Part shown: one piece after another, positions 1-64,000 of the stretch
Numbering within the stretch: position 1 is the stretch's first letter
How the letters are laid out: every line of letters starts with the position of its first letter
From: Vitis vinifera
Lineage: Eukaryota; Streptophyta; Magnoliopsida; Vitales; Vitaceae
Direction: 5' to 3'
NCBI RefSeq assembly: GCF_030704535.1
Contig: NC_081820.1
Location: 20,463,001-20,527,000 of the forward strand
DNA length: 64,000 nt
The notes under the pieces: generated by a model
What the model was told of the DNA's origin: nothing
The model's input: the letters and a program-made list of their open reading frames with translations, nothing else
Database searches by the model: none
Program-made: the position numbers and the translations under genes

Positions 1-794
1 TTCTCTTTCAAATTCTCTGTAGTTGTTGACTCTACATTCTTAATTCTTGATTACGAAGAAATCATCACAATAATCACAATTGTAATCTTGATTAAAATAC
101 GTCTATTCAATTAAGAGAAGTCGATTGCATGTAAAATGTTAGGAACTTTTTTTTCTCCAATTCATCGACGACAACTTCCACTGTTATGGTTGGTTCTTAC
201 AAAAGATGGGAGCAAAGACTAGTGTAGTTTATACGGTGGGACTCGGAAAAAGATTACAAGTTTGAGTCATTGGTGTTTTACAACTTAAAACATAAATGAG
301 TTGGTGGTAATTAGGTGTCATAAAGTTTGATACGATTTGTTAATATGATTCGAATTTAACACACTTTTCAAGGTTTGATTTGAGTATAATCATATTTGAA
401 TTAAATTCATATAGGCTTGTATAACTCTTTTAATGAATAAGAAGTTATTTTTGTGTCAACTTGTATAACATAAATTTGATTTGAATTAATCTGTTTAATG
501 ATCATGTTGATTAACTTAATTATAACTATAAAATATTGAACTCATATTTGGCTAAGTTTAAGTTTACTTTTAATAAATATATGATTTGTGTCATAAACAT
601 GTTCGATTGGGATATTATTCATATAAACTTATACAAGATTTAATTCAATTTAATTATTAAATAAATAGGTGAATCTGAGCATTAAATGAGTTACAAAATT
701 TTATTATTTGTGTCAAGTTTGGGCTCAACACAAGTTCTCACACCTAGTCACCCTACAAATTGAATCCTTCCACTCGATAGAAAATTATCTTAAT
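1..794. other. AT-rich intergenic DNA
   Basis: No convincing gene, RNA or repeat is visible. Short open frames here lack codon structure or any recognisable domain. Confidence 0.6.
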
Positions 795-799
795 GTAAG

Positions 800-3700
800 T
801 GTAGACCCCCTCAAAAAACGAATGGCTTTCCTTTTGTTTATGACCACCCAGGGAAGAGCTAAAAATCTCATTTTTGAAGTGAGGGGGACCCCATGCTAGA
901 AAGGGCAAGCAGCGTAGGACACGTGGGAGAGGATGTGACGATTGCCATGGCGGTGGTTGGAGCTTCAGAAGGTGATGGCAAGAACATGGAGTAGATAAGG
1001 GGACGTCTCTGACCAAGAGCGGGAGGGATAGTTGAGGTTACAGAGGGAGGGTTGTGGCCTAAGAAAAATGAGAGAAAAGTGGGTAGAGAAGAAACCCTGG
1101 GTTTGAGGAGAGCATTCTAGGTATGACCACTGGGCCACTCGTTTGCTTTGTTGGATTTACTCTTTATACACATGCTCTGTTTTTGGTTTTGTTCTTGGAT
1201 GTTTTGTTCTCTTGTAAATATCTGGTGCTTTGCTCCTTCCCGAACTTGACGTATCAAAATCACGTTGTTATTTCCTTTGGATTCCACCGGCTCTTAGCAC
1301 TTTGGCTGTCCATGAGGTAGAGCTAGGTTCGCACTCTGTTTTTCTTTTTTTTTTCCTTTTTGTACGTTTTTTTATTCTTCCCTGGTTATGTCTCTGTTTC
1401 GGGATGATGGTGGAGTGATGTCCTGAAGGGCCAAGTTGATGGGATTGGAGGAGTTTGGTTACGGAGGGGGATGACCATGATCATCAAGAAGGGGTCACCG
1501 TCACATGAGCTACCACCAAACGATGTGTTGAAAGGTTGCAGACGTGGTGAACGAGGATGGTGACGACGGAGACTAGTCAACGACGCCCTCGGTGTGCATA
1601 GAGGGAGTCGTGGTTGTTTACGAAGCATGGGATCCCGATGAGCGTCGCCTTCCTTAATCCTAGAACCTGGAGGAGAATCTATAGACCAGCGCCATTGCTG
1701 GATACTCGGTGCAGCTGCTGGAGGCGAGGTTCAGAGCGGCGACGGCAGGGCCTTTGACGGAGCTGTACAGAGGTGAGCATCCAGCGAAAAGAAGGCGGCT
1801 GCATGGAGGTTGGTTGCTGCTCTGAAGGCGTCCTCTCCGTCGCTCCTACTCCGGAGCTCCGACGATGTCTTCGGCTCCAGGGATACACTTCCCTAAATGT
1901 AGTCCCAGTCTTCAATCCGCTCTCCCCTTGATTGCCACTCTGCCCATCAAATCGCCGCTGTCGGAGACAGAGACGACGGAAAATCCTTTTTCCTCCACGA
2001 CGCCCTCCCTGAGTACCTAAATTTCGCTTCAAGCAGCAACCCCCACCCCTTTCCTCAATTTCATCACAGCCATCATCGATATGCAAGCCCTGTTCCTCAC
2101 CGCCAACTTGCTACCCATTAACCATCAACCTAGCTTTTTAAAAATGAGGTGACGACATCCCTTGATCTTCATGGTAGATATTTTGGGTTGTGGGTCTCGT
2201 TGGTAGGCTCCCAAGGCATTAAGTTGTGGGCCCAAGCTGCTTCATGTGGGCTTTAAGCCTCATCCTTTGAGTTTAGGCTAGATTAGTGTAGGCTCCAATG
2301 GGCCAAGTTTTTGGCCCTCTTAAGTCCTTGTTTCTTTAATGATGCAAATATAATTTTTATGAAGGTTCTATCCTTAAATAACCTTTCAAAATTCGTTTTT
2401 AAATTTAATTATACAAAATACCATTTTCGAAGCAATTTCCTAAAATTTGGTTTTAAATTTAGTTCATGAAACTTTGATTCCCGAAAATTCAATTTATCTA
2501 AACTTCGTTTTTTTTAAAAATTCAATTTTCCAAGTTTCCATTCTTGAAATAATTTTCTAAGGTTCTAATTTTAGGTCTAGTTCTCCAAGATCCAAATTTT
2601 TAAATTTAATTCTCCAACAAAATTCCACAATTCCGAATTTAATCTTTTTTCACAACTCCATTTCCTTTCAAATCAAATCTTCAAAAATTTTATTCTCAAA
2701 TAAATCTTCAAAATGCCATTTTCTTATACTTAATCCTCAATTTTTCACTTTCAAATAATTTTTCAATATTCTGACTTTCGAATTTAATTTCCAATTCCAA
2801 TTTTTCACACTTATTTATTTAATCATTACTATTTTCGTTATTATTAGCATTATTTCATTTATTTATTTCCTTTAAAAATTTCAATCATTAAAGTTCAATT
2901 CTTCAAAAATCTGACTTCCAAATTTAATTTTTCATCTCAAAAATTTCATTATTCACATTCATTCGTTTAAATATTATTTTTGTTATTATTATTATTATTC
3001 CATATTTATTTATTTATTTTAAAATTTTCAATCATTAAAGTTCAATTCTTCAAAAATTTGACTTCCAAATTTAATTTTCAATCTCAAAAATTCCACTATT
3101 CACTTTCATTCGTTTAAATATTATTTTCGTTATTATTATTATAATTCTATTTATTTATTTATTCATTTCTTTTAAAAATTTCAATCATTAAAATTCAATT
3201 CTTCAAAAATTTGACTTCCAAATTTAATTTTCAACCTAAAAAATTCCACTATTCATGTTGATTCATTTAAATATTATTTTCGTTATTATTATCATTATTT
3301 CATTTATTTATTTGTTTATTTCCTTTAAAAATTCCAATTATTAAAGTTCAATTTTTCAAAATTTCGTTTTCCAAATTTAGTTTTCAATCTAAAAAATTTC
3401 ACTATTTATGTTCATTCGTTGAAGTATTATTTTCGTTATTATTACTATTATTCCATTTATTTATTTATTTATTTCTTTTAAAAAATTCCGTCTTTAAACA
3501 ATTCTTCAAAAATCTGACTTCCAAATCTAATTTCTAATCTAAAAAATTCCATTATGCACATTCATTTGTTTAATAATTATTTTCGTTATTATTATTATTT
3601 CATTCATTTATTTATTCACTTATTCATATATTTAAAATCTCATCTCTAAATAATCCTTCAAATTTCCAATCTCTAAATTCAATTTCCAATTTCTAAAATT

Positions 3701-4804
3701 CTAACTTTCACAATTATTTATCAAATCGTTATTATTTTCGTTATTCTATTCATTTATTTATTCACTTGTTCATTTATTTAAAATTTCATCTCTAAATAAT
3801 TCTTTAAATTTCCAATCCCTAAGTTCAATTTCCAATTTCCAAAATTCTAACTTTCGTAATTATTTATCCAATCATTATTATTTCGTCATTATTATTATTT
3901 CATTCATTTATTTATTCACTTATTCATTTATTTAAAATACCGTCTTTAAATAATTCTTCAAAATTCTAATTTCCAAATTTAGTTCTCTGAAATTCAAATT
4001 TTCCTATCTCCGAACTTAATTTTCAGTTTCCAATATAATAATTCTCGCATTTATTCAATTACTCATTTATTATTATCATTATTATTATTATTATCATATT
4101 ATTCATTTATTTCTAAAAATTCCGACTTCGAATGATTTCCAAGATTTCCAATTTTTATAATTCAATTTTCATAGTTTTTACTTCTCAAATAATTTTCAAT
4201 TCTGATTTCTTTCAAAATTTAATTTTCAAAGTCCCAATTTTTGTAATTTAATTTTTTTAAAATCCCAAACTCTCAAATAATTTCCAAAATTTCAATTTCT
4301 TTCAAATTTAATTTCTAAAATTCTCATTCTTACATTTAATTCATAAAAATCCAATTTTCAAATAATCTCTAAAACTCCAATATGCAAATAATCTCTAAGA
4401 CTTCAATTTTCAAATGAATTTCAAAAATCTAGTTTTCCCTCGAACAGTTTTAATTTTTGTTTGGTGATGCATGTGATATGTTTTGTACTCTTATTGTACA
4501 CTAACCCCATTTTTATGATAGCGCATTGCTCGTTCGTGGCCTAGGTATGCATCCACTCCCATTTTGGTCATTCTCCATGCATGTTTTGATTCCCATGTGT
4601 ACATGATCGATTTGAGTATCCATTGATTTTCCTGTTGATTACCGTGTCAACTTCATTTTATTAGTAAAAACCCGACTTTAGGGACTTAGAAAAGTGTTAT
4701 GGTCTTTACCGTACCTTCCCGATAAGTAATCTGACCCCCGAGCCAAATAAAAATCGAGTTCGCCATCGAGTAGAAAACGCATGAGCTGAAATGCGGGGTC
4801 CAGA
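800..4804 (+). mobile_element. Solo LTR (about 4.0 kb) of a long-LTR retrotransposon family
   Basis: The segment opens with TGTAGACCCCC and closes with GCGGGGTCCAGA, the expected TG...CA-type inverted ends with one change at the 3' end. It is flanked by GTAAG (795-799) and ATAAG (4805-4809), a 5-bp target duplication with one mismatch. No gag or pol is present. The tail at about 4700-4804, including ACCGTACCTTCCCGATAAGT, recurs at 24860-25077 and, inverted, at 31760-32010, so this is a repeated family. The first 1.3 kb is less AT-rich than the rest and holds open frames (for example 1679-2086, minus strand) without recognisable domains. LTRs of this length are known in Ogre-like Ty3/gypsy elements, but that assignment is inference. 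Confidence 0.7.
2800..4140. repeat. Degenerate tandem array, about 150-bp period
   Basis: A unit built from TTTTCGTTATTATT, an ATTTATTTATTT run and a CAATTCTTCAAAAAT segment returns near 2833, 2971, 3121, 3273, 3427, 3577, 3732, 3881 and 4061, giving about nine diverged copies. It lies wholly inside the solo LTR and is flanked by less regular AATTTTC-type simple sequence. Confidence 0.75.
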
Positions 4805-4809
4805 ATAAG

Positions 4810-6630
4810 ATATTAAAATTTACTTGTAAATACTAAATACTTTTTGGTTATGAGGAGTTTTCTTATTGTAAAGTGACTAGAATTGAATAATTAAGAGTTC
4901 ATTTGATCATATTTTTTTTAAACTTATTTTTGAAAATTATTTTTTATTTTTTAACTTAAAAATTGTCTTGAAAAACAAGTTTAAAAAATATGGCTAAATG
5001 GACCTGTATTTTTCTTTTGCTTTTAAAATTGATGAAAATAATTTCTATTTTCTTTCTAAAAATTTTTTTTTATTTCATTTTGTTTTTAAAAATTATTTTT
5101 AGTGTTATAAAATTTTAAAAGTAGTTTTCTAATTTTAAAAACAAAAAACTGTTTTTAAATCACAGTCTAAAATTTTCAAATCACCAAATCAAACTATTTT
5201 TTAGCATTTTTAAATCAAAACAACCTGAGTATTTAAATATATTCTATCCACAAGTTGGTGTTGTTAAATTAAATTAATTCAAAAGTTAATTTTGTGTGAA
5301 TATCACATGAAGTTTATTATGTTAAGATTTTAAATTCATTATTTTGTCAAAATTTTAAATAATCGATTCAAAAGTTAATTAAGCCCATCATTGCTATACG
5401 ATATATAATTTTTTTTTAGATATTTGATGCTATATTACAATGTTTTAAAAAATAATGTAAGTTTTTTTTAGATATTTGATGTCATATGAGAATTTTTTTT
5501 TTTCAAAAATAATTTTTAAAATACAATTCTTGAAAATAATATTGAAAATTATTTTTAGGAATAAAATTATATTGAGATAATTATCTAGGTATATTCTTCA
5601 TAAAAATATTACAAATTTATTTAGGAATAAGATTATTGAGATAATTATCTTGGCATATTTTTTTTATAAAAGTATTATGCATTTATGCACAATGAAAATT
5701 TCTCAAAATATTATCTATATTTTAAATTATTTTTTAAATACTTTATACATATGCTTCAAATCTATTCTAAAAATAATCCAATCCTAGAATACATTCTTAA
5801 AAAGGTGAAAATTTTGAATTGTATATCAAATTGACCGACCCATTAACTAAATAAAATATTTTTTTTTATTAACCAAACAATTTTTTTTTTTCTCTTTAAA
5901 TTAGTTGGAAACTACATTTTGAAAAGGGAAAATTGGGTTTGACTGTCTAATTTTAAAAAATATAAAAAAAAAGAACCCTAATTTTACAAATCAAATTTAT
6001 CTTCATCTATTTAAAAATATTTTAAAATACATAAATTTTTTATAAATCAAATAATTATTTCCTAAATTGACTTTTTAGTTATCATTAATAATACTAATTG
6101 ATAATTTTTTTTACCATGATAACTTATTTGAAATCAATAAAATAAGAAATCTTAAAAATTTAAAATATAATTAAAATTAAAAAACCTTTAAAGCTAAAAA
6201 TATAAAAATAAAATATTAACTTTTACTTTTGTTAAATCAAATTAATAAATATATATATATTTGATAAGGAATTGGAAATACAATGAGAATCAATAACTTT
6301 ATTTAATATTATAAAATGAAAGGGTATTTCAGGAAATACCTATCTAATTTGTAAAGAAAAATATATTTTAAAGTATTTTTAAATAAATAAAAATAAAATT
6401 AATTTAGAAAAGATGAGATTTTTATTTATTTATTTATTTATTATTTTTTAAAATTAGCCAAAACCACTTTTTCACATTTGTACTAAAATCATATTTTGAA
6501 GATGCGTTTCTAAAACTTGTACCGTTTCAAGATCAACTTCAAATAATTCCTTTTAGAAAAATAAAAACACGTGGACATTAAATGGGCTCATTTATGTTAT
6601 CTGGAGCTGCCACGTGGGAACAATTCTAGA
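4810..6630. other. AT-rich intergenic DNA
   Basis: Long A/T homopolymer-rich stretch with no coding signal. The last 100 bases, with CACGTGG at 6570 and GCCACGTGG at about 6608, precede the Ycf20-like gene and may be part of its promoter (G-box-like cores, inferred). Confidence 0.5.
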
Positions 6631-6639
6631 CAAAAGAAC

Positions 6640-7987
6640 ACTACCGCACCTGATCCTCTCTCCCTCACATTTCCTCCGTCGCCACCACGCCATTGCCGCC
6701 GCCACTCCCCCCATCCGGTCAGTCTCTTTCGATATTCTCTCCGCTTTCTCTCTCAATTCAAATGATATCTATGCCTTCGGTTTTTAGGTAAAACACCTGA
6801 CTTCATGCTTGTTTCGTTGATTTTTGCTTTGTTTTAAAGCTTGATTTGCCCAATTTACACAATTCATACTGTAAATTCCCCATTCTTTAGCTTCAATTCC
6901 ACAGTTTTTATGCTGGTAATGGATTTAGCCTTGACCTTTTGTAGCTTATGGTGATGTGTGAGTGGGATATGAATAAAACCCATCTAAGATCAACATGCAT
7001 TATCAGAAAAAATCAATTGGAATTTGTTGTAATTGAAGGGCCAAACTGGCTCTCTATCCCATTTTCTGAGAAAAGGAATACACTGAAGTAGCTTGAGGAG
7101 GGTGTAATTTACAGTAATTTTCCATTTCTTGCCCTCATTTTTTCAGGAACAGAAATGGAAGTTTAGGTCAAAATTGGTCCTATATCATCAGCTAAGGCAA
7201 TAGCTTCCATTTTCTTGAATGCCCCAATTATGGTTGATGGATTTCTACCCATGTTAATGCACTTGCTACCGTTTACAACTTGTTTTATTTCTTGTTTGGG
7301 CTTCTAGTACTGTGATCTCAACCTTGTCTTCACTATTTGCAGAAAAAACGATTCATCTAAAGTGAACTTATTTTTCCTTTTCTTGCTTCTCAAAGGCTTT
7401 AGGTTGATAGGCTGTTTATTAACTTGTTTCTCAGGTGGTTAAACCACCGGAGTTTAAACTTCATTATGGAATGGAATTTACATCCGCATTAATGTCTGGC
7501 ATCAACTGATTTCCTTTGTAGCAGAAGGATCACACTGCTCTATAAAAGTTATAACAATGCAGGTGGACATTTATACTAATTATATGCTTTACATGTATCC
7601 ATAACACTGTACTCGTGTTTCATTTCCAATTGAGCAAAAATGTAGAGGAATTCACATGCCAAAGCGAAAGTTCACATATAAATGTTAAGAGAGGAATTGA
7701 TGCATATGTTGGTTGCGCATGATACCGTTTTCCAAGCATGCCTAGATTATTCAAAATTGTATAGAGTGAGAAAGAAGTAAAGGATTATTACAAAGTATTG
7801 AAAATCAAGCAACTCCCAGGTTGGAGATGTTGTTTCTTTATTTATTTAAACACATTTCTGCCATGTGCATTGCCTGCTCATTTAACTCTTCATTCTTCCT
7901 GTTAAGAAATTCTCCTCTTGTAGTCTTATGTAGGGGATTCTTCCAGGAAAGGCCCTCTGATCAACGACGAAGGTATTGGAACCTTCA
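6640..7987 (+). other. Probable 5' UTR exon and leader intron of the Ycf20-like gene
   Basis: A CT-rich, GC-richer stretch at about 6640-6718 (ending CCCATCCG before GTCAGTCTC) resembles a 5' UTR exon with a GT donor. The following 1.2 kb is T-rich non-coding DNA with pyrimidine-rich AG acceptors just upstream of the coding exon, for example CCTCTTGTAG near 7922. The exact splice pair cannot be fixed from sequence alone. Confidence 0.45.
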
Positions 7988-8455
7988 ATGGCACATTCTT
8001 TGAGTTTGCCCTCTACTTGTCTCCTCAAATTTGGTTTAGCTACTGGAACCAGGGTTTCACATGGGAAATGTAGCATGTTGGCTTCAAGATCCTCACCCAG
8101 GTTTTTTAGTGTCCAAGCTGTGCAAGAGAATGAAGGTCCTCGAAGGCTAGTTGACATTATCCGAATTGTGCCACAGCTCTCAAGAAACTACTTTCAAAGT
8201 CCTTCTCGAAGGGCACTTTTTGGGGGAATCTCCTTGTTAGGTGGCTTTTATGTGGCACAGACAATTTCTCTGTCCTTTGGAGCTTTAGGAGTGAACGATG
8301 TAATTGCTGCAGTATTATGTGTTCTCATCACAGAGTATGTGACTCGGTTTTATTACAGCCGTCCAAAGGTTACTTTTCCCCTTGCTCTTCTCAATAATTT
8401 CAAGATGGGTTTCACGTATGGCCTCTTTATTGATGCTTTTAAGCTTGCTAGTTAA
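7988..8455 (+). CDS. Ycf20-like protein, plastid-targeted
   Basis: A 155-residue protein from ATG 7988 (first residues MAHSLSLPS) to TAA 8455. Residues 1 to about 45 are rich in S, T and R and poor in acids, typical of a chloroplast transit peptide. The rest matches the Ycf20/DUF565 family as I know it: a charged linker (RRLVDIIRIVPQ), a hydrophobic segment with GGISLLGGFYVAQTI, a second with NDVIAAVLCVLITEYVTRFYY, and a C-terminal segment with LLNNFKMGFTYGLFIDAFK. Land-plant Ycf20-like proteins sit in the chloroplast and some mutants (NPQ6/NPQ7 in Arabidopsis) are altered in non-photochemical quenching; which paralogue this is cannot be told. The whole coding region lies in one exon. The in-frame codon upstream (TTG 7976) is not a likely start. 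Confidence 0.85.
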   Translation: MAHSLSLPSTCLLKFGLATGTRVSHGKCSMLASRSSPRFFSVQAVQENEGPRRLVDIIRIVPQLSRNYFQSPSRRALFGGISLLGGFYVAQTISLSFGALGVNDVIAAVLCVLITEYVTRFYYSRPKVTFPLALLNNFKMGFTYGLFIDAFKLAS

Positions 8456-9303
8456 GCCCTAGGAGCCATTTGAGCTGCTTGCCTTCTTGAGCAACATGCT
8501 ATCTTTCAACATTAGCTGTTCTAATTCTCTTATTTTATTTTAGAAGATAGTCTTCCCATTTGAATCCTTCCATTGTCTTCCTGTTTGATCCATCTTCTTC
8601 TGCTCTTTTTCTGATTTACATCCTAAGCTCCTTTTTTCTTTTTCTCTTTTTTGGTTGCTTCACTTGTAAAATTTTTGCAATATATATGAAATCAAATTCT
8701 TCCAAAGCAATTCATCTCTTCTCCTGCCACAGAATTTTTTCTTCCTTAGAAAATATTTTGGTTAATGATTCCTATTAGGTACCCCATATCTGTATAGTAC
8801 TGTTTGCAGTGAAAACAAAAAAAATTGTTGACATAAAGAGATGTTTCTCCTTTTGTCATTTACAGTCTGTATGGCTTGTTAGCTTTCAGTGGTTTGTTTC
8901 ACATCAGAAGATCTGCTTCTGTAGCATTTGGAATTGCTATTGACTACAATATTTTACAATTTGTGTAATGTGGTAAGATCATTTTGGAGTAGATGGTATT
9001 TCTGAATTTAGCATGCTCTATTTATTAGGATGGCTTTGGCCCATTTTGGGAATGGAATTATGGAACTCAGGGATTAGTACTTATCTCAACTAGTATGATA
9101 TATAATTAAGGAAGATGAGGCACATGTGAGTTCTAACTTGCTCTCTCCTTTGTTTTGCTCAATGCACACAACAATGGTTGGTCGCAATTGGAACTCCGGA
9201 ATAGAGAATGGAAAGGGAAATCAATTCCATTTCATTCATTAATGTATTTAGATCACTGGAATAGAAGATGGGAATGAGAAATCAATTCTATTTCCATTCA
9301 TTA
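8456..9303. other. 3' flank of the Ycf20-like gene and intergenic DNA
   Basis: T-rich sequence directly after the stop probably includes the 3' UTR. No further gene is visible. A GGAATAG/GGAATGAG-rich stretch at 9180-9300 resembles MITE interior sequence. Confidence 0.5.
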
Positions 9304-9460
9304 GCATGTTTGGATTATTTTTTAGAATGAGCATGAGAATAAAAAATTCATTAATATGAAATCAAATCCGACTCTCTCTAGGATTTTGATTTCTTTCTTC
9401 TACATCATATTGTAATTCACCTCGATTCTCATCCTATTTTCATTCCTACTCTCCCGTACC

Positions 9461-9678
9461 TGATAGAATTTTAAGAAAGAAGATTCTGGAGAGAAGATAG
9501 TGGAAAAGGTTATTTTGGAAGACTGTCCAGAAAGTGTCTCCTCTTTTGTAGAGAAGTAGACTCTCTGTTTTCTCTATATATTTCTACAACTTAAGTATTG
9601 TTACAATCTGTTAAGCATGAGCCATCAAGACTAATCCAAAGCTAATTCTTAACTGATCCTAAGTAATCTTCTCTAACA
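9461..9678 (-). repeat. 3' LTR of the 9.5-14.3 kb copia
   Basis: 218 bp, TGATAGAATT...CTCTAACA on the plus strand, which is TGTTAGAG...TCTATCA in element sense. About 96% identical by eye to 14112-14328. Confidence 0.95.
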
Positions 9679-10241
9679 TCCCCCCTCAAACTCAAGGTAG
9701 AAAGATTTTCTATCCTGAGTTTGTGTCTGAATTCAATAAATTGAGTCGAGGAAATTGTCTTTTTGAATACATCTGCAAGTTGATCAACTGAGGGGACATG
9801 GCGAACCTCTACCTCCTTCCGAATGACCTTTTCACGGACAAAATAGAGATCAAGCTCTATGTGCCTTGTTCCTGCATGAAGAACAGGATTAGCAGACAAC
9901 AAAACCGTGTTAAGGTTATCACACCAAACCAGAGGAGGCTTAGCTAAGGGAAGTTGCAACTCACTCAACAATGACCTTAACCATGTGATTTCAGCTACCA
10001 AACCTGCAAGACTTCGATATTCAGTTTCAGTACTAGACCTTGAAACAGTATGTTGTTTATTGGATTGCCAAGATATCAAATTTGCTCCCAAAAAAGCACA
10101 ATGGCCTGAGGTCGAGCGTCTATCATCCAAATCAGATGCCCAATCAGCATCACAAAATCCAACTAAATCAAGGCTGGATGATTTCTTCAAATGCAAACCA
10201 TGCTGCAAAGTGCCCTGTAAATATCTCAAGATTCGTTTCAC
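9642..10241 (-). pseudogene. Copia RNase H domain fragment
   Basis: A 199-codon open stretch with the copia RNase H signature: FCDADWASD with the first acidic residue, [12 protein letters not shown], the [13 protein letters not shown] segment with the catalytic Glu, VWCDN with a further Asp, and [12 protein letters not shown]. The frame continues into the 3' LTR, where it stops. This domain looks intact in its key residues, but the upstream pol is broken, so no full polyprotein can be made. Confidence 0.9.
9679..9697 (-). other. Polypurine tract of the copia
   Basis: Element-sense CCTTGAGTTTGAGGGGGGA directly abuts the 3' LTR, where second-strand synthesis is primed in LTR retrotransposons. 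Confidence 0.85.
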
Positions 10242-11313
10242 AGCCTTCCAATGCTCCTATGTAGGATTCTACATAAATTGACATACTTTGTTCACACTGA
10301 AAAAGAGCTCCGGCCTCGTGATGGTCACATATTGAAGAGCTCCTACTGTACTCCGATAACCATGTAAATCCTCCACAGGATCACCATCTCCAACTCTTAA
10401 TTTTAGACCAGTGGGCAGGGAAGTTCTTACAAGTTTGCAATGCACCATTTTTGTCTTTTGGAGCAAGTCTCGAATATATTTAGTCTGGGATAAATGTACT
10501 CCATTATTGGTATGAGAAACTTGTATTCCTAGGAAATAATGCACTTCCCCAAGGTCTTTCAAGGAAAATTATGAGCTCAATTGAGCTATTAGGGAAGTAA
10601 TTGCAACTGTGTCACTACTAGTGACCAAAATGTCATCAACATAGACCAAGTCATATGTAATATGACTAGGAGTGAACCTTAAGAATAGTGACTGGTCAGA
10701 CTTGGCGGATACAAACCCAAAACTCAACAATGCTCGATGGAATTTCTCAAACTAGGCTCGTGGGGCTTGTTTCAAGCCATACAAGGCCTTATGAAGTTTA
10801 CAAACCAAATTAGGATTTTGCTCATCAATAAACCCTTGTGGTTGTTGCATGAACACTTCTTCTTGCAAATCTCCATTGAGGAACACATTATTTACATCCA
10901 GTTTCTTGATTGCCCAATTCATTGAGAGAGCAATGGTGAAGACAACTCTTATTGTAGAAGGCTTAACGACTAGACTTTAGTGAAATCAAAGCTGGCTTGT
11001 TGGTGAAAGCCTTTGGTGACCAATCGTGCTTTATACTTTTGAACAGTGCCAATCGGATTTTCTTTAGTTTTGTAAACCCATTTGCAACCTATAGCCTATC
11101 TACCAGCGGGTAAAGGAACTAGTGACCAGGTGTTGTTCCTTTGTAATGCATCATACTCAACCACCATAGCCTTTTTCCACTCATCTTGTTGAAGGGCAGT
11201 TGCAACACTTGAAGGTTCTCTTACTGCAACAATAAAAAATTTGGGTTTAAAAATTCCACTTTGTTCTAGTAATCATTGGATGAGTATTATCAACATCCTT
11301 GGCAATCTCCTAG
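10242..11313 (-). pseudogene. Copia reverse transcriptase, disrupted
   Basis: Frames on the minus strand contain [12 protein letters not shown] (near 10760), the YVDDILV catalytic motif (near 10640) and MKDLGEVHYFLGIQVS (10562 downward). A TAG at 10752-10754 stands where the family has Trp (PRAWFEKF-type motif), and further frame changes lie between 10563 and 11310. Non-functional as it stands. Confidence 0.88.
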
Positions 11314-13040
11314 TCACACTTGCAACAGAAAAGACAACATGTTGTACAGGAGTAGCAACTGGATTAGAAACAACTTGCTGAGGAGAAACAACAAAACTAG
11401 GAACTTGTGTGCAGGTGCTGGAGTAGTATCAACACTATTAGGTGCATGTGGGTGAGTGGAAACAACATTATCCATTTCACTTATTGGCCTAGCTGAAGAA
11501 ATGGGAGAAGTAGGAGTTGGCAGCATTGTTGGAGACAATATTGGAGGAGAGGCTGAAGGAGACAAATGAGAAGTAAAAGGGGAAACAGTAGAAGGTAAAC
11601 AAGATGAAGCTTGAATAGTTTTAGAATAAGGGAATGAGGTTTCATTAAAAATGACATCACGGCTAATATAGACTCGACCATTAGAAGACATACATTTGTA
11701 ACCCTTGTGTTTTAGACTATAGCCAAGAAAAGTGCATTCTTCACTCCTGTATTGAAGTTTATGGGTGTTATAAGGACGTAAGTTGGGAAAACAGGAGCAA
11801 CCAAAAACTTTGAGGAAAGAATAGTCAGGTATGGACTTGAACAAGACTTCAATGGGACATTTGTGATGAAGTACTACAGTGGGAAGCCTATTTGATAGGT
11901 AAACAACAATCCTAAATGATTCATCCCAAAATTTAAGAGGAAGAGAAGTTGTATGAAGAAGGGTTAAACCATGTTCAACTATGGTCCTATGCTTCTGTTC
12001 AACAACACCATTTTGTTGTTGAGTGCGTGGACAAGAAACACGATGTACAATGCCATTTTCAGCAAGATAAGATTGAAAAGCACGAAATTCACCTCCCCAA
12101 TTTGTTTGCAAGGACTTGATTTTTGAGTCAAATTGCAATTCCACCTGAGTTTTGAAGTTAACAAAGGTTTTGATAGCTTCAGATTTATTTCTGAGTAAAA
12201 ATATCCAAGAAAATCGTGAAAAGACATCCACAAAGTGAATATAATACCTATATCCACTATTAGATAATACCGGGGCTGGACCCTATAAATCTGAATGAAT
12301 TAACTTAAGGGGTTTGGTATAAGCTGTATGAGACAAAGTAAAAGGAAACCTATGTATTTTACCCAAGCAACAAGAAGAACAGAAGTTGGAGTCCATTTTA
12401 TTTATATGGGCAACATTACATTTGGACAGAACATTTTTAATTGTTGCAACCGAATGATGACCTAATCTTCTATGCCACAAATCAAAGGTAGATGACAAAG
12501 AAGCTGTACAAACTTTAGAAGAAAAGGAACTAGCAACAACAAAAGAAGACTTCAATAAGCTTTGAGTTGGTCTAAGAGCAAGATGTGAGGAGTCAAAAGC
12601 ATACAATCCATCTCTAACCTTCCCAACCATTAGAACAACTTGGGTTACCTGATCCTTAACAAAACAAGAATCAGAATGAAATTCAAAAAATACTTTATTA
12701 TCCTTTGCAAATTTGGAAACTGACAAGAGATTTTTGGTAATTGAAGGTACATAAAGTAAGTGATTAAGTAAAAGAGGTTTAGATGAAAAATGAGATAAGA
12801 ATTCAAATTGACCAATATGCTTAATGGACAAACCTATTCCATTCCCAACATGAACCTGATTTTGCCTAGCAAACTCAGCACTTTTCATCATATTTGCAGG
12901 ATTAGGTGTCACATGATTTGAAGCTCCAGAGTTCGGATACCAATTGTCATCACCAAAGACTTCAGAAGTTGGGATAACACCATTTACTTGGGGTGAAAAA
13001 CTGTAATAAGCCCGAGGAGAAGGTTCCTGCCTGACAGATT
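11314..13040 (-). pseudogene. Copia protease and integrase, disrupted
   Basis: The region starts with the protease active-site neighbourhood, which reads WYPNSGASNH near 12930: the D of the conserved D-S-G triad is N (AAC at 12931-12933). The pre-integrase zinc-binding region follows (WHRRLGHH ... CSSCCLGK). A TAG at 12283-12285 replaces the Trp of the conserved HSDLWGP motif, after which the same frame continues as the integrase core (VDVFSRFSWIFLL, then the D,D-35-E region with NGVVEQKHRT). A Ser/Pro/Thr-rich C-terminal tail runs to 11314. Confidence 0.9.
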
Positions 13041-14085
13041 CTATGGTACCTGGAAAGTATGGTCAAACCTGTAATAGCATTGTGCTACTACATGACCTAT
13101 TTTACCACACAGTTGGCATACTGGTTTCTCATTCTGATTATCAGAGTTCCAAGGAGGTCTTGCTTGAAAACCACATCTATTTCCTCTACCACGAAAACCA
13201 CCTCTATTACTTCTTCCATTGTCATTCCAATTGAATCCACGACCACCATTGAAGCCACCTCTACGACCAAAGTCTCCACCTCGTCCAAAACCACCATTGT
13301 AACCTGAATGACTACCTTGAGAGTTAGCAGCATAATAATTCTGCTTAAAACGATTCCCTTTTTCTACAAAGTTAGGGCTTGCAACATGAGCAGAAGGAGA
13401 GGAGTCAAGAGAACTGTTGTTCTTCTCAACTCTGGATTCATGAGCCATCAAGAGAACTTCAATTTCTTCAACTGAAAAATCATCATTCCTCAAAGTGATT
13501 GAGGTAACGAAAGACTCATAATCACTAGGTAAACCATCAAGAATTGATTCAACATGATCTTTGGTTGACAAAGAAACACCAATAGATGCAAGTGAATCAA
13601 CACAAACCCTGATCTTTGCAAGGTATTCATCAATTGTTGAACCTCCCTTCTTGGTATGCTGAAATTGAGTCTTGAACTGTTTCACCTTGGCTCGAGTCTG
13701 AGACGCAAAATATTGCTCTAATCGTCCCCAAAAAAGAAATGATGTATCACAGCCAACTAACCGAGGAAGAATTGACTCAAAAACAGATGAGAGAAGCCAA
13801 AGAGAGCAATAGTTGATCTTGTTGTTCCCACTCGAGGAATTCCTTAGTTGCTTTTCCAGATCTCGCATCTTCTCCGATGAGAAATTGAACTGGTACTTCA
13901 TCATCACTGAACACAAATTTCTGTAGCCCATAGCCTCGAATTGCAGAGACGATTTGTTGTTTCTAGATCAAGAAATTCTTGTTGTCAAGCTTCACGGACA
14001 GTGAGTGATTGAAGTTAATTGGAACAAAACGACTGGAAGACAAAGGATTAAGGTTCACTATTGCAGGACTGATATTGACCTCCAT
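13041..14085 (-). pseudogene. Copia gag, disrupted
   Basis: Likely start ATG at 14085-14083. The N-terminal part shows the copia gag pattern (SVKLDNKNFLI), interrupted by TAG at 13963-13965 where Trp is expected, and then a frame change before about 13810. The C-terminal part is open from there to 13041: a gag-polypeptide (UBN2-like) region, a Gly/Arg/Asn-rich stretch (GGFGRGGDFGRRGGF) and one CCHC zinc knuckle, CQLCGKIGHVVAQC. Confidence 0.9.
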
Positions 14086-14099
14086 TGAAGAAGACCCAT

Positions 14100-14111
14100 G
14101 CTCTGATACCA
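14100..14111 (-). other. Primer-binding site of the copia
   Basis: Element-sense TGGTATCAGAGC immediately follows the 5' LTR. It is the standard complement of the 3' end of initiator-methionine tRNA used by plant copia elements. Confidence 0.95.
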
Positions 14112-14328
14112 TGATAGAATTTTAAGAAAGAAGATTCTGGAGAGAAGATAGTGGAAAAGGTTATTTTGGAAGATTGTCCATAAAGTGTCTCCTCTTTTGT
14201 TGAGAAGTAGACTCTCTGTTTTCTCTATATATTTCTACAACTTAAGTATTGTTACAATCTGTTAAGCATGAGCTATCAAGACTAATCCAAAACTAATTCT
14301 TAACCATCCTAACTAATCTTCTCTAATA
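14112..14328 (-). repeat. 5' LTR of the 9.5-14.3 kb copia
   Basis: 217 bp, partner of 9461-9678. In element sense it begins TATTAGAG (its partner begins TGTTAGAG), so the conserved TG dinucleotide has mutated in this copy. A TATATA stretch (plus 14225-14230) may be the element's TATA box. Confidence 0.93.
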
Positions 14329-14346
14329 GTACCAAACACACCCTTA

Positions 14347-15215
14347 TACCTCTTCCACAATGACTCTGTAGATTGCTAGTTGGGATGGATTGGGATTTCA
14401 GGGATGGGGCTCTTTATTCCAACACTCCCTTATGTTCCATCACTCATATTCATTGTCTAATCCAATGTTTACAAGGAGAAGTTGATGGAACTCTGGGCTT
14501 GGATTAGATGAAAATACATGGAAGGGAAAATGAGAAGTGTTATTGAGTGGCTCTCCTCACAAAACTTTGTTTTGGCACCTAGAATTTTGGGCCTTTTTTT
14601 TTTTTTGGTCTGATGGCACTTTAATTATTACATTTCTTTCTAAAAGGCTTTTAGAAAGAATCCAACAATTAGTGTTTGGGTGTAAAATTCCACATAATAA
14701 AAAAGTAATTTTTGGAAGAAGCATATATCTTAGTATTAGTCTAATAATTATTTCAAGGGATTTTAAAAAAATTTTAAAGTAATTTTTAAAAAATATCTAA
14801 TTTTTGTAAAGAAAGCACTTTTAAGCATTAAAAAAATTCTTTTGTAGTCTATTTTTGGATTACACTTACACCATGTTTTGCAAAGGTATGAGATAACAAG
14901 ATGGTTTTTCAGAGCAAAATCCAAAGTTAGGAGATGCAAGTGATTATAACATCCACGTAATGTTTAATTGAACTAAGACATTGAAATTTTAAAAATATAG
15001 AAGAATTAAAAATAGTTGTCAAAAGCACAATTTTTTATAATAGTGGTTTTAATTTTTTTTAATATAAATTTGAATGTTGTCGATCTGTTTTTTGTGATTT
15101 TAAATATTTTTATCTTTAACATGTCTCTTCTTGAATTGAGTTTTACTTCTTCCTTTACCCATAGGCTATGGTGGGATATTTAGTAGGAAGCTTTGTGTCA
15201 AGTTGTATTTCAAAA
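14347..15215. other. AT-rich intergenic DNA
   Basis: No gene or clear mobile element recognised. Confidence 0.5.
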
Positions 15216-15754
15216 GTAGGAATGACAATAGAGCGGATTTTTTTGGGTACCCGCCCCGCCCCTAATGGGATGGGGTTCAATTTTAATAAATGGGTTTGGG
15301 ACGAGTTTGAAATTTGTTTTTAAAACCCAGGGCGGGTTCGGGTATTGCCCCGCCCCGTCCTGCCCTGATTATATATAAAATTAATTTTAAAATTAAATTA
15401 TATTTAAATTTTAAAATTAATTTAATTTAATTTTTATTTTACTATTTTTAATATATAGATAATAATAAAATATTTTTAATAAAATAAGTTATAAAAAATA
15501 TAATAATTTAATTATTTATAAATATATTTATTTTAATGTAATTAAATATAATCTTTTTTTTTAAATAAAATTAAAAAAAAAAAAAAAAAGTTAAATGGGA
15601 CTGGGCGGGTTTGGGAATTTATCATACCTGTCCCGTCCCGCCCCACCCCCGTTTAATTTTTTAAATGGAACGGGAATGGGAATTGTTTTGAATAAATGGG
15701 GCGGGGTTGGGATGGGGGCGACCCGTCCCGAACTCGCTCCGTTGTCATTCCTAC
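15216..15754. mobile_element. MITE with GC-rich ends and AT-rich core
   Basis: Terminal inverted repeats GTAGGAATGACAA... (left) and ...TTGTCATTCCTAC (right) extend with a few mismatches through GAGCGGA / CTCGCTCCG. Both ends are flanked by TCAAAA (15210-15215 and 15755-15760), a 6-bp target duplication. About 150 bp at each end is rich in GGGCGGG/CCCGCCC, while the centre (15370-15590) is almost pure A/T. It encodes nothing. The family or superfamily is not recognised. Confidence 0.8.
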
Positions 15755-15784
15755 TCAAAAGTGGGAATAAAGCAGATTCCACAT

Positions 15785-15945
15785 CTAGGGGTGAAATGGG
15801 GCGGGTGCTTTCAGATATTCGTTTTCGAATATTCGTCCTATCCTTAACGAGACGGATTTAAAATTTAAATAAATAAGTTTGGAGCAAGCTTGAGATTTTC
15901 TTTCAAACCCAAAACGTGTTTGGGTCGGCGGGTTTGACTTATCAA
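15785..15945. repeat. Diverged partial copy of the same GC-ended MITE family
   Basis: GAAATGGGGCGGGTG..., then AACGAGACGGATTTAAAATTT and CAAACCCAAAACGTGTTTGGGT echo the left arm of the 15216 element, 31 bp after its end. No terminal repeat pair is visible. Confidence 0.5.
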
Positions 15946-17337
15946 TAAGAGAATATTTTTAATTCTCTTTTGACTTCAATTATTTGTTTTTTGTTTTTTG
16001 TTTTTTTTGTTTTTAATTTTGAAGACTTGATTTTGTACTCTTCCAAATTTTGTTATTTTTTAAGTTGTGCCATGTAGATAGACCATGTGTAGGACCATCA
16101 TTTGTCAAGCCTAATTTATTGAATTATGAAATCATAATTTTAAAGATCAATTTAGTGGTAAATTAATCCACTAAATTTTTTAATTTCTATTCATTTCGAA
16201 GAAAATGTATTTTCATACACTAATGTAAAAATAATTGCAAAAATAAAAATCTTCTAAAAATAATTAGAGTTTCATGCATTCATCAGTCACATATAGTATT
16301 TAAGATAATGAAAGATATTCATTATATCATTAAAATTTAGTAATTAAATGATCAAAGGGAATACATTTGATAAAAGAAAGTGTATGAAATGCTAATTAAT
16401 TTGAGATAACCACTTAAAATTTGAATTTTATAAACTTTGATTCCTATTTTGATTCGTATAAATATATGAAAATGCATTTTTCTGATAATTGTTTGAATAA
16501 TAAAAAATTCAGTATACAATCGAGGTAATATTAGAAAAGGAAATTTTAGTTTGATTGGAAGTTGTTTTTAAAAAGAGTCTTTTATTTTTCTGATCCAAAA
16601 ACATATTTAATAATTATTTTATCAAATACAATTTTTCAAATAACTTATTCAGAAAAACAAAAATGTTTTCTACGAATAGAAATATAAAATTTATATTAAA
16701 AATGAATTTATTATAATTTCAATCTTTTACCATGCAACAAAATCAAAATAAACTAACAATCACCAAATATCTACTAGAAAAATAATTATAATTAGTTCTA
16801 AAAAATGCATAAATATGTATAGTCTATTTGATAGTCTTTTGACTCTTTTTCAACTAATTTTTTTTAAATAATCAATAAATATCAATTATGGAGCGTTTAT
16901 TTTAATCACAAACACATAAATATGAAGATATACCAAACATTAAGTTGGAGAATTTCTAACATTTTCTTAGTAACCAACTTAATTAGAAATCTAATTATTA
17001 CTGCATTACCAATTTCCTTATAATTATATAATTAATCATTATATAATTTTATTACGATAATACATTCCAATATTTTGAAATATATTAGATTACTATATTT
17101 TCAAACTAAATAAAAAATATAATAATTAATCTTATATATGTTTTTAATATCTAAAAATGAGTAGATTTACACTTAAGGCATTAATTAAAAATGACCTAAT
17201 AAAAAAAATATTTAAACACTTATTCAAATAAGTCAAATCTAGTTAGGTTTATTCAATTTCTAAGTAAAGCACAAACAGCTCCCTAAAGTTGGTGTAGAGG
17301 TGAATTTTAATTACATTAAGAACATGTTTAATAGATA
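15946..17337. other. AT-rich intergenic DNA
   Basis: No coding or RNA gene signal seen. Confidence 0.5.
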
Positions 17338-18420
17338 TTAATTTGAAAGATAAACATTTGGAAAATGCTCGATCTGCAAACCGAGACAAAATTTTGTTTT
17401 TTCAAGATCTTTCATCTCAAATTCATTTTTTAAGTAATTTGGTGTTCTTGTGAGCTCTTCAGGAGTTCCAACAAGATTTAAGTCATCAACATACACTGCA
17501 ATAATTGCAAATCCGGTTTCTGATTTCTTAATGAAGATGCATGGGCATATAAGATTATTCATATACCCTTCTTTTAGCAAGTATTCGTGAAGGCGATTGT
17601 ACCACATGCATCCAGAGTGCTTTAATCCATACAAGGATCGTTGTAACTTGATTGAGTACATGCTATAAGGTTTTGTACAATTTGCTTCAGGCAATTTAAA
17701 TCCTTCAGGGATTTTCATGTATATATCGTTATCCATAGATTCATATAAATGTGTTGTAATAACATTCATAAAACGCATATCTAGTCCTTCTGGGATTATC
17801 AAACTAATTAAGAAACAAAATGTGATTGCGTCCATGACGGGAGAGAATGTTTCCTCGTAGTCAATACCAGGTTTCTATGAGAAACCTTATGCTACTAATC
17901 GTCCTTTATATCTTATGATCTCATTATTATCATTGTGTTTTTTGTACAAATACCCATTTGTACCCAACAGGTTTTACATCTTTAGGTGTTTGGACTACAG
18001 GTCCAAAAACTTCTCATTTTGTTAATGAGTTTAACTTTGCATGTATAGCTTCTTTCCATTTTGGTCAATCATTTCTATGTCGGCATTCTTCCACATTTCG
18101 TGGTTCAGGATCTTCATCATTTCTTATTATATCGAAGGCCACTTGGAAAGTGAAAATATTGTTAATAATAATATTATTTTGATCTCATTTTTCTCCCGTG
18201 TATACATAACTCATTGAAATCTCACAATTTTCAAGTACTTGTACCTCTTCAAGGGCTTCTTGTATTATTTGAGCCTCTTCCAGGGCTATAGATTTATCAA
18301 TTTTAAACTGATCAATCATTTTGATGGTCTCTTCTAGAGTGCCAAGTTTTTCTTGGGTTCTCCTCTTCCGGGAAGTTACATCATTTGAGGCGACAAGTCT
18401 ACCACGCTTCAGGCGTATCT
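17338..18420 (-). pseudogene. Copia reverse transcriptase fragment
   Basis: The 165-codon open part (17338-17835) contains LQRSLYGLKHSGCMWYNRL, the YVDDLNLVG catalytic motif and EFEMKDLEKTKFCLGLQIEH. Just upstream, frames with interrupting stops read PGIDYEETFSPV and KWKEAIHAKLNSL-type sequence, which are conserved N-terminal RT motifs. The fragment ends abruptly at 17338 without connection or RNase H domains. Confidence 0.88.
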
Positions 18421-19913
18421 TAGATTAATTTGTTAACTGTCCTACAGGGACATCAATCCGTGCTAGAGTATTTGCAGTTGGGATATATGACTTTGTCACT
18501 TTCTTTGTATGAATGCATCTTGTAGTTGATTTGCAGGATTTTGCAAATGAATGATCCTTTGAACTTCTAGTTCACATTGATTTGTATGAGGATCAAGATG
18601 AGTCAAAGTCAATCAGTTCCAAATAATTTCACGCCGTTCTTCTAGAACTAACTCTTCTCCCCCTAACGATGGGAAAATTGTCTCATTAAAATGATAATCT
18701 ACACAACATGTCATTCTACCTTTTAAGTGTATAGGTAGACTAGTCACTAATTAAAAACTTCTAGTTTTGTAATGTACATCCATATGACCTTTTACCCCGG
18801 GGGACCAAGTTGGTCTTAAAAAATTCTTCTGGATCTATCATCATATAAAGTGTCATTCACATGGAATCAAATACTACTAGTGACATAGTATAAGCTCTTT
18901 TGGAGCATTTAATCAGGTTTCTATCACCTGATATAGTATTAACATTGTTTGTCATCAATGTTGTGTAATGAAAGAGACAAAAGTTTCATCAAAGTAACAA
19001 GTCATAAAACATTATTATAAAAACCTTGTCTTTATAGAGTTGAAGCAATATTATCATAAAGAAAGAGTTAAAATCAATGGAAAAATATTAGTCATTGATG
19101 ATGACATAATAAGTTGTGTAAGAGTAATGAGAGCATATATAACACAATAAAACAAATATGATAAGATAATTTGAAGTTATATATTTCTTAAAAAATCTCA
19201 CACATTTGATTTTGTAAGTGTTGAACATTTATACATGAAATAATGAGGAAGTATTTCAAAAATCAAACTAATTGTAGTGATAGATCAATAATTTGATTCA
19301 AAATATTATTATGATCTAAATCAATGTGCAAAAATTAATTCATAAATCAAAATTTCAAGAGAACATATCATGATTTAAAGCATCTTGTTGTCTCAAAACT
19401 TTAATTGAAATACTACAAATCCATCTGAACATATATGTAAAGATATAACATAATATATTGAGAACAATAGTTGAACCTATTGTAATTTCAAAATTATTTT
19501 GGATAATGAAATTATTGCATTAATAAAAATACCATATGTGGCAACATGCAATAATATATGTAAATTTTTCTACTAATGACTGTATAACTTCTAATAATAG
19601 AAATTCATAAAAAACTATCAAACACTTACCTATTTATATAACTTGATATACAAAAATATTATCTATATGCTTGTTATCATAACTTCAAACTATAATATAT
19701 TTCATTATAACTTTTGGTTATATAAATTTCATAAAGTTGTACAAAATTGTTAGTTAACAATTTTGTTCTCTATAGCTTCTAGCTATAAGAAAGTACATAT
19801 TAACAACTTTGGCATAACCTTTGATTTTCACAAAGAATATTAATTTTCTTATTTTCATAACTTCGGGTTATGAATAATAATATTTATATAACTTTTGGTT
19901 ATATAACAAAATT

Positions 19914-20147
19914 TTAAAAAAAAATTATGTATCTTCTAGATACATAGTTGTTCATTTTAACTTCCTTTTCTTTTATTGATGTTTGGTAAAGGTCAACCAA
20001 ATGTTTGGGCGTACGATAGGTACGCGACCAATGTCCCTTCATACCACATCTATAACAATTATTGTCATGGTTCTTAGGAGGTTTATCTTGTAAACACTTC
20101 TCATTTTCTTGTTTTACCTTAGTATTATTCCACTTCTGGTGGTGCAA
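19914..20147 (-). pseudogene. Copia gag zinc-knuckle fragment
   Basis: Contains CYRCGMKGHWSRTYRTPKHL. The CCHC knuckle is damaged: its last Cys is Tyr. The following LVDLYQTSIKEKE is typical of one large plant copia gag family. The frame is closed on both sides. Confidence 0.85.
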
Positions 20148-21048
20148 TAAGGCTTTCCTTTTCTAAGAATTTGGTAAATTATTACTATAAGAACCATGGT
20201 ATAGGGGATTTCTTCCATGACCACGTCCTCATCATCGTTCACGAGTTTGAGACAATATTGCATTCACTTCGAGAATGATTCAGATCTAGTTGGACGAGAC
20301 TAGTGATTTCTCATCAAAAGCTCATTTTTTGTTAAACCTTCATGGAGATGATGACGAAGGAAAATCAGTGTTTTTGTACGATCCTATAGGGATGCTTGAT
20401 TTCCTTCTTTGATCATAACTCCAAGATTCATTGACAATTTTGTTTTGAATAACTTCTGGTTATACAAGAGAATTAGAAATTGTATGCATAGCTTCTAGCT
20501 ATGAAACTATTGTTAATAAAAATTGTTTTTCATAATTCTTATTATGAAAAATAAGTGAGTACAAAATAAAAATTAAAAGTCAATATTTTTCATAACTTTG
20601 AATTATGATCATTTTGTCGAAACAAGAAAATATGCAAATTTGTACATAGCTTCAGACTATGAACTATTTATGTATAACTTCTAGTTACACAATATAATTA
20701 AAAGATATTAAAGAAATTAAAAGTTAATATCTTTCATAGCTTCAAGCCATGATTATTTTGTCAGAACAAGAAAATATTTAAATTTGTACATAGCTTCAGG
20801 CTATGAACTATTCTTTGTGCATAACTTCGGGCTATGAACTTTCATTATGTAGATTTGTACATAACTTCAGGTTATGAACATTTATTTATTTATTTATTTT
20901 ATAACTTCTGGCTATAACATTGTTTGGTATAACATCTAGTTATACCGTATAATTAAAAATAAATAATTAAGGATCATATACATAACTTCTGGTCATGTAT
21001 TTGTAATTTTATAATTTTCCCTATAACTTTTGATTATAGGAATTGCAC

Positions 21049-21570
21049 ATATTTTTCATAACTTATGGTTATGAATTTACCCTATAATTTATAATTTATG
21101 ATTATAGAGATTGTATATATTTTTCATAACTATTGGTTATGAATTTACCCTATAATTTATAATTTATGATTATAGGGATTATACATATTTTTCATAATTT
21201 CTGGTAATGAATTTACCCTATAATTTATAATTTATGATTATGGGGATTGTACATATTTTTCATAACTTCTGGTTATGAATTTACCCTATAATTTATAATT
21301 TATGATTATAGAGATTGTATATATTTTTCATAACTATTGGTTATGAATTTACCCTATAATTTATAATTTATGATTATAGGAATTATACATATTTTTCATA
21401 ATTTCTGGTAATGAATTTACCCTATAATTTATAATTTATGATTATGGGGATTGTACATATTTTTCATAACTTCTGGTTATGAATTTACCCTATAATTTAT
21501 AATTTATTATTATAGGGATTGTACATATTTTTCATAACTTCTAGTTATAGGGATTATACATATTTATGTA
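21049..21570. repeat. 68-bp tandem repeat with 204-bp higher-order period
   Basis: Seven full units start at 21049, 21117, 21185, 21253, 21321, 21389 and 21457, and a truncated one at 21525. Three unit types alternate in order A-B-C-A-B-C-A: A has CATAACTTMTGGTTATG, B has CATAACTATTGGTTATG, C has CATAATTTCTGGTAATG. Each unit also holds CCCTATAAT ... ATTATAGGG-type inverted arms, giving a second hairpin. The array probably grew by duplication of a three-unit block. Confidence 0.9.
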
Positions 21571-21764
21571 TTCAAATAAAATATATGAAAATAGATATCA
21601 AAATGTAATAAAATAGAAAATCATTATATAAGTTTATCACATACCTTTTTGTGAGAAAGAAGAGAAAAAATCTTTCTATTTCTCTTAAGGGAAGAACATC
21701 TTTCTATTTCTTTAAAGAAAAGAACGCCTTTCTTATTTCTTTGAATAGAGAAGTGCTAATAACG

Positions 21765-21947
21765 TGTTGTAAAATAGAGAAGAAAATAAGAAAGAGAAAT
21801 TAGAATATAGAAAGAGAATAGAATGCACGGGAAAACTCTATTGAAATTCATTAGGAGTCTCTCCTTTTTATAGGGAATTACATAAAATATTTATGGATGA
21901 TCATCCACAAGTTACCATAGTGGTACAAAATCTTATATTTTATAACA
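21765..21947 (-). repeat. 5' LTR of the second copia
   Basis: On the plus strand it runs from TGTTGTAAAATAG to TTATATTTTATAACA, so TG...CA in either sense. Element-sense CGTTATTAGCACTTC (21764-21750) follows it as a likely primer-binding site. No partner LTR in the window. Confidence 0.7.
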
Positions 21948-22419
21948 ATGACTTCAATTTTTTTTTTTAAATCTATTTTTTACAATAAAAAATGAGTTTG
22001 GTTATTGAAATGAGTATACTCATGAAAAATGTGAGTCCACTTGTTGTCTATTAATTTAATATTAATTTTTCTATAAAGTTAATATCCTTGAAGAAATAAA
22101 ATCTAAATGGGTTTTAGAAAAAAAAAAAGTTAAATAAAACTATAAATAATAAATGTACAAATTAAGAGTCCATTTGGTGGTGTTTTTTAAAATTTGTTTT
22201 CAAAATAAAGAACAAAAAACTGTTTTTTAATTTTTTTTTTTTTTTTAAATAAGAGTGATTGACAAGATGTTTTAAAAAATGTTTTTTAAAACAAAAAACA
22301 AAAAACTTGTTTCGATGAAAGAATTTGTATTGTTTTTAAAAGCAATTTCTTACTTTTAGTTTATAAAAAATTTATAAATTTAATTTATAATAATATGAAA
22401 ATATTATTATAAATTTAGA

Positions 22420-23255
22420 AGACTAAAAAATTTAGTTTTCCAAATAAAATCAAATCTTCCAAATTATTGTTAAAAGAGAATAAAAAAATTAAATAAATAT
22501 TTTGACAATTTTTTTTTAAAAAAAGAAACAAATATTCCTTTTGAAATCAAAAGAGAATAAAATAATAATAATAAACAAATATTCTCTTGTTGACAAAATC
22601 AAGCAACTACATCTCATAGAATTCCAAATTTTGATTTTCTAATTTCACCTATAAATATGAGTGACTTATTTCAATGGAGAGACTTTTGGAATGACAAAAA
22701 AGGCTTGTGTAGAAGAAATCGTAGAAGAACTACACATATGTTTTGCCTTTTAACAAAATCATTCAAAAAAAGTCATTCATTCATGAGCAAGCCATTTGTG
22801 GGCTTCGATTGATCTTCCAAATTATGATCAAAGTGAAAGAATCAAAGAAAGATATTTTTTTATAAAAAATAGTACCACAAAAATTATACCCCACAAATTT
22901 AATTTTAATAAAATATTTTGTTTCGTATTATTTTTCCTATTGTTTTGCTTACATTGTAGGATCATACGTGAAATATGTGCGTACAAAGATATAAATTGGT
23001 TATTAAATTATTAAGTCTGGTTTGGGTATATTATTGGTTTGCATATAGTTTTTATTTTTTATTTTTTTTTAAATAGAAAATGACAATTAACTACTTATGT
23101 AAAATGTAAGAAACTTTATATTAAAAAATAGTGACTTTTAAGAAATGTTTAAAAATTTTAAGTTATTAAAAAATATTTATTATCCCAAATTTAAAAAGTT
23201 TTAAAAATAATTTTAAATCTATACTCTTTTATATAAAAGTTACTACCATTAAATA
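22420..23255. repeat. Left copy of a direct duplication
   Basis: Two blocks of this stretch return in the same order and orientation at 25540-26170: one around AAATCAAATCTTCCAAATTATTG (22448 on; 25568 on) and one around GATCTTCCAAATTATRATCAAA (22809 on; 25748 on). The left copy has about 190 bp (22600-22795) that the right copy lacks. No coding content. Confidence 0.8.
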
Positions 23256-23330
23256 ATTTTAAAAATATTTATTAGTGAAGTGTTGAGTTAATTTTAGAAG
23301 TAGGTTTTAAGGGAGTCAGTATGCACTTAT

Positions 23331-25077
23331 GGGTCCTAATGATATTTTCTTGAGCTCACATTCTTTGTTGGCACAATGATTTGACACTAGGTTTTAAAAT
23401 ATGCATTTTTATATGAGAGTTGACACCTGCTCAAACTTGGATGCTTGGCATGATTATTTGCAATATGTAAACGGTGGTCCCAAGCAAATTTTGAATGAAT
23501 ATGTTTAATTTTCAAAAATTTAATTTTTTAAATTTCCAATTTTCAAAACTTTGATCTTTAAATAATTTTCCAAAATTCCAATTTCCAAATTTAATTTTCA
23601 AAATTTCCATTCTCAAGTAATTATTCAAAATTTCAATTTTTAAATTTAATTTTTAAAATTCCAAACTCTCAAATAATTTTCAAAATTCCAATTTCTTTCA
23701 AATTTTATTTCCAAAACTCCAATTCTTAAATTTAATTTTTAAAGTTCGAAACTCTCAAATAATTTTCAAATTTCCAAATTTCTTTCAAATTTAATTTCCC
23801 AAAATTCTAATTCTTAAATTTAATTTTTGAAACTCCAATTCTCAATTAATTTTCAAAACTCCAATTTCTTTTAAAATTAATATTCAAAACTTCAATTCTT
23901 AAAACTCCAAACTTTCAAATAATTTTCAAAATTCCATTTTCTTTCAAATTTAATTTCCAAAATTATAATTCTTAAATTTAATTTTCGAAACTCCAAACTC
24001 TCAAATAATTTTCAAAACGCCAATTTCTTTCAAAATTTAATTTCCAAAATTCAAATTCTTAAATTTAATTTTCAAAACTCCAATTTCTTTCAAAATTTAA
24101 TTTTCAAAACTCCAATTTCTTTCAAAATTTAATTTTCAAAACTCCAATTTTAAAATAATTTTCAAATTTCCAATTTTTTTAAAATTTAATTTTCAAAATT
24201 CTAATTCTTTAATTTAATTTTCAAACCTCCAATTTTCAAATAATTTTCGAGATTTCAATTTTCAAATAAATTCCAAAACTCTAGTTTTCTTTCAAATAAT
24301 TTTAATTTCACTCTAGTTTTCAAATATTTTTTTTATCCTACCACTTTTCATCATTCATTAGGATTCTAAGTAGCTAAAAATCCTGTTTTTTTAATAAATT
24401 TGCTACCTTTCCTTTCAAATAAGCATTTTTCTCAAATTTTCTTTGATTTTAAAATAATTTTTTTCGTTTTCTTTTATTTTAAATAAGCAAGAATGAATTT
24501 TTCATAATTCTAAAATAATAGAATTTGTGAGATTAATTCATGTAAGATAAATTAGGTTTTGGTGGGGGTCTTACATATGATCTCTTTTGATTGTCAACTG
24601 TTATACTTAATGTATGTTGTTTTATCTTTGTTTTGCTCTTTAATATGCATGTAATAATTTTATACTTGAACTAACATTGTTTACATGATAGCACAATATT
24701 ACTTGCTGCCAAGGTACGCTCTCACTCCCACTTTGCTTATTCTCATACATGATTCATTTTATTATTTGATTATTTCATTGATATCTATTGATTTCTTAGT
24801 TAATTACCATGTTTGTTTCAATTTACTTAGTAGAGACGGACTTAGAGGGGTGTTTCGTTCTTTTTACCGTACCTTCCCAATAAGTAACCTGACCCTCGGA
24901 CCCGTGTCGATTTTTCATAGACCTATTTTTCCTTCAAAAGTCACTTAAATTTTTCTTTCTTATTTTGTTTTTTCCTTTTAAAAATAAAACAAAAATAAGT
25001 GGCGATTTCAAATCTTTTTCTAAAAATCATATTGCGTCATTGAGTGGGAACGCATCCAATAAAATACGGGGTCCACA
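23331..25077 (+). mobile_element. Second copy (fragment) of the long-LTR family
   Basis: The 3' end AAATACGGGGTCCACA (to 25077) and the conserved tail with TACCGTACCTTCCCAATAAG (about 24868) match the solo LTR at 800-4804. The middle (23500-24300) is simple AATTTTCAAAACTCCAATT-type sequence with a roughly 35-bp rhythm, as in the first copy. The 5' end is not clear; position 23331 is a guess from TGGGTCC next to a CTTAT that also follows the 3' end. Confidence 0.6.
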
Positions 25078-25539
25078 CTTATGATAAGTTTGCTACAAGA
25101 CTAAATATTTTCTTTTCGACAAGTTTCCTAAAAATGAAAAACAAATCTCCCATTGAAGTAAAAAAACAAAAAAATAGAATAAAAATAATAATAATAAACA
25201 TTTTTGTTGGCAAAACTTAAAGAAAGAAGGAGAAAAGTTGCTAAAATTAAGGAACCAAATTCCTTGAATAAAGCAATCAAATTTTGGGAATTCAAAATTC
25301 AATTTCCCTCCTTCACGAAATTGGTACGTACACCACTACTAACAGTTTCCTTGCATGATTAGAAAAATGAACGGTTTTATTATCCTTGTATTGAATATGA
25401 TAAAGGCTTTGGTTTGAAGATAGTAAACATAAAAAAATTTAGTGAAATAAATTATCATTAAATTGATTTTAAAAAAAAACTATTGGTCCTACACATATTT
25501 GACACTTGCCATACGTTGAAAAGGTGACACATGGTCAAA

Positions 25540-26170
25540 TTTGGAAGACTACAAAATTTAGTCCTCCAAATAAAATCAAATCTTCCAAATTATTGTTAAA
25601 AGAGAATTAAAATAAATAAATAAATATTCTGTAATTGATAATTTTTTTAAAAAAAGAAACAAATATTCCTTTTGAAATCAAAAAAGAACAAAATAATAAT
25701 AATAAACAAATATTCTCTTATTGACATATACTTAATTGAGAAGTCATTGATCTTCCAAATTATAATCAAAGTGAAAGAATAAGAGGAAGACAAATTTTAA
25801 TTTTAATAAAATATTTTGTTTTGTATTATTTTTCCTATTATTTTGCTTACATTATAGGATCATTAGCAAAATTTATGCATACAAATATATAAATTGATTA
25901 TTAAATTATTAAGTCTGGTTTGAGTATATTATTTGTTTGTATATACTTTTTATTTTTTATTTTTTATTTTTTATTTTTTATTTTTTTTAAAATAGAAAAT
26001 GACAATTAACTACCATGTAAAATGTAAGAACCTTTATATTGAAAAATCGTGACTTTTAAGAAATGTTTAAAAATTTAAGGTAGTAAAAAATATTTACTAT
26101 CTCAAATTTAAAAAATTTAAAAAATAATTTTAAATCCATACTCTTTTATATAAAAGTTACTACCGTTTTA
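25540..26170. repeat. Right copy of the direct duplication
   Basis: Partner of 22420-23255, see there. It contains a (TTTTTAT)n run at 25948-25992. Confidence 0.8.
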
Positions 26171-27095
26171 TTTAAAAAATAAAAAATAGAAAAGGTATCT
26201 AACTCTAAATTTTGAAATTCGGTCCGGCTATGTTTGGTACAATTATTTACTTATTTTAGGATTTTTTTTTTTAGTAAATTTAATCCGTAAAAATTTGAAA
26301 ATAATTAAAATTATTATGTTTCTCATCTCAAATCCTCTTTTATATATAAAAATTCTCAATATTTCTCATACATTATATATTTCTTTATATTTTTTCTTTA
26401 TAAAAAAAAACTCTTCAGTCAATATACCAAATAAATATTTTCCTAATTTTCTATTAGGTTATTATATTTTCTTTATATTTTCCTTATTAGTAAGAAGTTA
26501 AGAACTTTCCTATTATTACTTATTTAAACAATTGATTTTTTACATTGAATATTCTAAAAATATACATATGTGCCCTTTCTTACCATTTTTTGTTTGTATT
26601 TTTTTTTCCAAATTAAAAGAAATATAAATAAATAAATATTTATAAATAATAATATTTGAGGTCTAGTATAATTCAAATTCTATTTCCTATTTTAATTCAA
26701 ACTAATAATAAACTTCTACTCAAATTCAAACTTTATATCCAACTTTAATTTAAACTAACTAAATAATAAATAAATATTAATATTTAAATTAAGTATAAAC
26801 ATTAATTTTTTCTTATAGCATGATTGATTTAGTAAATAATTAGAGTTGGCGAAATTAGTTTTAAATGTTTGACCAAATTATATATAACATAATAGGTGAA
26901 TTTGTTTACAAATTTAAATATAGATTAATTCGAAGAAGTTAATTTGTTTTTATCCAATAAATAAATAAAAGAAAAGAAAAGATAATGCATTAAAATAATA
27001 AAATTAAACTTTAATTTTTCTATTCTTCTTACGTTAATAATAGGAAAGCATATATGTGAATCCAAGTAGTAATAAAATTAGGTTACCTCTTTCTA
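26171..27095. other. AT-rich intergenic DNA upstream of the F-box gene
   Basis: No gene recognised. The last part serves as the upstream region of the F-box gene. Confidence 0.5.
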
Positions 27096-27101
27096 TTCCT
27101 C

Positions 27102-27110
27102 TATATATAG
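27102..27110 (+). promoter_or_regulatory. TATA box of the F-box gene
   Basis: TATATATAG lies 39-47 bp before the ATG at 27149. Transcription would start near 27135, downstream of the earlier in-frame ATG at 27056, which supports 27149 as the real start. Confidence 0.65.
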
Positions 27111-27148
27111 GCTATCGTCTTCCCGGCTTAGTCTTTATCGATTCAGTT

Positions 27149-28567
27149 ATGGAGGACGATTGTGAATGGGCTTGGCTCCCCAAGAACTTACTGCACTCCA
27201 TATTAGACCAACTACAGCCAATGGAAGATGTTATCAGATTCAGCGCCGTTTGTACGGAATGGCGTTCTGTTGCGGTAGAGAATTTCGAAAGTCGCTCTCT
27301 TCATCGAAGACAAGTTCCATTCTTGATGAGTCGTACAAAAGACAATATCGGTAATTTACACAGCGTGACCCAGAAGAAGATGTATAAATTCCGGTTTCCA
27401 ATGCCTGACAATATGAAGTGTTGCGGCTCTTCCCTCGGTTGGTTGATTATGCTCGATGTCACCATGGACGTCATCCTCTTCAATCCCTTCTCCGGCAACA
27501 CCATTACTTTTCCTCCCATTCGACGATTGGTATTTGAGAAACGTTATGCACTAGAATATGACTATATCCACGGTCTCTCTGCTCTCAAGCGATATGAATA
27601 TGAAATACGAATACGAGAAGAACATGGGGAAGAAGAATTGGGTTTGAGCGTCGATGACATGACATTGGATTTTGAAGACGATTATGAAATACAAGGAGAA
27701 GAAAAAACCGATGAAGAAGAAGAAGAAAAAGAAGAGGGAGAGGAGAGAGAGGATGGGAGTGAGTGTCGCATAATAAAAGGTGTATTGTCTGCAGATCCTA
27801 GCGTATGTCCAGATGATTACGTACTGATGGTTATATATGGTGTAGAAAACAGGTTAGCCTTCATTAAATCTGGTGATGAAGATTGGACTTACATTGATGA
27901 TAAAACTAGTGGCTTTGATTATCTCTTTAAGACAAGTCCTCGAGTTAAGGGTTTTCGGTATTTCGAGGATATCCTTTATTGGAAAAGCCAGTTTTATGCT
28001 GTGGATAGCCTCGGAAAACTTCTATCTTGTGAAATCAATACAAATTTTACCAATTTGAGGGTTAAGATTGTTGATGTTCCAAAGAGGGGAATTGGGGCCG
28101 ACCCTATTTCAACTTCAACTTCTTTTCAAGAAGTTGTTCAAAGTCTAAGAGAAGATGTTCAAAGTCCTTTCTTTGAAGGTAATATAAGTGTTTGGTCCGC
28201 CTTTTTGGTAGAATCCGTTGAAGGTGATTTACTTTGGGTTCCCAAATTCAGGTCTAATTTTCTTACTAGGAAATTTTGCGTTTATAAGCTAGTAGATAAT
28301 GGTGGGAATGTAGGGTGGGTTGAGAAAGAGGATTTGGGTGATGCCTCCTTATTCCTAGGAGACAACCATTCTATTTTAGTTCGATGTCAGCCAAGCTCCA
28401 TATATTTCGTGGACAAGGAGGATGAGACTGTATGGTGTTATCCTGGTTATCCTTTTGACATGGGTGTATACAACTTGGAACATAAAGCAGTTGCACGAGA
28501 CTACCAATTGAATCCTTCCCAAAGGTTGAACCCACCTCCAATTTGGATACTGCCTACATTCATGTGA
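27149..28567 (+). CDS. F-box protein with DUF295 domain (SKIP23/KIB-like)
   Basis: Single-exon protein of 472 residues. Residues about 7-45 (WLPKNLLHSILDQLQP ... VCTEWRSVAVEN) fit the F-box, which binds SKP1 in SCF ubiquitin ligases. The rest resembles the DUF295 beta-propeller region, with SLGWLIMLD, DVILFNPFSG, FEDILYWKSQFYAVDSLGKLLSCEI, and the typical ending DMGVYNLEHKAVARDY ... PPPIWILPTF. Between them is an unusual acidic run (about residues 180-210, EEEEEKEEGEEREDG) coded by a purine-only tract at 27713-27760. An in-frame ATG 31 codons earlier (27056) is less likely because the TATA box lies between the two. The family is large and fast-evolving in plants, so the substrate cannot be guessed. 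No internal stop; probably functional. Confidence 0.85.
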   Translation: MEDDCEWAWLPKNLLHSILDQLQPMEDVIRFSAVCTEWRSVAVENFESRSLHRRQVPFLMSRTKDNIGNLHSVTQKKMYKFRFPMPDNMKCCGSSLGWLIMLDVTMDVILFNPFSGNTITFPPIRRLVFEKRYALEYDYIHGLSALKRYEYEIRIREEHGEEELGLSVDDMTLDFEDDYEIQGEEKTDEEEEEKEEGEEREDGSECRIIKGVLSADPSVCPDDYVLMVIYGVENRLAFIKSGDEDWTYIDDKTSGFDYLFKTSPRVKGFRYFEDILYWKSQFYAVDSLGKLLSCEINTNFTNLRVKIVDVPKRGIGADPISTSTSFQEVVQSLREDVQSPFFEGNISVWSAFLVESVEGDLLWVPKFRSNFLTRKFCVYKLVDNGGNVGWVEKEDLGDASLFLGDNHSILVRCQPSSIYFVDKEDETVWCYPGYPFDMGVYNLEHKAVARDYQLNPSQRLNPPPIWILPTFM

Positions 28568-28587
28568 CGCTTCTCTTATTTATTTCT

Positions 28588-28697
28588 AGTCAATTTATGT
28601 ATTTCTATTTATTTTTAGTCAATTTATATATTCCAATTATTTAGTCAATTTATATATTTCAATTTATTTTTAGTCAATTTATATATTCCAATTGTCA
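28588..28697. repeat. Short tandem repeat in the F-box 3' flank
   Basis: TAGTCAATTTATATATTYCAATT-like units repeat about four times with 25-36 bp spacing. Confidence 0.7.
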
Positions 28698-28718
28698 GAA
28701 TTAGTTAATCATATTAGT

Positions 28719-28900
28719 TTATAATCCATTAGATTAAAATCCAACATCCACTCACATGGTCGTGGCCTCGAAGATAAATGGAAAGGGGTATTCAGAAAAG
28801 GAAAAGAAACCAACCTAAATTCCATGATACAAAAATTAATTTTTGGCAAATTATTGCTAAAGGAAAGAATGTCAATAACAAAATGGGGAAATGACCCACC
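28719..28900. repeat. Dispersed duplicate, left copy
   Basis: ATAATCCATTAGATTAAAAT followed by CACATGGTCGTGGCCTCG and a downstream AATTWWTTTTTGGCA block; the same blocks recur in the same order at 35388-35550. Confidence 0.65.
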
Positions 28901-29027
28901 AAAATGGAACGAAATATAAATCATACTCATTGAAATCTATACTCAAAATAAATAAAGCAAATATCTAGCATGCCTTTTTAACATGTATCAAATACTAGGA
29001 ATAGGAAGAAAGGACACTATAAGGAGT

Positions 29028-29033
<6 letters not shown>

Positions 29034-29072
<39 letters not shown>
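29034..29072. repeat. (TA)n microsatellite
   Basis: About 19 TA units; a second shorter run lies at 29180-29202 and others at 35065-35092 and 60497-60519. The surrounding 29.0-30.1 kb is AT-rich and without genes. Confidence 0.9.
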
Positions 29073-29076
<4 letters not shown>

Positions 29077-30153
29077 GTTATATTTGATTGATATCCAAAA
29101 TATCATATCTTATTGAAAATCATATTTATATTATATTATGTATATATTTAATTTGTGAAATTAATAATAAATAATATAATATATATATATATATATATAT
29201 ATCATTTTTAATGTTTAAAATAAAAATTGTATCATATTCTAATACTTTCTATTTAAAAAATTAAAAATTTTCTTATATTTAACAATATTTATTATATAAA
29301 TATTCAAATTTATATATTCCAATTGTATGCATATTCAAATATATCATATCTCAAAATCATATTCTAAACTTTATAAACAAAAGAAAAAATTATATTATGT
29401 TATTCAATATATAAAAATAATTTATATATTATGTATTAATATTAGTTTATAAATCTTTTTTAATTTTTTTTAATCATAAATCTAATTTATAACATTTTTT
29501 TATTTTAAAAAATAAGTATATAAAAAAATAAATTTATGATAAATGGGATATATTATATCTATTAATATATCTCATATAAAAGAATAAAAAATAAGGATAG
29601 ATGATATATTTTATCACATCTTTTATCACATATGTTAATAAATATAGGATAGGATAGATGATAAGATAATTTATTTTATTCTATCATCAATCAAATATTG
29701 GGATAAGATATAATATTATTTCTCTTATCAATTTCATACTATCCCACCAACCAAACATGATCTAAGAATCTTAACTAGAATAGGTTACATTTGTTCAATT
29801 TAGTAAAATTGTTTTATTAGCCTTATCATTGGGTGATTAATTAAATTTGGGAAGAAATTTATTAAGATTTTGTATTTTCTAGTATATTTGTAATCCCACT
29901 TCAATATTTTTTTTTTTTTTTTTTTGTGTTTTACCTAATATAATCTAAATTAATTTTTTTTAATAATTTGTAGAAATGAAAAAAAATCAAAAATAAATAT
30001 TGCATTTAATAATTCTTTGAACCTTATTTTTTACAATAATACTACATACATTATTACTTTTGCCATTTTCTTTTATGACGAAAATTATCCACCAGCTTTG
30101 ATAGCACCATTTAACCTTTTTATTTTTTTATTATTTTTTTCACTTTAAAAATT

Positions 30154-31759
30154 TTAAATTATATTAAAGTAAATGTAATTTATAAATTAATAAATATTAT
30201 AAATATTTGAAATATTTTTAAGAAAATTAATAATTTATGTATGTTAAAATAAAAAATAAATATTTTTATTTAATATTATATGCAATGGAGTTGGAGCATA
30301 ATAAAGTCAAAATACTTTAATTTTCTAGGAAAGAATAAAGGAAATTAAATGAAAAATAATTAGAAAGGAAATGAAAAGGAATGAAAGAAAAACAAATCAT
30401 AATTAAAAATTTGATTGAAGTGTTTATTTTGCAATCAGAAAATCAAATAAGATACGAATTTGATTACTTTTGAAGTGTTTACTAATACTTGCTTTGCTTT
30501 GCAAGTGTAGTTTGCTTATGATAAGGGAATGGAGAATATTTAATTTTATTAGTTTTAAATATGCAAATATTTAAATATTTATCATGATATCAATTATACT
30601 TTTTTTTAAATAAAAAAAAACTTTCAAAACAAAATTATGCTGACCATTTAAAGAAATATTTTCCGGTTAATCCCCTTCCTAAACTCAAACTCCAAAAGAT
30701 CAAAGTGGAAGAAATTCCTATAATTCACTTCTGAAATTAGAAGAGTTTTTTAAATTAATGTTTCAATAATAATTATATTCTAAGTATTTTTTTTAACACA
30801 CATATAAATTATTTATCCATCTAAGAAAAATATCATATTTTCATTTTTTTAATTGTCTTGAATTTATTGTCTTGAACTTTTCAAATTCCCACACTTATAA
30901 TTAATCTAATTTAAATTACCTTAATTTAATTTAATTTAATTTATCTATTTAATTTATTATAGAATCCTAGCATAATAAAATTCTAGGCTCCAATATTTTT
31001 ATATTACTTAAATTTTTGTTAATTTCATATATTTCTCATCAAATTCTATTTCCTTTAAATTATGAATCATATTGTATACCAAATTCTATTTGTTTTAAAT
31101 AAGGAATCCTACCGTGTACCAAACTTTAGGCTCCATGTAATTCTACTTTTTGTATACTTGGAATGAATACTAATTTATAGGCTTTAGCCTTTATTTATTT
31201 TTAATACTAATTTCTTATCTCCTACACATGAGAATTTCTATTTACATGAATACCTATCTCTCCCAAAAATCCTATATTTAAAAAAATAAACTTCACACTT
31301 CACATAGAAATTTTCTTCTAGGTTTTAGCAACAAAGCATTAAGCTTATTATTATTATTATTATTATTATTATTTTCTATCATTTTAAACTTAATTACTTT
31401 TAATTTATTTTTATAATTTCCCGCTTGCATTAATTCTTTATGAATCCTAGTAGGAAACTAAAGTTTATATATATAAAAAAAAGTAAAATAAAAAATAAAA
31501 TCTTTAAAAATTACTACTTACCTATAAATTTTTGCGGAAGAATAGAAAAATCAAAATTCTTTTTTTCTTCACTTAAATCTGAAACCCTAGATTTCTCTGT
31601 GTACATTCTCTATAACTTCTGAGAGTTTAGAAACTACTATTAAGAATAGTGAGTTTAGTATTTATATTTTATTTACTTATTTTAAGTCCATAATTAAATA
31701 TTAAAACCTTTTGAACTTAGGGTATTACATAATATTAGAGCAAGAAAAAAAAAAGATAG
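30154..31759. repeat. 1.6-kb direct repeat, left copy
   Basis: Collinear with 33382-34951, from TTAAATTATATTAAAG to the GATAG that precedes the inserted LTR fragment. Near its end, TAATATTAGAGC (31730-31741) resembles a copia initiator-tRNA primer site with three transitions and is preceded by GTATTACA. The repeat may therefore be an old LTR plus primer site, but this is inference. It has no intact reading frame. Confidence 0.85.
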
Positions 31760-32699
31760 TGTGGACCCCGTATTTTTGGCTCAATGTGTTTTCACTCGAT
31801 GGCGAATTCGATTTTATTTTAAAAATGATTTATTTATTAGAAAATGACTTGGAGTCACCACTCATTTTTGTTTTATTTTTAAAAGGATAAACAAAATAAG
31901 AAATGAAACCTTAAGCGTGACTCCTTACTCTAGAAAAGGCGGTTTATGAAAAACCAGATCGGGTTCGAGGGTCAGGTTACTTATCGGGAAGGTACGGTAA
32001 AGACCGTAACACTCCTCTAAGTCCCTAAAATTGGGTTTCTACTAATAAAATGAAACTGACATGGTAATTAATGAGGAAATCATGAATATTCAGAATGATC
32101 ATGCACATGTGAGAATCAAAACACTCAATAAAAAACGACCGAAGTGAGAGCGGGACATACATTGGCATCAAACGATCAATGTGTTATCATAAAAATGGGA
32201 TTAGTGCATAGTAATGATCATAAAATATGTCACTCATATCACCAAACTAGATAAAGAAGCACTAATATCATGCATGGCATTTCATTCAATCCCATTTTTA
32301 TTTTAAAGGAAATTTATTTAATGTCGGGCCCATCAAAGCCCAATTTATTTTTGAATAAATTAATTTCGTAAATTCTATAATTAAAAACTACCAAAATAAA
32401 TTCACACTTATTTTGAAATATTTTAAAAATCAAATAAAATTAGAAAGTGGCTTGCCGGAAAGAAAAGGAGGGCCGAATTTTATTGGAAAATAGGTTTTTT
32501 TATGACCTAAAAACTAAGGAATGAAAAAGTAGAGGAGTTGGGATTATTTGAAAAGCTGAATTTGAGAGGATATTTACAAAACAGGATTTGGGGCGATTAT
32601 TTTAAAAATTCAAAGAGGGGAATAGGAGATGGCACGTGACCCCAAAGGGATGGCGATGTAGTGAAATTGGGTATTCGAATAGTTACCAGATCAGATAAT

Positions 32700-33381
<682 letters not shown>

Positions 33382-34951
33382 TTAAATTATATTAAAGTAA
33401 ATGTAATTTATAAATTAATAAATATTTGAAATATTTTTAAGAAAATTAATAATTTATGTATGTAAAAATAAAAAATAAATATTTTTATTTAATATTATAT
33501 ATGCAATGGAGGTGGAGCATAATAAGTCAAAATACTTTAATTTTCTAGGAAAGAATAAAGGAAATTAAATGAAAAATAATTAGAAAGGAAATGAAAAGGA
33601 ATGAAAGAAAAAAAATCATAATTAAAAATTTGATTGAAGTGTTTATTTTACAATCAGAAAATCAATTAATATACGAATTTGATTACTTTTGAAGTGTTTA
33701 CTAATACTTGTTTTGCTTTGCAAGTGTAGTTTGCTTATGATAAGGGAATGGAGAATATTTAATTTTATTAGTTTTAAATATGAAAATATTCAAATATTTA
33801 TCATGATATCAATTATACTTTTTTTTTAAAAAAAAAGAAAAAAAACTTTCAAAACAAAATTATACTGACCATTTAATGAAATATTTGCCGGTTAGCCCCC
33901 TTCCTAAACTCAAATTCCAAAATATCAAAGTAGTAGAATTTCCTATAATTTATCTGTGAAATTAGAAGAGTATTTTAAATTAATGTTTCAATAATGATTA
34001 TATTCTAAGAATTTTTTTAACACATATATAAATTATTTTTTCATCTAGGAAAAATATCATATTTTCATTTCTTAATTACCTTGAATTTATTGTCTTGGGC
34101 TTTTCAAATCCCCACACTTATAATTAATCTAATTTAAATTACCTTAATTTAATTTGACTTAATTTAATTTATCTATTTAATTTATTCTAGAATCCTAGTA
34201 TAATAAAATTCTAGGCTCCAATATTTGTATATTACTTAATTTTTTTGTTAATTTTATCTTAACAATCAAAGTATTTCATATATTTCTCAACAAATTCTAT
34301 TTTCTTTAAATTAAGAATCCTACTATACACCAAATTCTATTTATTTTGAATAAAGAATCCTATCGTTTACCAAACTTTAGGCTCCATGTAATTCTATTTT
34401 TTGTATACTTCAAATGACACATCAGAATTTCTATTTACATGAATTTTCCAAAAATCCTATATTTAAAAAAATATAAATTCACTGCATCACATAGAAAATT
34501 TCTTCTAGGTTTTAGCAATAAAGCATTAAGCTTTTCATTATTATTATTATTTTCTATCATTTTAAATTTAATTACTTTTAATTTATTTTTTTAATTTGCT
34601 TGCATTAATTCTCTATGAATCCTAGTAGCAAACTAAAGTTTATAAAAATAAAGAAGTAAAATAAAAAATAGAATCTTTAAGAAGTACTACTTACCTATAA
34701 ATTTTTGTGGAATAATAGAAAAATCAAAATTCTTCGAAGAATCAAAATTCTCTTTTATCTTCACTTAAATCCAAAACCCTAGATTTCTCTATATACATTT
34801 TCTACAACTTTTGAGAGTTTAAAAACGATTGTTAAGAACGTGAATCTAGTATTTATATTTTATATACTTATTTTAAATCCATAATTAAATATTAAAACCT
34901 TTTGGACTTAAGATATTATATAATATTGTAGCAAGAAAAAAAAATGGATAG
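33382..34951. repeat. 1.6-kb direct repeat, right copy
   Basis: Partner of 30154-31759, about 90% identical by eye with several small indels. It continues into TAAGGTGTTT after the shared GATAG. Confidence 0.85.
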
Positions 34952-35061
34952 ATAAGGTGTTTATTTAAAAAAATTACATTTAAAAAATGGATGGAAGAAA
35001 TTACATTTATTTTAATCTTAAAAAATTAATAAATATTGAATAAAAGAGAAAAATAAAATAA

Positions 35062-35095
<34 letters not shown>

Positions 35096-35387
35096 AAAGG
35101 TTGGTTTTTAAAATTTATAAAATAAATCTAACGTTATTTTTATCATTTTCATTCATTAACATGTGTTTGGATTGTTTTTCAGAATAAAAAATTTATTAGT
35201 ATGGAAATTAATATAAATAATTTAACAACTTTATTTCCCTCATTGGAATGGAAATAATTTGTATAGTGTGAAGCTTCTTTTATTTAATTTATATTTTACA
35301 ATTTTCAAAATTAGTACATTAATGAATTGATAATGATTTTAAATATTTAATCTATCTATACTTAATGGTATCTAAGTTCTTGATTTT

Positions 35388-35550
35388 ATAATCCATTAGA
35401 TTAAAATCCAAGATTCACATGGCCGCGGCCTCGGAGTTCCATGATACGATGAAAGGGGGATTTTGGATTGAATTTTGAAAACCTAGGAAGGAAAGACTAA
35501 TTATGGGGTCAAAAATTATTTTTTGGCACGTCAAAAGAATGTCAAATGGG
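35388..35550. repeat. Dispersed duplicate, right copy
   Basis: Partner of 28719-28900, here with CACATGGCCGCGGCCTCGGAG. Its presence on the far side of the 30-35 kb repeats suggests a larger, eroded duplication. Confidence 0.6.
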
Positions 35551-35754
35551 AAAGGACTTAAATGTACAAATTAAGATTTTTATTGTATTCACTAAATATT
35601 TTTCTATGATCAAATCATATGGTACTAAAAATAGAATGATTAAAATGATATCATTAGTAAAGTACCAAAAACTTCTTGTATATGTACCCACCCCTGGCAC
35701 CGCCACGTCAACAAAACGTAGTGGTGGCATGTTGGGAAGGGTAATTTAGTAATT

Positions 35755-36426
35755 CAACTTACCTTCACCTCTGCCGATTCCACGCTATTTGATTCACCCT
35801 CTCCAGAGCCCGGACAACTGAACCCAATTAGGGTTTGTGATTTCAGCCTCAAGAACCTTCCCTTTTTCAAGGTGGCCTTCCAAACAAGCCTTTTTATTCC
35901 CTTTAGACGGAAAACTTGGCAGTGACAGCAAGGAGCCACTGCACGGGGATCGGACTCCATTTATTTCAGTTTCGAACAATCGCCTATCCTCGGATTCGCT
36001 ATTTCAGCTTGGAGTGTTTCCGGAGAGAGAGCTGAGAGGGAGGAGATTGGGGGTTTATGGTGATCAGGTCTGATGAATCAACTGTTTTGACTAATCGTTC
36101 CACTGTTTAGATTTCTTGATTATCTGGTTTGCTTGTCTAACTGTTTCAACCTGTTGACGATGCTCGATTCTTTGTTTCTCGACGTTACTCCGCCGGGGCA
36201 TGCACTGTGTTTCCTTTCCGAATATAAAATTCTGAATGGAAATTTTGAGGAAATTAGGGTTTCCCATGATGAGATTGGATCTATAACTGTTGGAACCCAT
36301 GGTCTAATTCTTGAATTGCTATTTCGGGATACCCTAATTCCCTGTTTTCGGTATAAAGATAAAGATTTTCAGTTCAGTTTCAAAGCAAAGCTCTACATTT
36401 AATCTCTGTTTTGATCTTCTTTAGCT
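35755..36426 (+). other. 5' UTR and leader intron of the ZFWD gene
   Basis: GC-richer leader from about 35755. A likely GT-AG intron runs from 36068 (GATCAG before GTCTGATG) to 36424 (CTTCTTTAG), leaving CT before the ATG at 36427. Transcription start not determined. Confidence 0.55.
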
Positions 36427-39400
36427 ATGGATGTTGACGAGCATGGTAACAAACGGGTGTTTCAACGACTTGGAGCTTCGAATGATAGTGGCAAACAACA
36501 TAAGGTTTGTTACCATTGGAGGGCAGGCAGGTGCAACAAGTTCCCTTGTCCGTACCTACACAGAGAATTACCAGCTCCTCCTCCCCAACAACACCAACCA
36601 TTCATAAGCAATGGATCATCGTCCAAACGGCCAAATCAAGGAGTACATGACGATCGCAGCTTTTCTGGTGCACGAAGAAGTCCTAATTTTAATCCTACGT
36701 GGGGGCGAGTTCATGGCGCTGGTGCAGGCAATAGAGCTCAAGGTAGTGGCGCGGGCAATAGAGTATTTAGGAAAATTGAGAAGCTTTGTAATTATTGGCT
36801 TCAAGGAAATTGTAGTTATGGGGAAAAGTGCAAGTTTTTGCATTCTTGGAGTGTTGGTGATTGTTTCTCGAGTTTGACACAGCTTGAAGGGCATCAGAAG
36901 GTAATAAATTTGTTTGAATTTTGGTTACATTTGGAGTTCTTGTGCATTTGAATGGATGGGCTGATTGAGGTTTAGTGGACAGGTTGTCAGTGGGATTGCT
37001 TTGCCATCCGGGTCTGATAAGCTATATACTGGGAGCAAAGATGAAACTGTGAGGATTTGGGACTGTCAATCTGGTCAGGTTGTTATTATTTAATCTATTA
37101 TTATTGTTGTTTTTATTATTTTGTTTTTGTGGTGAATTAGTATTTTTACTTTTTATTTCTTAATGCTTTGGTTAGTTGCTGGAAAAGCGTAGGAATATGT
37201 AAGAAATCAAACTTCTTGATGGCATCAGAATGAAAACAACTTTGATATTAGAAATGGAGAAAAAAATGAAATAATGCCAAAAATGCTTCTGGGATGGGGA
37301 TGTAGACGTTGCAGTGATACAAAAAAAAAACAAAAAAACAAAAAAAATGAAAAAGAAAAAGAAATGACTAATGTTTCCTATCAAAAAAACAAAATGCTTG
37401 TGGGATGGGATGTGGAACATGGTTCAAAGTCATGGTATCTGTTGTTGACTCAGGGAGTCCTAAACCCTATCGGTCTTAGTATTTTCGATTGGTATTGGAT
37501 GATACGCAAAATATGTTAGTTAAAAAATAAAAATTAATGAAAATTTTAGAAAAATGATCATAATTAGATGAACTCAAAGAATTAACATCTATCTCACTTG
37601 GCATGATCTAAATAATTATAAAAACATGCCTTGGAATTGGTATATGATAATATTAAGAATTAAAAAATTTGAAGCACTTATATTCATTTTTACACCAAGG
37701 AACAATTTTTAATAAGGGTATATCTTAAAAATAATTTACACCAACAATATTTTTAATAACAATTTTTACACCAAGAATAAATAAAGTTTCCTATCCAAAA
37801 AAAGCAGAAAATGTGTTTGGCAATGCATTTCATAAAAGAAAGTCTTCCTTGCCCCTTGGGAAATGTCATAAAGTTGCTTGCACTGTCATTTGAGGTGAAA
37901 GTGTGAAACAACATAAGATGATGTATTTGGAAAAGGATGTGAAACAACAGAAAATGGTGTTTTCTTTCACCATTTGACTTTGGAGAATGAAAGCCATCAT
38001 CAAAAATGGGTTTTGGGACCTTGAATTAAATGGACCTAAAGTTTAGAATATTGGAATTGTAGTTTTTGAGACCTAAGGGGAAAAAATACCTCCCCTATCC
38101 CATATGTATATGAATATTATCTTGGTTAGAATGAAGTTTTAATTTTCAATGGTGTTGAAAATTGAGAAATTGCAAAGGGGTTTTCTATGGTCAAGGGTTA
38201 GGGAGTATAAGCAAGAACAAGACCATCTCGTTAGTTGGGACTTAGTGTGTAAGTCTAAGGGGGAAGGGGGATTAGGGTTTGGGAAGATTTCTGTAAGGAA
38301 TTGTGTTCTATTAGGGAAACAACTTTGGAGGTTTCCTAAGGAAAGTTATGCTTTTTGACATCAGGTTGTTCTAAGCATTTATGGGACACATATTAATGGG
38401 TTGGATGTCAATACTATAGTAAGGTAGTCACATCATTGTTCTTGGAAGGCCATTGCACAAGTCACAAGTCTTTTAAGATTTTTCTAGATACACTCAATTG
38501 GTGGTAAGAGATGGGATAATAATTTGTTTCTAGGAAGACTTATGGTGGGAGGATTAACTTTTTTGTTCTCAATTCCCATATCTATTTAGAATTATCACAA
38601 TTAAAAACCTTACTATTTCATCAGTTCTTGGGTCCACTAATCCTTTTTTTTTTTTTAATCTAAACTTCCGCTGCAATCTTTTGGATTTTGAGATAGAATA
38701 TGTTGAAAGACTCATATCCCCTGTTTCACAGTTGCATTTATCTCCATCTGGTCCTGATTTGAGAGTTTGGTCTATCTTATTCAGGTTTATTTATAGTAAA
38801 GTCATTCTTTTCAATCCTATCCAACCATATTGATCTAATTCCATTATTCCTTATTGATTTTGTTTGGAAATCGCAAGCTTCATTTAAGGTCAAATCCTTT
38901 GTTTGGTTAGTGGCACTCAAGAAGGTAAACACTAATGACATGTTACAACTAAGAAAATCCTACAAAGTCCTCAGTCCTGATGTTTGTTTGTTGTATATGG
39001 AGAGTGATGAAATGGTAGATCATATCTTCTTATATTGTCCATTGAGTTTAGGACTATGGTATAGATTATTCAACTTGGCTCATATGGATTGGGTTCTTCT
39101 TAGGAGTATATGTGACATGATGATTGTCTCATATAAAGGATTGGGAAGTACCAGTATAGCAAGGTGTTGTGGCAGTTCACTTGTCTTGCTCTGATGTGGG
39201 TTGTGTGGTAGAAAAGAAATGCTAGGATTTTTTAGGACAAGGTGAGAACTTTAGAGGGTCTTTGGGACATAATTCATTTTTTAGCCTCCTTTTGGGATTC
39301 TTGCACCACAACTTTTAAGGGTATTGCCCTTAATTTGAGCCAACTTGATTAGATGTTGGTGTATAGTTCCAAGGGTGTGAGCTAGCAAGGATAGATTATT

Positions 39401-42400
39401 TTTGTATATTCCCACATGGAACATAGTTCGTGGAACTTCATTATTGTATAGATTTACTTGAACTTTGAAGGTTCCTACTTTCTCTTTGTGTAGTTTTTGG
39501 AGGATCTCTCATTCTTCTATTGTACTTATTTTTACTTACCTTAATATGTTGTACTGTTGTTTCTCATCAAAAAAAGAATGAAGTTTTAATTTTTTTTAGT
39601 GATAAAGTTTTATATTTCGCTTTCCTTTCTTTTTTTGTTGGCAAACAAGCTGTCTTTAGTTTTGTATCTTATGGCCTTTCTTTGTTTTTTCTTTTCTTTT
39701 GTAGTGCACTGGTGTGGTTAATCTTGGTGGAGAAGTTGGCTGTATGATTAGTGAGGGCCCATGGTTGTTTGTGGGTATACCAAATGTTGTTAAGGTGGGT
39801 TTGAATGCGAAATCTCCTTCCTTTTGCTCTTATTATATATACTATAGTATTATTACTACTATTTTTTTCTTTTTTTCTTTTTATAGGAAATAAGAAATAA
39901 TATAACTTTAAAAATAAACAGTACTATTGTTTTTTCTTTTACTATCACTGCTATGTTTCATTGCACCTTTTTCTTATAGGATTAGCAACTCGAATATAGC
40001 AGTACCAAGCAGATGATATCTTGCCTCACTGGACAATTTATGATGATATTGCAGGCATGGCACACTCAAAATAACACTGAATTGAGTCTCAGTGGACCCA
40101 CTGGACAAGTTTATGCATTGGTTGTTGGTAATGATCTGCTCTTTGCTGGTGTACAGGTAATTCTTTTGACTACAAGCTGATCATTCTTATTGTCATATAA
40201 ATTCCATGTGTAGGTTCCATAATAGGTTAGCCAGCACCATATTGAGTCTCTTGGCTTTGGCTCTTAGGTGGTTAAGAAGAACTATATGTTTGCATGGTTC
40301 ATGTGATTTTAATTTTTAACCATGTCATCAAGGGATAGAATTGTGATAATTGATGTTTTGGAAGTACCCACTGTTTAGGCAAGTGCATGCATTGACAGTT
40401 TCATGAGTACTTCGTGCACTCTTGATCTGGGTTGAGTCAGCTTGTGTTGTTTGTCTTTCGAACAGTGTGTTCAAGCTCAGTGCACGCTCTTAGAAAATTT
40501 TGAAGGCTTTCCAAGTCTTGAAGGCCTCAAGGATGCTTTGTTATCTGAATCCCCGAATTGAGTACTTTGTTTGTGTGTTTAGCTTGGATATGATTTTTAG
40601 CTTGGGGACAACACTTTGTCGATGTTAGCTTTGTGAATTGGTTAGGCTCTAGGTAGGGCACATTTGCCGTTTTTTGTGTTTTCGCACCTCATCTTGGGTA
40701 TTGCGGCTTCTTTGTATACATCATGTATACCTTTTTTCATTTATAATGCATCTTATTTACCTAAAAAAAAAAAGATTTTTTGCTTTTCTTTTCTTGTCTT
40801 TTCTTTTCTTTTCTCTGGCTCTACTTTATTCGTAAACTCATGCATGACTTATTGGTAAGCTTGAGTTGAGGCCTTAGGGCTAGGATCAAAACCTTTGGCA
40901 GTATTTGTATTGTATTTCTGTTATGGTTGTTCAGCCTTCTTAATTGGGTAGGCTAAGAGGGCCAGGTTGATTGGTCTAGTCTGGTCGACCAAGCTGTGCA
41001 GCTTGCTTTTCGGGTCAAGTGGGTAGGATCAACCTGTTTTGGAGCCCTATTGTGCTTTAAAGTGTTATCATTAAGACTTATCAATTCACAAAGACCTTTA
41101 GACTTGAGGTCTATCTTGAGGTTAATGCACTGAAATTTACTTCGCTTTTTTGTGGTGTGGAAGAGGCTTTTGTGCCAGGAATTTGATAGACTTGATCAGG
41201 TTACTAACACTTTGAGATAGCAAAATTCCTATTAGAGTCCTCAAATATATTGTCTGAGAAATTGTTAAGGAATTCCTTTCTTGCACCGAGCATGGATTGA
41301 TTGGCATCAGGAAGGAGATTGAAAGGCTAAAGTTGAAAGAAGCTTAGAGGAGCATATCATGAACTAAAAAGCTAATGAGAGATTTCAAAATCTTGAATGC
41401 TCATTTAGGTTTTTAGAAAGCCTTGGTAGCCAAGTGAGTGTTGCAACAGTTTAGGTGAATTGGTTAAGATTCTTGTGTCTTCACTGTTATCTTTGTGCCT
41501 TTTTTTATATTTATATCTCAAAATAGTGAGTGATATCTTGGTTGTGTTGGTGTTTTCTCATTGTTGTAAAACCGATGAATACTTGCAAGGTATTTGATAA
41601 AATAGTTTAAGGAGAAGATCTTTGATAAATTGATGAAATACATAATTTGCTAAAGAATTTGGAAAATATATTCTCCTCTAGAAAATTCTTTTTATTTTTG
41701 ATAGGCAAATTAGAAATATATATAAAATAGGTGTGTCACTGAATCCCCTTTTGGTCATTCTTGAGTATAACTGGTATAGTTTCACTTACTGTGCTAATGT
41801 GATATAGTTTGGGTTGCAGTTATATTATGTATGGTCTAAAATTATGATGATCATGAACACATTCAAGTTTTGGCTGGCTCTTAGGTTGAAACACAGGGAA
41901 AAAAATTGTTGCCTGTTTACATCCACTGGATTCACTCTATCCCTCACATTCCCCTTGCTCTCATGAAAACATGGTCACACACAAAAGCAAGAATAACAAG
42001 GAAGAATAAGCGTGTGTTTCTTCTCTTAGAATTTTCTTCTGCTGCAGGATGGAGCAATACTGGCATGGAAATTTAATGCAGTTTCCAACTGCTTTGAACC
42101 AGCTGCCTCACTCAAAGGTCACACTCAATCAGTGATCACGCTAGTTGTTGGAGCTAACAGGCTCTACTCTGGTTCCATGGACCGTTCTATAAGAGTAAGT
42201 TGGTTTTTAGCATGATATGTATTATCCAATGAGAATCTTTTAGCATGATATGTATTATCCAATGAGAATCTGGTATTCTTAAAGGAGCATCTTTAGAAAC
42301 ATATTTGAATCTGTTTTAGCCACTTAGTCCTTTCCTGATTTGCCTTACGTAATATTTCTCTTTTTTCAGGTCTGGAACCTTGAAAATTTGCAGTGTCTGC

Positions 42401-43646
42401 AGACGTTGACTGAACATACTTCAGTTGTAATGTCTCTTCTTTGCTGGGACCAGTTTCTTTTATCTTGTTCGCTTGATGGAACTGTAAAGGTTTGTCTTCT
42501 TTTTATTCATGCATTTATCCTTATAATTTTGCACTGAATGCTATCAAGTTCTAAGCATTCTAAGTTTTCTCCCCTCTCTCTGGTTTTTTCCTCTTACTTT
42601 GTTTCTTTGGCAGGTTTGGGTTGCAACAGAAAGTGGAAATTTGGAAGTAACATACACCCACAATGAAGAACAGGTATGTTTATGATGTTTCTTCTTACAA
42701 AGTCTTGCAATCATATTTTATTGAGAGTCCGTTTGACGGTAATTCTAGGAAGCGATTCTATTATTTTTAATACTTGAAAATTTTTATCATTTAAGTATTA
42801 GAATAGTTAAAAACGTTTTTTTAAAATTACTATCAAGCACACTCTAAATAAACAGTTTTTTCTTTTCAATAACAAAAAAACAGGAAAACATGTTGAATAA
42901 CTAAAAAACAAAAAACAATTTTCTATTATTAAATATAGAAAATAAAGTGTTTTTAGAAAACATCTTTTAATTGTTTTCAGTTATTTTAACTTATTTTGTA
43001 ATGATTATTTTAAAAAATAATTATACAAATACAAAAAATAATTAAAAATAAAAATAACATATAAAAGTTATTTTTAAATCATCTTTAAAAACACAGAAAA
43101 AGGGTTAAAAACATTTCAAGTATTTTAAATAGATTTTTGTTTTATAAAATATTAGAGAACAGTTTTAAAAAACCTGTTATAAATTTTTTTTTTCAGAAAA
43201 ATATTTCCCAAACAAAGTCCAAATTTTTGCAAATTCAGAGCCTAGTGATCTTGTCATATTTTTGTGTCAATTTAGCTTGTGGGGGGAATGTTATGACATG
43301 AGGCCTATTGCAGGGTGTTCTCTACCTCTGCGGAATGCATGATCCAGAAGCCAAGCCAGTCCTTCTGTGCTCTTGCAATGACAACACTGTCCGCGTTTAC
43401 GACTTGCCATCGTGAGTTTGTGCCCAGAATCAATTCCCTTTTTTTTTTTAAAGCTAGTGAAATTTAAGTCTAAATAAAAGTGCTCTTTCTTGTGTTGGGT
43501 TTAGATTTTCTGAAAGGGGGAAGATATTTGCAAGGGAGGGGATCAGAGCAATTCAGATAGGACCAGGTGGTCTTTTCTTTACTGGCGATGGAAGTGGTCA
43601 AGTGAGAGTATGGAATTGGTCGACTGAGGCCGCGGCTCCTGCTTGA
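36427..43646 (+). CDS. CCCH zinc finger and WD40 repeat protein (ZFWD family)
   Basis: Nine coding exons: 36427-36900, 36983-37078, 39705-39794, 40055-40156, 42048-42194, 42370-42489, 42614-42673, 43314-43411, 43505-43646. All introns are GT-AG and all phases close, giving 442 residues. The first CCCH finger is VCYHWRAGRCNKFPCPYLH (about residues 22-40), the second LCNYWLQGNCSYGEKCKFLH (about 120-139). Seven WD40-type repeats follow, with DETVRIWD, DGAILAWK, DRSIRVWN, DGTVKVWV, DNTVRVYD and GQVRVWN ends. This arrangement is that of plant ZFWD1/2-type proteins (Arabidopsis C3H48/C3H63 group), whose fingers suggest RNA binding and whose propeller suggests protein contacts; the exact role is unknown. 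Intron 2 (2.6 kb) contains a LINE. No disabling change seen. Confidence 0.93.
38147..39574 (+). mobile_element. 5'-truncated LINE in intron 2 of the ZFWD gene
   Basis: The flanks carry the same 19 bp, AGAATGAAGTTTTAATTTT, at 38128-38146 and 39575-39593. The insert ends in TTTCTCATCAAAAAA, a short A tail. Coding remains are the C-terminal end of a plant L1-type polyprotein: KIEKLQRGFLWSR, HLVSWDLVCKSKGEGGLGFG, then a zf-RVT-like part (KSFVWLVALKKVNTNDMLQ, DHIFLYCPLSLGLWYRLF). Several stops and frame changes make it dead. It shares the transcription direction of the host gene. Confidence 0.93.
42205..42270. repeat. 33-bp perfect tandem duplication in intron 5 of the ZFWD gene
   Basis: The segment TTTAGCATGATATGTATTAT plus 13 further bases occurs twice in a row, just after the exon 5 donor. 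Non-coding. Confidence 0.9.
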
Positions 43647-43649
43647 TAT

Positions 43650-45380
43650 CCCGTATTGCCTTTTCAATTATTTTATTTATCTTTCTTCCTTTACAATGTG
43701 TAAGCTTTTTAGGATGAGCGATTGCCTCAAATCATAAGCACACACCAGGGAAAAAAAAAAGAGAGAGAGAAGAGAGTGTACGCTTCGTACGTATTTACAT
43801 TGATGTTTTCAAAGAGCGTGATATGTGGTGAGGAATTGTGACACTCTACAGGCCTATCTTCCAATTTACTGGACACCCTTTTTGGCATCAAGGATGATAA
43901 AAGCTTAATTTATAAGCAAAGCTTAATTTAAAGTAACTCCAAATTCAAGGTGAGGACGATAATATTCATCCGAACTCTAAAAAGATTGAAGAGAAGTGTG
44001 ATAATTAATTAATATATAAAATAAATGATAAAAGAATTGCATAAATTGATTTATTAAATTGATTATTTCCAAAAAAAAAAACACATTTTCAAGAGATTTC
44101 AAAAGAGTCCATTTAAATTAAAATGATTTCAAATTAATGATTTTAATCTATTTATTTACAAAGAAATGTTTTAACTTAATTACAACAAATGATTTAATTC
44201 ATGTTTATTTACATTTAATTTTATTTTCAAGAAAAAAAATGATTTTTTGCTTATTTTTATTAAAACAATGATTGAATCCAATTTTATTGAGAAAGAAATG
44301 TTAATTTTATTTACATTAAAATGATTTTTATTTACTTTTTTTTTTTTAAAAAAAAAAGGTTTTTTCTTACAAATTTAATTAGGAAAAGGTATTCTGATTC
44401 AATTTATATTTAAAAAAATTGCTTGATTATTATTAAAAAAATGATTTTTTACAATTTTATTTACAAAAAATGTTTCAATACAATTTATTTGCAAGAAAAA
44501 TGTTTTCTCAATCTTTTTAGAAAATGATTTTTACAAATTTATTTTTCTGAAAATTATTCCAACTCAATTTTTATTTACAAGAAAATGATTTCTATAATTT
44601 TTATCTTAGAAGAAAGATTTTAGACAAATTTACTTTTAAAAAAAACTATTGCAATCCTTTTTTTTTTACAAATTCATTTACCAAAATGTATTCCAATTCA
44701 ATTTATTTGTGCAAAAATATTTTTTATTAGAAAATACGATTTTTACAAATTTATTTGAAAAAAAATTTAATTCAATTTGTTTGTAAAAAATATTTTTTAC
44801 AACTTTTATTTTAAAATTTGATTTTCATAATTTTATCTACAAAAATATTTAACTCCCCTTTTGTTGACCAAAAAATGATTTTTCCGTATTTATTAACACA
44901 CAAAAAAAATCTAAATCAATTTGTTTGTAAAATAATAATTTTTACAACTTTTTTTTCTAAAAATGATTTTTATAATTTTATCTACAAAAACATTTAGCAC
45001 TCCTTTTATTGACCTGAAAACGATTTTTATTTAATTTCATACGAATAGAATTATTGAAAAATTATTTCAATTTTACAGAAAAGTTTTCGATTTATTTATT
45101 TTTAAAAAGATTTTAAGTTTATTATTAAAAAATATTTCCAGCTTTATTAATTAAAAAAAAAGTGTTATTCCAGATTTGTCAAGAATCATAAAATTAAAAT
45201 AAAGATTAAAATAATAATAAGACTAAATTTTCTATAAAATTACATGGCTAATTAAATTTATAATGTTTATTTTTGTAATAATAAATTTGAAATTAATATA
45301 AAACAAAATAAACTAATATTATTTCTTTTTATTCTCTTGAAAAGACCATAATATAGAACACACGTTAATAAGCTCTTCCC
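43650..45380. other. AT-rich spacer with degenerate simple repeats
   Basis: After the ZFWD 3' end, 44060-45180 is a mesh of AAATGATTTTTACAA / TTTATTTACAAAAA motifs with a rough 60-80 bp rhythm. No gene seen. A TATA-like ATAATATAG at about 45348 precedes the next open frame. Confidence 0.6.
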
Positions 45381-45436
45381 TCAATTAGTACCCTTCACTT
45401 CGCTACATAGCTTCCCACTTCTTCTCCATTCTTTCC

Positions 45437-45835
45437 ATGGCTGACATTCAAGAAAATCAGATGCAGCAAGTAGAGAAAGCCACACCTCCAGCACAACATC
45501 AAGAGTAATGCTCTTTCTGCCCAAAACAAGAGCACCGCATCCGTGAGATTGGTCCGTTATTGATACTGCTACAAAAATGTCGTAATATGCCGTCACGGAA
45601 AATGTGGTTTGGATTTCCCTAATAAATCTAACTATCAAGGTCATTTTCAAAAGAAGCACAACAATTGTAGCATTAATATAAAATATAAAGTTGTTGTTGA
45701 TGGCAAAATTCCCTTCCCTTACTGGAATAGTAATCACCAGCAACAGAATCTCGATCAACGCATTACAGTGAATCTTCCTTCCTCCTGCAAAAAAGATGTT
45801 CGGATGGGTTGTCCGGACACACCCTCCGATGATTA
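45437..45835 (+). pseudogene. Unidentified small reading frames, possibly a broken gene
   Basis: ATG 45437 opens MADIQENQMQQVEKATPP and stops after 24 codons (TAA 45508-45510); a GTAATG at that point could be a splice donor. A second frame from after TGA 45561 to TGA 45833-45835 reads YCYKNVVICRHGKCGLDFPN and ends ITVNLPSSCKKDVRMGC, with several Cys. A CT-rich leader and a TATA-like site precede the ATG. Retroelement-like DNA begins just after, so an insertion may have cut a small secreted-type protein gene. I do not recognise the family; it may equally be chance. Confidence 0.3.
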
Positions 45836-45849
45836 AGTTAGTCTTTTGG

Positions 45850-46810
45850 AAGCTGTTGGAAAATAGAGTTTTCCTTTGGGAGTGTTGCTCCGTGATTTTC
45901 GTCAAGGATGCTTATTGCTTATTTTTTACCTCCCTGAGAGTCTCCTTGGAGTTTATATATGAGTCAGAAAGTATGGTCCTGCTGTGCTAGCGAGTCCCAT
46001 CGTCATGATTGCGGCTCATAGGGTGGCAAAGCAATCATGACGTTTCTGGTGCGAGGTGGCGGCTGTCAGGAGGGTATTCAGGCGGCGGATGTCACCTCAA
46101 TTTATGACTTTAAATATCGGGGATGTGTCAGGCGACCTGATAAGATTTGGGAATGTCTTGTCGAGCACATCTTGCATTAAAGATGAGTGACAGTTCAGGA
46201 GACTTGGTCGTCTGTACTGTCGGAGTTTGCTTTTTGATTGTGAGCGGAAATAGATCCAGCGAATGGCGAGTATCTGACGAGCCAAGCTATCCGAGGAATC
46301 TGAATCGTTGGCCACGGATGTTCTCCGGATAAGCGTTACCGAAGGATCCGGACATGTCTGCCCGGGGAAGTTGAATCGCCCTCCTCTCCCATCCGGGGAT
46401 AGGCGCCGGATGTGAAATATCCGGAGAAGGTGAAACGTCAGCTGGACAGAATTCCGGATGTGAGATATCCGGGTAGAATGAGCAATGATTTCCGTCCGGA
46501 TGGAATGAGCGATGTCACGTGTCGCACGGGGGGGCCGTCTGCGTGTCCAAGGGAGAGAGAGCCACGTGGCACTTTTTAGGGAGGGTCCCACAGTTGTCAA
46601 GTTCAAAAACTATTTAAATCATAAAGTAATTTTAAGTTTTTAATTAAATTTCTTTTAAGATGATTGATTTTTAAGAATTTAAAAGATGCAAGAAAATTCC
46701 ATAAAAATTTTTGGTCCCCTATGAATAGAGGATGACCTTATTTAGCCGAAGCACCAAACACCCGAGAGCAACCCTAATCTTGTAAAACATCCTTATATAA
46801 TGCAAGTTTC
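45850..46810. mobile_element. Probable LTR-retroelement remnant with a TCCGGA-rich GC island
   Basis: A GC-rich patch in AT-rich surroundings, beginning near TGTTGGAAAATAGAG (45852). Between 46280 and 46510 the palindrome TCCGGA or its core recurs at least six times, often as inverted arms (CCGGATGTGAAATATCCGG). CACGTGTCGCAC (46516) and CCACGTGGCAC (46561) follow, then a leader-like AT-rich stretch. No coding domain, matching end or target duplication was found, so the class is uncertain. Confidence 0.35.
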
Positions 46811-47345
46811 ATTTTTCTAAATTCTTTAAATGTTGCTTTACTTAACATATTTAGCAACGCCAAATATCTTAATTAGTCTAAGTGTAACATATGAGCTTAA
46901 AAATCACTTATATTGTGCTCTAAATTTTGTTGGCCATTTTTACAATTACTTTCATTCTTATCTTGATAAAAAAATTTAAATGAATTTCATCCTACTGAAT
47001 TATTTTATATTTTTAAAATTTCAAATAATATTAAAAATAATATTTTAATTATTTTGTATGTGTTAATAATAAGAAAACAAAATATATGTATTGCATTATC
47101 TTTAAATTTAATCATACATACCATGGGAATGGGACGGATGGAATACCTAGAAGAACTTGCCCATTATCATTGTCAACCGTGGACACATGGCAGAGTGTCC
47201 TTAGATTAGGAAGAATGTGATTTTCATATCTGAATCACATGTGTCGGTACCAGACACTAATTGCACAGAAAATCCATACACCGGGGGGAAAAGATAAGGT
47301 GATGACTCGAAAACAAACACTAACCTCAAGTTTAGGATTTTCCGG
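46811..47345. other. Intergenic DNA and upstream region of the 47.3-kb gene
   Basis: No gene recognised. Confidence 0.5.
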
Positions 47346-48213
47346 ATGAGCTGCTTTTCCTCACCTCTGAACTCCAAAATCTTAATTCCACAAAAAATGG
47401 GGTCCAAAATGAACTCCCCAAACTCTCCAATTCTGTGCAAATTGCACACAAACCAGCCATATAACCCCAGAATCAAAACCATTGCCTTCTCTTCTTTCTC
47501 CATTCAAAACCAACAAGCACCCACTGATCAGACCCAACTCCCAAAGACTAGTGCTTACACTGTTAAATTCAGGACCCTAGGAGCTTGTAAGCTTGGCATC
47601 TCCAGATATCCAGACTTTGAGTATAATGCAGAGGGTGGAACTGGGACTGGGACTGGGACTGCCCCAGTTGTTGAAGATAATGGCTTGAAGGATCAAGTTT
47701 CGGTTTGTTTTGACCTGAAAACTCTTTACATTCCACCATTGACCACTGCAACATCTAGGTTTTTGGGGTTGCCTTTTCCACCATTTCTGAGGATCGATAT
47801 CGTTCCGGAGCTCTTCCAGGGGAACATCAGTCGAGAATCTGGCAAGGTGGATTCCGAAACTTCCATTAATTTGATTGATAAGTTGATTATTGTGAAGCAA
47901 CTTAGAGACGATAATATGGTTTTTGCCTGTGATTTTGTAGGTTGATCTTGAATTCAAGGCTAAGTTTTTGTTTTCGGTGGGGAATATCTACAGAGCGCCT
48001 CCTTTGATGGTGGCCACGGTGTTGACGTCGGAGGAATCAGAAGGCAGAATGAGGAGGGGAAGAGGGGAGAGGCTGGATGGAGAAGGGAAGTGCAGGTTGG
48101 TTGGGGTGGCAACAGTTGAAGCCATTGATGATGTCTTCATGAACACCTTTCTCGGCCTTCCCACTGAGTGCCTTGCCAACTTGAATGCCGTTATTACCTA
48201 CTCCACTTCTTAA
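47346..48213 (+). CDS. Two-exon protein of unknown function, probable plastid targeting
   Basis: Exon 1 47346-47846 (167 codons) and exon 2 47941-48213 (90 codons plus stop) join across a 94-bp GT-AG intron to give 257 residues. The first about 60 residues are rich in Ser, Asn, Lys and Pro with almost no acids, suggesting a chloroplast transit peptide. The mature part has a lipocalin/START-like alternation without a motif I can name: VKFRTLGACKLGISRYPDFE, a (GT)4 tract from a GGGACT repeat at 47640-47660, IPPLTTATSRFLGLPFPPF, LRIDIVPELFQGNI, then VDLEFKAKFLFSVGNIYRAP and a C-terminal GLPTECLANLNAVITYSTS. An in-frame ATG at 47397 is an alternative start. If the intron is retained, translation stops at 47945 after 199 residues. 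Real gene likely; function not inferred. Confidence 0.75.
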
Positions 48214-48965
48214 ATACTTTCAAATTCAGTATCATCCCCATTACAATACATCTTCTGGATTGTATAAATTTTTCATTTAGAATCTATTCAAGCAGAAAAG
48301 TTACTGTAACATTCTAAGCTAATTTTATTTTACTAAAAAAAATAAATTAGAACAGAACAATACACTTTTTTGTCTTTTATCTTTTGAATTTGAACTTTTT
48401 TAATTCTGAAACCTAATTTTCACTTAAAAATGATTTAAATTAATATAATTTAATTTATGTAATTTGATTAAAAAATGAATTGATCATAAATTAGTAAAAT
48501 TCTCATGAAGGGAAATCGAATATAACTAATGTATAATTATTTTTTTTCAATATTCCAACTCTTATTTCTCAAGAAAAATAAATCTATTTAAAAAAAATCT
48601 TACTCAAAAAATGAAATCAATAACATAAGAACAAGCTAATTTAGATATGAAAAAAGCATAAAATAAATTTATGAATTTATACCACTTATATTAATGGGTA
48701 GTCTGCCAATTTGGTTCTCATGCTACTACTGGACCTCTTGGCTTCCAAAATTTGATCCAAGTTGCTCTGTTGATTATTTTGGGTAGCATAAGCTTTTTGT
48801 AACTTCTTTTAACGGGTAAAAGGGTCATGGTCATATGATTTCTTTCTATTATCCTTTGGCAAGAACATACTATAAAAGAGTGTCTGTTTGTCCCTTAAAG
48901 TGGGGTTGAGTTGGAATTGCATGGATGCCGTAGTGTTTTTCTTAGCATGATGGAGAGCTTGCCAG
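48214..48965. other. Intergenic DNA, AT-rich
   Basis: Includes the probable 3' UTR of the preceding gene. No other gene recognised. Confidence 0.5.
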
Positions 48966-48970
48966 CCTTT

Positions 48971-49074
48971 CTCAATTTTGTGGATAGCTGACCATATGAC
49001 ATATGTCCTTGGGCAAATTTCCCTCAATTTTGTGGACAGCTGACCATATGACACATGTCCTTTGGCAAATTTCC
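48971..49074. repeat. 52-bp tandem duplication
   Basis: CTCAATTTTGTGGAYAGCTG plus 32 further bases occurs at 48971 and 49023 with about four differences. Confidence 0.9.
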
Positions 49075-49079
49075 CCTTT

Positions 49080-50201
49080 GACCCAATCTTTTTTCTAGTT
49101 TTTCGAAACTGGAAAGTCTTTGATTTGGAGAGGAGATTCTCGCCCCGATGGGTAATTTTTTTTGTTTGGCTGCACAAAAAGTGGGGGCGAATGGGATGAA
49201 ATTTGGAATTTTCCTTTAACCCTTCTCCGCTAAGGAAGGTGACAATACTTAATGGTCGGCCTGTTGACTAATGAACCCTGCCTTCCATACCCCATACAAC
49301 ACACACAACACAACAAAGACCTATCCGAATCCTTTCCCGGTCAAAGAGCTTTTTCTCATGAGCTTTGATTAGGTATTAGTTTTGTTTTTGTTTTATATAT
49401 ATATATTTCATGCTTTATTTGGTGTTAAAAATCACTGCTGGGAGTAGTAGTTTTGCTGATTTTTTTTTTACCCCAAAGCCTTGTGTAGCACATTGTCCAC
49501 AATGAGGCATGAAACACACAAAATGCTCATTATTTCAAACCCATCATGCATCAAATTTATCAACCAAAAAAAACACCAAGAATTTGATCCAAAAATTTTA
49601 AAAAATAAAAGAAAATATTCTGCTTGCATGGGTCCTGCATCTATCCATCATAATAAATATTGGAATACCCACAAAGCATATCCAGTTTGAAGTACTGGCA
49701 TTTTTCTGACTACCATCTCATCATCTAAAGCCTCTCCAGGGAGGCTGCAACATATTCAGGGAGCTTCACTTCATTTGTATAAGCCACTTGAAAACTAGCT
49801 GGAGCATGAAAATTGGAAACCTTTGAACTGTGAAGACATAAATTACTTTTTACACATTAAACACCCCATTAGAGAGTTTGTTATCAGCAAGCAAACTAAC
49901 AGTCGAGATCATAAAGACATCACTCATCATAAAGCCTAAGATTAACCCAACCTCAAACTGGCTCTAACATTGAACATACCTACTTGGACTCAAGTGCAAA
50001 CCTAGAACATTACATGGCCAGGAAATTTCACCTAGGTACAGTAGTTTTTGCAGATCAGAATTTCCCAATTCATCATCTTATCCCATCAGTTTGTCCACGC
50101 CATTTAAGAGATGCAGCAGTAGGGAATTGCGTGCATGAAGCCAAAGCATTTAGTAATGCAGTTACCATAAATTCATCTATCTCATCGGCTGGTCCATGCT
50201 T
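49080..50201. other. Spacer containing the probable 3' UTR of the kinase gene
   Basis: No gene recognised. The part adjoining 50202 reads as transcribed 3' sequence of the minus-strand kinase gene; its polyadenylation site is not obvious. Confidence 0.45.
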
Positions 50202-52627
50202 TCAACAGACGAGAGAAGATCTAAGTGATGATGCAGTGGGGAGATGTGTGCATGATGCCCAACGAATCACTGATTCAGTTACCACTAAATCAAGCTGATC
50301 AAATTCACCAAGGCCAATTGTTCTGTTCCTCTTGTGAATGCCCGACATCCTATACCCAGATGTTCCTCCAGTCCTCTTCACTTCAGCTGTCTTGTAATGA
50401 ATGTCTTTTGCTTCATGCCCAAGGCAAACAGAAGAATCTGACAACATAAACAGCCTTCCTAAGCTTGCCTCTGAATAATCAGGCAGAAATATGGTTTAAT
50501 TAAAGTTTTTACGATCAAGACAGAAAGTTGGCAAAATTAAGGAAACTGAAATACCTTTCTGAATTGCATTTACAGTGGATATGTTGGCTGAAAGATCCAA
50601 TGTATAACTCTCTTGCACGGTGATGGGGCAAGGGCTGAAGAATGCGAAGCTTGGCATTGAGGGAACAGGAGATGAGAATTCCAAGGTGTTGGGCTCATCA
50701 GTGCTGCCAAAAGAAAACCCACCAGATGCAAAGCAAGGTGTTGATGGTTCCAACCCAAAGGAAGTAAAGGATGATCTGCATGTGAATTGAGGTGACTGGG
50801 CATCACAAATAACACGTGGTCCAGTGCCAAAGCTGATGTCCTGATTCCTAGTCATAAAAGTAGAGAAAGAGCTTCCGCCTTCACCCAAGTGTTCATAACT
50901 TTGGTTTTCATGTTCACGTGGTTCCTCAGAAGATTGTGCATGGTCCCTAATCCATGAGTGATCTACAAAAGGAGAGAATCAAAAGCAAGTATGAGGTAGA
51001 CGGATAGGGGTTACTCAAAACAGTGGTGAACAGGAAAATCTGATTTTAAGAAATTTAAAATTAAACTAGGTCAAATTACAAGAAATTTTAGGTTAAATAA
51101 CTTAATTCTGGGGCATACCAACACTAATTAACTGCAAAAATGACTTGCCTCAATTCATACAGAACATAGATTATTGCAGTAAACACATGATCCCATGCAA
51201 CATTATGAAGACTAACCAGGGCTGCTCACTGTTGTTCTTAAAACAGCAAAGAAATTGTAAAGGATTAACATGATCAAAATTATTACAATGCAAACAACAG
51301 TTTTAAATAGGATTATCACCCTGTTAAGACAAATTCCCAGGCCTTCTCTTGATTTGACAACTCAGCCACTTCATGAATTGTGAACCTCTTCTAGTATTTC
51401 TGTTTGGTTTTGTACTTTGTGCATCTATGTAGATGGCTTTGCACCCATCCTTTGATGCTTATAGTATGTACAAAAGTAATTAAAACTTTGTAAACCTTTT
51501 CATCAGATTGCTCTCATTCCCAATATGCCCCACCAGTATCCAAGATAGGACATCTGAACGGTTATAGAAACTACAAAAAATATTACTGTAAATAGTGGCA
51601 TCCAACCTACCTAGTGTCTATCAAAAAAAAAAAAAAAACCTACCTAGAACCTCCTGAGCTGTGAGCCTTTGAGAAGGATCCCTACAGAGCATTCCCCTAA
51701 TTAATTCCTCAGCAGAACCAGATAGCTGGTCCCAAGGATCAGATGGAAACCGTAGATCAGCTGCCCTAACAGCATCAAATATCCTTGACTTAGTCTTTCC
51801 CCAAAATGGCGGCATCCCACTAAGAAGAATATAGAGAATAACTCCGGCGCTCCATACATCGGCAGCCTGGTTATAACCCCCTGCCAGTACCTCAGGAGCT
51901 ATGTAAAATGGACTCCCAACAGTCCCATACAAACTCTGCCCTGTATCAACAAAACCCGAATGCTTAAAACATTTCAGAATTCAAACTTCAGATAAGATGG
52001 TAATAAAAATCAGAAGGAAAAGAAATGCATGTCTTTACCAGGCTTGATGTAGGTTGCAAGACCAAAATCAGCCAATTTAATTGGTGAGGATGATGCTTTT
52101 GTGGCCAAGAGGATGTTCTCAGGCTTCAGATCTCTATGAACAATACCTTTGTCATGGCAATACATCACCACTTCCATCAGATGCCTAAAGAGAACCCTAG
52201 CCTCGGCTTCAGAGAACCTTCCATGCTTCTCTAACTGGTGAAAGAGTTCTCCACCAGCACAAAGCTCCATCACCAAATGAACATAATCTTCCTCCTCATA
52301 AACTGCTTTGAGATCCACAACATTTGGGTGCCCCGATAACTTGGTCATTATTTCAATCTCAAGTTTCACACTCCGCACATCATCCTGAGTGACCAACCTG
52401 TCTTTGGCAATTGACTTGCATGCCAACACCTCTCCAGCTAACTTATCAGAGCAAGCCCTAATAACACCAAACTGTCCCCAACCCAACTGCTCCCCAAGAA
52501 CAAATCGGTCTTTCAAATTTGAGGTCTGGTCTGTGTCCAATATGGTTTCCTTCAAGCTTTCAACTTTGTAACAATGAGGGGCTTTGGTCGATGATTCACT
52601 GCTGCTGTTGCTCTTGGCAACAGCCAT
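50202..52627 (-). CDS. PEPKR2: Serine/threonine protein kinase, PEPKR2-like
   Basis: Four coding exons on the minus strand: 52627-52039, 51940-51644, 50962-50555, 50470-50202; GT-AG introns, phases close, 520 residues. Kinase domain from about residue 42: GEQLGWGQFGVI (P-loop), VLACKSIAKD (ATP-binding Lys), HRDLKPENILLA (catalytic loop), KLADFGLATY (DFG), GSPFYIAPEVLAGGY (activation segment), and DVWSAGVILYILLSGMPPFW. It ends with RLTAQEVLDHSWIRDH near residue 300. The about 215-residue C-terminal tail is Ser/Phe-rich and has no calmodulin-like EF hands. Domain layout and tail match the PEP carboxylase kinase-related kinase 2 group within the CDPK/SnRK family; no substrate is implied by sequence. 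The second intron has a small LINE-tail insertion at its donor. Confidence 0.92.
51615..51637 (+). mobile_element. 23-bp LINE tail insertion next to a splice donor
   Basis: TGTCTATC followed by about 15 A is bracketed by ACCTACCTAG at 51605-51614 and 51638-51647. Such a stub, poly(A) plus target duplication, fits an extremely 5'-truncated LINE. On the minus strand the duplicated site is CTAG/GTAGGT, the donor of kinase exon 2, so the intron now carries two copies. Confidence 0.7.
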
Positions 52628-52643
52628 ACCAAATTTCCAGCAC

Positions 52644-53629
52644 CTGATTGATCCAGAAGTAATAATCGAGATCCCAGATTATGATTCTTGCAATATAACA
52701 CAGCTTTTTTTGAGACAGTCTTCCAATAAATGGGAATACTAAATTTGTTGGTCAAAATTTTGATCTTTTCTTAGACACCCACATTTTCCAAAACCACACT
52801 TGGGTCAAATTACAGAAATAAGTTTCCCGTAGTTAGTAGTTGAAGCTTGACAAGGATGCTTACCACGTAACCAACAGCCTATGGCGTATATGGACAGATA
52901 TTTAAAAAATAAAACCCAATATAAGAAAAATTCAAACCCTGAACCCCAAATTTCTTTGATCTCAGCTGAATCACCAGGATCTGAAACACAATTAAATTCA
53001 CCAAATTCAGAACTATATTTAAATAGCAAACACTAAACCTACTTCAACATTAATCAAATAATTAATATAAAAAAAAAAACAAATTTGAGCAAATTCTCTG
53101 ACAGATCATATATTTTATTAAAATAATTATTTGAACTAAACAAGCTTCAATTCAAGCTCACAACAGAATTCAAATTTAATACAAAAAAAAAGCAAAAAAA
53201 AAAAACAAAAAAGGCATCAACTCATTGGGGAAGATCCACCAGACAACTCTAATCACAAACCCTAATCATAAAACCAAAAATAAAAAATAAAAAAGGCATG
53301 CTAAGCCCAGATCACCTCAAAACAAGAAAGCCATTCACGACCAATAACAAAATTAGCATAAACCTATTAGAACTCAGTTCAAAAAACGACAACCCAGATC
53401 CGAACTTCTTACAAAATCAAAGGAAAAAAATGCAAACAAGTAAAGTAAAACTGACGTAGTATACACAACCAACAAGACGACTGATAAAAGCCATTAAAAT
53501 TCAGCTCAGAAAAAGACAACTCAGATCCAAACTTCACACGAAAACAAACAAGAAAACAGCACAACATCCAAAACCCACATTTCCGAAAACAAACACAGAA
53601 AAAAAGAGTAGTGAAAGAAAGAGAAAAAC
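52644..53629 (-). other. 5' UTR intron of the kinase gene (predicted)
   Basis: On the minus strand CTCTCAAG precedes GTTTTTCTC (donor at 53629) and ATCAATCAG (ending 52644) precedes GTGCTGG shortly before the ATG. The first UTR exon (53630 to about 53800) has AG repeats (plus-strand CTCTCTCT at about 53782-53799). Confidence 0.6.
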
Positions 53630-53800
53630 CTTGAGAGACAGAGAGAGCGACACAGAAGAGAAGAATTAGAAAAAGAAGAAGACGACGAAGAATGAGAAGT
53701 CCGTTGGAGGAGTAGCCCAAGCCCTCCAACCAAAGGGCCTCTCTGTGGGGCTCTCCTGGTCTCTCCCCACTCTGTTCCCCCCTCTCTCTCTCTCTCTTAC

Positions 53801-54746
53801 CAAAACAGAAACAAAAGATATACGCTTATGCTGTTTTTCTGTTTTGTTTCGAAAGCTCCTTCGGACATGAAAACATACTCTAATTTAGTTCAATTTAATT
53901 TTGGCCCCTTTGGTTCTTAGGATAACTGTGTACTCGCTCGTGTATACAAAAAGCCGCGTACTCTCGCTCCTTTGAATTGAATTGCAGGTGGGTGCCTCCT
54001 TTGTATATTCCTCTCTAGAAGAGTATCACTTAAGCAAGCTTTTAAACTTGATAGTAGCTTAATATAAATTTTAAAAAATAAATAAAAAATATAAAAAATA
54101 TATAATAATTAAGAAAAATATTTTTTTTAATTAAAAATATGTTTATTTTCTAGTCTTGTTGGAGTCAATATGACCTTATAATTTATACCAAGTCGAGGCC
54201 ATAGTAAAACTTGATTACATGACCCATGACCCTCAAAATTGGCTCAATAATAATTTATTAGAAGCCGGGTTTGGTCCCTTGGAGGTCTTAAACCCATAAT
54301 TATGGTGAGCCTTTGCTTTCCTTTTAACTTAATAGCCAACAATTATTATGACCCTATGCTCTTTATTTAACATCCAAGGATTAAAATCAAACGTCAAGCA
54401 ACCATGATGTGAAAATTAGTGGAGAAAGATTATTCGGTGATCACTCAGTGATTTTCGCAGAAAGAAAAACATTAGTCTGAAAAGTCAACGATCTTTTAGA
54501 TCGAACTGCTCCTAATATGTCACGTCAATCTATCGATGAAAAAATCGCTAGCCTCTCCCAATGTTTCTACCTCCTATCCAACGATAGGAGATTATTCCTA
54601 ATGATTAGAAATGTTTTCTGATGAGAGTATTTCATTGGACAATGATCAAATTTAAATTTGGATGCAACATAGCTATTTGGCCTTTAAACGATTCTTTTTG
54701 TTCAAACTTAGCTTATAAATACCTCATTTACGTTTTATTTTACTTA
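53801..54746. other. Upstream region of the kinase gene and intergenic DNA
   Basis: Presumed promoter of the minus-strand kinase gene in the first few hundred bases. No other gene seen. Confidence 0.45.
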
Positions 54747-55442
54747 GAGGGTGTTTGGTACATGGGAATAGGGATCTATTTTTTATGAATGAAAATGAAT
54801 TTAGTGATTTATTTCTAATATTTAGAGGAACCTAGAAATTCAAATCGGAATGATTATTTGTTTCTATTTAATGTTTAGTAGTAATATAAATGAGAATGAA
54901 AAATAAATAAATTAACAACAATATTCTTACACACAGTTTAAAATAACTTTTTTTTTATTTTCATTTAAAATAAGTAAATTTTGAGAGTTTTTTTATTACT
55001 AAATAATAAGACTAAAAAAATAGTTTTTATTATGGGATGAAGAGACATCACAGTTTGATGAATGAAATCCAATAGTAAAATAATAATTTTAAACTATTTT
55101 ATATTTTTTTATAAGATGAATAAATCAAAATACCACCTACTTACGATAAATTAAAATCCTACTTATAAGTGGGATTTGATTTCTACTAGAATAATTTTTT
55201 ATTTTATTCGGACTTTCATAAAATTTATTCAAATATGGGAATTAGGACAGAAATGAATGAAATCAAAATACCACATACTTAATGATAAATTAAAATCCCA
55301 CTTATAAGTGGGATTTGATTTCTACCAAAATAATTTTTTATTTTATTTGAACTTTCATAAAATTTATCCAAATATAAGAATTAGGGCGGGAATGAATGAA
55401 ATATTTATTCTCACTTCTCATTCTCACGTACCAAACACCCCC
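54747..55442. mobile_element. Tourist-like (PIF/Harbinger-type) MITE
   Basis: Ends are GAGGGTGTTTGGTAC and GTACCAAACACCCCC, inverted with one mismatch, flanked by TTA at 54744-54746 and 55443-55445. A TTA target and GGG...TTTGG-type ends fit PIF/Harbinger MITEs. The right half holds a tandem duplication of about 150 bp (about 55105-55254 and 55255-55400), both with CACTTATAAGTGG-type palindromes (CTACTTATAAGTGGG in the first). No transposase. Confidence 0.85.
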
Positions 55443-55445
55443 TTA

Positions 55446-56440
55446 AAGTTTGTTGGTGTCATAATTTTCAAAGTTGCGGTAATGGTACAAATTCACTACA
55501 AATGGAATATCAAAAATTACTTAAGGCATATTAGCAAATTATCATTGTAGTTCAATTTTAATATTAATTCAACTTTAATAATAGTTTTATATTTAATTTA
55601 GTTTAAATTTATGGTTTATGCTTTATCATTACTCTTACAATTAAAATTGTATATATATAGTTCAAAATTTAAATTTTATTTAATTTTACTTTGTTAGAAA
55701 TAATTATGTAATCAACTATTTCAATTGAAATATTAATTTAACATTTAATTTGGTTGAATATAATTTTGTACAATTTTTCATTTTCAAATGTATATATAAA
55801 TCATTACTTCAAATATTTAATTTAGTTTAAATTATTTATTTGAAGGTAATTGTTTAATTAGTTGAAATCAAATTTCAATTTTATATCTAATTTAATTTAG
55901 TTATATATGTCATTTGTACTTACATTGGTGCAATTTATTTATTTTAACTTTTGAGGTATTTGTTTAATTTCTTTGATTTAAAAATTAAAATTTTATTTTA
56001 TTTAATTACATATAGTCTGTCATTTATACAAACAAATTTATGATTTCTTTATTTTAGTGTACGTGTTCAATTAGTCTAATTTAAAGGTCACATCAAGTTG
56101 GTCTCCATATGGACTATATCAAATTGCTCCTTACTTGGACTCAGTATTGCAAACTCATTAAAGGTCACATATATACTAATAAAATATTTGGAAAATTTTG
56201 AATCTAGACACGCCATTTCACTTCTTCAACAAATCCTAAAAATATTTACTTATTTACCCTTGGTTTCAAATTACCATGCAGGTTTTCTTTCTTTTTTTTG
56301 TTTTTTTTTTCTTGCTCATAACTTTCCCTTGCTTAAACTTCCCAAAGACAACATTCTTATATTTCAAGATATATACCTAAACATTTCTAGATTCTTATAT
56401 TTCAAGATATATACCTAAACATTTCTAGAGTAATCATCAA
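55446..56440. other. AT-rich intergenic DNA
   Basis: No gene recognised. It includes a perfect 38-bp tandem duplication at 56353-56390/56391-56428 (ATTCTTATATTTCAAGATAT...). Confidence 0.55.
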
Positions 56441-56446
56441 TAATGG

Positions 56447-57930
56447 TCAATATATATTTTCCACAACCATGTGATACGATCTAAAAAAGGGTCTCAAAGT
56501 TGTGATGAATGTATCTAAATTACCTTTAATCTTGTCAATAATTGTATTGAATTTACCCTCCATTGTTTCCAAATACATAATACCCACAAAAATCAAGTTC
56601 TCCTTTCGTCCCCTAGGCAAATCTTGTTTATTCAAGATTGTAAACCCACTCTCACTTGTATGCCCAAAGTGCATATCACATAATCTCGTAGTTTTTGAAA
56701 TTGATTCTAAGGTTGAAACTACAATTATACCTATAATCGTGCTTCTCTGCAATATATAAAAACCATTAATTTTCTTTCCTTTTATCACAACAAAAGCACT
56801 CTTTAAATTTCTCATAGCTTTACTTCATGTTTTATATGTGCTTTCATTGGAATCAAGTGTCCCTAAAGAAGAAATCAGATTTTTCTTTAACTCTAGAACA
56901 TGTCTTACATCAATTAATGTTCTTATAATGTCAACATGCATCTTAATTCAAATTGTATCTATCCTAACAACCTTATAGGATATATTTTGTTCTTATGAGA
57001 ACCTTCCCACCATGTATAAGTTGGTAGATACTAACCCCAATCAAGAGACATGATAGAAACATCCTGAATCTATGATCCACTCATCATCAAGTTACTAATT
57101 GTAACTGAAAAGACATTTGTAGTATCTGAATTTTTTTCTACAATTGTTGTATCAACATAATTAAAAGTTTTCTCTTTTTATTTACTTTTATGGTATGGAC
57201 AATTTTTCATATGATGCATTTCTTTGTTACAATTGAAACACTTATTATTTCTCTTAAACTTTGATTTAAATTTGGATAAATATTTTCTGTCATTATTTTT
57301 CTTTCTTAATCTCCCTCTAGCCATCAAAGTTGCACATGAGCTTTCTGCTTTACTCCCAAACACCCTCTTTTTCAACTCCTTTGCTTTTAGGATTGCTCTA
57401 GCATCCTCTATGAAGTATATTTCTACCATACATCATGGTATCCACATAAAAATCATAAGAATTCAATAAGGAATACATAAAAATTATGTTTTGGTCATTA
57501 TCATTGATTCTAACATCAATATTCCTCAAACTCATAATAGTTTTGTTAAACTCATTAAGGTAGTCTTTAATGGATATATCTTCTTTCATGTGGAGAAATA
57601 ATAACCGTTTCTTTATATACAAGCAATTTATAAAAAACTTCGTCATATACAAACTTTCCAACTTCAACCATAACTTAGTAGTTGAATCATCTTATACAAC
57701 CTCACGAAATACTTCATTACCCTGGCACAACTTAATAGTACTATACACTTTCTCGATAAATTCATCATTCTCTTCATTAGAAATCATTGTTGGTATAGTT
57801 TCTTTATTTTGTAGCACTTTGGAAAACTCCTCTTGAACCTACAAAGCACGTTTTCTCATGCACCATAAACTAAAATAGTTTCTCTTTAAACTTCTCAACC
57901 TCAAACTTTGTCATCATTTCTAGTCAAATA
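56447..57930 (-). mobile_element. Third Ty1/copia remnant: gag and pre-integrase
   Basis: On the minus strand, from about 57930: KFEVEKF (gag start), then LYMTKFFINCLYIKKRLLFL and KDYLNEFNKTIMSLRNIDV (UBN2-type gag, 57667-57398), then KELKKRVFGSKAES and a zinc knuckle CFNCNKEMHHMKNC (57240-57200), then a pre-integrase-like stretch (56815-56447) with GFYILQRSTIIG and LCDMHFGHTSESGF. Frame breaks separate the parts. No reverse transcriptase or LTR pair was found. Confidence 0.85.
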
Positions 57931-58137
57931 ACCTAAGTTTCACTAGTAGATTGTTGTTGTTAAAAACTACGACACCGAATAATAATGAGAAGAATAAAAT
58001 AAGAGAATAAATATACAAAGCACACAATGATGTACATGATTTGGCCTAAAGCTCTCAAATCCCAAAGTACCAATTATACCTGAAAAGAGACTCGTCTCTC
58101 AGCCAAAATCTATTCCTATATGTTCCTAATCAGATAA

Positions 58138-58560
58138 GAATATCCCTGTCAGAGTGATTGATGGAGCAAAGGCTGGAATTGAAGCTCAATGACCACAAAC
58201 TATTACATGTGCAGATGTCCTTGCATTTGTTGCGTGCAACAGCCTGAACGTTGGTGGAATCAACCATGTTTTGCCACGCGATGAAAGTGCCACTCAAAGA
58301 TGAGCCTTCCCAACACCTGCCCCCTCCTTTCCTCAATGACAAATAGCTTGAGAATAATCTTGCACCAAGAGGCCTTAATCTTGATGAAATGGGGACACTC
58401 TCTGGGTCACATTCTATTAAGTGTCACATTGTTCTTTCTCAAACCGTATCTTCTCTTTCAATGCAACTCGCCCTCAAGATCCTGCAATGGATCCAAGTTT
58501 TCTAGACACTTAAAAACGAAGTGAACCCCACCATCAAACGCAGGCAGTGATCTAACAGTG
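58138..58560 (+). pseudogene. Class III peroxidase pseudogene fragment
   Basis: Plus-strand frames read PQTITCADVLAFVACNSLN, then EMGTLSGSHSIK with the region of the proximal haem-ligand His, then VSHCSFSNRIFSFNATRPQD. These are conserved central and C-terminal segments of secretory plant peroxidases. In-frame stops (for example within 58180-58345) and at least one frameshift disable it, and the N-terminal part with the distal His is absent. It may be a processed or captured copy. Confidence 0.9.
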
Positions 58561-59040
58561 CTATTTGAAAAATGAAATACAAAGTGTGAACATCTTCTTA
58601 GCATATAATACCATTGTAGTTTTTGCCACAGTTTCAGGTCTTGCTATATTATATTGCAAATAATGAAAATAATGCAATAGCATCATCTTAGTAATGCCAT
58701 TTACAACTGGATTTTTGTTCTTTCAATGTTAGGTTACCATATAATGCAGTCTTATTACAAGTAACAGGTAAAAGTGCTGCAAAACAATCATCTAAGAAAA
58801 AATCCAGTGAAAGCTTATCTTTTGGAAATCATGGAGTCAAAGTGTCTCTTCCTAGCCATTCTGCTTTCAAGAATGGCATAACTAAGTATCTGCATGACAA
58901 GGAGAATTCCAAATGAAAGTAAATACCAGTACAGCTAGAAGCCTTGCAACAAGAAAGGATCAAAGGGAATTAAATCTTACAACTCACATGTTTGGATTCT
59001 GCAGTTATTTAGAGAAAATGGAATACCCTGCAATTTCATG
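58561..59040 (-). other. Probable 3' UTR and downstream flank of the ABC transporter gene
   Basis: No coding signal. It lies directly after the minus-strand stop codon at 59041-59043. Confidence 0.5.
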
Positions 59041-62000
59041 TCACTCAAAAGCAAGTCTCTGAGTGCCAACTAATGAAGCATATTGGCCCTTCTTAGCCAA
59101 TAACTCAAAGTGACTCCCAAGCTCTGCAATCCTTCCACTGGAACAAAGAGCTATCTGGTCTGCATTCTGAACTGTACTTAACTTGTGTGCAATCACTAAT
59201 GTTGTCCTTCCTTTCATCAGATGGCTCAGAGCATCTTGAACCAGGCGCTCACTGATTGCATCCAAGGCACTTGTCGCCTGTATCACAGAAGAAAATCATA
59301 TATGATATAATAAAATATCAACTGGGCATAGCAGTGGCAATCACATGAGCCAAGACCCACGAGTTAGCAAGGCCAGGAGTGAGATACAATGTATCTAATA
59401 GGCCTAGGCATATTAATTTTAAGCAAGAATATTGTAAGTGTTTATGTTGATATTAATTCCAACAAAGTGACGAATGCTATGCTTGCAATATAAATGACAT
59501 GTGTAACATGTTGGAAGTTTTGAACTGATATTAAAATAAATATCACAAAAAGAAATTGACATTTTCTTATTATTGAGCTAGACTAGTACTGGATATGAGA
59601 GCTTTTATAATGATTTTTCCAGTGTCATGTTCAAAGTAGCCGAGCCTGGACCACCCTGATATGTTGCCAGACTTACAGAGGCATGATAAAGCATGAACAA
59701 ACACAGAGAAGTAATTAAAAGGTCCAGAAACATACCTCATCAAGTATTAGGATTGGGGCATTCTTGAGAAGAGCTCTTGCAATGGCAATTCTCTACAAAT
59801 TGGTAATAGGAAGAATCAAATCACTAATAACACACACTCAAACTCTACACATGTGTGCATACATATTTCAGTACCTGCCGTTGTCCTCCACTCAGTAGAC
59901 CTCCACGCTCACCAACTAGAGTGTCATAACCCTTTAATACATTAAATAATCAGTAAAGAACTCAAAGACTAGCAAGAGGAAGTACAACCTAACCATATTT
60001 AGAGATCACAAACCTGAGGAAGAGAAATTATGAAATCATGAGCATTAGCAGCTTTGGCTGCCTTTATCACATCATCCTTGGATACATTATTGTCTGGAAG
60101 CCCATAGGCAATATTTTCTCCAACAGACACCGAGAATAGAACAGGTTCCTGAATCACTTTATATAGTTATCTTGGGGAAAGGCAGCTACAAATGTTTCAA
60201 GCAGGTAAAAAATGCAACTTCATCAGCGCTGTCTCAGGATAACTGCAAACTTTTTTTGTCTTATCATCAAAGCTAAATAAAACCAACTCTTGAGGGTCAG
60301 ATCAACCCAATCCAACGTTCTCTTCAAACTGATTCACTAACAGACCCAACTCACACTTTTAACTTCCCAATCCTAAAACTAACCTTCCCCAAGCTTCCAA
60401 AACAAAAACCTGAAAACTGCACTTCAATATGAAGTATAAACCAACTACAATTACACACATGCTTCCAGTATATCTGGATTCACAAAAAAATGCATATGCT
60501 ATGTATATATATATATATAGGTAGGGTATGTTCATTTGGCCAAAATCAATCATATCTGAATAAAACCTTAAATGATTCCTCGTTTGTCAACCTAACCAGT
60601 TCAACATCAAAGGATCAAACCAAATGAGATGTAGGATCACAAGCATTAATGCATGTATCAGATATGTATGAATAGGTACATACTTGGTTTACTATAGAGA
60701 CAACCCGAGCCCATTCGCTCTTGTCAAATGTTCGAACATCCTCTCCGGAAACTGTTATGCAGCCCCTGCTTGGCTGCAAAAAAAAGAAGCCAATGGATGC
60801 ACAACATTCTTCACCAACCCATAACAGGAAAATGAAATTTATTATTAAAATGAATGTAAGTAAACCTCATAAAAACGTGCCAATAGCTGTACTATTGTAC
60901 TTTTCCCAGCACCACTTGAGCCAACTAGAGCAGTTACAGTTCCACATTTTAGCCTTAGATTAAGACCATTTAGGATTTCCACATCAGGCCTCAAAGGGTA
61001 AGAAAAATGCACATCTGCACAACAAAATGAGGGCATTCGTTGGCAGCAGTGTCATGAAATGTATAATGAACTCATTGTAGGATTAAATTGACGAATAAGC
61101 AATAATACCACATATCGTTATCCCAAAGTAATACCCAATAACAGAAAGTGATTTACAGGATGCTATTGCTTTGGAATGCATATCAGACACACAAAAGAAA
61201 CATACGGCATAAAAGGTCAAAGTCATATACCCATGCTAGCCAATTTTGTAACTAGGTAGAAAGAACCAAGTAGTTATTATATATGTTACCTTGATGATGT
61301 TTGACTCATCAAGCTACTAGGTTAGCCAGTAGTTTAGTAACAAGGATATGGTTTCTCCTTCCAAAACAAACCTTTCTCATAACAATGATGTTTTTTCTTA
61401 CTAGTTACCAGCCCATGTTAGAGGATAATGGAAAGACAAACAATCCTTTTCTTTTGGATGTGAGACAACATCTAAAAACTGAGGTATGAGAGAACATGTG
61501 AAGGCAGACTTAATTTTAATTCATGAAACTGCATTGGTAGTACCTTCAAGACAAACATCACCAGACCAAGCTAGGCTATGCACATTGCTAGCTGATCTCA
61601 AGGCTGACATGTAATGAATATTTGGAAATATGTTTTTTTCTTCAAAACCATTGACAAAGAATAATCCAAGTTTTTCATCATCCACTTCTTTTCTCCGGAT
61701 GTCTCTTTCTAAACCATAGGCAAGGGCCTCATCAATTTGTCCCCCAGAAAACACAGAATTAATCCTCTCAACAGCAGCAAGACTTCCACGAAGATCTCCA
61801 AATGTATTAACCAGCCCTTGAACCTGAAAGATGTATCACATCGAATAGTGTGTAGAAAGAAAATATAGCATGTAGAAAGAAAATAGCACAAGTGCAAAAA
61901 CAAAACAAAAATGGACTCACAGCAAAAGTTAATGTGAAAGTGTATCCAATAAAAGAAGCAATGGTTCCAACAGAGAGTTCACCCTGCAAGCAACAGATGT

Positions 62001-63684
62001 TAACTTCAAACAAAAAACATGAAACAGGCTAAAGGATATAGTGTCACAAGCTAGAAGTTCTTACCGCTTTTACTTTGCTTCCACCAAGACAATACAAGGA
62101 CATCAAAGAAATATAGACGGCAACTCTAGTCAGTGATTCATTAAGAGATTTGAAGGTCCCAAGCTTTATACCACTACTCTGAAAAGCCATAACCTGCAAA
62201 GCTCCATGAAGATGGTTGCTATAAGTGCATGGAAGGGTTAGTATCTCCATGTATTTACAAAAATAGTATTCATGGGATTCTCATGAATAACCAATATCTT
62301 ACCTGACTACCAAACATAGACATTTGACGCTTTTCGCCACTAAAGGATCTTACCTGTATCAAAAAAAAAAAAATTCTTCAATTACAAGTGTGTACTTCCA
62401 AGGCCCAATCCAAAAGAAAAATGTTAAATTTCAAAGACTACAATTGATAATCCTGATTTCTCACAAAGAAAGACACAAGAAATTATGCAGCAGGGACTTC
62501 AAAGAACTTACAGTACGAATTGCAGAAAATGTTTCTGTTGCACAATCTGATATGGAAGCTTGGGCCAATCCATGAGCTTTAAAAACAGGCACAGTTGACC
62601 GCTTGTATACAGCTGAGGAGATTTACAACGGTCAGCAGCAGGTGAGAAGACATGAACCAAGCAAAGGAGTACCAAAAATTTCAAGAACCACCTTCTAGCA
62701 AGCATGATATGACCATTTTTAGACCAAATCTTAGTGGTCAGAAACAAACATGGTTTCTACAGCATGAGCTTAAATTACTCAGGTGTACTGAAACATGCAC
62801 ATGTTCATGAAACATCGCCAATCAAGCAACTGATCATAATTTGAAAAAAGGAATACAAAATTTTTGACAAATACTGCTAAATTAGAATACTATAAAAATT
62901 GACACCTCCAATACCATATACAAGTTTGGAAACAAGAGCCATCAAGAAAATCTGACAATCATGTTTTTATTTCTATTCTAGGCCTTACATCAGACATTTC
63001 ACAAATTAGCCCAAAGGTTGTAAAATTTATGAAAATTTTTCAATGACAAATAATAAATGTAAACCTTATTTCTATTGCAATTATGCAACAAAGAATGGAC
63101 ACTAGAAACTTTAATCATCGAACAATTTACACTGCCTAATCCAATAATCTTTTTTTTTTCTTATCCCTTATAATTTTCTTTGGACAAATTAATGGCTAAC
63201 CAAATAATTTGAAAGAGAAAATGTTTACCAACTAAAACAGATACAGTAAGCATCAGTATGCCCAAAATTGGTGCAAGTTGGGGGGCTAAAGTGAACAGGA
63301 TGCATATTGTGCCAATGACCTGTAAGAAAAACACATATACAACTGAGTACTGAAATCACATAAGAGTTTTCCTAAAAATAATCAGAAATATATTTTCCAT
63401 AAATTAATCTCCAGGAATAAGTAAATTCTCAAACAACAATAATAGATCCATAGTAAAAATTAAATCAGAAGGTTTTGCTACTTCTGAATGTAACTCAATT
63501 CTCTCAGAATCAAGGACAATAATTTACATCTTTAACTATAGGCAACATAAAGCTCACTTTTGCTTAGTGTAGAGTAGCTTGCCTCAGAAAGTGCCCTGAA
63601 TCCACGATCCCTTGAAATGTTTTCACTCACAATATCTTTAAGAGAACCCAAGTCAGATGTTAACAAAGCAGTGAGTTCGCCAAC
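59041..63684 (-). CDS. ABCB28: ABC transporter B family half transporter, ABCB28-like (C-terminal part)
   Basis: Fourteen exons visible, minus strand: 63684-63583, 63319-63229, 62612-62512, 62353-62303, 62193-62065, 61983-61921, 61823-61544, 61014-60866, 60773-60684, 60148-60014, 59931-59875, 59792-59736, 59277-59041 and, beyond the window, the 5' exons; the thirteen listed encode the last 513 residues. They cover the later membrane helices ([51 protein letters not shown]) and the nucleotide-binding domain: Walker [11 protein letters not shown]-loop IVNQEPVLFS, signature [17 protein letters not shown], Walker B ILILDEATSALD and H-loop VIAHKLSTV, where many relatives have HRLST. It ends [10 protein letters not shown]. 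Layout matches plastid ABCB28/NAP8-type half transporters; the substrate is unknown. The first visible intron has a GC donor. Confidence 0.9.
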
Positions 63685-64000
63685 CTATAAGAAAGAATAA
63701 TGTGTTCTTAACCATCCAACTACAACAATATATACATATATATGGGCAAAAGAAGAAAAAGATAGATATAGACATCAATTACTACTCCATAACTCAGACA
63801 AACAATAACATATATGTAAGCCCACCATGAGAAAATGAAAAATAAAAATAAAATAAAATAAAACACTGTTGTAAAATATACACACTAAGAAAAAGAGGGG
63901 AAAAGTAAAAAAGAACGACGAGTTAGATATAGGCATCAATACTACTCTATAACCTGGACAAACTATAGTAGATATGTAAGCCCACAGTGGGGAAAATTTA
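63685..64000 (-). other. Intron of the ABCB28-like gene running off the window
   Basis: No exon recognised here. The transit peptide and about the first 200 residues must lie beyond 64000. Confidence 0.7.

Follow-up and report, generated by a model that had tools for sequence, protein, structure and literature searches.

A sense-strand hairpin array in the leader of a decayed Bianca-type copia element of grapevine and its possible role as a packaging signal

The retroviral packaging region psi comprises hairpins located after the primer site, which in HIV-1 lie partly downstream of the major splice donor, and it consists of a few unlike hairpins and is not known to form an array of like ones. 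The packaging region of MMTV reportedly contains a purine loop, and the packaging signals of STNV-1 are said to be many hairpins with a loop motif. According to the accessible part of one report, the STNV-1 signals were inferred in vitro and had no discernible significance for packaging in vivo (PMC6475782). Among plant elements, excerpts describe BARE2 as a copia parasite that lacks gag and retains the signals for packaging and dimerization; it produces no spliced RNA, and a gag-bearing relative packages it (PMC3735527). TARE1 of tomato has short LTRs and a different primer site, and the available portion of its description mentions no hairpin or stem in the text (PMC3701649). The literature on leader hairpins, packaging, and Bianca, as far as its texts were accessible, contained no report of an array like the present one among the matches listed. 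Little is known about how the RNAs of plant LTR retrotransposons are selected for packaging or about the competition of gag-less parasites for Gag.

The locus described here lies in a window of 64,000 nt, i.e., the whole stretch of grapevine DNA that was analyzed. It holds a hairpin array in leader position that is present in many copies and in fixed orientation, and the stem states shared by many copies pair in the sense rather than in the antisense RNA. In our judgment, the evidence is about evenly balanced on whether this array, comprising about ten to twenty stem-loops of the sense RNA in a Bianca leader, acts as a multi-site packaging signal composed of repeated, putative Gag-binding sites. 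A leader that contains many copies of one simple hairpin and is abundant in one genome would represent a countable signal.

The host element and its gag-less family

Judged from its sequence, the window element is a long-dead minus-strand copy of the Ty1/copia type, and the proposal of the initial annotation that the minus strand is the copia sense strand was confirmed by the LTR, the gag and pol matches, the domain search, and the ORFs. Along the minus strand, the LTR is followed by the primer site, the GTATGT block, the hairpin array, the gag remnant, the second hairpin block, and the pol remnant (Table 1); likeness to relatives ends at position 17355. No second LTR of the element was found in the 64,000-nt window and no RNase H piece in positions 15000-22500. 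An RVT_2 match is located at 17338-17835 of the window, and in the relative L021 the SH3_retrovirus domain, which we take to be part of the integrase, precedes RVT_2, so that the integrase stands before the reverse transcriptase (RT) in copia order.

Table 1. Features of the window element (positions in the window)
Feature	Positions	Strand	Basis or remarks
5' LTR, 183 bp, TGTT...AACA	21765..21947	-	LTR matching to relatives
Primer binding site (PBS) CGTTATTAGCAC	21753..21764	-	directly after LTR; 12-nt perfect complement, anticodon arm of tRNA-Ile(AAU)
GTATGT, putative splice-donor-like motif in conserved block TCACAAAAAGGTATGTGATAAACTT	21639..21644	-	leader alignment
Leader hairpin array, 18 units	20448..21549	-	between PBS and gag remnant; pairing and pairing-free scans
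68-bp tandem part of array, 7.8 copies	21022..21548	-	tandem repeat search
gag remnant, zinc-knuckle end kept, start and middle gone	19965..20432	-	match to relatives
Second hairpin block, between gag and pol	19678..19945	-	units at 19678, 19706, 19771, 19856, 19887, 19927
pol remnant: protease piece, integrase end, part of RT	17355..18966	-	match to relatives and domains

With respect to lineage, Bianca elements are characterized, in the accessible text of their description, by priming with half a tRNA-Ile and by separate ORFs for gag and pol, 172 bp apart on average (PMC6317226). The primer site of the window element is complementary to half a tRNA-Ile, which under this lineage rule is a mark of the Bianca type, to which we provisionally assign the element. 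A 20-nt tRNA pattern occurs at 12 places in the genome, and both of the two places retrieved were identified as tRNA-Ile by ARAGORN, one of them (L059) being the source of the 12-nt match. In L021, an ORF containing the gag end terminates at 4533 and the following one starts at 4680, but this is a single relative, in which gag itself is divided between two ORFs, and the window copy is too decayed to be read in this respect.

Elsewhere in the window, minus-strand ORFs at 9642-13931 resemble gag, integrase, and RNase H by eye and represent a second copia-like element. Long AT-rich tandem arrays with periods of 146-153 bp and about 55-86 bp are located at 2838-3979 and 23504-24296, and perfect two-copy tandem duplications of 38 bp (56353-56429) and 33 bp (42205-42271) are apparently recent.

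The genome search covered 495.6 Mb in 21 contigs, from which 50 stretches (L009-L058) were retrieved, 20 of them via one exact 17-mer (the first of its 114 places) and the other 30 chosen by likeness to the gag remnant of the window; the sample is thus nonrandom. The 461-bp gag-remnant query yielded 379 first-look candidates, 40 of which (window included) were scored, all with a match of at least 90%. The leader alignment comprises 37 copies, i.e., 36 of the 50 stretches and the window; stretches with partial leader matches only (L009, L014, L015, L018, L021, L026, L028, L039, L040, L043, and L054) or with no leader match (L016, L019, and L042) were left out.

The sister copies have large deletions in common. 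In 37 of the 50 stretches and in the window, similarity to the front gag piece of L021 sets in at nucleotide 91 of that piece, and hence these copies lack the gag start; the middle of gag is gone in the window and in all 18 of those 37 stretches that reach far enough, the other 19 ending too early. The integrase-front piece of L021 is absent from all 13 other loci with any pol match. All three gag pieces were found only in L018 and L021, the former with the common pol deletion, and parts of another gag are present in L016 and L042. Since the deletions are common to the sisters, the founder copy was probably already defective and moved with the proteins of others. The LTR pairs are 89-96% identical in seven of eight copies and 81% identical in the eighth (L022). 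Two loci about 26 kb apart (L014:2597-4283 and L015:4526-6207) each carry two facing LTR-plus-leader segments within 1.7 kb, and read-through of this inverted repeat would give a long double-stranded RNA.

Composition and orientation of the hairpin array

The initial annotation had counted about 20 copies of an inverted motif, and this count is borne out by 21 perfect hairpins with a stem of 6 bp and a loop of 5 nt that start in 19640-21570, compared with 2.83 per 1930 bp in the remainder of the window; after dinucleotide shuffling of the same region, 500 replicates contained 1.66 on average and never more than 8. A scan without pairing requirement detected 22 CATARC-type units in 19706-21549; a 23rd unit (19678-19694) and a 7-bp relative (19927-19945) were read by eye from the sequence. 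In sense, the unit typically has the form YATARY-YNRAA-RYTATR, and the loop type common to the array is C-YNRAA-G. An Rfam search of window positions 19000-22100 gave no match up to an E value of 1.

The irregular spacing over 1.9 kb that had been described needs to be qualified: the array fills the 5' leader, a second block lies between gag and pol, and the region 21022-21548 is a 68-bp tandem array, the units of which are hence not independent of each other. Each 68-bp unit contains a CATAAC-type hairpin and a second, 9-bp hairpin, the commonest form of which in sense is CCCTATAAT/ATTATAGGG. The second block, as counterparts of window positions 19600-19960, was recovered from 8 of the 30 loci L009-L038 (L009, L012, L013, L025, L027, L031, L032, and L034); in L012 and L013, from which the gag remnant is absent, the two hairpin blocks adjoin. 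The number of units per leader is 12-18 in eight leaders of the gag-less family (window included) versus 9 and 11 in two gag-bearing leaders. Many sisters have an extra homologous hairpin of the CATAGC-CTGAA-GCTATA type (alignment columns 282-298), and its lack in the window copy, beside look-alike units, fits a loss by unequal exchange.

In ten leaders, 148 units point in the sense direction and a single one is reversed, compared with 6 and 8 in equal lengths downstream of gag in the same elements; the scan behind these counts and the unit counts above requires a YNRA loop, and the orientation is thus that of this loop type only. All 20 sampled sites of the exact 17-mer are located in leaders of such elements, as assigned by BLAST for 18 sites, by a 47-nt LTR match for L016, and by eye for L019 from its likeness to L016. 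The alternative origin put forward initially, the spread of a hairpin as a small transposing unit, is not supported by these results: such a unit would be expected in both orientations and outside one type of host element, whereas the loop orientation is fixed and the 20 sampled sites are confined to such leaders. That a small palindromic DNA unit multiplied and inserted by itself, like the hairpin elements of bacteria or mitochondria, would account for the many copies and for single units that are present or absent between sisters, but in view of the fixed orientation (148:1) and the restriction of the sampled sites to leaders of this element kind we regard it as highly improbable; moreover, the gains and losses affect adjacent look-alike units, as unequal exchange would predict.

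Strand preference and covariation of the stems

Seven imperfect stems had been named as carrying mismatches of one kind, and all of them indeed show A/C or C/A on the plus strand, as do the stems at 20673 and 21533; the stem at 20448 has an A/A mismatch. The statement that the C-type 68-bp unit is the only opposite case holds insofar as two 68-bp copies (21226 and 21430) show T/G on the plus strand, but T/G is also present in two-mismatch stems of another unit (21193 and 21397). A count of wobble pairs on both strands over many copies had been set beforehand as the test that could refute a role of the sense RNA, and over the 37 copies it revealed an excess in sense, both in all cells (223 to 65) and in shared states (9 to 0). 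This count is based on twelve non-tandem leader hairpins with counterparts in 36 sisters and 25-37 complete copies per hairpin; the 72 pairs comprise 2177 Watson-Crick cells, 223 G.U cells (sense wobble), 65 A.C cells, and 73 others.

As dead copies have acquired most of their differences since insertion, shared and private states were counted separately. Among states common to at least 6 copies, G.U occurs at 9 pairs and A.C at 0, whereas states found in at most 5 copies comprise 25 G.U and 27 A.C (Fisher P = 0.0033 between the classes); three of the G.U pairs occur in 32-33 copies each. Parsimony on a tree built without the stem columns gave 18 Watson-Crick-to-G.U and 6 Watson-Crick-to-A.C changes on internal branches versus 50 and 53 on terminal branches (Fisher P = 0.023), and over 60 bootstrap trees the medians were 15 and 6 on internal and 52 and 51.5 on terminal branches. 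Private changes thus show no strand preference. The internal spectrum of the non-stem columns comprises C>T 43 times at 63 C and G>A 25 times at 30 G, so that per base G>A is at least as frequent as C>T outside the stems and a C>T bias does not explain the wobble asymmetry. The general principle would be that, in a transposon family, states common to many copies reflect selection acting on the mobile RNA and private ones reflect decay after insertion.

The 419 complete hairpins (those with a gap and pair 1 of hairpin 20448 being left out) were fully paired in 324 cases as sense RNA, in 203 as antisense RNA, and in 167 by Watson-Crick pairs alone, although 3 of the 12 hairpins (20928, 20645, and 20448) are intact slightly more often as antisense. 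The mean energy favors antisense in 5 of the 12 hairpins, and the mean total energy favors sense (-2.71 versus -2.24 kcal/mol over 410 cases). For the exact motif with pair 5 left free, the genome-wide counts, which include duplicated loci and decay after insertion, were 449 A-U, 277 G-C, 134 G.U, and 89 A.C, and nine divergent leaders, taken as single copies, showed no clear difference (32 G.U, 24 A.C). The folding energy of the leader was dropped as evidence for a strand, as its z scores (-9.8 and -9.2) are as extreme for the antisense.

A tree-preserving shuffle of 33 copies revealed 94.7% standard pairs (null maximum, 94.6%) and 54 A.C cells (null minimum, 62); G.U cells were also depleted (206 versus 245), less than the A.C cells (54 versus 91). 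Two Watson-Crick types were present at 4 pairs compared with a mean of 1.5, a value reached by 16 of 400 shuffles and hence a weak positive sign, and at 5 pairs with all 37 copies, reached by 65 of 400. The share of standard pairs in the 37-copy tree null (94.6% versus a null maximum of 91.7%) was set aside in favor of the 33-copy version, as this null is probably distorted by the outgroup root.

Covariation in the strict sense was less pronounced. The earlier observation that stem bases change in pairs is supported by the 19 distinct hairpins of the window, for which 0 of 20,000 shuffles of the 3' arms paired as well, but in homologous hairpins of the 37 copies the double changes did not exceed a column shuffle (10 cells versus 8.7, a count that 173 of 500 shuffles attained; hairpin 20448 entered without its pair 1), and compensatory double changes above background were accordingly not detected by this test. 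In the same shuffle, the covariation score was reached by 112 of 500 and the number of paired cells by 58 of 500; the score itself (0.084) is above all six slid controls (at most 0.043). The pairing of unlike stems within the window may reflect old unit types.

Paired changes could also arise without selection if the polymerase, in DNA replication or reverse transcription, switched template within a near-palindrome and used one arm as the template for the other (quasi-palindrome correction). Short inverted repeats that are copied by reverse transcriptase are suitable substrates, and the process would account for the perfect pairing of differing stems without any function and for the low number of double changes. 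It predicts, however, no strand preference, whereas the shared states favor sense wobble 9:0 with three G.U pairs in 32-33 copies each, and it might occasionally invert loops, whereas their orientation is 148:1; we therefore consider it unlikely.

Still less weight is given to a neutral by-product, i.e., a decayed AT-rich tandem repeat with units that are palindromic by chance, which we regard as very doubtful. About half of the leader array is indeed the 68-bp tandem repeat, the column-shuffle covariation is nonsignificant, and the stems are not clearly slower than the spacers (internal/terminal ratio, 0.22 versus 0.26, with overlapping ranges and more changes per column). Nevertheless, the non-tandem units stay paired at homologous places across copies that are about 10-25% diverged, units also occur in other families of the genome, and the shared states exhibit the wobble asymmetry. 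The proposal that the stems were kept as structure of the sense RNA is thus partly supported, namely by this asymmetry, whereas the test for covariation of double changes gave a weak outcome.

Possible roles and comparison with known systems

The position and the wobble asymmetry indicate a folded RNA segment that follows the PBS near the 5' end and was kept by elements without a Gag of their own. The persistence of the hairpins in elements moved by the proteins of others argues for a cis-acting role of the RNA, and a structure that persists in elements with neither an intact Gag nor an intact integrase would be expected to benefit the RNA as such, namely, in selection by Gag, dimerization, or reverse transcription; the location between primer site and gag would fit packaging best. 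Under the packaging reading, the hairpins would be repeated low-affinity sites for Gag, and Gag supplied by intact relatives would select or dimerize the genomic RNA via these sites; in the gag-deleted family of the window copy, the array would have been retained and diversified at a time when these elements lacked an intact Gag themselves. From the functions suggested in the initial annotation (packaging, dimerization, or translation), putative packaging or dimerization hence appears likelier, and control of the element's own Gag translation is disfavored because the hairpin-keeping family lacks an intact gag. Dimerization by kissing loops is unlikely, as the common loops CAGAA, CTGAA, CCGAA, and TAGAA are not self-complementary.

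The array might also be connected to splicing. The GTATGT stretch is the best-conserved part of the leader, with mean major-base frequencies of 0.95 and 0.96 in two 25-nt windows compared with 0.87-0.94 in the others (36 sequences), but it is AT rich and may simply mutate less. An AG after a T run is located three bases before the gag ATG in L021 (TTTTTAG) and L018 (TTTTCAG); L021 has both candidate intron ends, L018 only the acceptor side, with an altered donor. We tentatively, and with low confidence, propose that the Bianca array is situated inside a candidate leader intron, the splicing of which would leave the Gag messenger without the array, so that the array would be a multivalent tag of the unspliced genomic RNA. 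If so, the abundant gag-less derivatives, having lost the acceptor, would always carry the tag, and the larger number of hairpins in their leaders (12-18 versus 9 and 11) would make them parasites with an enlarged packaging tag. The same donor-like block and acceptor-like sites in L018 and L021, together with the leader position, are compatible with hairpins that act not in packaging but in translation or splicing, e.g., in ribosome landing, shunting, or control of a leader intron. This we hold to be improbable, since the array-keeping sisters have neither the gag start nor the acceptor-like site, yet the shared wobble states arose there.

A comparison with STNV-1 calls for some caution. Its short degenerate signals, proposed as coat-protein sites (PMC6475782, in the part available), resemble the present array, but they belong to a satellite virus, and the in vivo result obtained with them is a warning for the packaging reading of the hairpins. 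With Bianca, as far as its description is accessible, the elements share the half tRNA-Ile primer site and the copia order, and possibly the spaced ORFs for gag and pol, of which L021 is the one example, whereas no leader hairpins or leader intron are mentioned in that text (PMC6317226); the window family moreover differs from Bianca as a deletion derivative without intact gag or integrase. The TIPIRT structure of Ty1 likewise acts in cis, close to the 5' end of a copia-type RNA, and is involved in dimerization and packaging, but according to the available excerpts it is a pseudoknot with two kissing hairpins (PMC5454406), whereas here many like loops are present that are not mutually complementary. 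In the accessible text on BARE2 and BARE1 of barley, which belong to another lineage, no repeated hairpin array is described, and the intron of BARE1 lies at the start of the protease domain (PMC3735527). As a gag-less element that retains packaging and dimerization signals, BARE2 is nevertheless the nearest precedent for the grapevine family in the part of the report available (PMC3735527).
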